Shown one piece after another: positions 1 through 36,059 of a DNA stretch of 36,059 nucleotides. The notes beneath the pieces are model-generated. The model was not told the origin of the DNA, ran no database searches, and worked only from the letters and a program-made list of their open reading frames with translations. The position numbers and the translations under genes were made by a program. Origin of the DNA: a virus; the IMG/VR virus record IMGVR_UViG_3300020174_000030, positions 1-36,059 of that record; one strand, given 5' to 3'. Each line of letters opens with the position of its first letter. The stretch's first letter is position 1.

Positions 1-110
1 CTGTGCCTGGGCTGTGCCTGGGCTGTGCCTGGGCGTGCCTGGGCTGTGCCTGGGCGTGCCTGGGCGTGCCTGGAAGTGCCTGGGCTGTGCCTGGGTCGGC
101 CTGGGCGTGC
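1..110. repeat. GC-rich short tandem repeat array
   Basis: About ten head-to-tail copies of GTGCCTGGGC, some extended by one base to TGTGCCTGGGC, run from the first base. A few copies are degenerate near the right edge. The array is cut by the window start, so its real length is unknown. The open frame through it is an artefact of the repeat. It is followed directly by a second, AT-rich array with 10-bp period. Such arrays near the terminase end of a phage genome can belong to a packaging or replication site, but nothing here proves that. Confidence 0.85.
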
Positions 111-120
111 AAATAGAGAT

Positions 121-200
121 AAAATTCGGCAAAATTCGGCAAAATTTGGCAATTCGATCTGAAATTTGGCAAAATTTGGCAAAATTTGCTAAAATTTGAC
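121..200. repeat. Phased A-tract array, predicted bent DNA
   Basis: Eight consecutive 10-bp blocks, most reading AAAATTYGGC (for example AAAATTCGGC and AAAATTTGGC), place A4T2-3 tracts exactly one helical turn apart. One block (151-160) is diverged and the last two drift to AAAATTTGCT and AAAATTTGAC. A-tracts in helical phase are known to give strong intrinsic curvature. Phage cos and pac regions and replication origins often contain bent DNA or IHF-bent DNA. The role here is inference. Confidence 0.8.
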
Positions 201-425
201 AATAAAACGAACGGGGGGGCAAAAAACCCCTAAACCCTTACGTCGGCTTTGAAAAAAAAAAATTCGATCGATTTTTCTAGCCCAACCAAAAAATTTATGA
301 AATCGGCTTTTTCAAAACCTAAAAAAAACAAAAATAATAATTATTTTTTACACCAGGAAAATAATTTAGAAAACACTAATTGCGCCTTATGCAATTTTAG
401 CATTCTCAGGCCATAGTTTTAATGG
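201..425. other. AT-rich intergenic region, no gene
   Basis: No supportable coding sequence lies here. The stretch begins with a run of seven G (213-219) that can pair with CCCC (227-230) across an A6 loop. It continues as A-rich sequence with homopolymer runs (251-261, 326-333) and an AT palindrome near 336-346. It separates the repeat arrays from the 3' end of the leftward gene at 426. An AATTGC inverted repeat at 378-396 is listed separately. Confidence 0.6.
378..396 (-). terminator. Weak terminator-like hairpin
   Basis: AATTGC and GCAATT form a perfect 6-bp stem around a 7-base loop. The hairpin lies about 30 bp downstream of the leftward gene ending at 426. On the transcribed strand it is followed by AGTGTTTTC rather than a clean U-run, and the stem is AT-rich, so it would be a weak Rho-independent terminator at best. 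Confidence 0.3.
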
Positions 426-722
426 TCAAATGCCAATTAAAATACGCTCAATTTTCGAATGCAATTTCGGCCTGTTTTCACGCATAGAAGCGTAATCTCT
501 GGCAAAGCCAATTTGCCCAGTTCGATCATTGCGAACCAGCCAGTAATTTGCCTTGTTTGCAGCCCTACCATCTGCCACCACTTTATAGGTACTCCAGTCC
601 GGGGTATGTTCCTGGCCCCGACGAAACACCAGCCAAGCGACCTGATCGTCATCCGTGTACTTTTCCAGCAATTCCCATCCATCTGCCATTTTTGGCACCT
701 GGCCCAAATACGTCCTCATCAT
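426..722 (-). CDS. Hypothetical protein, 98 aa
   Basis: A small soluble protein I do not recognise. It has no signal peptide or membrane segment and is rich in charged and aromatic residues (WELLEKY, YWLVRNDRTGQ). The chosen ATG follows a G-rich Shine-Dalgarno-like run (GGGGGG) within a few bases. An internal ATG at residue 12 (MADGWELLEK) is a possible alternative start. It is the last gene of the leftward unit that begins with the primase-helicase, and the repeat block at 775-910 lies between the two. The even amino-acid composition makes it likelier to be real than the antisense ORF that covers the same bases. Confidence 0.65.
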   Translation of the reverse strand: MMRTYLGQVPKMADGWELLEKYTDDDQVAWLVFRRGQEHTPDWSTYKVVADGRAANKANYWLVRNDRTGQIGFARDYASMRENRPKLHSKIERILIGI

Positions 723-781
723 TGCCCCCCGATTCTCAAAAATATTTCCACCCTGGCGTCCTGCATCACATTTACCACCCT

Positions 782-833
782 CACCCTAAGTACCCTACCC
801 CTCCGTATAGAGAGGGGGTACGGTACTAGGGTG
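782..833. repeat. Imperfect 52-bp inverted repeat
   Basis: Two arms of about 22 bases (782-803 and 812-833) are near-perfect inverse complements around the 8-base loop CGTATAGA. Each arm holds a CACCCTA/TAGGGTG end, an AGTACC/GGTACT middle and a CCCCTC/GAGGGG inner part, with one mismatch and small bulges. The hairpin sits just downstream of the primase-helicase stop on the leftward strand. It could act as a terminator, but no U-run follows. Its outer ends are the same motif as the adjacent iterons, so a role in initiator binding is more attractive. Confidence 0.7.
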
Positions 834-909
834 ATTAGGGTGCTAAAAATGATGCTTTGCCCCCCAATCACCCTAATCACCCTAAATCACCCTCAGGGTG
901 ATTAGGGTG
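828..909. repeat. CACCCTAAT iterons, candidate replication origin
   Basis: The nonamer AATCACCCT occurs as three direct copies (866-874, 875-883, 885-893). They are followed at once by the inverted form AGGGTGATT at 895-903 and a partial copy at 904-909. A further inverted copy with a partial repeat lies at 828-842. The block abuts the 3' end of the primase-helicase gene and overlaps the large inverted repeat. Iterated short motifs next to a replication-initiation gene are typical of iteron origins. The sequence alone does not prove origin activity. Confidence 0.6.
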
Positions 910-914
910 GAACC

Positions 915-2927
915 CTATCGCTTGTTTTTGTCCATCATCATGGCACCCGCCTGGACGGTATCGACCACGATCCAGCCATGCTCAAACACCTCAATGGCAC
1001 GCCCCATCAGCAAAGCTCCGATCAATTTATCAGGATATGACGGGTTCAAATCGTTCTCAACCGTGCGTTCTTTTCGGCCATCTGCAAGCAATTTATTCTG
1101 CAATGCCGATCTACTCAAATATGGAGAGCCATTACGCACCTCGCATTGTGATGCCCACCAACCATTTTCAAACGTCTTTTGATGCACTGATATCTTTGAG
1201 TCTTTTTTGGACTTTTCTTCCTTCTCAAATGACTCGGCTTGCTCGACTAAAGCAGTAGTAACTGGCTCACCATCTTCATCAAACCAGTTTGGTATCGGAA
1301 AACTAACCAATCTTGCATAAATTGGAGTAACTATTTCAGCGTCTTTGCTCTTACGCTGCACGATTTCCATCGGGGCATCATCCTTGCTTGGCACGATACT
1401 GATCTCAATGTCCAAGGCACCACGCCAGGCTGAACTGCCCCGCGCCCGGTGCTGGGCCTCATCAGACACGCCTGTGTGATGCACCAAGATGACTGTGCAG
1501 CCAAATTCCTTCATCAGTGCCGCGCAGGCGTCCAGCATGGTCTTGGCGTCCTGGGCGCTGTTCTCATCGCCGGCCATAAATCGGTGCAGGGTATCGACGG
1601 CGATCACATTTGGAATCACGCCCAGCGCGCGGATGGCTTCGCACACTTTCCTGTAGCCCTCGGCGGTGTTCAGGTCGCAGCCGGCCTCGGACACCCACAT
1701 GTCAGGATCGTCGGCTTCGTTCTTATGCATCCACCCGGCAATCCGTGAGCGCAGGCCGTGATGGCCCTCGCCGGCCAGGTAAACCACATTGCCGGTCTTG
1801 ACTTTATGCCCGAGCCAGTCGGTTTTCTTAGCGGCCAGACGCATCAGCCAGTCAAGCACCACAAAGGTCTTGCCACCGCCGCTTGGGCCATGCACCATGA
1901 CCAAAGCATTTTCCTGAATCCAGCCCTTGATGAGCCACTTGATGGGTGCCGGCTGCGCGGCCAGGACTTTGGCCTTGTTCAGTTTGTACGACGGAAGCTG
2001 CGGGGCCAGCAGCACCGCCAGGTCATTGCCGGCCTGGACGTAATCATTGGCATCCCCCATGATGGGCGGGATAACCATTTTGACCCCATACCGCGCACTG
2101 GCCTGCTCTGCATATTTCTGGCCAACGCCCGACGCATCGTGGTCGGCAACCACCATCATGTCGGGATGGGATTTGTGCAAAACCTCGACCACCGGCACCA
2201 AATTGCTGGCGCTGTAAGCCACCACGCATGGCCTGCCAGTGATTTCATGGATGGTCGCCGCGGTAGCAAAGCCCTCGGCCACATACACCGTGCCAGGCTC
2301 ATCCAGTGAGCCTAAAATGTTGAATTTGCCGCCTGTCGCACCGCCAGGGTGATAAAGCTTGCCGCCTTCCCCATCGATGTATTGCAGGGTGGCCAGGGTG
2401 CCGTCCTCATCGTAGAGTGGCACCACCAGTCGGCCATCGCCTGTGACCCTGGCACCGTTGGGCTTGATGCCCTTGCGCTTGAGATAGGGATGTTCTGGAC
2501 TTGCGCCAACGCAACTCGACCAGATCAAATCCACGGTGTTGGCAGCGACCTCTCGAGACTTTTTCTGCTCGACATCTCGCTGGGCTTTGGCTTCTGAAAA
2601 GCGGCGGGTCTGTGACATTTCCTCGGCCACCGTCAGGTTGCGCCCAATCTCGGCCTGCCAAGTCAGTTCAATACCCGAGCGCCAGCAACCGAATCGGCCT
2701 GCCGGGACGCCATCCCCAAACGCTATGTACCACCCCGGCTTATCGTGGCCCTTGTCACCCTTGGTGCCGCTGTTAAATCGGTGCAGCTTGCCGTCCAGCA
2801 GGATGATGTCGGGTGGTTTAAGCCCCGCGCCGAGCATGGCATCCTTGAGTTGAATGTCAGGCGCATCGACCTGTTTTTCGGGTGGTGGCGACCATGAACC
2901 GCCAAGGATGTTTGAGAGATTGGCCAT
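915..2927 (-). CDS. Toprim / RecA-type primase-helicase
   Basis: A 670-residue replicative protein predicted to prime and unwind phage DNA. The middle third is a Toprim fold: AEG with catalytic Glu218 and ADHDASG with Asp262 and Asp264. The C-terminal half is a RepA/RecA-like ATPase with Walker A GPSGGGKT (347-354), Walker B around Asp445 (VIAVDT) and the VHHTG sensor (482-486). No N-terminal CHC2-type zinc finger is visible, as in RepA-like phage primase-helicases. The longer frame upstream reads through the promoter region, so I start at the ATG preceded by GGAAAAAG. No DNA polymerase is seen in the window, so replication presumably uses the host polymerase. Iterons lie just past its stop. 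Confidence 0.88.
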   Translation of the reverse strand: MANLSNILGGSWSPPPEKQVDAPDIQLKDAMLGAGLKPPDIILLDGKLHRFNSGTKGDKGHDKPGWYIAFGDGVPAGRFGCWRSGIELTWQAEIGRNLTVAEEMSQTRRFSEAKAQRDVEQKKSREVAANTVDLIWSSCVGASPEHPYLKRKGIKPNGARVTGDGRLVVPLYDEDGTLATLQYIDGEGGKLYHPGGATGGKFNILGSLDEPGTVYVAEGFATAATIHEITGRPCVVAYSASNLVPVVEVLHKSHPDMMVVADHDASGVGQKYAEQASARYGVKMVIPPIMGDANDYVQAGNDLAVLLAPQLPSYKLNKAKVLAAQPAPIKWLIKGWIQENALVMVHGPSGGGKTFVVLDWLMRLAAKKTDWLGHKVKTGNVVYLAGEGHHGLRSRIAGWMHKNEADDPDMWVSEAGCDLNTAEGYRKVCEAIRALGVIPNVIAVDTLHRFMAGDENSAQDAKTMLDACAALMKEFGCTVILVHHTGVSDEAQHRARGSSAWRGALDIEISIVPSKDDAPMEIVQRKSKDAEIVTPIYARLVSFPIPNWFDEDGEPVTTALVEQAESFEKEEKSKKDSKISVHQKTFENGWWASQCEVRNGSPYLSRSALQNKLLADGRKERTVENDLNPSYPDKLIGALLMGRAIEVFEHGWIVVDTVQAGAMMMDKNKR

Positions 2928-2956
2928 CTTTTTCCAATGTTTTTGTTGAAAAGCTG

Positions 2957-2987
2957 TTGACACTGTAGCATGAAACCGTGCTAGAAT
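2957..2987 (+). promoter_or_regulatory. Early rightward promoter (extended -10)
   Basis: TTGACA (2957-2962) and TAGAAT (2982-2987) resemble sigma70 -35 and -10 boxes. The 19-bp spacer is long, but the -10 is preceded by TGC, giving the extended -10 form TGnTAGAAT, which tolerates poor spacing. It points at the Sak4-like gene, whose ATG lies 52 bp beyond the -10 and has an AAGGAG ribosome site at 3026-3031. It is the only good promoter seen for the early operon. Confidence 0.6.
2966..2983. promoter_or_regulatory. Palindromic operator candidate in promoter spacer
   Basis: TAGCATGAAACCGTGCTA is an 18-bp imperfect palindrome: half-sites TAGCA and TGCTA are perfect, with one more symmetric G/C pair inside. 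It fills the spacer between the -35 and -10 boxes, where a bound dimer would block RNA polymerase. It also lies about 40 bp upstream of the leftward primase-helicase gene, so one regulator could control both directions. No cognate repressor gene is obvious; the small ribbon-helix-helix-like protein at 8298-8456 is a speculative candidate. Confidence 0.45.
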
Positions 2988-3039
2988 GTGCTTACTCACC
3001 GAACTGATTTCCAGACGGGTGTGAAAAGGAGAAAGCCAA

Positions 3040-3717
3040 ATGGCTATCAATGTGAAGAGTACTCGCGGCCTTGTGGCCAACGGTGTGAAGGCGCTGGTCT
3101 ATGGGCCGGCGGGGGCTGGCAAGACCACCCTGATGAAGACGTTGCCAACACCTATTGTGTTGTCCGCAGAAGGTGGTCTGTTGTCTGTTCAAGACGCCGA
3201 TTTGCAGTTTATTGAGATTACTTCAATGGATGAACTTAAAGAAGCTTACGAATGGCTGACGCAATCGGCAGAGGCGCAAGCTTTCCAATCGGTTGGGCTG
3301 GATTCAATTTCTGAAATTGCGGAGGTCTGTTTGAACACTGAAAAGAAATTGACCAAAGACCCGCGGCAAGCGTATGGGGCGATGCAGGAACAGATGAGTG
3401 ACATCATCCGCGCCTTCAGAGATATCCCTGGACGGCACGTTTTGATGACTGCAAAGCTGGAAAAGTCTACCGACGAAATGGGACGGATGCTCTATGCCCC
3501 ATCGATGCCGGGTGCCAAGACGGGCCAGGCGCTGCCGTATTTTTTCGATGAGGTGCTTGCACTGCGAATTGAGAAAGACGGCGATGGCGTGACGCAACGT
3601 GCGCTTATGTGCGACAGCGATGGCCTGTGGTCTGCCAAAGACCGCAGCGGCAAGCTGGGTGCCTGGGAAGCCCCGGACATGACGGCCATCATTGCGAAGA
3701 TTGGCGGCGTGGTATGA
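3040..3717 (+). CDS. Sak4-like RecA-fold ATPase
   Basis: A 225-residue ATPase with Walker A GPAGAGKT (22-29) and Walker B ending at Asp88 (VGLD). Size, the early Walker A and the genomic setting match phage Sak4-type single-strand annealing recombinases, also annotated as phage nucleotide-binding (AAA_24) proteins. Family members promote annealing with help from an SSB, and an SSB-like DUF669 protein is encoded two genes downstream. It is the first gene of the rightward operon. The ATG is preceded by AAGGAG at 8-base spacing. A role in replication-coupled recombination is inferred from the family. Confidence 0.82.
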   Translation: MAINVKSTRGLVANGVKALVYGPAGAGKTTLMKTLPTPIVLSAEGGLLSVQDADLQFIEITSMDELKEAYEWLTQSAEAQAFQSVGLDSISEIAEVCLNTEKKLTKDPRQAYGAMQEQMSDIIRAFRDIPGRHVLMTAKLEKSTDEMGRMLYAPSMPGAKTGQALPYFFDEVLALRIEKDGDGVTQRALMCDSDGLWSAKDRSGKLGAWEAPDMTAIIAKIGGVV

Positions 3718-4085
3718 GCCTCTATCAAAAATGGATGGACGCCAAGAAGTTGGAAACCGCTGCAGTGGCCGAGCGCCGAGATTTGGAAGACCAGATTGTC
3801 AAAAGTCTGGCCATACCAAAAGACTTGGACGGCACTTTGAACCACCAGGTTGAAGGTTACAAGGTCAAAATTGAAGGTCGGTTAAATCGCAAAGTTGACT
3901 CGGACAAACTGCAAACCGTGGCCGTGGAAGCTGGCCTGCAAGATCACCTGTCCAGTTTGTTTCGCTGGAAACCAGAAATCAACATGACGGCGTGGAAAGC
4001 GGCTGACCAAGCCCTTATTGCGCCTCTCACGTTGGCTATTACGTCCACCCCTGGACGCCCATCATTCACCATTATCAAGGAATAA
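3714..4085 (+). CDS. Hypothetical protein, 123 aa, in recombination block
   Basis: The start codon overlaps the stop of the Sak4-like gene as ATGA, so translation is probably coupled. An upstream start would overlap far into the ATPase gene and lacks a ribosome site. The protein is soluble and starts with a charged helical segment (WMDAKKLETAAVAERRDLED). A KVKIEGRLNRKVD strand region follows, then a C-terminal TSTPGRPSFTIIKE. I do not recognise the family. Its place between the Sak4-like ATPase and the DUF669 protein suggests an accessory role in recombination or single-strand DNA handling. Confidence 0.75.
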   Translation: MSLYQKWMDAKKLETAAVAERRDLEDQIVKSLAIPKDLDGTLNHQVEGYKVKIEGRLNRKVDSDKLQTVAVEAGLQDHLSSLFRWKPEINMTAWKAADQALIAPLTLAITSTPGRPSFTIIKE

Positions 4086-4087
4086 AA

Positions 4088-4576
4088 ATGGCTTTTCTCG
4101 ACCAAACTTTCAGCGTAGACACATTGCCCAAGGGCAACAGCTACGATCCACTTCCCGCCGGCTGGTACTCAGCCGTCATTGCCACCGCAGAGGTCAAAAA
4201 AACTTCTGCCGGCACGGGCAGCTATATCGGCGTGCGTTACAACATCACCGGGCCAACTCACCAGGGTCGGGCAGTGTTTGGCAACTTGAACATTAAAAAC
4301 CCCAACCCCAAGGCGGAGGAAATTGGCAGGCAGCAGCTTGGCGAAATTATGCGTGCCATCGGTCTGAACCAAGTGACCGACACTGATCAGTTGATTGGTG
4401 GCCGGCTGGAAATCAAACTGACCATCCGCAAGGATGAGCAGTATGGTGATGGCAACGACGTAAAGGGCTTTAAGTCACTGAACGGCGCGGCCATGCCCTC
4501 GGCCATGTCACAAACAGCGCCAGCAGCTACCAACACTGCACCTCCCAAGGCTGCACCACCCTGGGCGCGGAAATGA
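4088..4576 (+). CDS. DUF669 protein, probable single-strand DNA-binding
   Basis: A 162-residue protein with the look of DUF669: an N-terminal PLPAGWYSAVI strand, a GSYIGVRYNITGP core, then VFGNLNIKNPNPKAEEIGRQQL. DUF669 proteins are common next to Sak4 and related recombinases and are regarded as phage SSB-like proteins. The last 35 residues are low-complexity Ala/Pro/Thr and end in PPWARK, like the flexible tail of SSBs but without the usual acidic tip. The ATG follows AAGGAAT, two bases after the previous stop. It is the likely partner of the Sak4-like ATPase. Confidence 0.78.
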   Translation: MAFLDQTFSVDTLPKGNSYDPLPAGWYSAVIATAEVKKTSAGTGSYIGVRYNITGPTHQGRAVFGNLNIKNPNPKAEEIGRQQLGEIMRAIGLNQVTDTDQLIGGRLEIKLTIRKDEQYGDGNDVKGFKSLNGAAMPSAMSQTAPAATNTAPPKAAPPWARK

Positions 4577-4878
4577 GCAGCTACGCCGAAATTGAGATGA
4601 AGATTCTCCAGTGGGCAGAGGCCAGGAAGATCATTCCTAACTCAACCCCTGCAATTCAGCTTTTGAAAGCAATGAGCGAGATGGGAGAACTGGCCGACGC
4701 TACCATCAAAAATGATTTGGAAGGAATTAAAGATGGCGTTGGCGATGTCATGGTTTGCTTGATCAATTATTGCGCCCTGCAAGACATCAATCTAATTGTG
4801 TGCATGTACTCGGCATTCCGTCAGATTCAAGACCGCAAAGGCACCTTACTAACCAACGGTGTTTTTGTCAAAGAGTAA
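4573..4878 (+). CDS. MazG-like nucleotide pyrophosphohydrolase
   Basis: A 101-residue helical protein with the MazG-type metal-binding pattern: Glu36 and Glu39 (EMGEL), then Asp54 and Asp58 (DGVGDVMV) on the next helix. MazG-like enzymes hydrolyse NTPs to NMP and pyrophosphate. Phage versions are thought to alter nucleotide pools or host (p)ppGpp signalling. This one is short, close to a single MazG core of about 100 residues. It starts with ATGA overlap on the DUF669 gene, so it belongs to the same early transcript. Confidence 0.75.
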   Translation: MSSYAEIEMKILQWAEARKIIPNSTPAIQLLKAMSEMGELADATIKNDLEGIKDGVGDVMVCLINYCALQDINLIVCMYSAFRQIQDRKGTLLTNGVFVKE

Positions 4879-4931
4879 TCAACCAGGGGGAAAGCGCAGG
4901 CAAGTACCCCAATTTTTCAGAAGACAAGAAA

Positions 4932-5963
4932 ATGCAAATACCTGAACCCACAGAGCCAGTCGTAACCATTGAATCTTTGATCGATGAGGCCCATGAGAAG
5001 CGCCAGGAGCGCCCCCGGCAACACTTGGGCTGCTCTACCCTTGGCCACCCCTGTGATCGCTGGCTGTGGCTGTCATTTCGGTGGGCCGTCGTGGAAAAAT
5101 TCCAGGGTCGTATCCTGCGTTTGTTCCGCCGTGGCCAAAACGAAGAGGCCACCATTGTGTCTGACCTGCGCGACATTGGCATCGATATCCGAGCCACCAC
5201 CGGGTCGCAAAGTCGGGTGGACTTTGGTAGCCATGTGAGCGGCAGCCTGGACGGCATTATTCACTCTGGTGTGCCGGGTGCCAGGAAAACCAAGCACATT
5301 GCCGAATTCAAAACTCACGCCAAAAAGTCATTTGATGGCGTGGTCAAGGACGGCGTGGAAAAGTCTAAATTTATGCACTTCATTCAGATGCAGGTTTACA
5401 TGCTGGGTGCCAAAATTGATCGGGCGTTGTATTTGGCAATCTGCAAAGATGATGACCGAATCTACACCGAGCGCGTCAAACTGGACAAGGAAGTGGCTCA
5501 GAAATTTGTGGATCGTGGCCACCGAATAGCGTTGTCGGATCGTATGCCCGAGCCTATGAGTACTGACCCGACTTGGTTCGAATGCAAGTACTGTCCAGGC
5601 CACGATTTTTGTTTTGGCAGCAAGACCACCAAGCAAGTAACTTGTCGCACTTGTGCAAACGCCACGCCGCTGTCGGATAGCACTTGGCATTGTGTGCGTT
5701 GGGATGACATCATTCCTGGCGATGCCCAGCATATTGGCTGCGAGTCACATATCTTGCACCCTGATCTGGTGCCGTGGCAGATTGTTGATAGTCCTCGGGA
5801 TTGGGTTGCCAAGTACCGCATTGGCAAAAAAGAAGTCCTGAATGGTTTGCCGGCGGCAGATGTATTTGGTTCCAAAGAATTGCTGGCCAACACCGCGGCT
5901 TGCGTAGACGCCGACCCGTTTTTGATGGATTTGCGGAAGGAATGGGATGGCAGGGTATGCTGA
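4932..5963 (+). CDS. PD-(D/E)XK exonuclease, Cas4/AddB-like
   Basis: A 343-residue nuclease. The catalytic core shows Asp107 (GSLDG), Glu125 and Lys127 (EFK), and the RecB-type QxxxY motif at 152-156. CKYCPGHDFC places Cys218, Cys221 and Cys227 in CX2CX5C spacing. With an upstream cysteine (Cys34 or Cys41 in GCSTLGHPC) this matches the four-cysteine iron-sulfur cluster of Cas4 and AddB nucleases. A further cysteine group (238, 241, 254, 270) may bind zinc. The chosen ATG follows a 53-base gap after the MazG-like gene. It probably resects phage DNA ends for the Sak4/SSB pathway. A downstream cas operon is absent, so it is not a CRISPR gene here. Confidence 0.85.
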   Translation: MQIPEPTEPVVTIESLIDEAHEKRQERPRQHLGCSTLGHPCDRWLWLSFRWAVVEKFQGRILRLFRRGQNEEATIVSDLRDIGIDIRATTGSQSRVDFGSHVSGSLDGIIHSGVPGARKTKHIAEFKTHAKKSFDGVVKDGVEKSKFMHFIQMQVYMLGAKIDRALYLAICKDDDRIYTERVKLDKEVAQKFVDRGHRIALSDRMPEPMSTDPTWFECKYCPGHDFCFGSKTTKQVTCRTCANATPLSDSTWHCVRWDDIIPGDAQHIGCESHILHPDLVPWQIVDSPRDWVAKYRIGKKEVLNGLPAADVFGSKELLANTAACVDADPFLMDLRKEWDGRVC

Positions 5964-7540
5964 GAGATTACCAGCAAACCACCATCGACCAGCTTTACCA
6001 ATGGTTTGAGGCAGGCAACAAGGGCAACCCTTGCCTGGTGTTACCCACCGGGTCAGGCAAGTCTCACATCATTGCCGCACTGTGCAAAGATGCGCTGCAG
6101 TCTTGGCCTGAAACACGCATTCTGATGCTGACCCATGTCAAAGAACTGATTGTGCAAAACGCCGACAAAATGCGCCAGCACTGGCCAGGAGCGCCAATGG
6201 GGATCTACAGCGCCAGCCTGAAGCGCCGCGACCTGGGGGAGCCGATTACTTTTGCTGGCATTCAATCGATCAGCAAGAAAGCCGATCAAATTGGCCATGT
6301 CGATCTGATCATCATTGATGAGGCTCATCTGGTGAGCCACAAAGATGAAGGTGGTTATCGCGACTTGCTGACCGAACTGAGCAAAATCAATCCATCCTTG
6401 AGGGTGATTGGTCTGACCGCCACGCCTTACCGCCTGGGGCATGGCCTGATCACTGATAAGCCGGCCATCTTTGATGAGTTGATTGAATCAGTCAGTATTG
6501 AGCAATTAATTTACAAAGGATTTTTATCAACGCTGCGTTCAAAGGTAACCAAATCTAAGCTGGATATATCACAAGTCAAAAAGCGTGGTGGCGAGTACAT
6601 TGAGGCGGAATTGCAGGCTGCAGTCGATACCAATGAGCAGAATGAATCGGTGGTGCGCGAAGTTATAAACCTTGCTGGAGAAAGAAAAGCATGGTTATTT
6701 TTCTGCACTGGTGTTAATCATGCTCACCATATTGCCCAAGTATTGCGAGACAACGGCATAGCCGCTGATTGCGTGACTGGCGACACGCCGCATAAAGAGC
6801 GCCAGCAAATGTTGGAGGATTTCAAAAATGGGAAATTAAGGGCGCTGACAAATGCCAACGTATTGACAACGGGATTTGACTATCCAGACATCGACCTAAT
6901 TGCCATGTTGCGGCCTACCATGAGTCCTGGCTTGTACGTCCAAATGGCCGGCAGGGGGTTGCGACCCAAGTCCCACACCGATCATTGTTTGGTGCTGGAC
7001 TTTGCTGGCGTGGTGCAGACGCATGGGCCGATCACCAACGTGCAGACGCCCAAGAAAGCCGGCGAAGGTACTGGGGAAGCACCAGTCAAAGTCTGTGATA
7101 ACTGCGGCGAATTGTGTGCCATTTCAGTGGCCGTATGCCCCGCCTGTGGCACTGCTTTCCCCGTCAAAGATCCGCCTGTGCTGGCGCTAAGACACGATGA
7201 CATCATGGGCCTGGAAGGCACCGATCTTATAGTGAGCAGTTGGGAATGGAGAGTCCACGAAAGCCGCGCCAGTGGCAAGGAAATGCTGGCCGTGACCTAT
7301 TACGGGGCGTTGAGTGACATGCCAATCACTGAGTACCTGACGGTCTTGCACGACGGGTATGCCGCAGAAAAAGCCATGCGATTGCTCTTGACGATGTCCA
7401 AGAATGGTGGAGCCTCGCTGGTAAATATTGTGGGGTTGGAAAATATTACCCAGGCCATGAACAATGCCCAGCCACCAGCTTTGATTGAGTTCAAAAAAGA
7501 CGGCAAATTTTACCGTGTGTTGCAAAGGAGTTGGAAATGA
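5957..7540 (+). CDS. SF2 DEAH-box helicase with zinc ribbon
   Basis: A 527-residue superfamily 2 helicase: motif I PTGSGKS (30-36), motif II DEAH (121-124), motif III TATP (154-157) and motif VI QMAGRGLR (329-336). A zinc-ribbon-like segment follows at 380-397, with CX2C pairs at 380/383 and 394/397 plus Cys387. The C-terminal 120 residues are unassigned. The start overlaps the nuclease stop by seven bases; the ATG six codons downstream of the first possible ATG has GGCAGGG upstream and begins at the conserved LRDYQ helicase start. Pairing with a RecB-like nuclease suggests joint end processing or branch remodelling. Confidence 0.9.
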   Translation: MLRDYQQTTIDQLYQWFEAGNKGNPCLVLPTGSGKSHIIAALCKDALQSWPETRILMLTHVKELIVQNADKMRQHWPGAPMGIYSASLKRRDLGEPITFAGIQSISKKADQIGHVDLIIIDEAHLVSHKDEGGYRDLLTELSKINPSLRVIGLTATPYRLGHGLITDKPAIFDELIESVSIEQLIYKGFLSTLRSKVTKSKLDISQVKKRGGEYIEAELQAAVDTNEQNESVVREVINLAGERKAWLFFCTGVNHAHHIAQVLRDNGIAADCVTGDTPHKERQQMLEDFKNGKLRALTNANVLTTGFDYPDIDLIAMLRPTMSPGLYVQMAGRGLRPKSHTDHCLVLDFAGVVQTHGPITNVQTPKKAGEGTGEAPVKVCDNCGELCAISVAVCPACGTAFPVKDPPVLALRHDDIMGLEGTDLIVSSWEWRVHESRASGKEMLAVTYYGALSDMPITEYLTVLHDGYAAEKAMRLLLTMSKNGGASLVNIVGLENITQAMNNAQPPALIEFKKDGKFYRVLQRSWK

Positions 7541-7737
7541 GACATGCCAAACCGCAGGTTGTGCAAATTTACGAAGACATTGTGGACGCCTACATCAAAG
7601 GCCCACCGCAGTGTTGCCACACTTGCCAGTTCTACGGCAACGATGGAACTTGCACGGAATTCTTTTTGACACCACCCGAAGACTTTGCGGCGGCTGTCGA
7701 TCAATGCCCAAAGTGGGAACAGGATCTGCCATTTTGA
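7537..7737 (+). CDS. Small cysteine-rich protein, 66 aa
   Basis: The start overlaps the helicase stop by ATGA. It is preceded by AAGGAG at 7525-7530 with a 6-base gap, which excludes the TTG at 7531. Five cysteines (CCHTC, then two single Cys, then a late Cys in QCPKW) suggest a small zinc-binding fold. No family is recognised. It sits between the helicase and a VRR-NUC nuclease, so a nucleic-acid-linked role is possible but unproven. Confidence 0.7.
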   Translation: MRHAKPQVVQIYEDIVDAYIKGPPQCCHTCQFYGNDGTCTEFFLTPPEDFAAAVDQCPKWEQDLPF

Positions 7738-8090
7738 GCGCCGACAAAATTCCTTCCGAGCATTACGAACAAGCTTTGGTCGTGCAATGGTTCCGCCGCC
7801 GGCATCCTGGGGTGCTGATCCATTCAATCCCCAACGGAGGGGCCAGGAGCATGGCCACAGCCGCCGCGCTCAAAGTCGAGGGGACAGTCAAGGGCATCCC
7901 TGATTTGTTCATCCCAGCGTGGCGTTTGTGGGTCGAGATGAAACGGCAAAAAGGAGGAGTTTTAAGCCCTGACCAAAAAGAAATCATTGAGTACTTAAAA
8001 CGTGTGAATTATTCTGTTATAGTGGGAAAAGGTGCTGAAGATGCCAAACAACAAATCAGTGCCTATTACGACAACTTTCAATCTCAATAG
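7734..8090 (+). CDS. VRR-NUC domain nuclease
   Basis: A 118-residue protein fitting a stand-alone phage VRR-NUC domain, a PD-(D/E)XK-type Holliday-junction or flap nuclease fold. Visible motifs are EHYEQALVVQWFR, the IPNGGAR turn, the GIPDLFIP catalytic Asp region, EMKRQKG (the E-x-K motif) and SPDQKEIIEYLK. The TTG start overlaps the previous TGA as TTGA and has AGGAT upstream. An ATG ten codons earlier would give 128 residues but lacks a ribosome site. It fits as a junction-resolving enzyme of the replication and recombination block. Confidence 0.85.
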   Translation: MSADKIPSEHYEQALVVQWFRRRHPGVLIHSIPNGGARSMATAAALKVEGTVKGIPDLFIPAWRLWVEMKRQKGGVLSPDQKEIIEYLKRVNYSVIVGKGAEDAKQQISAYYDNFQSQ

Positions 8091-8098
8091 GAAAAAAA

Positions 8099-8320
8099 AT
8101 GGCAAATCGAATTTATCTGGTCATCAACAAAAGTACCAGCGAACAACGCCTCATCCGCGCCGTCAGTCGGTCTGATGCTTGCCGCTTTGTGGCTCGCTCC
8201 AGCCTGGAGTCCAGCGCGGCCAGCCAGGACGATCTTGTGCGCTTGCTGACTGCAGGCACCAAGATCGAAGACAGCAAAGTGCTGCTTGGAAATGACAATG
8301 AAACCCCAGCCGAAGAATAA
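8099..8320 (+). CDS. Hypothetical protein, 73 aa
   Basis: A small soluble protein starting with a hydrophobic strand (RIYLVINKS) and followed by an Arg/Ala-rich helix (LIRAVSRSDACRFVARSS). The ATG has AGGAAAAAAA upstream. The motif pattern resembles small phage proteins that modify or mimic antirestriction or host-interaction factors, but no family can be named. It opens the block of very small genes at the end of the early operon. Confidence 0.65.
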   Translation: MANRIYLVINKSTSEQRLIRAVSRSDACRFVARSSLESSAASQDDLVRLLTAGTKIEDSKVLLGNDNETPAEE

Positions 8321-8456
8321 GGAAATTAAAGAGCATTTCATGACCATCAGGTTGCCCCTGTCGGTCATGGAAGAACTTAAGCGGCAGGCCGAAGCCAACA
8401 CCCGAACAATGTCTGGCCAAGCCCTGCTTTACATCAAACAAGGACTGAAAAAATGA
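8298..8456 (+). CDS. Ribbon-helix-helix-like small protein, 52 aa
   Basis: This short gene overlaps the end of the previous gene by 23 bases. The order TIRLPLSVMEELKRQAEANTR, then SGQALLYIKQGL, matches the Arc/MetJ layout of one short strand followed by two helices, with a basic N-terminus. Such proteins are dimeric DNA-binding regulators. The palindrome in the early promoter is one possible target, but the link is speculation. Its stop overlaps the next start (ATGA). Confidence 0.6.
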   Translation: MKPQPKNKEIKEHFMTIRLPLSVMEELKRQAEANTRTMSGQALLYIKQGLKK

Positions 8457-8536
8457 AATCCATATCACCATTTCGGCTTGTCCTGGCCGTGGTGTATGTG
8501 GCCACATTGATCGTTTGGTTCTGGAGATTCAGATGA
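8453..8536 (+). CDS. Single-span membrane micropeptide, 27 aa
   Basis: This micropeptide has a basic start, one hydrophobic segment of about 18 residues (LVLAVVYVATLIVWFW) and a basic end (RFR). The start overlaps the upstream stop as ATGA and the stop overlaps the next start the same way. That double coupling is the main reason to call a gene of this size. The function is unknown; phage micropeptides of this type often target the host inner membrane. Confidence 0.5.
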   Translation: MKSISPFRLVLAVVYVATLIVWFWRFR

Positions 8537-8787
8537 AAAACATCATAAAAAATAGTGCGCCTACCCACATAGTGCGCCACGCCGCGCTTGAGTTGAACAA
8601 AAAAACAAAGGAAACTCTTGGCTCATACGTCAAGCGTGTCAAGTTGCCGGGTGAAGTCAGCGGCCCTAAAAACGATTTGTGGCAACGGGGGACGTACCGA
8701 ACTGGTGACGGTGATAGCACTCAGCAAGTACCGCGATCCGGCAGTCTTGTGGCATCTAAATTACCGTCTAGGGGGCATCAAACATGA
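8533..8787 (+). CDS. Hypothetical protein, 84 aa
   Basis: The frame begins with an ATGA overlap. The N-terminus is Lys/Asn-rich and helical; the C-terminus is low-complexity and polar (GDGDSTQQVPRSGSL, ending LPSRGHQT). A competing frame ending at 8809 reads as plausible protein in its second half, so a frameshift between the two cannot be excluded. Coupling at both ends (stop at 8785-8787 overlapped by the next ATG) supports this frame. No function can be assigned. Confidence 0.5.
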   Translation: MKNIIKNSAPTHIVRHAALELNKKTKETLGSYVKRVKLPGEVSGPKNDLWQRGTYRTGDGDSTQQVPRSGSLVASKLPSRGHQT

Positions 8788-8879
8788 ACACCTGGCCCTT
8801 CCCAACTGAACTACCACCCAACCGGCCTATCCCGCCGATGCCGTTCAACCCCGCAAACCATGAGGAGAGTCCGCTATGA
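8784..8879 (+). CDS. Proline-rich micropeptide, 31 aa
   Basis: ATGA overlaps on both sides link it to its neighbours. Nine of 31 residues are proline (for example PTELPPNRPIPPMPF). Its last codons carry GAGGAGAG, which serves as a Shine-Dalgarno sequence for the next gene. It may be a true peptide or mainly a translational bridge that carries ribosomes to the next start. Confidence 0.4.
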   Translation: MNTWPFPTELPPNRPIPPMPFNPANHEESPL

Positions 8880-8995
8880 AAGATGATGAGATCGAAGACC
8901 TATACGCAAACGAATGGGTTCAGTTTGCCATTGTGATGCTGATCACCGTTGTGTCAGTGGCGGCGTTTGCTTTTATATTGGGGTACTTGACATGA
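8876..8995 (+). CDS. Small single-span membrane protein, 39 aa
   Basis: The acidic N-terminus (MKDDEIEDLY) is followed by one strong membrane segment of about 22 residues (FAIVMLITVVSVAAFAFIL) and ends at GYLT. The ATG overlaps the upstream stop and has GAGGAGAG nearby. The function is unknown. It is the second membrane micropeptide in this block. Confidence 0.55.
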   Translation: MKDDEIEDLYANEWVQFAIVMLITVVSVAAFAFILGYLT

Positions 8996-9228
8996 CCTTA
9001 CCCGAAATGTTGGTGATCGACACCCACCTGCCAAGCAACACAAAGATTCGTGGCTACACCGTCGAGCAGATGCTGGCGTGGGGCAAAGCCTGTGCCGCTG
9101 CCGAGCGTGAGGCTTGCGCGAAGGTATGTGCAGACGCCTCCACACCCGTTGCTGGTGAAATGCTGACAGACGGCCAGTGGGCAGCAAAGGTATTAGCTGG
9201 GAAAATCAGAGCAAGGGGGAACACATGA
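8992..9228 (+). CDS. Hypothetical protein, 78 aa
   Basis: The gene starts with ATGA overlap. The central part is an Ala/Cys/Glu-rich helix (WGKACAAAEREACAKVCAD), a pattern frequent in small accessory phage proteins in which AAxxERE(A)CAK repeats are common. The end is DGQWAAKVLAGKIRARGNT. No catalytic motif is visible. Its last codons and the next ATG overlap again. Confidence 0.65.
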   Translation: MTLPEMLVIDTHLPSNTKIRGYTVEQMLAWGKACAAAEREACAKVCADASTPVAGEMLTDGQWAAKVLAGKIRARGNT

Positions 9229-9470
9229 CAGGATTCAACTCAAAGCGCCAAGCAGCGCAGGCCAAGGTGGACGATGACGATGACACACAGGTTTACGCCG
9301 ACACGCTGCTGATTGTGTACCAGCGCGGGTTTGCAGATGGCAAGAAGGCAGCACAGCGCAAATGGGCGGGTCTGACGGATGATGAGATTACTGAAATATA
9401 CGAGATGGGTCTTGGAGTACGAGCCAGCATTGAGACTGCCTTGGACAAAATTGAGGAGCGCAACACATGA
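9225..9470 (+). CDS. Hypothetical protein with WxGLTD motif, 81 aa
   Basis: A charged protein with an Asp-rich stretch (KVDDDDDTQVYAD), then KWAGLTDDEITEIYEMG and a C-terminal helix ending IEERNT. The W-x-GLTD-x-x motif recurs in the gene at 9657-9920 and is common in small accessory phage proteins. The final codons include GAGGAG (9453-9458), which forms the ribosome site of the next gene at 8-base spacing. The function is unknown. Confidence 0.65.
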   Translation: MTGFNSKRQAAQAKVDDDDDTQVYADTLLIVYQRGFADGKKAAQRKWAGLTDDEITEIYEMGLGVRASIETALDKIEERNT

Positions 9471-9667
9471 CACCAAAATTCACACAACTACTTGAAAAGT
9501 GCATCCTCGACGGAGTAGTTTTGGGGCACAAAAGAGCATACAAGCACAACAATGCGCCAAGTGAATCGGACATTAATCAGTCAATCGTTAATGAAGTGCT
9601 TACTGAAATATATGAGTGGTTTGATTTTGATGACGCCAAACTAAAGGAGAAGAATCATGACCTATGA
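9467..9667 (+). CDS. Hypothetical protein, 66 aa
   Basis: A small acidic helical protein that overlaps its upstream neighbour by ATGA. Its C-terminus (AKLKEKNHDL) is encoded over AAGGAG (9644-9649), and the following gene starts inside this one with a 7-base gap, giving an 11-base overlap. The TEIYE segment is also present in the upstream gene, a hint of shared ancestry or shuffling. No function can be assigned. Confidence 0.6.
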   Translation: MTPKFTQLLEKCILDGVVLGHKRAYKHNNAPSESDINQSIVNEVLTEIYEWFDFDDAKLKEKNHDL

Positions 9668-9920
9668 AGAGTTTTTAAAGTTTGTGCCAGCCAAGTGCAT
9701 TTACGAAACCCTTTACGAGGACACTGAGGGCCGACCAATACTTGTGATCAGTATGCTTGATGCATATGACATGGTAAACAAATCACAGTGCACATGGGTA
9801 GGGCTGACGGATGCGGATTGGGAGCATATTGACAGCAAGAAAGGCACAGCTTTGAATACGTTTACACAAGGGGCGGTGTGGGCAGAAGACAAACTGAAGG
9901 AGCGCAACAATGGTTACTGA
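9657..9920 (+). CDS. Hypothetical protein with WxGLTD motif, 87 aa
   Basis: The protein contains TWVGLTDADWEHI and ends KLKERNNGY, so it shares the W-x-GLTD motif and the LKERN-type tail with the gene at 9225-9470. The stretch TFTQGAVWAEDKLKERN is typical of small accessory phage proteins. AAGGAG (9897-9902) within the tail codons is the ribosome site for the next gene. The function is unknown. Confidence 0.65.
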   Translation: MTYEEFLKFVPAKCIYETLYEDTEGRPILVISMLDAYDMVNKSQCTWVGLTDADWEHIDSKKGTALNTFTQGAVWAEDKLKERNNGY

Positions 9921-10089
9921 AAATGATGAATGGGAACGCATTGAAAGAGAGATTGCGCGGAGAAAAGAGAAAGCTGACGCCGAACTTATGGTTGTCTACT
10001 CATTGCGTCTGACCAAAGCACAGCGCGTCAAGCTGTTGAAGTTGGGTGGGCCGCAGTGGATAAGGAATCAGATTGAACGATCTGCCTAA
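9910..10089 (+). CDS. Hypothetical basic protein, 59 aa
   Basis: A short helical protein rich in Glu, Arg and Lys (RIEREIARRKEKADAEL), then YSLRLTKAQRVKLLKLGGPQWIRNQI. The C-terminal half could be a small DNA- or RNA-binding helix pair; many phage accessory proteins have a similar LTxxQRxKLxxLGG(P)xW(I/L)R ending. The start lies within the previous gene and is preceded by AAGGAG with 7-base spacing. Confidence 0.6.
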   Translation: MVTENDEWERIEREIARRKEKADAELMVVYSLRLTKAQRVKLLKLGGPQWIRNQIERSA

Positions 10090-10252
10090 CTTCGCAGCCT
10101 GGGAGCGTCAGACGCTGGACAGGTTCGCCTCGGACGCTTACATCCGCCTTCAGCAGCAGCAAGAGGCGCTTGAGCAGCTACGTCAAGACCTAAGAGATGC
10201 TATGAACTTACTTAGGACAAAAACAACGCACGTTCGTCTTGACGGCGTTTGA
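10073..10252 (+). CDS. Hypothetical coiled-coil protein, 59 aa
   Basis: The TTG start is preceded by AAGGA at 10062-10066 with a 6-base gap and overlaps the upstream gene by 17 bases. The protein has a Gln/Glu/Leu-rich helix (LQQQQEALEQLRQDLRDAMN) likely to form a coiled coil. It ends the early operon, and its last 41 bases lie antisense to the 3' end of the lysozyme gene. The function is unknown. Confidence 0.5.
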   Translation: MNDLPNFAAWERQTLDRFASDAYIRLQQQQEALEQLRQDLRDAMNLLRTKTTHVRLDGV

Positions 10253-10688
10253 CTAATCCTGGCAGAACCTTACCACCGCCCCTGGTGAACTTTAGGAACT
10301 CATCTGCCGCCGCTTCAATCTCACCCCGCAGAACCTTCTGACGGAGGGTGCTTCGCTGTACGCCGCCCAAACCGAGATTAAAAGCAAAGCTGCACAAAGC
10401 ATCGTTTTGACCTTGGGTAAGTACCATAGGAAAAAGTTTGGCGATGCCAGCTTCAAATCGGATGAGATCAGCACTAAGGAGTCCATTTACTTCGGCTCCG
10501 GGAAACGTACGTTGATCTTTTGCTTGAAGCGGGTAAGCATCTCTTTGATCCAGTGGTAAACGACCTTGATCTGGGTATAAAACATGACCAACTCCTACAG
10601 TCCAAAGTTTTGCAGGGCAACGGTACGGCTTGTATCTAACACCTTCATGGTGCTTGATCATCTCTTTGCACCAAGCAGAGACTTTCAT
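10212..10688 (-). CDS. Endolysin, phage-type lysozyme (GH24)
   Basis: A 158-residue lysozyme that would cleave the glycan strands of peptidoglycan at the end of infection. The active-site pattern is Glu15, Cys24, Thr30 with T4-lysozyme spacing (E-x8-x-x5-T). The usual Asp20 position holds Cys, a known variant in phage lysozymes. WTVGVGH and the C-terminal PGLVKRRQDERALF are typical. The ATG overlaps the holin stop as ATGA; an upstream TTG would add ten residues. It has no signal peptide, so it depends on a holin. It is the last gene of the late operon, and its end overlaps the early operon. Confidence 0.88.
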   Translation of the reverse strand: MKVSAWCKEMIKHHEGVRYKPYRCPAKLWTVGVGHVLYPDQGRLPLDQRDAYPLQAKDQRTFPGAEVNGLLSADLIRFEAGIAKLFPMVLTQGQNDALCSFAFNLGLGGVQRSTLRQKVLRGEIEAAADEFLKFTRGGGKVLPGLVKRRQDERALFLS

Positions 10689-11170
10689 TTTTTGCTGAAA
10701 GCCTGACTTCCGAACCAAAAGCTAATGACGCTTGCCCAAATGATCTGAGTCTCATCGTCCCAAATATTATTCAACATGACTTGAAAGTCAACGCCGTGCT
10801 GCCACGCATAAACAAACCCAGCAACGTCAACAAACACTAGCAGCAAGAACAACCCGTATGTGATGATTGGCCTGACCCCCGCACGGAGATTAACCATCCA
10901 CTGCGATGCACCTTGACCAATAGCAATGTCATGGGCGTATAGGGCGCTGCGTTCTGCTGATGCCGCCTCTATCATCTGGCCCTCAACCCTGATCTCCTCC
11001 ACCCTTTGCTGGGCTTCAAAACCAGCTTTGCGGAGTTCTAGTTCACGCTCAGTCTGGAGTCGAGCCATTGCCATTTCGTGGCTCTTATCGGCACGGTCTT
11101 GGAAAAACCCCAACAGCTTGGGCAAGCCCCCCGCCAAGAAACTAACCAATGTAGTAATTAAAGTGATCAT
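10685..11170 (-). CDS. Three-span holin-like protein
   Basis: A 161-residue membrane protein: a hydrophobic N-terminal segment (LITTLVSFLAGGLPKLLGFF), a charged helix (residues 25-80), then two spans (ITYGLFLLLVFVDVAGFVYAW and IIWASVISFWFG). This layout resembles the three-TM holins of the gene-transfer-agent holin family. It lies directly upstream of the lysozyme with ATGA coupling, the classic lysis-cassette arrangement. It probably makes the hole or pinholin that releases the endolysin. Confidence 0.7.
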   Translation of the reverse strand: MITLITTLVSFLAGGLPKLLGFFQDRADKSHEMAMARLQTERELELRKAGFEAQQRVEEIRVEGQMIEAASAERSALYAHDIAIGQGASQWMVNLRAGVRPIITYGLFLLLVFVDVAGFVYAWQHGVDFQVMLNNIWDDETQIIWASVISFWFGSQAFSKK

Positions 11171-11391
11171 TTTGGTTCTTCTTCATCATGTGATAGTTTG
11201 ACGCCAGCAAGCAACCCAATAAACCCGCCGACAATGGTCTGAAACGCTGGGCTAATCAATTTGAATATTTCCGAGTTGTCCACTTTTTCATCAAACAGCC
11301 CAATCATCAGCACGCCGACCATGCCAATCACAACAATGCACAAGGTCACACTGACCATCAGCGTCACGCAAAAGGTAAGTTTGGCTTTCAT
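11167..11391 (-). CDS. Two-span holin candidate
   Basis: A 74-residue protein with two membrane segments (LTFCVTLMVSVTLCIVVIGMVGVLMIGLF, and the shorter FQTIVGGFIGLLAGV) and a highly charged tail (KLSHDEEEPK). The ATG used overlaps the upstream stop as ATGA and has CTGGAGA in front. A longer in-frame start would read back into the neighbour and lacks support. Size, topology and charged end fit a small holin or antiholin. Which of the two holin candidates is the effector is open. Confidence 0.6.
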   Translation of the reverse strand: MKAKLTFCVTLMVSVTLCIVVIGMVGVLMIGLFDEKVDNSEIFKLISPAFQTIVGGFIGLLAGVKLSHDEEEPK

Positions 11392-11642
11392 TTTCTCCAG
11401 AATTGAACAAATGAAAACACTATCGCCGCCGCCGCCCATATGCCGACGCCACGGTTAACCCACTGATCGACTTTGCGGTCAGTACGATGCAGCATAGACT
11501 CATGGACGCTGAGTTGCGTTTCAAAAGCAACAATCTTTGCGCCCTGGTTAGCCTGCCGTTCCTCAAACAGGATCAGCTTGCCAACAGCGTCCGTCAGCTT
11601 GTCAACTTTGCTTTCCAATCGCCTAAAATCATCGTCAGTCAT
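11388..11642 (-). CDS. XhlA-like coiled-coil membrane protein
   Basis: An 84-residue protein: an acidic N-terminal coiled coil (DDFRRLESKVDKLTDAVGKL), a second helix with HESMLHRTDRKVD, and one C-terminal span (GVGIWAAAAIVFSFVQFW) ending in RK. This is the layout of XhlA-type proteins found in phage lysis cassettes, where they assist the holin at the membrane. It is the first gene of the lysis cassette, after a 13-base gap from the collar protein. No Rz/Rz1 spanin pair is recognised. Confidence 0.65.
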   Translation of the reverse strand: MTDDDFRRLESKVDKLTDAVGKLILFEERQANQGAKIVAFETQLSVHESMLHRTDRKVDQWVNRGVGIWAAAAIVFSFVQFWRK

Positions 11643-11655
11643 TATCGGCTCCAGA

Positions 11656-12234
11656 TCAAGATTTCATAATAAACGCAAGTGCGTAGTATGGTGGCAAATT
11701 GGCGTTGGTTCCGCTGCTGCCTGTAGTGCTGTTGGCAACGGATATTCCAGTCACTGCTGATGATGTGCTGGCGGCTGATGTAGACCCGACAGGGCCACCG
11801 CCATATAAGGTTCCCGAAGCTGTTTGTTGGTCAGCACTAAATACATGAGTGTGTCCAGGGTCTGTCACAGTCGCTGTGTGGGTGTGGCTCACGACAATCG
11901 CATTGGCAGAACCGCCCGTCGCGGCAACCGCATAAGTTGAGCCTGCGGCAATGACAAATCGGTCTAACAGGTTGGGTGTGCCGTTGGCTCCGTTGCAAAG
12001 GAACCATCCCGTTGGGATTGAACCCACACTGCCTGACCACATAATAATGCCGCCTGCAGGCACTGCGTAAACAGCTTGTGCAACATCAAGGTTCGTCCTG
12101 GCTCCGGAGGCGCTTGATGCGCCTGTGCCGCCATTTGCAATTGGCACAGCATTGACCAAACCATCTGTGGCGTCTAGCTGCCCGGTGCTGTTGAGGTTGT
12201 TCGCAAGCTGCGAAAGGTTATATGCTTGTGTCAT
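11656..12234 (-). CDS. Tail collar domain fibre protein
   Basis: A 192-residue protein. The N-terminal third is a PIANGGTGASSASGARTNL segment frequent in phage fibres. A tail collar domain follows: GIIMWSGSVGSIPTGWFLCNG, PNLLDRFVIAAGS, and a metal-binding style HTHTATVTDPGHTH stretch. It ends LPPYYALAFIMKS, the usual C-terminus of collar-type fibres. It is probably a short receptor-binding fibre or tip appendage. The start overlaps the J-like gene's stop by one base. Confidence 0.85.
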   Translation of the reverse strand: MTQAYNLSQLANNLNSTGQLDATDGLVNAVPIANGGTGASSASGARTNLDVAQAVYAVPAGGIIMWSGSVGSIPTGWFLCNGANGTPNLLDRFVIAAGSTYAVAATGGSANAIVVSHTHTATVTDPGHTHVFSADQQTASGTLYGGGPVGSTSAASTSSAVTGISVANSTTGSSGTNANLPPYYALAFIMKS

Positions 12235-15200
12235 CAGGCGGCTCCAATCCGGGCAAATGTTTGCTGATTAAATAATGTCGAGTTGTTGTTGTATGCTGTG
12301 GTCAAAATAAAGTTTGTCGCACTTGCCGTGTAATCATAACCTGACCCTTTGGTAAGGAATGCACCATTTGCATACAACTCCATTGACAACGGGTTGCTGG
12401 CGAATGGGTATGTGGTCTGCCCGGCAGTTGAATATGCTGTGGTGTTGGCAATGTTGCTCGCTGGCACACCCAAGTTGTTTTGCCAGAACTGGACGATGGA
12501 CAGTTTGCCCGTCACAGCCGACGGAAACCCATCCAACACATTTCCGACCAAGTTGTAATCAATTTCGTTGATCTGCGATCCGTTTACATAGATCATTTCA
12601 AAACCATTGTTCAGCGCATAGGTGGTTGGCGAAAATGTGGTGATGGCAGCAACGTCTTGGTCAAACCGGGTGAACGGTGCATAGGTAGAACCTGCCGCCC
12701 GATACCGATAAACCGTGTTGCCTGCTGTTGCACCTGCAATGGTTGCGGTGAAGGTGATGACTTTGGTAGTTGTGTTGATTGTGGACACCGTGTATTGAGT
12801 CGGTGTTCCTGTGTTACTAAAAGTCAGCAAATCTCCAGCGGCAATTTCAGCCCAGGGTGCGCTGCTGTAGGTGATGGAGTTGCTGGTGTTGGATGCAATC
12901 GTAATGTTTAGCGGCTCATAATATGCGCTGGTGCTTACTGCTCGCATATAAATGGTCACAATTGTTTCTCCAGCCGCGCAAGCATTAGTCATGACCACCG
13001 TGGTACTTGTCTCGGTGTACTCGGCAGAATTCAAAAGCACCCCATTTCTAAACACCAAAATATAACCAACAATGTGCGTCAACGAAAATGTTGTTTGCGC
13101 GGCTGTTGCGATAAATACCGTTTCGGTGTAAAAGAAATCATCCTCTTGAGTAAACCCAACCACACGCCCATAAATGTCAATTGTCAAAGTGGCGGCTGCA
13201 AAATTTTTGGTATAAATGCCAGAGCCAAAATTTAGAAAGTCGTGCAGATTGACTTTCATTGTTCCATCGGTATTGTTAGTCACCGACAAAAAACCATCAT
13301 TCACGTTGTTGCCTGTTGATCCCACAAGAATAGATTGTCCGGTGCGAGCGTCCAGATCAATAAAAGTCTGCAGGCCGCCTGTGGGGTCAACTGCCGCGCC
13401 CCAAACGCTAGAGTCGTACACAGCGGTATTGCTTGGGACAAATGCGCCGCCAAGGTTGATGTAGCCAGCGTTGCCAACAGCAAAACTAAACTTGCGATTG
13501 GATCGATTCCCGTACAGCAAATAATTGTCTGTGCTGAAATTGGAACTGGCTGTGTACCATGTGTACAGCGTCGGGTCAGTTCCTCCGTTGGCTACGGTAT
13601 TGTTAAACAATCCGTAGAAACCCTTGTTGCGCGGCGAATAGCTAAAACCTGATGTGCCTGTGATGTTGTCGGCGTATGCGACTGCCAAATATCTATCAAC
13701 ATATTGGAAAGTCGTTGGACGCCATTTTAGAACTGCCGATGCTGAAGAGAATGGACTTTTGCCAAGGCCATTCACCATGCGAACAAAGAAATACCAATCC
13801 CCACCTGGCAGCGTATTCAGCGTCACAGTCCCCATGCTCAAACTGGGCGTGTAGGGATTGCCGCCTGGATTGATAGCTGTCGTGCCTGCAAAAAGACGCT
13901 GGGATTCTGTTGGTGTTGCGTAGGCAGAATAATAGACTTCTGCGTATTGCGTAATGCCAGAACTTGCAGCGGTTACGATAACTCCAAAAGATGGCACAGC
14001 GGCAGAAGGTAATTGATTGGTGATGGTTGGCGCAAACAAAGTGCCAAAAGCCAAAGGCGAACTGATGCCTGTGTTTGGGGCAGTTACAAACTGTGTGATG
14101 CTTATGTCATCGTAAACTGTAGGATTAAATTCCATCAACGCCAAAGTCGCGCTGATTGTTCCATCGTCGCCAAAATTCTCTACCACCTGATTGATGCGAA
14201 ACAGTTTGGCAGTCCAACCATAGTTTGTGTTGGTAACGGTTACTACATCGCCAGCTTCCAACTGCAATCCAACATAATTTATGGAGCAGCGCAGGTTTAA
14301 ATCCTCTCGGCCAGATTTCAAAAACCTGTTGGCCAAGTATTGCGCTCGCACGTTGTTGTTGACCAGCGGCAGGTTGATGACCTGTTTGTTGACTGGCTCA
14401 TTGGAATACATAAGCGATGGATTGATGACCGCAAGGTTAAATGTGGCTGTGGCAAATGCGTCTTGCGCTGTGCCATCTGGAAACTTGACCTCTGCGATGT
14501 TGTAGCTGGACGCAATATCAGTGGGTGTGATTTGGAATGCTGAAATGATGTTGGAATCAGACAGTGCCATCGCAACGGTATAGGCTGGAGATTGGACAAT
14601 CACACCCCACAGACCAGATATTTCGTTGTACTTGACCAAGCAATCGCAGCAGCTTGCCATGAGTTGCAGATTGTTCATGATGGTCTGGTTGGTGTCCAGG
14701 GTTCCATCAAATCTGAATCGGGCTTGCGTTTGTGGGCCTGAACTGTTTGTGTAGGCAAATGCGCCATCACTGTAAACATTCAGCGCAGTCATTGTTGCAG
14801 CATCAATGCCAGCCACCGGCACAGCCGCGCCATACCGAGTAGAGGTCAAGTAATCAGTAAAGCAATCCCCAGGTTTGGTGCGACTGTTGGTGAGTTGGAA
14901 TTTGGTCTGCTGAATGCCCGTCAGGTTGGCATTCTGGTTGTACACCATTTTCATAATGGCGAACGCGCAGTTGCTCATCAGCTTGTTGTTGTCCCACTGA
15001 TAGACGCAATCGATATCTTGCATAACGGCAATTGCAGTCTGCGCGGTGTTTACCCCAGAAGATGAGCCATTCCGATAAAGATAAAAGAACAAATTGCCCG
15101 ATACAGTTGTGTCGGTTAATCCGGTAGATTCGTCCAGCAGCCCGACAACTTTGGTCAAATCCGCGCCATCAAAGACGCACTTTTTACCGCCAAAATAAAC

Positions 15201-15575
15201 ATCCCCGAAAGTGTATGTGTCTGCTGTGCCGCCAGTTTCAGTGTTGGTGACTTCTGCCAGCGACAACACATAGTAAAGAATTTGATTGTTGGTGGTGATA
15301 CTTAGGTCAGTCACCATGCCGCCGATGTAGCCTGAGCCGTACAGCACTGGCAGTTTGTTCTCGCCAGCAGGCGGCATTTGTTGGCGATTGCCGGGATTTG
15401 CGCCAGCGGCATTGATCGCGGCATTGTCCACGTTGGGTGCGAATGCTTTGCTGACAATCATGGACGCCACGATGTTGATGGCAAACGATGCAACTGCCAT
15501 TCCCGTTGCGCCAAGCGCAGCAGCAGCCATGACCACATCGCCAAATATTGCCGTCAGAATTATTGAACTTGGCAT
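12234..15575 (-). CDS. Tail tip attachment protein, lambda J-like
   Basis: A 1113-residue central tail-tip protein. The first 50 residues contain a hydrophobic segment (AAAALGATGMAVASFAINIVASM) like that of other J-type proteins. Residues about 75-500 carry tail-tip features: LPVLYGSGYIGGMVTDLSI and, near residue 430, RCSINYVGLQLEAGDVVTVTN with KLFRINQV. Beta-sandwich domains follow, with NTLPGGDWYFFVRMVNGLGKS as a fibronectin-III-like strand, then Thr/Ser/Asn-rich modules that probably face the receptor. The product likely closes the tail tube and determines host range together with the fibres. The gene starts one base after the GNAT stop. Confidence 0.85.
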   Translation of the reverse strand: MPSSIILTAIFGDVVMAAAALGATGMAVASFAINIVASMIVSKAFAPNVDNAAINAAGANPGNRQQMPPAGENKLPVLYGSGYIGGMVTDLSITTNNQILYYVLSLAEVTNTETGGTADTYTFGDVYFGGKKCVFDGADLTKVVGLLDESTGLTDTTVSGNLFFYLYRNGSSSGVNTAQTAIAVMQDIDCVYQWDNNKLMSNCAFAIMKMVYNQNANLTGIQQTKFQLTNSRTKPGDCFTDYLTSTRYGAAVPVAGIDAATMTALNVYSDGAFAYTNSSGPQTQARFRFDGTLDTNQTIMNNLQLMASCCDCLVKYNEISGLWGVIVQSPAYTVAMALSDSNIISAFQITPTDIASSYNIAEVKFPDGTAQDAFATATFNLAVINPSLMYSNEPVNKQVINLPLVNNNVRAQYLANRFLKSGREDLNLRCSINYVGLQLEAGDVVTVTNTNYGWTAKLFRINQVVENFGDDGTISATLALMEFNPTVYDDISITQFVTAPNTGISSPLAFGTLFAPTITNQLPSAAVPSFGVIVTAASSGITQYAEVYYSAYATPTESQRLFAGTTAINPGGNPYTPSLSMGTVTLNTLPGGDWYFFVRMVNGLGKSPFSSASAVLKWRPTTFQYVDRYLAVAYADNITGTSGFSYSPRNKGFYGLFNNTVANGGTDPTLYTWYTASSNFSTDNYLLYGNRSNRKFSFAVGNAGYINLGGAFVPSNTAVYDSSVWGAAVDPTGGLQTFIDLDARTGQSILVGSTGNNVNDGFLSVTNNTDGTMKVNLHDFLNFGSGIYTKNFAAATLTIDIYGRVVGFTQEDDFFYTETVFIATAAQTTFSLTHIVGYILVFRNGVLLNSAEYTETSTTVVMTNACAAGETIVTIYMRAVSTSAYYEPLNITIASNTSNSITYSSAPWAEIAAGDLLTFSNTGTPTQYTVSTINTTTKVITFTATIAGATAGNTVYRYRAAGSTYAPFTRFDQDVAAITTFSPTTYALNNGFEMIYVNGSQINEIDYNLVGNVLDGFPSAVTGKLSIVQFWQNNLGVPASNIANTTAYSTAGQTTYPFASNPLSMELYANGAFLTKGSGYDYTASATNFILTTAYNNNSTLFNQQTFARIGAA

Positions 15576-15576
15576 C

Positions 15577-16029
15577 TTAGATCACCCAAAAATCTTCTAA
15601 TTTCTTAAAACCAAACTTGTCATATTTCAAGTCTGGGCTGTTCACCATCTTACTGATGAAGAAAGCCGAGATGCGTTTCTGCGATTTAAGCGCATTTCCA
15701 TGTTCGACGTAAGCTGCTATCAACCTGTGCGCTGCAGAGCCGCCACGGGCCTCTACGTTGATCCAAAAGGCCATCTCCATCATTACCAAATGCTTGGGAC
15801 TCCAGGCACTTGGCGAAATAGCCGCCAACAGCATCCCGTCAATTTTATCTGTCTCCGCGACCAGAGCAATCCCGCGACCCGCCATTATTTCAGTCAGCAC
15901 CTGGGTGATGTAAATTTCGTCATCCACCTCCTGCAAAAATTCCAGCGGTGCAAATGCGCGGTACTGCCGCAGCATCCCCAGAATTGCCGGGATGTCAAAC
16001 GGGTTGGCATCTCGAATTGTGGGCCTCAT
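15577..16029 (-). CDS. GNAT-family acetyltransferase
   Basis: A 150-residue protein with GNAT order: N-terminal IRDANPFDIPAILGMLRQY, a central sheet (GIALVAETDKIDGMLLAAIS) and MMEMAFWINVEARGG. ARGGSAAHRLI is the acetyl-CoA pyrophosphate loop, equivalent to (R/Q)xxGxG/A, and the C-terminal end is YDKFGFKKLEDFWVI. Such enzymes are known in tail operons of several siphoviruses, but their substrate is generally unknown. ATGA overlap with the upstream tail gene and a one-base gap to the J-like gene make it a fixed part of the tail-tip unit. Confidence 0.78.
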   Translation of the reverse strand: MRPTIRDANPFDIPAILGMLRQYRAFAPLEFLQEVDDEIYITQVLTEIMAGRGIALVAETDKIDGMLLAAISPSAWSPKHLVMMEMAFWINVEARGGSAAHRLIAAYVEHGNALKSQKRISAFFISKMVNSPDLKYDKFGFKKLEDFWVI

Positions 16030-16706
16030 GCTGCCGTCTTGCCAAATGTGTAATTGATGGTTGAGATGAAATTCACCCGGTTCATCGACGTATCACCGGA
16101 ATTGAACGATTGCCAGGATGCATCGTTGGTGTACCGTCCTGCTGTGCGATTCTGAAGGATAAGCTGGAAGCTGGATGCGCTTATGGTAATGACACCTGTA
16201 AACGCGCGAACTTCTTCCATCCATTCTTCTGAGATTGAGAACGAATTTACATAGCCATTGAAGTATTTGTACAACCCTGAAATGCCAGCATCTACTGTCC
16301 AATCCGTCAACACAGACGAACTGTTTGTCCAGCCAATAACGGCGGATGCGTTGTTTGTCCATGCGACTGGGGTGGTGGTAATTAACTCATTGTTGGCATT
16401 AAAGAATCCATGCCACAGTTCAATCTGCGAACCTTTGATTTTCTCAGCCAGCACAATAGCCAGCATTGAGGTGTCAATCCCCACCAGGGTGACGGTGGTT
16501 TCGTTAGCTGTGCTTTTGATGTCGCGTTGCGCGGCGTTGACTTTTATTAACTGCCCAAGAGCCGAGAATGGCGAGGCAGAAATAGAAGGCACAACGATTG
16601 CATAAGGCGCTGTAGAGAATAGATATGTCCCGGTTGGCGTTGTGAGCCGAAAGAAATCCGCATACCGAATTATGTTGGTATTTTGAACTGCAGGGATCTG
16701 ATTCAC
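16026..16706 (-). CDS. Tail tip component, 226 aa
   Basis: The chosen GTG overlaps the upstream stop as GTGA and is preceded by TGGAGG at 7-base spacing, a better ribosome site than that of the first possible start. The protein is rich in beta-type sequence (TTPTGTYLFSTAPYAIVVPSI, ETTVTLVGID, TGVITISASSFQLIL). Its position between the second 226-residue tail gene and the J-like gene suggests a distal-tail or hub part, comparable by place to lambda L or K. I recognise no specific family. Confidence 0.7.
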   Translation of the reverse strand: MNQIPAVQNTNIIRYADFFRLTTPTGTYLFSTAPYAIVVPSISASPFSALGQLIKVNAAQRDIKSTANETTVTLVGIDTSMLAIVLAEKIKGSQIELWHGFFNANNELITTTPVAWTNNASAVIGWTNSSSVLTDWTVDAGISGLYKYFNGYVNSFSISEEWMEEVRAFTGVITISASSFQLILQNRTAGRYTNDASWQSFNSGDTSMNRVNFISTINYTFGKTAA

Positions 16707-17383
16707 AAAACAACCTCCATTGCGCTGAATGCATTTGACCAAGCAATGAAGCTGTCGTTGGTCATTGGCACAAGCGTGTAGGTTGGATAATCGCGCACAA
16801 TGACCGGGAAGGTTATGCCGGTGTACGTTGAGCCGCCCAGGGCCACGGTGGTGCCGTATTGCCCGATGACAGCCAGCATCCCGATTGTTGGCGCATCAAT
16901 CAATGATCGATGCACAGGCACGTTGACCGTCGAGCCGCCGCCGCGAGTGACGTTGGCTGTTGCAATGTACGCATACCGACCAACCTGGATAAAGTCGCCA
17001 GCCTTGACGATAAATAGGGTGGAGGTGATTGACGGGAGCGTACCCAGCACAATGGTCTTGCCAGAAGATGCAGCTTGCACCGTGACTGCGGCAGCTTGCA
17101 CTGCGCTCATGTCGCCTTGGTAGGCGATGTAGTTGACCCAGCCTGTAGAGGCGTAGTTCAGGTATTGCTCTGCCACCCGGTCAGCCACGCGCAGCGCAGA
17201 CAGCACGGCACGGTTCTGCGAGTACAGCAGATAGTCATTTGGCTTTATCGTGAACTGAAATGGCTGAACCGTCAATATCTCTGATGTGCTGATCCGCATG
17301 TTGCGCGAAAGCATTTGCCCTGCAAACTTGTGGTCGTTGATGGCTACGGTTTCAGCAATTGACAGGATGGTTTGCAGGCTCAT
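16703..17383 (-). CDS. Probable tail structural protein, 226 aa
   Basis: It starts with helices (LQTILSIAETVAINDHKFAGQML), followed by beta-rich sequence with VQPFQFTIKPNDYLLYSQNR and a C-terminal FIAWSNAFSAMEVVL. There is no signal peptide or membrane span. It lies upstream of, and is coupled to, the next tail-tip gene. It has the same length as that gene, but I see no similarity between the two. A distal tail role is inferred from position. Confidence 0.65.
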   Translation of the reverse strand: MSLQTILSIAETVAINDHKFAGQMLSRNMRISTSEILTVQPFQFTIKPNDYLLYSQNRAVLSALRVADRVAEQYLNYASTGWVNYIAYQGDMSAVQAAAVTVQAASSGKTIVLGTLPSITSTLFIVKAGDFIQVGRYAYIATANVTRGGGSTVNVPVHRSLIDAPTIGMLAVIGQYGTTVALGGSTYTGITFPVIVRDYPTYTLVPMTNDSFIAWSNAFSAMEVVL

Positions 17384-17535
17384 TATTTTTCTTTCCGGTT
17401 GAAGAGTTCAAACAGAGTCTTGATCTTCTCTTCCAAAACTGCAACACGCAAGTCTAACTTTGCCAAAACGATAATCAAAGTGATCAACGCCAGCAGTATC
17501 GGCCATGCTTTGGACAGGACTTCAAATAAGTCCAT
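17383..17535 (-). CDS. Small membrane-anchored coiled-coil protein, 50 aa
   Basis: A short ORF with one membrane segment (AWPILLALITLIIVLA) followed by a heptad-like helix (LDLRVAVLEEKIKTLFELFNRKEK). Its stop overlaps the next start as TAATG, and it fills the gap between two longer genes, which supports it as real. The layout resembles small Rz-like or XhlA-like lysis helpers, but the location inside the tail region argues for another or an accessory role. Confidence 0.6.
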   Translation of the reverse strand: MDLFEVLSKAWPILLALITLIIVLAKLDLRVAVLEEKIKTLFELFNRKEK

Positions 17536-17536
17536 A

Positions 17537-17797
17537 TCAGTATCCCGACTTAGCCCTAGCCTCTACCTCATAGGGGCTGTTGATGTAGCCGTAGCGCAGC
17601 AAGTACCAGAAAATCTTCACCGTCCACCGAAAAGCCCCGTCCCGCTCAATCTGTGACACATGCACCGCCTCGTGAGCGGCGAGGGCGTAGTTGTCCTCCT
17701 GTCCGGGTCGGCAGTAGACGGTCTTCCACGGCATGGTGATTGCCAGCGAGTTGCTGGCTTTCAAGAACCACAGAACGGGGAACGGGGCGGTTTTCAT
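17537..17797 (-). CDS. HEXXH mini-metalloprotease-like protein, 86 aa
   Basis: An 86-residue protein with AHEAVHVSQIERDG, an HEXXH zinc motif at His42-His46, and a downstream PYEVEARA with Glu77 and Glu79 that could give the third ligand of a gluzincin. An aromatic helix (FRWTVKIFWYLLRYGY) lies between. The size is minimal for a peptidase. Small phage proteins of this type are known in tail regions, and their substrates are unknown. It may process a tail protein or act on the envelope. ATGA coupling ties it to the gene upstream. Confidence 0.65.
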   Translation of the reverse strand: MKTAPFPVLWFLKASNSLAITMPWKTVYCRPGQEDNYALAAHEAVHVSQIERDGAFRWTVKIFWYLLRYGYINSPYEVEARAKSGY

Positions 17798-18021
17798 ACG
17801 GCTTCGGCTTCTACCTTTTCAGGGGTTATCAGCGCCTCTTTGAGCAGCTTTAGGAACGAGTCCTTGCCGACTTGGAGTTGCTGAAGCTGAAACTGGGTCG
17901 AGCCAATCTTGCGATCCAAGTCGATGGTGTGGTTCAACAGCAAGATTTGCTGTTCCGTAAAAGTGTTGGCGTCATGCTCAACACCGTCTATCGTGACGAT
18001 CTGGGGCTTTTTGTTTTCCAT
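17794..18021 (-). CDS. Small coiled-coil protein, DUF6447-like
   Basis: A 75-residue protein: a short strand (QIVTIDGVEHDANTFTEQQ) then a long helix (LNHTIDLDRKIGSTQFQLQQL). The arrangement of TIDGxEH, a paired-residue turn and a Gln/Leu-rich helix resembles DUF6447, a family of small phage proteins of unknown role near fibre genes. The chosen ATG has AAAGGA at 6-base spacing; an upstream start five codons earlier lacks one. Confidence 0.6.
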   Translation of the reverse strand: MENKKPQIVTIDGVEHDANTFTEQQILLLNHTIDLDRKIGSTQFQLQQLQVGKDSFLKLLKEALITPEKVEAEAV

Positions 18022-18039
18022 TTCGTGTCCTTTCAATGT

Positions 18040-18061
18040 GCTGCCAAGGGCGGGTGGCAGC
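18040..18061 (-). promoter_or_regulatory. Intergenic hairpin before the 75-aa gene
   Basis: GCTGCCA and TGGCAGC form a perfect 7-bp GC-rich stem around an 8-base loop. It lies in the only spacer of this cassette, 6 bases after one stop and upstream of the next ribosome site. No U-run follows, so it is less likely a terminator than an RNA-stability or processing element. Its function is not proven. Confidence 0.45.
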
Positions 18062-18067
18062 GTCCCG

Positions 18068-18382
18068 TTATGCGGCCCAAGGCAGGGGTGTGTTGGCGGG
18101 GCTGACAGGTGGGGTAATCATTGAGTCAATCTGGCCCTGTACGCAAGCCTGTGCGCTGGTGATGGCAGACTCAGGAATCCAGCCGATGACCACTGCCTCA
18201 GTCAGTTGGTCGTAGGGAATGAACACAGCGCCCTGCTGGGAGTCAAACTGCGTGTTGCCGCCGATACTGGCGGTGTTGGAGCCGTCTACACCTGTGACTT
18301 GCCACAAAGCGTTGACCACATAGTTTGGGTCAGGCTGTTGCAGGGTGTACATAGCGGTGATGGTTGTGGTGAAGGTTGTCAT
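18068..18382 (-). CDS. Small fibre-associated protein, DUF7936-like
   Basis: A 104-residue protein with TMYTLQQPDPNYVVNALWQV-like N-terminal strands (residues 10-29), GNTQFDSQQGAVFIPYDQL and a C-terminal part QGQIDSMITPPVSPANTPLPW. This pattern is common in aquatic phages next to fibre genes and I believe it matches DUF7936, although I cannot check. A structural or fibre-assembly role is inferred from the ATGA overlap with the S74 fibre. Confidence 0.7.
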   Translation of the reverse strand: MTTFTTTITAMYTLQQPDPNYVVNALWQVTGVDGSNTASIGGNTQFDSQQGAVFIPYDQLTEAVVIGWIPESAITSAQACVQGQIDSMITPPVSPANTPLPWAA

Positions 18383-21300
18383 GGTTTGCTTTCAAGTTGT
18401 GCGACACGGGCGCGGAGGGATTGGAGTTCAGCAACAAGGTCGGCAATGACCTCAGAGGTGCTTGCTTGCATGGACTGGTACACGGGCTTGCCTTCAGCGT
18501 CCACAGCGTCTTTATCGCCTGATACGCTGCTTGGGTAGACCTCTTGGAATTGATGCGCCAAGAAACCGCGAGTACGTTCGCCGCCAGCGTTCCATGTGTA
18601 CTCAACAGGCTGCAAGGCATCAATGCGTTGGCCTGCATCAGCCACGGGGCCAACTACTGTTTTAAGGCGGTAGTCGGAGGTTACGTTGTACAGAACGCCT
18701 GTTGTGCCTGATTGTGTAATTGAGCCGATTTGACTGCTGTTGTAGTTAAATTCATGGTATGTGTCGCCCGTAGTGTTGCCAATTACATGACCAATTATCA
18801 GACGCTGAACAGAGCTTGATCCGGGGCTTATGAATGCAAAACCAGTTGCGCCGCTTGTGCTTGTAGTCCCCACCAGCAAGTTACCGCTGCCATCGAACAC
18901 ACCCCGTGGATTCCCATCCCCATCAGACAGCACGATGTAGTTGCTTGCTGTGCGAATGTCTAGGCCACCTTGGTTGCCTGAGAAGCCGCCGATGATGGTA
19001 TTCTTGGAGCCTGTTGTTATGGCAGAACCAGCGCCTTGGCCTAAAGCGGCATTAAATCCACCTGTGGTTACACTAGCAAGTGCTTGATAACCTATGGCAG
19101 TGTGGTAACCACCCGTTGTGTTTGAGTAAAGGGCTTGGTATCCCAATGACACAGTTTGTGGCCCTGTTGTATTACTATACCCCGCCTGATAACCCACAGC
19201 GGTGTTGTTGGAGGCTGTGGTGTTGGAGTAGAGGGCGCTATAGCCAAAAGCTGTATTACTCGCCCCCGTATTATTGGAGTACAGCGCCGACAAACCCATT
19301 GCCGTAGAACCAACGCCCGTTGTGTTGGAGTACATTGCCAACCGACCAACAGCAGTTACATCACCAGTTGTATTCGTATACCCAGCTTGGAAACCTACAG
19401 CGGTGTTGTTTGAAGCGGTGGTGTTGTTGCCAAGTGCTGCTTTGCCAACAGCGGTATTTTGTACTCCCGTGGTGTTGTAGTACATTGCTTCTGAGCCAAA
19501 AGCACTGTTGTAATACCCCGTTGTGTTGGCGTAAAACGCATACGACCCAGCAGAGGTATTTTGTCCAGTTCCAGTTGTAGTGCTGTACCCCGCCAGATAC
19601 CCTAATGCTACGTTACCTGCACCTGTAGTATTACTATACCCCGCCTGATAACCTACTGCGGTATTGTTAGATGCTGTGGTGTTGGAGCCAAGTGCTCCCA
19701 CGCCTAATGCTGAGTTGAAAGAGCCTGTTGTGTTGCTTCTTAATGCCGCAGAAGTTGTGGCATCTGCACTACCAACCGCCACGTTGCTTGTACCCGTAGT
19801 GTTAGCGTTAAGAGCGTTATAACCAACTCCAGTGTTGTAGGCCGCAGTATTGTTTTGTAGAACAAGACTACCAATAGCCGTTACCGCATTACTTGTTGAA
19901 TTTGAATATCCAGCCAAATTACCTAAAGAAGTGTTTAGAGTACCAGTAGTATTACTATACCCCGCCTGATAACCTACAGCGGTGTTGTAAGAGGCTGTGG
20001 TGTTGGATTGAAGTGCTGATACTCCAACAGCAGTATTAGATGCACCAGAAGTATTTAGTGCGAGAGCATAAAAACCTAAACCAGTGTTAAAACTTGCCGT
20101 AGTGTTAGCCAACGCAACACGACCAATTGCGGTGTTTTGAGTTCCTGTTGAATTTAACAACAATGCACTATCACCCAAGGCTGTGTTATCTGTGCCAGTT
20201 GTATTAGCCGCCAAAGCACTAGCACCCACCGCAGTATTAGATGCCACAGCACCAGCACCACGGCCCACGGTCAAGCCTTGGATGGTTGCGCCAAGGGTGC
20301 TACTCAGCGCCCCGGTGACTGCTAGTCCGGTGGAGGAGAATGTGCCGATGGTGGCTATGGAACCGCTTACTAAAACTCTTGCCTCTAGTGTTCCGTTTTG
20401 GCTGGTTTGTGCAAGCGCACGAATTGCCCCAAGTGAATTATTTGTTGATGTTGAATCCAGCCCAAAAAACCCTAACTGTGGGCCGGTAACACCCGCACTA
20501 AATGCTCTAGTGTCTTTGCTGATTATTGGATATGTTCCATCACCAGTCGATGCTGTAAGTTGCGCTGAAATAGTAGTTGCCCCACTTGCACTCAGCGTCC
20601 CGGTGACTGCTAGGCCGGTGGTGGTGAGATTCATGTAAGTCGTACCAACCGAGCTATCTCTAAAGCTCAATCCCCCAGCAGTACCTAAAGGCGAACTCGT
20701 CGCATTTGAGGCTATTGTCCAAACCTTACCACCGGCTGATGTTGCCTGTAGCTGAACTGCGGCATATAGTAGACCGCCTGATTCTGTTGCTATAAGTTGT
20801 GGGGATACACCTCCCGTCGCACTAATCGCCCCGGTGACTGCTAGGCCGGTGGAGTTGAGAAGAGTGACAGTGCTATTGTTTACTCTGCTGTATATGCTAC
20901 CGCCAGTAGGGACGCCGATTATCATATCTGGACTACCTGCACCTCCCCAGATACCAGTTAACGTAGTTGCTGCAAACGCTCCATTAAATGATAGCAATCC
21001 ATACGTTGGGTCGGTACTTACCTGACCAAGACTTATGGCGGAAGTCTGCCCCGACATAGTTACGCCTGACCGCCCCGTAGCACTCAGCGTCCCGGTGACT
21101 GCTAGGCCGGTGGAGGAGACTGTGCCAACTATTGCGCTATTTGAAACAAGATAGAACGGGGTGTTTGTAAATGACCCAATAAACGACGAATACGCCGCCG
21201 ACCCCGCCAACGCTTCAGCCCCCACACTACTGTCAATCCCAAACCTTAAATCGCCGCCAGTGTTAAAAATTCTTTCGCGGTTAAATCCGGTGGTAGTACC

Positions 21301-21651
21301 CGTTGCAGATAAAAATGTAGTGTTTGTTGCAGCCGTTCCCGTAGCACTCAGCGTAGTAAAAGCCCCCGTCGTAGGCGTTGTAGCCCCGACAGTGCCGTTC
21401 AGTGCGCCAGCAAATTTTGTGCTTGATAGGGTTGTGCCATCAAAGGTCAGCACAGCCCCGCTGGTCAGCACCTTGCTGGCGTTGAGGTATGGAACTCCGT
21501 TGGCTGTGCCTGTGGTCAGCGTGATGCTGCCTGCAAACGTGACTGCCGAGCCACTCAGCGAAAATCCTGCGTCATAGTACGCAAAGTTTGCGTCTAGGTT
21601 GGCAAGAGGAATGGAACTGGTTGCGCTTGCGAATGTATTTGGGACTGCCAT
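18379..21651 (-). CDS. Tail fibre with S74 chaperone and beta-roll repeats
   Basis: A 1090-residue receptor-fibre protein with four zones. Residues 1-160 start with the typical fibre N-terminus MAVPNTFASATSSIPLANLD. Residues about 175-460 hold four copies of STGLAVTG-type segments 65-90 residues apart. Residues about 470-895 are roughly 24 tandem units of 17 residues (NTAVGYQAGYSNTTG), as in trimeric left-handed beta-roll shafts. The last 110 residues (SDYRLKTVVGPV, GFLAHQFQEVYP, C-terminal coiled coil) are a Peptidase_S74 intramolecular chaperone, which trims itself off after the trimer has folded. AAGGAA precedes the ATG. It is placed directly after the tape measure, an unusual position that suggests a mobile fibre cassette. 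Confidence 0.88.
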   Translation of the reverse strand: MAVPNTFASATSSIPLANLDANFAYYDAGFSLSGSAVTFAGSITLTTGTANGVPYLNASKVLTSGAVLTFDGTTLSSTKFAGALNGTVGATTPTTGAFTTLSATGTAATNTTFLSATGTTTGFNRERIFNTGGDLRFGIDSSVGAEALAGSAAYSSFIGSFTNTPFYLVSNSAIVGTVSSTGLAVTGTLSATGRSGVTMSGQTSAISLGQVSTDPTYGLLSFNGAFAATTLTGIWGGAGSPDMIIGVPTGGSIYSRVNNSTVTLLNSTGLAVTGAISATGGVSPQLIATESGGLLYAAVQLQATSAGGKVWTIASNATSSPLGTAGGLSFRDSSVGTTYMNLTTTGLAVTGTLSASGATTISAQLTASTGDGTYPIISKDTRAFSAGVTGPQLGFFGLDSTSTNNSLGAIRALAQTSQNGTLEARVLVSGSIATIGTFSSTGLAVTGALSSTLGATIQGLTVGRGAGAVASNTAVGASALAANTTGTDNTALGDSALLLNSTGTQNTAIGRVALANTTASFNTGLGFYALALNTSGASNTAVGVSALQSNTTASYNTAVGYQAGYSNTTGTLNTSLGNLAGYSNSTSNAVTAIGSLVLQNNTAAYNTGVGYNALNANTTGTSNVAVGSADATTSAALRSNTTGSFNSALGVGALGSNTTASNNTAVGYQAGYSNTTGAGNVALGYLAGYSTTTGTGQNTSAGSYAFYANTTGYYNSAFGSEAMYYNTTGVQNTAVGKAALGNNTTASNNTAVGFQAGYTNTTGDVTAVGRLAMYSNTTGVGSTAMGLSALYSNNTGASNTAFGYSALYSNTTASNNTAVGYQAGYSNTTGPQTVSLGYQALYSNTTGGYHTAIGYQALASVTTGGFNAALGQGAGSAITTGSKNTIIGGFSGNQGGLDIRTASNYIVLSDGDGNPRGVFDGSGNLLVGTTSTSGATGFAFISPGSSSVQRLIIGHVIGNTTGDTYHEFNYNSSQIGSITQSGTTGVLYNVTSDYRLKTVVGPVADAGQRIDALQPVEYTWNAGGERTRGFLAHQFQEVYPSSVSGDKDAVDAEGKPVYQSMQASTSEVIADLVAELQSLRARVAQLESKP
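18964..20238 (-). repeat. 51-bp tandem repeats within fibre gene
   Basis: About 24 units of 17 codons lie head-to-tail, most reading N-T-A-V-G-x-x-A-L-x-S-N-T-T-G-x-x. Some units are near-identical at DNA level, for instance the NTAVGYQAGYSNTTG units at about 19150, 19630 and 19950. Others are diverged, so the array mixes recent and old duplications. The repeats are coding and match a beta-roll shaft. They are not CRISPR, because the spacers would be in frame and equally repetitive. Confidence 0.85.
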
Positions 21652-21660
21652 TGTGATTCC

Positions 21661-24090
21661 TTAACGTGACATTGGGATACTACGATTGGCCGACTGATAC
21701 ACAGACCAGACGGACTGCTTGTTCTTGGCCAGGAACTGAAGACCCGACTGCGTATCAATTGCGCTCATGCTGGCAATGTACGGGCCATTGTAATTGATTG
21801 TTGGCGCTTGCTGGCTACTGCCCAGCATGTGATTTGGCACGATTGTGCCAGCCGTCTTGGGAACAAACAACTCCGGGCCACGCTCACCAACCATCGAAGG
21901 CACGCCAACCGGCGGGTCGCCGCCATCGGCAAAGCCAAAGATTTTGCCGACCATCCCCATGAAGCCTTTTCCACCGCTGGCCATTTCCCACAGCGCCAGG
22001 GCTTGCTTCTTCAATTCAATTTTCAGCAAGTCTTTCAGAATGCTTTCCGTTAGTTTGCTAAATGATGTTGTGCCATTTTGCACCATTTCATCAATAGCGG
22101 AAGTCATGTTGTTCCAGACAGCATCGTTTATCGATTGCAAATATTTTAATTGATCGGTTAACTGAATATTCAATATTCCGTCTTTCTTTTTGGCTTCAGC
22201 CATTGCGTTTAGAGCCGCCAAAGCTTCTGCGTTGTCTCCATATTGCTTTTGATTATTTAAAATATCTTCTTGATATTTTGCTTCCAACTCTGCCAATTTA
22301 ACCTGGCGTTCACTCCAACCAACCATTTTAATTTGGGCTTCAAGCTTGTCTTTGGATTCTAAATTAGATGTGTGAGATTTTTGATAATATTCAACATCAT
22401 CCATTAACCTTTTTAATTTGTCTTCTGCTTCTTGATCGGCAATTTTTTTGCGAGCATCGCGTTCTGCTTCTGCAGCATCAATTTCTAGATTTAATCTTTT
22501 TTGCCTAAAATCTTCTAATTTTTTCTCATATTGCTGAACTTCTAAAGCCAATTCCTCCATATAAATTTTTCGTCGCAAAACAAGATAATTTTTATCTTTT
22601 CCTTCTATATCTCTATGATATTGAACCAACAAAGCGCGACCGCGCTCATAAGATTCAATTTGAATTTTATTTTCTTCATCAGCATTTGATTTTCTATCGT
22701 CATAGTCCAAAGCATCAACAGCATCTTGAAATCTTTGTCTAAGACTTAATTCATGTTGATAGCCGCCATCGCCAGCATAAACATTTATTTTTTTCTTTTC
22801 ACCTTCTATTTTTTTGGCGTCTGCATTGGCTTTAACTAAAATTGCAATTAATTTAGCTTTTTGATCTTCCAGACGATTTAATTCATCAGCATATGCTTTG
22901 ACATTTTCATCTTTATCACCAAGAAGTGGCCGTGGTTTTGGCGCACCTCGCTCTACCATTGCATTGATACGTTCTTGAATGGTTCTAATTTGATCGGGAA
23001 CAGAATCTGGTTTGCCAAAATTCATGGCTGCATCCCAGAATTCACTCCATTTCTTTTTGGTAAAGTCTAATGCTTGATCTAAATAACCCAGTTCTGTTTT
23101 TGTCTTGTCAAAACTAGCGCGCATTAAATCAGAAGTCAATATAATTGACTCTTGCATTTTGTTTTGTCGCTCTAATGTTTCAATTTGTTTGTATTGAGCC
23201 AACGTCAAAAAGTTGTATTGATCGTTTAGTTTTTTGGCGCTGGCTGCTGAACCATCCAGTGTTGGAATAAGCTTTGCTGCAGCTTCTTTGGATGTCAGGC
23301 TACTCAATTCCGAAAATCTTTGAATAGTCTTTGACACCGAATCAAAGGTTTGATTGGTGAATTGGCCAGAGCCAATCATGGCATTCAAAATATCTTTGGC
23401 ACCGCCAATGCTTGCGCGGGAGGTGCTGCTGATGGTTTCAGCCATCACCTTAAAGCTGTCTGTCGTGACGCCAGAATACTGGCCAGTCAGGATCAATGAG
23501 TTGTTGAGCGCATCAAACTCTTTTCGACCCATGACGGCTGCAGTCGCCGCCAAACCAAGGGTTGCGGCAAATGCCACCAAAGCGCCCATTGGAGACACAA
23601 TCAACGGCGTCAGTACCCGGAACATATTGCCCAGGCCACCCATTTGATCCTTCAACTGGCCACCCTGCTGAATGGCGGCGATCATGATGCTTTGGCCAGA
23701 AGCAACCTGCGTGAAGAAGTCAGTGGTCTGGTACATCAGACCTTGTTTTTGCCATGCTGTGAGGCCACCAGCGGCCTTCAGAGAACTTGCAGCAATTCGG
23801 TCATAGGCAGCGGCCTGGGCCAGCAGTTGCATTTTGAGATCATCTGACGCCAGCCTAAATTTTCCTGTGCTGATTTCTCGCTCAATGATTTGAACCTTGG
23901 TTAAGGTTTTGCCGTAATCATCCGTAGCATTTTTTAGCGAAACAATTTCGCCGGCTGCGGCATTGCTTTCGCGTTTGATAGCCTGGCCAAGTTTGCGGTT
24001 TTCACTGATTGCCTTGTCAATCGACGCCGTAAATTCTGCCGTGTCCAACCCCAGGACTACACCCAGCCGAGCGATATTATTGGATGCCAT
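21661..24090 (-). CDS. Tail tape-measure protein
   Basis: An 809-residue protein that sets tail length and guides DNA ejection. The N-terminus (ARLGVVLGLDTAEFTASIDKAIS) and LTAWQKQGLMYQTTDFFTQVASGQS (split 112-136) match prophage tape measures. A membrane-active segment lies near 170-190 (GALVAFAATLGLAATAAVMG). Long coiled-coil sequence follows at about 330-680. The C-terminus FADGGDPPVGVPSMVGERGP, with LFVPKTAGTIVPN, is typical. About 1.5 angstrom per residue predicts a tail near 120 nm. The central third is strikingly AT-rich in DNA. AGGAAG precedes the ATG. Confidence 0.9.
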   Translation of the reverse strand: MASNNIARLGVVLGLDTAEFTASIDKAISENRKLGQAIKRESNAAAGEIVSLKNATDDYGKTLTKVQIIEREISTGKFRLASDDLKMQLLAQAAAYDRIAASSLKAAGGLTAWQKQGLMYQTTDFFTQVASGQSIMIAAIQQGGQLKDQMGGLGNMFRVLTPLIVSPMGALVAFAATLGLAATAAVMGRKEFDALNNSLILTGQYSGVTTDSFKVMAETISSTSRASIGGAKDILNAMIGSGQFTNQTFDSVSKTIQRFSELSSLTSKEAAAKLIPTLDGSAASAKKLNDQYNFLTLAQYKQIETLERQNKMQESIILTSDLMRASFDKTKTELGYLDQALDFTKKKWSEFWDAAMNFGKPDSVPDQIRTIQERINAMVERGAPKPRPLLGDKDENVKAYADELNRLEDQKAKLIAILVKANADAKKIEGEKKKINVYAGDGGYQHELSLRQRFQDAVDALDYDDRKSNADEENKIQIESYERGRALLVQYHRDIEGKDKNYLVLRRKIYMEELALEVQQYEKKLEDFRQKRLNLEIDAAEAERDARKKIADQEAEDKLKRLMDDVEYYQKSHTSNLESKDKLEAQIKMVGWSERQVKLAELEAKYQEDILNNQKQYGDNAEALAALNAMAEAKKKDGILNIQLTDQLKYLQSINDAVWNNMTSAIDEMVQNGTTSFSKLTESILKDLLKIELKKQALALWEMASGGKGFMGMVGKIFGFADGGDPPVGVPSMVGERGPELFVPKTAGTIVPNHMLGSSQQAPTINYNGPYIASMSAIDTQSGLQFLAKNKQSVWSVYQSANRSIPMSR

Positions 24091-24578
24091 TATTTCTTCC
24101 TTCGTTTGGACAGTGTCAGCGCGTAAGCTGGAATAATCTCTGCCAGTTTTCCTTTCAACACGCCAAGGACTGTTTCGGCATTGCTGTCAAGCGCCGGGCG
24201 CAAGAATGGGCGTGCAGACATTTTACTGGTTCCAAATTCATTTGCCAGAGATACCGCGCTTCGCTTGACAGAAACAACGGCAATTACTGCGTCAGTTGGG
24301 TTGACGTAACCAGATTGCTGGTCTTTTTCGTTGGGAATTCTGTAATCCGTGCGGATGGTGTCCCTCATGTGAACATGAGAAGTGTTTTTACCATCGTATG
24401 CAGCCATTGTCTTGGCGGACAGTTCGACAGGTTTCATGGCTTCATTGGCCGCTAGGGCCAAAGTGCGCCTGACCAATGTGTCGGCCCGAAACCCCTTGGC
24501 CATAGCTTTCAACTGCTCCTCAAACTCAGCAAAGCCTTCCAGCTTGATCGTCCTGTTGTTTGGGGTGTAGTCGGCCAC
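24090..24578 (-). CDS. HK97 gp10-like head-tail protein
   Basis: A 162-residue protein with the HK97-gp10 family pattern: IKLEGFAEFEEQLKAMAKGF at the N-terminus, a central VNPTDAVIAVVSVKRSAVSL, then NEFGTSKMSARPFLRPALDS, the hallmark. Family members are head-tail connector or tail-completion proteins. In most HK97-like genomes this gene lies between head closure and tail terminator; here it lies after the tail chaperones, directly ahead of the tape measure. The GTG start is one base after the upstream stop; no strong ribosome site is visible. Confidence 0.82.
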   Translation of the reverse strand: MADYTPNNRTIKLEGFAEFEEQLKAMAKGFRADTLVRRTLALAANEAMKPVELSAKTMAAYDGKNTSHVHMRDTIRTDYRIPNEKDQQSGYVNPTDAVIAVVSVKRSAVSLANEFGTSKMSARPFLRPALDSNAETVLGVLKGKLAEIIPAYALTLSKRRKK

Positions 24579-24579
24579 T

Positions 24580-25373
24580 TTATACTTTCAAATGCTCTTT
24601 CGATTCAGGTCTTGATAGCATGAACGAAAGCAATTGGTTTTGAACTTGCACTTGCTTTACCTCCTCGCTTTGAGGTGGAATAATGTATTCATGCACCGAC
24701 GGTAGCACATCTTTTATTGTATAGGGCGTCGAAGTTTGTTTGAGTTTTGAATTCAGATTACCAGTGGTCAAACAACTCAATGCCAGCAAAATTGCTTTGT
24801 TTCCAATAAAGCCATCACTCAACAAGATTTCAATGTTTCTAAAATCTTCCGAATTGATTTCATCAGGACATCCTCCATGCGCCAAGACATAAGCCCTGGC
24901 CTGTAGGTGAATGTCCTGAATTAGTTTTTTCTTGCGTCCTTGTAACCAGGCTGAATGGCCGATGAAATTGCTTCAAGCAATTCCATTTGAACCTGAGTCG
25001 GCCATTCGGCCTCAATTTCTTCGTATGTCAAATCGTCCAGGGTGCCATCAACCGGCACTAGCAATTTGACGTACTCGACAATTTTGTTTTCCATTTCGGA
25101 AACGGTGCGAATCAATTGCCGCAAAGAGCGGCCATCCACAATCACATCATCGCCCAGGCGCTCGACGCCGGCAATGTCATCTTTGAGAAAAGGCGTAGCC
25201 ATTTTGGTGTAGCGTGCCTCTGCCTTGTCTTTATCGACAATGGCCACGCGAGCCTGCATGTCATCCAATTCTTTGGACAACGGAACGCGAACTTTGAATT
25301 CATGTTCGCCAAGCGTAAAGGTTTTGATGCGGAGGGCTTTGGAGTCACCAAAAGCGGAAGTTAATTTGCTCAT
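24580..25373 (-). CDS. Tail assembly chaperone GT, frameshift product
   Basis: Reading G up to the slippery heptamer and then slipping back one base gives a 264-residue protein, G plus a 114-residue T extension. The T part begins LIQDIHLQARAYVLAHGGCP. It has no start codon with a ribosome site: the first in-frame start would be a TTG at 24885. This matches lambda gpG/gpGT (140 and 279 residues). GT is thought to bring tail-tube protein to the tape measure during assembly. The T extension carries INSEDFRNIEILLSDGFIG and a C-terminal LLSFMLSRPESKEHL. Confidence 0.82.
24883..24930 (-). promoter_or_regulatory. Programmed -1 ribosomal frameshift signal
   Basis: On the transcribed strand the G gene ends AGA AAA AAC TAA. 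The heptamer A AAA AAC (24924-24930) is one of the strongest -1 slip sites known in Escherichia coli. Five bases after it starts an 8-bp stem, CAGGACAT (24911-24918) with ATGTCTTG (24883-24890), with one G-U pair and a 20-base loop that could hold a small inner stem. The slip site lies directly before the zero-frame stop, and the -1 frame is open for 114 codons. Confidence 0.88.
24921..25373 (-). CDS. Tail assembly chaperone G
   Basis: The 150-residue zero-frame product. The sequence has LGEHEFKVRVPLSKELDDMQ near the N-terminus, central helices and a Glu-rich part (DDLTYEEIEAEWPTQVQMEL), ending GYKDARKN. This is typical of tail assembly chaperones, which are absent from the mature virion. The ATG is preceded by AGGATAAA. 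Most ribosomes should stop here; a fraction continue as GT. Confidence 0.82.
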   Translation of the reverse strand: MSKLTSAFGDSKALRIKTFTLGEHEFKVRVPLSKELDDMQARVAIVDKDKAEARYTKMATPFLKDDIAGVERLGDDVIVDGRSLRQLIRTVSEMENKIVEYVKLLVPVDGTLDDLTYEEIEAEWPTQVQMELLEAISSAIQPGYKDARKN

Positions 25374-25376
25374 GTT

Positions 25377-25604
25377 TTATCCTTTAATGATTTTGTTGTA
25401 AATTTCGTTATTCAAAGCCAGGGCGTAAGCCACCACCTGGGCCGGGGTCATGTGATGAGCATGACTTGCAGCAATTTCGTGCGCTAGTGTAACTGCGGTC
25501 ATTCGCTGCTGTGTAAAACCAAACCAGTCTTTGCGAATTTCAGACTGATTGACCAAGAAACTCAGAAGGTCACTTGTATTTTGTATTGTCGTATGTTGGG
25601 TCAT
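25377..25604 (-). CDS. Hypothetical protein, 75 aa
   Basis: The start overlaps the preceding stop as ATGA. The protein is mostly helical and includes a His-rich stretch (HEIAASHAHHMT) and an Ala-rich one (AQVVAYALALNNEIY). No family is recognised. Its position between the tail proteins and the G/GT chaperones suggests a role in tail assembly. Confidence 0.65.
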   Translation of the reverse strand: MTQHTTIQNTSDLLSFLVNQSEIRKDWFGFTQQRMTAVTLAHEIAASHAHHMTPAQVVAYALALNNEIYNKIIKG

Positions 25605-25987
25605 AAGAGGGTTAGTTGATAAAGGGTTCCATCAATTAAAGAAGCAATTTCGTCAGTGATGTTTTGAAGTTCTGAATCTTGAGGAAAACCATTTGCAACT
25701 CGCAAAGTAGCCACCTCATCTTTAAGATACAACATGTAATCCATCGGCCCTGGCGGCAGATCAAACCCGGCAACGTAGGAAATGCGATTGGCGTATTTGC
25801 CTTGGTAGGCTTCCACAAAGCCATCAATCAGGTCGCCAATGGCCGAATAGAAGGCTTCCAGCGCCTTATGTTCAGCAAAGCTTCGACTGGCCAAATGAAG
25901 CATATGAGCGCCAGTCACGCTATGCAACAAGCAAGTTGCAAATGCACTGACCGGGTTGGGCTGGGCCTGCTCTACGCTAAATTTCAT
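25601..25987 (-). CDS. Helical DUF5856-like protein, 128 aa
   Basis: An all-helical protein with MLHLASRSFAEHKALEAFYS and LIDGFVEAYQGKYANR, a ferritin-like or Dps-like pattern found in DUF5856 phage proteins. Those proteins are known from T4-like and aquatic phages without a proven role. Metal-binding positions (His, Glu) are partly kept. ATGA overlaps join it to both neighbours. The family assignment is by memory of the pattern and should be checked. Confidence 0.6.
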   Translation of the reverse strand: MKFSVEQAQPNPVSAFATCLLHSVTGAHMLHLASRSFAEHKALEAFYSAIGDLIDGFVEAYQGKYANRISYVAGFDLPPGPMDYMLYLKDEVATLRVANGFPQDSELQNITDEIASLIDGTLYQLTLL

Positions 25988-26193
25988 GGCGACTTTTTGC
26001 TGACCTTTACAGTCTGCACAATTGGGTTGTATTTGGACAACAGCCGCAACGCAACGCCTTCTGCAGAGTCTGCTTCGACTGTCAGCAATGCGCCAGCAAC
26101 CTCATTGGCATCAACTACTGAAAACCTGGCAATCAAATCCAGGTCTCCAGTAGCTGATGTCAAATCAAGCACCGCTTGATCAAGCGCAGTCAT
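25984..26193 (-). CDS. Hypothetical protein, 69 aa
   Basis: The ATG overlaps the upstream stop as TAATG; a longer in-frame reading would run into the tail-tube gene and is rejected. The protein is acidic (ALDQAVLDLTSATGDLDLIA), then EADSAEGVALRLLSKYNPIV, with a basic tail (VKVSKKSP). It has no recognised domain. It follows the second major tail gene directly, so a tail-assembly role is possible. Confidence 0.6.
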   Translation of the reverse strand: MTALDQAVLDLTSATGDLDLIARFSVVDANEVAGALLTVEADSAEGVALRLLSKYNPIVQTVKVSKKSP

Positions 26194-26711
26194 TACGTGT
26201 TGCTCCAGCCATACTGGTTGCCGCGAGGATGGATGGTAAACATGCATTTGGCCTCGGCACCAGGCTGTGCGTCAATGGTAAATTGACTGACGCGACCATT
26301 GAAAGCATAAGCAATCGTGCTAACGCCACTGACCGCTGCCACGACAAATGTTCGATCAATCACGCCGCTATAGGCATCGCCACGAATCAAAAGCAAACCG
26401 GCATCCGAAGGATTCCATGCTGCAGTGATCGTCATGGAGGTTGGTGCCGATTGCGTCGGGATTTTGTCAGACTGCCGTGACCCTGCCACACCGAAGCTGG
26501 CCACTGCGTCATCTTGGCCAAAGGCCGGCACAGCTTCGATGTTCAATGCAGTGCCAGATCCGCCAGTGCCGTTGGCGACTGTGCCGACAATTGCGGCAAC
26601 CTGAGCAGCCCAAACAGACAAGTTGGCTGTGGACAATGCAGTTGGAGCGGCTCCGGTTTGCATCCACATCGATGCGCTAAAGCCGGGTAGTACTAATGCT
26701 GGTGCTGCCAT
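26193..26711 (-). CDS. Major tail tube protein paralogue 2
   Basis: A 172-residue beta-rich protein that is a close paralogue of the upstream gene. From residue about 55 to the end, about 80 percent of residues are identical by eye, including PAFGQDDAVASF, AGSRQSDK, AWNPSDA, RGDAYSG and GRVSQFTIDAQPGAEAKC. The first 55 residues diverge and hold an Ala/Gly-rich insertion (VANGTGGSGTA). AGGAG precedes the ATG, so translation should be strong. One copy may form the tube and the other a specialised ring, or both may mix. Confidence 0.75.
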   Translation of the reverse strand: MAAPALVLPGFSASMWMQTGAAPTALSTANLSVWAAQVAAIVGTVANGTGGSGTALNIEAVPAFGQDDAVASFGVAGSRQSDKIPTQSAPTSMTITAAWNPSDAGLLLIRGDAYSGVIDRTFVVAAVSGVSTIAYAFNGRVSQFTIDAQPGAEAKCMFTIHPRGNQYGWSNT

Positions 26712-26726
26712 GATGGTTTCTCCTGA

Positions 26727-27221
26727 TTAAGCGTTGTTGCTCCACCCGTACAGATTGCCACGGGGGTGAATGGAATACATGCACTTGGCTTCTGCGCCAG
26801 GCTGGGCATCAATAGTAAATTGCGACACGCGCCCGTTAAAGGCATAGTACACAATGTTGGTGCCGTCGGTGGCAGCAATCACAAATGTGCGATCCACCGT
26901 ACCGCTGTAAGCATCGCCGCGCAGCAGCAACGTCACGGCATCCGATGGATTCCATGCGGATGTGATCGTCATCGAAGTGGGAGCAGACTGCGAAGGCAGC
27001 TTGTCAGATTGACGCGAGCCGGCAACCGTAAACGATGCCACAGCATCGTCCTGGCCAAAGGCAGGAATCGCTTCAATGTTCATCAAATTGCCCGAAATGG
27101 CGATGCCTGATGTGCTGGCCACCAAAGACAGTTGCGCCAAGGTCAAAGGCGTTGGACTGGCTGACGGTTGAGCATACATTGAGGCGCTAAAGCCGGGAAG
27201 AATTTTATTAGGCAGAGCCAT
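26727..27221 (-). CDS. Major tail tube protein paralogue 1
   Basis: A 164-residue protein starting MALPNKILPGFSASMYAQ. Its size, position after the tail completion gene and upstream of the chaperones, and a strong AAGGA site fit a major tail tube subunit. It ends SIHPRGNLYGWSNNA. The downstream paralogue shares nearly all of the C-terminal two thirds. No Ig-like decoration domain is appended to either copy. Confidence 0.75.
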   Translation of the reverse strand: MALPNKILPGFSASMYAQPSASPTPLTLAQLSLVASTSGIAISGNLMNIEAIPAFGQDDAVASFTVAGSRQSDKLPSQSAPTSMTITSAWNPSDAVTLLLRGDAYSGTVDRTFVIAATDGTNIVYYAFNGRVSQFTIDAQPGAEAKCMYSIHPRGNLYGWSNNA

Positions 27222-27255
27222 TTTTCAGTTCCTTCAAAAAGTAGTTTGGGGTGTT

Positions 27256-27759
27256 TTATGTTGGAATGTCAAGAGTGCAGTCTAAAAACACTTGCGCCAA
27301 TTTCTGCTCATTGTCGTATGAATTGTAAAGCCAATGAACATCAGCTTTTGAAATATAAAACCCTGTGCCAGTGTTGGGCGATGTCCAGCCTATTGTGTCA
27401 AGAGCAGCATTTGTCCAAGTAACAAATTGACCGGAAGCATTGATCCATCCGGTAGTTCCACCAAAAAATCCTGAGTAGCCATGCAGCGACTGCAAAATTT
27501 GATTGGATATTGTAAACCCATCTTCAATTACTTGCGTAAAAATAGAAATCTGAAAGATTGGTCGATCAATGCCTTTGTTTGCTTGATTGCTGCCCGTGTA
27601 CACAGGCTGATGCACATTTCTGAGCATCCAAGTAACAAATTTTGATTCAGTTGCAAAATTGCGGTTGAATGCCGAATACACAGGCACGGGCGTGACAATG
27701 CTGGTCAGTTGGTACTGTATTGCCTTGGCATAGTTGACCGGATTTTGCTGAGTCGCCAT
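27256..27759 (-). CDS. Probable tail completion/terminator protein
   Basis: A 167-residue protein. It starts with a helix (NPVNYAKAIQYQLTSIVTPV), followed by beta-type sequence with GIDRPIFQISIFTQVIEDGF and a C-terminal LAQVFLDCTLDIPT. The place between the head closure gene and the tail tube genes is that of tail terminator proteins such as DUF3168 members, which cap the tube and join it to the head. It contains an added W/G/T-rich loop (GGTTGWINASGQFVTW). The assignment rests on position and size more than on motifs. Confidence 0.6.
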   Translation of the reverse strand: MATQQNPVNYAKAIQYQLTSIVTPVPVYSAFNRNFATESKFVTWMLRNVHQPVYTGSNQANKGIDRPIFQISIFTQVIEDGFTISNQILQSLHGYSGFFGGTTGWINASGQFVTWTNAALDTIGWTSPNTGTGFYISKADVHWLYNSYDNEQKLAQVFLDCTLDIPT

Positions 27760-28103
27760 TACACCGCCACCACAGGATCATTGCGAACGCACATAAACAT
27801 TGCGGTCATTCGGTCATCAGCTTCTCGCACATTGTCAATTCGCCAATCAAAACCACGCCAGGTAATTGAATACGCATTTTGATTGTCAACAATCGTTTTG
27901 ATGTTTGGAGTGTAATTTAATGTGAATTCCACAATGTCAGAGTACACCCGATACTTATCTGTAATCTTTACATGGTTGGCAACAGAATGAACACGACCAC
28001 GGGTTGTAAACCATACAGTTTGGGCAGTACTTTGCTCGCCAAAAGTTGATTTACCAAAGGCAAGATTGTTGACACTTAGATTTTCAAACCGTGCAATTGC
28101 CAT
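27759..28103 (-). CDS. Head closure / head-tail joining protein
   Basis: A 114-residue beta-barrel-like protein with RVYSDIVEFTLNYTPNIKTI and a C-terminal WRGFDWRIDNVREADDRMTA followed by CVRNDP. This matches the phage head-tail joining family (SPP1 gp16-like), which forms the ring below the connector. It is immediately adjacent to the connector gene and overlaps the tail completion gene by one base. Confidence 0.75.
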   Translation of the reverse strand: MAIARFENLSVNNLAFGKSTFGEQSTAQTVWFTTRGRVHSVANHVKITDKYRVYSDIVEFTLNYTPNIKTIVDNQNAYSITWRGFDWRIDNVREADDRMTAMFMCVRNDPVVAV

Positions 28104-28775
28104 TTACATCACCAGCGGCTTATATGGCCGAAGCAAAGTTGAAACACCAAAAGGAATGTTGTTTAATTTGCGTTCAGTGGTGTCGCTACGATTGTTGTAC
28201 AAATGAGTCAACAACAAAAGCCCAGCCTGTTTGATGACAGGATAAGCGGCCAAAGGATTGGCCACTGTAGCGTAATCAATGTAAATTGGTGCAGTCATGC
28301 TTGAGTTGATGCTTGTTGGCAAACTCAAAACAATTAATTTATTGCCAGAAACGTCATAGTAATATTGCGAAGATGAAACAGTCACCGAAGTGGCTGGGAA
28401 ATCATCATTCCAATATTTCAATGAAGTAATCGTGACGCCAGCCAAGGCTGGGTTTGCATTCTGACTGACTTCTGGCAAATCAAGGCTTACGGGGGCGGCT
28501 GCAAGACTCTCTGTGCCGTACCAGACGCGATAGGACACTGGGAAGATAGACATGCCTAGATAATCTTCAATCGCTTGCCTAACGGCCAATTCCAGGCCGT
28601 CCAGATAGGTATCCTGGCTAGTGTCACCAAACAAGTTCAATTGATTGGTGATTTGCGCCTCGGTCAACCAGGCAGTAGAGTTGTCACGCCCGATCTGTTC
28701 AACTTTTGAATAGTTGAACGGGTTGCGAGTAGCTGCCCCAAAGGGCAAGCCAGAAACTAAAACGTCAGCAGCCAT
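28104..28775 (-). CDS. Head-tail connector, gp6-like
   Basis: A 223-residue protein of the HK97 gp6 / SPP1 gp15 connector type: helical N-terminal TYLDGLELAVRQAIEDYLG, the aromatic FPVSYRVWYG, a beta-type middle and a helical C-terminus KQAGLLLLTHLYNNRSDT. Family members form the ring under the portal. It lies directly after the second capsid gene. No strong ribosome site is visible three bases after the previous stop, so translation may be coupled. Confidence 0.8.
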   Translation of the reverse strand: MAADVLVSGLPFGAATRNPFNYSKVEQIGRDNSTAWLTEAQITNQLNLFGDTSQDTYLDGLELAVRQAIEDYLGMSIFPVSYRVWYGTESLAAAPVSLDLPEVSQNANPALAGVTITSLKYWNDDFPATSVTVSSSQYYYDVSGNKLIVLSLPTSINSSMTAPIYIDYATVANPLAAYPVIKQAGLLLLTHLYNNRSDTTERKLNNIPFGVSTLLRPYKPLVM

Positions 28776-28778
28776 TGT

Positions 28779-29819
28779 TTAAGTCTCAATTAGACGAACG
28801 CCAGCAAATGGATTTCGCACCGTGCTGACCATACGTTTTTCTGCGTACAGCGTAATGAACCCTGGCGTGGTTTCTTCCATCGCTTGAATGGACATTTCTT
28901 CAATGTCGGCAATAGTCATAAACTGAGGCCAGTTGGCAAGATACACAGGGAAGTTGCCTGCCGTGCCTGTTGGGTCGAGATAAGGGTTGGGGATGACAGG
29001 GAAACCCAAGATGTTAACTGCTGGGCCTTCTCCCAACTCGCCAGTTTCCAACAACGAATACCCGCTACTGCCATGCTCATATTGTCGGATTGCAGAAATG
29101 TAGGTCGGATGCATGTGCCATGCAGTTCCTGGCAAATTCCAGTATTGAGGCGGAAGAGCATTAGCCATGTCGGCCAAAGTTTCATAATCTACACTCGTGT
29201 GGGCGTGACCAACTGTGCGTAAAGTGTGCAAGCCATTCGTGATGGCTGTGCCAGACGTTCCGTAAGCTGCTGCAGACCCGCTGGTGCCGGCATAGTAGTT
29301 TAAGCCACGCAGACCGCTTGTTGCGCCTGTGGCGGTGGTTGTGCTGCCTGCTTGGTCATTGTTGTCTGCCATCGAAGCTGCTTCAATGGCGGAAAATTCC
29401 AGCATCAAGTCTTGAACAAGGGTTTCGTTCAGGTAATTGATGTCTGACATGGCTGCTGTGCGGATGGGCAATTGAGCCGTAATCACGCGAGTCGGCAATT
29501 GCCAGATCGTGGTGTTTGTTCCTGGCGTGCCACTGTCGGGAGTGAACGTGTAGCCCCAAGGATTTGTTTGGTTGGCTGCATTGCCTGTTTTTGCAACAAA
29601 CTGTGCGCTGGAGCCTGCAACTTTAACTTGCCGCGAAAACCTGCGGAATGGGTTGGCATATCGCAGTGCAGCAAAAGCGTCATCGAAATAAGTCCGACCA
29701 CCTTGACCATCGCCGCTGCCGGTCAAGCCTGCTGCTTCGCGCAAATCAATATTGACTTTGTCGCCGGTTTCCAGCGTCTGCTTAATGCCGCCCAGGATTT
29801 TTTCGGTAATGGTTTTCAT
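28779..29819 (-). CDS. Major capsid paralogue B, lacking scaffold domain
   Basis: A 346-residue HK97-fold capsid protein homologous to the gene just upstream. Shared segments include EAAGLT, GDGQGGRT, KTGNA, PIRTAA, SGLRGLN-type, ALPPQYW, and a C-terminal GFITLYAEKRMVSTVRNPFA. The homology starts at residue 28 here but at residue 105 in the upstream copy, so B has no long N-terminal delta/scaffold domain and resembles an already cleaved subunit. The ribosome site is weak (GGAAC). It may be a vertex, minor or alternative shell subunit. Confidence 0.85.
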   Translation of the reverse strand: MKTITEKILGGIKQTLETGDKVNIDLREAAGLTGSGDGQGGRTYFDDAFAALRYANPFRRFSRQVKVAGSSAQFVAKTGNAANQTNPWGYTFTPDSGTPGTNTTIWQLPTRVITAQLPIRTAAMSDINYLNETLVQDLMLEFSAIEAASMADNNDQAGSTTTATGATSGLRGLNYYAGTSGSAAAYGTSGTAITNGLHTLRTVGHAHTSVDYETLADMANALPPQYWNLPGTAWHMHPTYISAIRQYEHGSSGYSLLETGELGEGPAVNILGFPVIPNPYLDPTGTAGNFPVYLANWPQFMTIADIEEMSIQAMEETTPGFITLYAEKRMVSTVRNPFAGVRLIET

Positions 29820-29839
29820 TGTTGTTCCAATTGAAATCG

Positions 29840-29870
29840 AAAAGGCAGGGAGAGGCCAAAACCCCTCCCT
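29840..29870 (-). terminator. Terminator-like hairpin between capsid genes
   Basis: On the transcribed strand AGGGAGGGG pairs with CCTCTCCCT (one mismatch) around a TTTTGG loop, and GCCTTTTC follows. It lies 14 bases after the stop of capsid gene A and about 20 bases before gene B. The stem is GC-rich, but the U-run has only four bases, so partial termination is more likely than full. That would lower transcription of B and everything downstream relative to A. Confidence 0.55.
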
Positions 29871-29883
29871 TCTCGCACAACTA

Positions 29884-31233
29884 TTAGTTGGCAGCAGTGG
29901 CCGTCGAACGGTAACGGATCAAAGCGTTTGGATCGCGCACGCTGGTGGCCAGACGCTTTTCGCCGTAGAACGTAATGTAGCCAGGCAAAGTCTGGTCATA
30001 CCGACGCATCACCATGTTCAAGCGATCAATGATGGTGTGACCGCGAGTCCAGTCACCGAAATACATCGGGTACTTGCTCAAGGTGGCTGCAGCAGCAGTT
30101 GTCAACTGGCTTGGGCTGTCCAAGTATTTGTTGACAACCACATCAAAACCAAGCAGTTGTCCAATAATACCGTCAACCGACAGAGAATCAACAGAGTTGA
30201 AAATCGGGCGACCATTGGTGTCCTGCAGACCGCGAATTGCTTGCAGCAGGATTGGGTTAATCATGAACTTGGTTGCTGGAGTCCAGTACTGTTGCGGCAG
30301 CGCGTAAATGGTGTTGATAACGTCTTTGTATGTGACGTTATTCAAACCAACGGTGTTGACGTTGGAGGTCAACTGGTCGTAAGTCGCCAAACTGTGCAGG
30401 CCGGTGGTGGAGCCAGTGCCAGAGGTGCCAAAAGCAGCCGCAGAGGTCGTGCCGCCTGCATAGGTGCCGTTAGCGCCAGGGTACTGATTCAAACCGCGCA
30501 GACCGTCAGCGCCACCAGTGGTCACGGATGAGCCAGTGCCAGACTGATCGTTGTTGCTGATCATGGACTGGGCTTCTGCCTGGGCAAATTCCATGAGCAT
30601 GTCATCAACAATGTTGGCTTCCAGACCATCAATGTCATCCAGAGCCGCAGTACGGATTGGGAACTGCACGTTGATGTCTTTTAGCACCAACTGCCAGATG
30701 CTGGTGTTTTCCGTGGTAGGTGAACCGTTGTTCTGGACGGCATAGCCCCACTGTGCGCCAGCGTTGCCAGTCTTGACCCGGAACTGATAGCTGGAACCGT
30801 CTGTGGCTACGGTGCGGGATATGCCTCGCAACTGATTGGCCAGACGCAGAGCCACGAACACAGGGTCGTAGCCGGTGCGACCACCTTGACCGTCACCACC
30901 AGCGGTTAGGCCGGCAGCTTCCTTCATGTAGGCGTCATACTGACCCTGATCTTCAAACATTTTCAGTTCTTTTTCACCTTGGCGAGCGCCCTTGTAATAG
31001 GTGGCCAGTTGCTCACGCACGGCGCGGTTCACATCAGTGCGGACAGACTTGGCAACCCGAATGATGGAGGGAGCCTGGACAGAAGCAATTTTGGCTTCCA
31101 GAGCGGCCATTTTGGCGTCGATATCGGCGCGAGCAGCATCAATGGCTGCAGGGATTTTGGCTTCCACGGCCAGGACAGCATCGTGCTGTTTGGCTTCAAT
31201 GGCGTCCAGTTTGTCGAGAATTACTTGAGACAT
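29884..31233 (-). CDS. Major capsid protein A, with scaffold domain
   Basis: A 449-residue HK97-fold capsid protein. Residues 1-60 form a coiled coil (DKLDAIEAKQHDAVLAVEAK and onward), the delta/scaffold domain that the prohead protease usually removes. A basic linker follows, and the shell domain starts near residue 105 (EAAGLTAGGDGQGGRT). The C-terminus PGYITFYGEKRLATSVRDPN is typical. The ATG is preceded by AAAGGT. It lies directly after the protease gene and is the best candidate for the main shell subunit. Confidence 0.9.
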   Translation of the reverse strand: MSQVILDKLDAIEAKQHDAVLAVEAKIPAAIDAARADIDAKMAALEAKIASVQAPSIIRVAKSVRTDVNRAVREQLATYYKGARQGEKELKMFEDQGQYDAYMKEAAGLTAGGDGQGGRTGYDPVFVALRLANQLRGISRTVATDGSSYQFRVKTGNAGAQWGYAVQNNGSPTTENTSIWQLVLKDINVQFPIRTAALDDIDGLEANIVDDMLMEFAQAEAQSMISNNDQSGTGSSVTTGGADGLRGLNQYPGANGTYAGGTTSAAAFGTSGTGSTTGLHSLATYDQLTSNVNTVGLNNVTYKDVINTIYALPQQYWTPATKFMINPILLQAIRGLQDTNGRPIFNSVDSLSVDGIIGQLLGFDVVVNKYLDSPSQLTTAAAATLSKYPMYFGDWTRGHTIIDRLNMVMRRYDQTLPGYITFYGEKRLATSVRDPNALIRYRSTATAAN

Positions 31234-31237
31234 GGTG

Positions 31238-32017
31238 TTACCTTTTGAGTCGTTTGTCGAGAATTTGCAACAGTTCGCGTTGCTCTAAAGCCGCGAGAAT
31301 AGCTGCGTGGTTGGTCGCTTCCGCATCAGCATCACGCTGGGGCGTCGCATTTTCAATAGGCTTTGAAACAGCATCACGCTGCTCCAGAACTTTCTTGAAA
31401 GTTGATGCGGCAGCGACCGCATCACTCTTGGAAAGCCCGGCATCACGCAGGGCTTGCTCCATGATCTTGAGATCAGCAGAACCGTCAGGCCGAAAGTATT
31501 CAAGGCGGCTGACGTTTGCTTCAGGGTTGTTTGGATACATTACCACGGACACTTCGCGGAGGCCACCTTTGGTGATTTGGAAATAGGCTTCTTCAGATTG
31601 ATCTGGCTCGCCGTCGGCATTGACCATTTGATAGTCTTCTGCATATGCACCGACGGACACGCCACCAAACATCGTAGGCGACTCGCACATGATGGTGTGC
31701 ATGTCTTTGCCGGCAGCGGTATTCATGTAAATGCGACCCTCTGCGGTCATTCCCGCGGGTGTCATTTCAAATGAAGTCCATTCACCGACGGGCATTGCTT
31801 CCGACTGGTGATTCATGAACATTGGGAGTGGCTTGCCAGTCTTGGAAAAGGCTTCTGCCCAGTCCATGAAGCCTTCAGGCTGATAGTTAAATCGCCGGCC
31901 ATCAGCGCCCTCGCGAGCGCCCCAAGTGGTCACAGTGGCTTCAATTTTTCCGGTCTGTCCTTTGGCCTCTGGCATCAGCCGGGCCTCGCACAGCATCGTC
32001 AAATTTTTTGGCGTCAT
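31238..32017 (-). CDS. HK97-family prohead protease
   Basis: A 259-residue Peptidase_S78-type protease that cleaves the capsid delta domain and itself during maturation. Residues 22-125 form the catalytic core, with the catalytic His70 in MFMNHQSEAMPVGEW and Ser121 in GGVSVGAY. LREVSVVMYPNNPEA follows. The last 80 residues are a charged helical region, probably scaffold-like. The start is preceded by TGGAG at 7-base spacing. It stands between the portal and capsid gene A, the usual HK97 order. Confidence 0.88.
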   Translation of the reverse strand: MTPKNLTMLCEARLMPEAKGQTGKIEATVTTWGAREGADGRRFNYQPEGFMDWAEAFSKTGKPLPMFMNHQSEAMPVGEWTSFEMTPAGMTAEGRIYMNTAAGKDMHTIMCESPTMFGGVSVGAYAEDYQMVNADGEPDQSEEAYFQITKGGLREVSVVMYPNNPEANVSRLEYFRPDGSADLKIMEQALRDAGLSKSDAVAAASTFKKVLEQRDAVSKPIENATPQRDADAEATNHAAILAALEQRELLQILDKRLKR

Positions 32018-32129
32018 TAATTACTCCATCAACTTTGGTTTTGTCAATGTCCTGTATTTTGATAGATTTTTTCGCAGCACGCTGAATTTGCCGTGCGAAA
32101 AGTTGCTTGATTGTATCGGCAAAAATCAT
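31941..32129 (-). CDS. Small basic ORF between portal and protease, 62 aa
   Basis: Its start overlaps the portal stop as ATGA. The first 37 residues (for example ADTIKQLFARQIQRAAKKS) fill a stretch that would otherwise be non-coding. The last 25 residues overlap the protease start in another frame and look like a shadow, so the protein may be only partly constrained. It is basic and helical. Coupling favours a real gene, but confidence is modest. Confidence 0.45.
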   Translation of the reverse strand: MIFADTIKQLFARQIQRAAKKSIKIQDIDKTKVDGVINDAKKFDDAVRGPADARGQRTDRKN

Positions 32130-33526
32130 TGTTTACCAATATTCATTTTTCTGGTTTGATTTCCACCGCCACCGCCCGTGTCTTGAGGGCTGGTTCCCGG
32201 TATGTTACCAGTTTTCGCGGACGGGTCAAGTAAATCGTCGCCGCCGTCAATGTTGGGCATGTTCATGTATTGCCGGGCTTCGTTTGGCGTCATAACTCCA
32301 GCACCAACCCCGGCCACCACAAAATTCATTTGATCCAGTGGCGCACCCTTCAAAAAGTCCCTGGTATCAAATTCAATTTTCAGGTTTGGATAACCTGCAA
32401 ACAATTGCATCTTCAGCTTTTGCTGAATATTCACTGTGGTCGGATAGATTGTTGACTTGTAAAACTCATCCAGAATGGTCTGAGTGTTGTTGTACTTTTG
32501 GTCGGCAATTCCAACCAATGCCGGCGGCACACCAAACAGACCACAAATCCGCTTCATGGTTTGAATCTTCAGATTGTGCGCGTCAGCGTCCTGCAAAGTC
32601 AACATTTGCAGAGGCGTGTACTTCATTCCCTGGTCGAGCAGCATACCCTGGCCAGGCTTGCTGGGGTCAGATTGCCGGCTTCCAGTCATGCTGCCCCAAG
32701 CTTCTTTTAGGCGAGCAGCAATCTCTTTAAACTTGCCATCGGGGATAACTTGCTCTGTTGTGAACATGCCAGACGGCTTGGCACCATTCTGCATGACGTA
32801 GTTGGCATACAGGTCAATGTCTTGATCCAAGCTGACCAACTCAGCCGCAAGGATGCCCTTATTGAAGCCTGCAGAGCCTTGCCATGCCATGTCTTTTACA
32901 TGCATGACCTGATGGGCATTCAGCGGTTCGTCGCGGCTAAACCCATAGCTGGGCGTGGACAACCTGTAGCTGGGATATCGCGTTGGCGTAATGGTCACAG
33001 CAATCAGAGTGCTGTCCAGCATGTACATTTCCAGCGGTGTCTCCAGAGAATTGTTCTGGTTCTCGCGCCACCACAAAGTGAACGCCTCGCCAGACAATTC
33101 GTACCACATAATCCACTGATACCAGAACTCATAGGCGCTCTGGAAGCGATTAGGGGACGCCAGGAGCGACGCAACCTGCTTGGCCTTGGCTTTGTCCCTC
33201 TTGCCTACCTTTTCGTCCTTGCAGGCGTCCACATAGGTGCCATCGTCCAGTTCTGCCATTACCCGGATTGGCAATTGTGAAATAGCCCTGGCTTTGGCCG
33301 CTACGCACGCAAGGATCGTTGAATTGCGCGTAAGCAGCGACATGTCCACTGGCCGGCCAGCATTATTTGTCGCCGCCGTGGTGACGTACAAAATCTGCGT
33401 ATTGACCGTCGGATGGGGCTTCCCAGCCTGGTAAACAATATTATTGCCCAGCGCAGTCTGGCCAAACAGGGTATTGGATTCGCTTGAAACCGCTTCTTTT
33501 CGCTTGAAAATGTCCAAAATAGCCAT
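32126..33526 (-). CDS. Portal protein, HK97 family
   Basis: A 466-residue portal. Typical segments are STILACVAAKARAISQLPI near the N-terminus, LNAHQVMHVKDMAWQGSAGFNKGI in the middle (split 229-252), and ERICGLFGVPP-type MKRICGLFGVPPALVGI with YNNTQTILDEFY in the crown/stem area. The C-terminus is a disordered Gly-rich tail (TGGGGGNQ). The portal forms the dodecameric entry ring at one capsid vertex and binds terminase. GGAG precedes the ATG. Confidence 0.92.
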   Translation of the reverse strand: MAILDIFKRKEAVSSESNTLFGQTALGNNIVYQAGKPHPTVNTQILYVTTAATNNAGRPVDMSLLTRNSTILACVAAKARAISQLPIRVMAELDDGTYVDACKDEKVGKRDKAKAKQVASLLASPNRFQSAYEFWYQWIMWYELSGEAFTLWWRENQNNSLETPLEMYMLDSTLIAVTITPTRYPSYRLSTPSYGFSRDEPLNAHQVMHVKDMAWQGSAGFNKGILAAELVSLDQDIDLYANYVMQNGAKPSGMFTTEQVIPDGKFKEIAARLKEAWGSMTGSRQSDPSKPGQGMLLDQGMKYTPLQMLTLQDADAHNLKIQTMKRICGLFGVPPALVGIADQKYNNTQTILDEFYKSTIYPTTVNIQQKLKMQLFAGYPNLKIEFDTRDFLKGAPLDQMNFVVAGVGAGVMTPNEARQYMNMPNIDGGDDLLDPSAKTGNIPGTSPQDTGGGGGNQTRKMNIGKQ

Positions 33527-33550
33527 GTTTTTCTCCGATTAGCCCAGATT

Positions 33551-35230
33551 TTACCAGTCTACCGCTCGAAAACCAAATGATTCGTTGACAAACACATTAT
33601 CCAGATGGCAATGCAACGCCATGATCAGCGCAATAACCCCGTCCACCTTGGCTGATGGGTCAGATTCATTCTTGCGTACCTTCACATTGGAATTTACATC
33701 CACATAGCATTCGCTGTTGGCGATCTGCCAGCCGACAAATGGATTGCCGTCGTGCTTGATGGCTTTCTTGAGAATCAGTTGCTCTGCTGTCTTGGACGGG
33801 TTTGACAAGACCGACATACTCTGGCCAACTTTTTTCACCGGCAAGCCCTTACCAAACAAATTGGCCACCAGGGTCGCAGCGTTATAGGGGTCAAACCCGA
33901 TTTCCTTGACTTGGTGTTGTTCACATTGCTGGGCAATGTAGGTTTCAATTTCGTTTAGGTCGGTGACATTGCCCTGGGTCAGTTTCAACACGCCAGACTC
34001 CACCGCTTGCATGTAGGTCGAGCGATAGTGGTTAGGAATGAAGGAAAGTGATTCTTCTGGCAGGAAGAATTGAAACTTGGCAAAGAACTCTTCCTCGGCA
34101 TATCGATGGAGCGTGCAGACGGCATTCAAGTCGCGGCTGTGCGCCAAGTCAAACGCCATGAAAGTGGCCTCTGGCTTATCCTCCGACATGGTGGCCACAG
34201 AATCGTCCCAGAACCGGCGATCTACCCAGGCGCTGTTGGCACTGACGTAAATGTTCAGTTGCTTGCACAGGAACTCATTCAGGCTGGCCGGCTTGGCCGA
34301 CGCCTCTTCCGCCATGTGGGCAATGTGTTCCCTGGTCACGGACACCCCCAGCATGGGGTTGGCCTTGCTCCATACCTCCGGGTTGCTCCATTCGTCCCCT
34401 GGGTCAATGCTGTACAGCAAACCAAACCAGCGGTAATTGTCTGGGGCGGCACCGCGCAGAATGTTGCGGAAATGACTCAGGTCTTCGAAGAACTTGGTTT
34501 CTTTGGTAAAGCTGGCCGTGGTCAGGTACATCCGCAACGGGTTCTTGCGTGCGCCCATACCCGAATGCAGCACCTCAATGGAAGACCGCTCAGTGATCTG
34601 GGCAGCTTCGTCAATCATGGCGCAAGACGGGTTCTTGCCGTCACCAGTCTTCTTGTTGTCGCGGCTCAAAGCGCGGTAGGTCGAGGTGGAATCGCCGGCC
34701 TTTTTCAATTCATTACGGTAGACAATAAATTTGGAGGTCAACTCCGTCTTCATGTTTTCCACAATGGCCTTGGATGAGTCAAAGCAAATGGTGGCCTGCT
34801 CGCGGTTGGTCGCCAGGGTAAAGACTTCGGCACCAGCATCGCCAAACTGAAGTTCGTAAAGCGCGATGATGGACGCTAGGGTAGTCTTGCCCGACTTGCG
34901 AGGGACAAACAAAATAACGTCTGTTGTCCAACGGAAACTGTTGTCACGCTTGTCTCGGAAGCCGTAGATAGCCGCCAACAACAATACTTGGAACCCGCTC
35001 AGTTCAATGATTCGGCCAGCGTCGGCCCCTTTGACATGGCGTGTAAATTTGACAAATTTTAGGATGTGTTCAGCTTTGGCCGGCACAAACTCATAGGGTG
35101 CGTCCTTGCGTTCCACCATGTCGAGGAATCGCTGGCACGCCAGGCGCACATCCTCGCACGCAGCGATATCGCCTCGGACAACGCCTACGGCATACTCAAA
35201 AGCTGGTTTAAGCAGTGGCGAATAACTCAT
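33551..35230 (-). CDS. terL: Terminase large subunit
   Basis: A 559-residue packaging motor with ATPase and nuclease domains, HK97 gp2 / Terminase_1 type. Walker A is VPRKSGKT (109-116) and Walker B ends CAMIDE (203-208). The RNase-H-like nuclease shows acidic residues at Asp361 and Asp367 (FDLAHSRD), Asp446 (GFDPYNA) and Asp529 (KVDGVIAL). I chose the ATG that follows GTGACGTTG; a GTG three codons earlier is also possible. It overlaps the small subunit gene by 23 bases. Confidence 0.93.
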   Translation of the reverse strand: MSYSPLLKPAFEYAVGVVRGDIAACEDVRLACQRFLDMVERKDAPYEFVPAKAEHILKFVKFTRHVKGADAGRIIELSGFQVLLLAAIYGFRDKRDNSFRWTTDVILFVPRKSGKTTLASIIALYELQFGDAGAEVFTLATNREQATICFDSSKAIVENMKTELTSKFIVYRNELKKAGDSTSTYRALSRDNKKTGDGKNPSCAMIDEAAQITERSSIEVLHSGMGARKNPLRMYLTTASFTKETKFFEDLSHFRNILRGAAPDNYRWFGLLYSIDPGDEWSNPEVWSKANPMLGVSVTREHIAHMAEEASAKPASLNEFLCKQLNIYVSANSAWVDRRFWDDSVATMSEDKPEATFMAFDLAHSRDLNAVCTLHRYAEEEFFAKFQFFLPEESLSFIPNHYRSTYMQAVESGVLKLTQGNVTDLNEIETYIAQQCEQHQVKEIGFDPYNAATLVANLFGKGLPVKKVGQSMSVLSNPSKTAEQLILKKAIKHDGNPFVGWQIANSECYVDVNSNVKVRKNESDPSAKVDGVIALIMALHCHLDNVFVNESFGFRAVDW

Positions 35231-35579
35231 CAACGTCACTTACCTTATTTGATTTCTTGGGTCGGCCACGGGCAACTAACGCCAACTCGGCCAATATTTT
35301 GATTGCTTTGTCCAGCGACTCGGTGCGGATTTTGTACCAAGGACTTGGTGCATCACCAGAGTTGTATTCATAGATGGGGCCGTTGTCTATGATCTGAAGA
35401 TTGGCGGTAATCATGGTTTCCACCACCATGACCAGCAATCCAATCAGCAACTCATCAGACGCCGTGATATTGCCAGTGTTATTTTCCACCTCATTTCTAA
35501 TGGCAGTCTCAAACGCCTTGGCGTCCCATGCTGCGGGATTGCGAATAAATTCAATAATTTGTCTCGGTGCTGCTCTCAT
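35208..35579 (-). CDS. terS: Terminase small subunit, P27-like
   Basis: A 123-residue protein mostly of helices. It ends with a conserved IRTESLDKAIKILAELAL and the basic RGRPKKSNK, the usual end of P27-type small terminases, which recognise the packaging site. It lies between the HNH gene and terL, overlapping both, as in HK97-like phages. The N-terminal FIRNPAAWDAKAFETAIRNE probably holds the DNA-binding part. Confidence 0.8.
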   Translation of the reverse strand: MRAAPRQIIEFIRNPAAWDAKAFETAIRNEVENNTGNITASDELLIGLLVMVVETMITANLQIIDNGPIYEYNSGDAPSPWYKIRTESLDKAIKILAELALVARGRPKKSNKVSDVDELFATA

Positions 35580-36000
35580 GATTCTCCAATACTTTGTGGT
35601 AATCGCCCAACTGATAATCCATTATGTCAGGCTGTACATAATGCCTAAACACGCCTTTTTTCTCTAACGACGATTTGATGCCGTGGCACTCTGGGCATAG
35701 TGATTGAAACACATTGTGCATAAATGCGTGTTCACCAATAACCCGCCAAGCAAACAAATGATCGACATGCGAAGCCATATTGACATGGCCATTGCACAGG
35801 CAAGATTGACACAGCGGCTGCTCAGATAATACCCTGCCTCGCACAGAATCCCATGCAATCATGGCATACATTTTATTAAACTGTTTTCTGTTGTCATTTG
35901 CTTTAATTTTCGGAGCGTGATCGGCGCAAACAGATTTGCCTTTAGCGCATAACAATTTGCAGCCAAATTCTGCACATTTATTGGGCGGGAAGGTGGGCAT
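35551..36000 (-). CDS. HNH endonuclease, packaging-associated
   Basis: A 149-residue HNH nuclease. VDHLFAWRVIGEHAFMHNVF has the DH of the motif, LCPECHGIKSS the NH-like end with Cys pair, and further Cys pairs (CAEFGCKLLC, LCQSCLC) suggest zinc binding. In HK97-like phages such an HNH gene beside terS/terL stimulates terminase cleavage at cos. The internal ATG (MPTFPPNKCAEFG) is taken as start; a GTG nine codons upstream would include the TTATCAC repeats. It is the first gene of the late operon in the window. Confidence 0.85.
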   Translation of the reverse strand: MPTFPPNKCAEFGCKLLCAKGKSVCADHAPKIKANDNRKQFNKMYAMIAWDSVRGRVLSEQPLCQSCLCNGHVNMASHVDHLFAWRVIGEHAFMHNVFQSLCPECHGIKSSLEKKGVFRHYVQPDIMDYQLGDYHKVLENHESSTETNY

Positions 36001-36010
36001 CTTGGCAACA

Positions 36011-36045
36011 TTATCACACGTTATCACCCCTAGTGACTATTTATA
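36011..36045 (-). promoter_or_regulatory. Late leader: TTATCAC repeats and -10 candidate
   Basis: TTATCAC occurs twice, at 36011-36017 and 36021-36027, exactly 10 bp apart on the same face of the helix. On the leftward strand a TATAAA box (36040-36045) lies about 40 bp before the HNH start and could be a -10 element. Its -35 would fall at or beyond the window end. This is the only promoter-like sequence seen for the 26-kb late operon. Confidence 0.4.
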
Positions 36046-36059
36046 CGTCCGTAATTGGC

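Follow-up and report, generated by a model that had tools for sequence, protein, structure and literature searches.

The virus record analysed here, IMGVR_UViG_3300020174_000030 (36,059 bases; hereafter, the window), encodes two adjacent tail-tube paralogues on its minus strand, termed up (upstream gene) and dn (downstream gene). With a probability of about 0.6, we propose that these proteins are two tube-subunit isoforms that share their polymerising surfaces, probably co-assemble in one tube and differ mainly in their outer display. In the usual description, known long phage tails consist of a single tube protein stacked many times. Two such proteins have long been kept by a large and almost uncultured group of freshwater phages; their stacking surfaces appear to change in step, and an outer segment stays different. 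If both isoforms occur in one tube, it would constitute a natural mixed-subunit nanotube, and single-copy relatives within the same group would offer a direct test of what the second subunit does.

The head and tail genes of the window are all read from the minus strand, in the order terminase, portal, prohead protease, two capsid genes, connectors, two tube genes, probable chaperone and tape measure (Table 1). Judged by this gene content, the phage is of the lambda type with a long tail. The tube gene pair is situated between the head-closure/terminator genes and the chaperone/tape-measure genes, which is the position expected of a siphophage major tail tube protein.

Table 1. Features of the tube gene pair and of the adjoining tail operon (positions in the window)
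Feature	Coordinates	Strand	Basis
up: tail-tube protein of 164 aa, ancestral type (counterpart of the one tube gene in single-copy relatives)	26727..27221	-	ORF; PHROG 158 major tail protein, E 1.3e-5; AlphaFold2 pLDDT 77.7; fold Z 11.6
dn: tail-tube paralogue of 172 aa, derived type, N-terminal insertion	26193..26711	-	ORF; PHROG 158, E 2.8e-4; AlphaFold2 pLDDT 70.0; lambda-type tube fold; single clade, support 100
dn paralogue-specific beta1-beta2 segment, residues 28-58	26538..26630	-	signature columns
dn 9-residue insertion, residues 41-49	26565-26591	-	inside the segment of residues 28-58
dn residues 59-100, beta2-beta3 loop plus strand beta3 (contact between rings in known tubes)	26412..26537	-	within-genome match to up; loop role from PMC8718954
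15-nt spacer separating up and dn, holding the dn Shine-Dalgarno sequence	26712..26726	-	sequence
up Shine-Dalgarno sequence AAGGA	27230..27234	-	8 nt from the up start
Tape-measure protein, 809 aa	21661..24090	-	Pfam TMP_2, E 1.1e-44
Probable tail assembly chaperone (G-like), 150 aa	24921..25373	-	slippery A AAA AAC at about 24930
GT-like frame after the chaperone	24580-24885	-	entered by a -1 shift at the slippery A AAA AAC

The up and dn proteins exhibit 68% amino acid sequence identity over 171 columns (E 4e-87). Whereas residues 59 to 172 of dn are identical to up at 92 of 114 positions (81%), residues 1 to 58 agree at 24 of the 49 aligned positions and are interrupted by a 9-residue gap, which corresponds to extra residues in dn. 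The initial annotation, made from the DNA letters, had described two tandem major tail tube paralogues at 26193-27221, with about 80 percent of residues shared at the C-terminus and a differing N-terminus. Both points were borne out: ORFs occupy these coordinates on the minus strand, and the PHROG and Pfam matches, the fold and the gene order agree with the assignment. The insertion reported as Ala/Gly-rich in the second copy also exists, but the nine inserted residues, IVGTVANGT, are not especially rich in Ala or Gly themselves; that composition belongs to the wider stretch around them, AAQVAAIVGTVANGTGGSGTA. The strong ribosome sites claimed for both genes were recovered as well, AGGAG preceding dn at 8 nt and AAGGA preceding up at the same distance, both of good quality; several genes neighbouring the pair have no Shine-Dalgarno sequence. 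A sequencing or assembly artefact was ruled out, as the pair turned up in many contigs and its copies diverge at 30% of bases even within the C-terminal part.

Profile comparison matched 37 of 41 family members to PHROG 158, "major tail protein" (best 3.6e-7), and matches to PHROG 158/584 were found across the family; Pfam Phage_tail_3 was matched weakly by 16 of 39 members (best 3.3e-5). A sequence search of the PDB yielded no relative. AlphaFold2 models, computed as monomers from family alignments shallow in diversity (mean pLDDT in Table 1), showed the tail-tube fold, with a beta sandwich, one helix and a long beta2-beta3 loop. Their best matches among solved structures were the tubes of phages YDC107 and lambda gpV (Foldseek, VIA), and the up model superimposed on the lambda-type tube fold over 134 residues. 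Residues 64-91 of dn form the inter-ring (beta2-beta3) loop in these models, and residues 19-52 the beta1-beta2 connection. The stretches of low confidence are the long beta2-beta3 loop in both copies and the insert in dn; the beta2-beta3 loop is mobile in free tube subunits (PMC8718954). These results support the notion that up and dn are tail-tube paralogues, and the best explanation for both copies, as predicted from sequence and models, is a role as tube subunit of a lambda-type long non-contractile tail.

Relatives were collected from IMG/VR and GTDB contigs. In the first two relative searches, together with the window and phage P19250A, both genes stood side by side in 90 loci and one complete gene was present in 72; a few of the loci share a contig. 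Since the same pair recurs in 90 loci, it is not due to chance. Of the 72 one-gene loci, five are truncated by the contig edge on the upstream side and another immediately downstream, which leaves about 66 single-copy loci, a status judged on contig stretches and, for P19250A only, on the whole genome. The pair is present in the window phage and in most of its sampled freshwater relatives; a search of genome contigs returned only five loci, two of them with the pair. Among 50,697 phage records, the only related phage was the Methylophilaceae phage P19250A (KX815270). This closest cultured relative has the same operon order, a tube protein 61-62% identical and two capsid genes, but a single tube gene, annotated as hypothetical. 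By analogy with P19250A, tandem-type phages probably infect a betaproteobacterium of fresh water.

A tree built from 99 representatives placed all 34 dn sequences in one clade (support 100), which persisted after the addition of four single-copy outgroup rows, and up and single-copy sequences were intermingled; the trees rest on a protein of 170 residues, and many of their forks are unresolved. The insert is missing in the single-copy outgroup rows. In the N-terminal part, the single copies resemble up (0.644) more than dn (0.498); in the C-terminal part, they are about equally near to both. The single dn clade, the missing insert in the outgroup and the nearness of the single-copy N-terminus to up all indicate that dn is, on sequence grounds, a derived paralogue with one origin in the sampled set. 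It would have been born by an old tandem duplication and would have carried its own beta1-beta2 segment with the 9-residue insertion ever since. Single-copy phages either never had dn or have lost it.

A selection test on both copies in relatives, which the initial annotation had proposed, gave pooled omega values of 0.067 for dn and 0.068 for up over pairs with moderate synonymous divergence, revealing strong purifying selection on both copies and relaxed selection on neither. The pooled omega of single-copy genes (L083-L163) was 0.18 vs 0.07 for either tandem copy; the higher value may stem from synonymous saturation in AT-rich genomes. W16, M17, N30, V33, W34, Q37 and V38 are nearly fixed in dn, as is most of the insert (I/V-G-T-x-A-N-G-T, then G50), and up carries Y16, Q30 and V37 and has no insert. 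Paralogue-specific columns account for 26 of the 58 positions in dn 1-58 vs 7 of 114 afterwards. The dn signatures, most insert positions included, occur in 85-100% of dn copies, which supports the view that the N-terminal differences are fixed paralogue signatures and not noise.

Low omega and near-fixed signatures demonstrate that dn is not a decaying copy. Furthermore, since the N-terminal signatures are fixed and both copies are maintained, simple redundancy is unlikely. The same fold and the 81% identity in the shared part would suit a redundant duplicate, retained for dosage or slowly decaying, but its omega, the presence of its signatures and most insert positions in 85-100% of dn copies, and one ancient origin kept in many lineages render this explanation highly improbable.

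The initial annotation had interpreted the divergence limited to the N-terminus as a sign of different contacts rather than simple redundancy. The fixed signatures and the maintenance of both copies agree with this reading, which, however, missed that the C-terminal likeness is also kept in step genome by genome. The same residue was found in up and dn of one genome in excess of re-paired genomes, with z 15.8 for dn 59-100 and z 12.2 for dn 131-172, and the excess was much weaker outside these two regions. As a second control, foreign partners were drawn from genomes of similar GC (54 genomes). The own partner matched better in 48 of 54 genomes both in dn 59-100 (0.940 vs 0.871, p 8e-10) and in dn 131-172 (0.801 vs 0.745, p 3e-8). 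The excess was smaller in dn 101-130 (0.695 vs 0.667), and dn 1-58 showed no significant difference between own and GC-matched foreign partners (0.478 vs 0.464, p 0.1). When the capsid paralogue pair of the same phages received the same treatment, almost no effect was observed (z 2.4 vs 13.2). The divergence confined to the N-terminus has two causes, a paralogue-specific N-terminal segment and concerted evolution of the rest within each genome.

The main rival explanation for this pattern is gene conversion, in which the C-terminal two-thirds of near-equivalent subunits would repeatedly overwrite each other, the N-terminus would escape by selection or missing homology, and no special heterotypic contact would be involved. 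It would explain why up and dn of the same genome group together in the C-terminal tree in seven genomes (L032, L035, L060, L112, L028, L139, L069) while all dn remain one clade in the N-terminal tree, and it would fit the slight synonymous excess, seen as shared third bases, in dn 101-172. However, dn 59-100, the region of strongest residue matching, shows no synonymous excess: third bases of shared fourfold codons agree at 0.341 vs 0.333 from composition. As they match only as composition predicts, recent DNA copying is not the cause there. Moreover, identical nucleotide runs between the copies reach 32 nt at most, and the fixed differences at 132 and 134 lie a few codons away from the matched sites 142-149. 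The matched sites 70, 72, 88, 93, 94, 98, 143, 145 and 149, which display many combinations that are nearly always alike in both copies, assort independently of one another, which likewise speaks against conversion. Gene conversion is, in our judgement, a serious possibility although an unlikely one.

In most solved tubes the beta2-beta3 loop provides the largest ring-to-ring contact, and its deletion leaves T5 unable to form a tube and SPP1 unable to extend one, whereas the beta1-beta2 loop contacts outer parts, namely the Ig domain in lambda and the sheath in T6SS (PMC8718954). The lock-step change of the stacking loop and the C-terminal strands, combined with an independent, fixed outer difference, favours a tube made of both isoforms. 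Both would keep the same polymerising surfaces, i.e., the beta2-beta3 inter-ring loop together with barrel and C-terminal strands. They would build one tube around one tape-measure protein, either as mixed rings or as stacked rings of either kind, and dn would contribute a different outer surface through its beta1-beta2 segment. The differing contacts would probably lie on the outer tube surface, at this segment, with the ring-to-ring contacts common to both isoforms. The data establish the pair itself, its conservation, selection on either copy, the paralogue-specific N-terminal segments and the lock-step change of the shared part; what we infer is co-assembly, the position of the variable segment on the outside, the stoichiometry and any function in adsorption or in the stiffness of the tail. 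The mixed-tube reading is weakened by the AlphaFold models, whose confidence is low precisely at the insert and at the inter-ring loop. In addition, up and dn could each follow a shared third partner and make no contact between themselves.

A stricter arrangement would be an obligate heteropolymer with a set alternation of up and dn, either inside each ring or from one ring to the next; the beta1-beta2 segments of dn would then draw a regular pattern on the tail surface, and single-copy relatives would build homomeric tubes. We hold this to be rather doubtful. Position-specific roles, with up forming the shaft and dn one or a few special rings (tip- or neck-proximal), or the reverse, would agree with two conserved types bearing fixed signatures, and even a single junction ring would require dn and up to match at the stacking loop. 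The complete absence of dn in single-copy relatives, including the cultured and complete P19250A, and the strong ribosome sites on both genes, unneeded for a protein of few copies, count against such roles, albeit not decisively. Special-ring use is improbable and, like redundancy, less likely than gene conversion.

Pairs of related tail-tube genes have been described in other phages, so two tube genes as such are not new. In Bacillus phage SPP1, gp17.1 and gp17.1* are both incorporated into the tube at about 3:1 (PMC8718954). The proposed tube would resemble this system in having isoforms with a common polymerising body and a differing outward part, outer placement and co-assembly being presumed for up and dn. 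In SPP1, however, the second isoform arises by ribosomal frameshift and carries a C-terminal FN3 domain, whereas up and dn are two complete ORFs with their own starts and Shine-Dalgarno sequences and differ at the N-terminus. Gordonia cluster DJ (FortCran gp22/gp24) and Microbacterium cluster EL (Damascus gp17/gp19/gp20) phages likewise carry at least two related genes for major tail proteins in a single tail operon, conserved within the cluster as here. In contrast to the present pair, those proteins are 43-51% identical, have C-terminal extensions, and are encoded with a further gene between the first two. Damascus was described with two tail proteins; its annotation lists three, all in PHROG 2645, and none gave a profile match to the lake-phage tube family.

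With lambda gpV the pair has in common the fold (Z about 11) and an operon logic that includes a G/GT-like frameshift. The single tube gene of lambda, however, encodes a C-terminal Ig domain, which both tube genes of the window lack. The fold matches also included the Bacteroides T6SS Hcp2-Hcp3 heterohexamer (9vne), in which tube-fold paralogues make one mixed ring; it belongs to a secretion-system tube, is remote in sequence and is likened here by fold alone. Chains A and B of Sf11 (9occ), considered as a two-protein tube, were dropped, because the corresponding paper gives one tail tube protein, gp24. Within what was searched, the novel aspects are the family, the strict adjacency of the genes, the N-terminal type of difference and the concerted change at the presumed ring-to-ring surface.

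Whether the second tube gene goes with a longer tail was also considered. The median tape-measure length is 745 aa in tandem-type loci vs 598 aa in single-copy loci, a comparison not independent of phylogeny, and the ranges are 566-669 aa in near single-copy relatives, 644-1036 aa in tandem loci and up to 807 aa in distant single-copy ones. Such a link was unsupported: the connector-gene tree shows no more than two or three independent events of gain or loss, and the distant single-copy loci L168-L173 have tape measures of 782-807 aa.

Several further observations concern the same operons. The slippery A AAA AAC directly precedes the stop of the 150-aa gene, resembling the lambda G/GT chaperone frameshift. 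A DUF5856/PHROG 858 gene ("starvation-inducible transcriptional regulator"; 25601-25987, minus strand) lies within the tail operon and occurs in some relatives only. The 162-aa gene at 24090-24578 (minus strand), or P19250A gene 12, has its match before or after the chaperone genes in relatives, as if it had moved about within the tail operon. The ORF called at 25984-26247 (minus strand) shares 55 bases with the end of dn; its likelier start is a later ATG at the dn stop codon. Finally, the two tandem HK97-fold capsid genes (28779-29819 and 29884-31233, both minus strand) encode proteins of 346 and 449 aa, 42% identical over 344 residues, and are found in tube-single and tube-double relatives alike, P19250A included. 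The 449-aa protein is extended at its N-terminus by about 100 aa; its 346-aa counterpart, which lacks this region, is perhaps a vertex or minor form.
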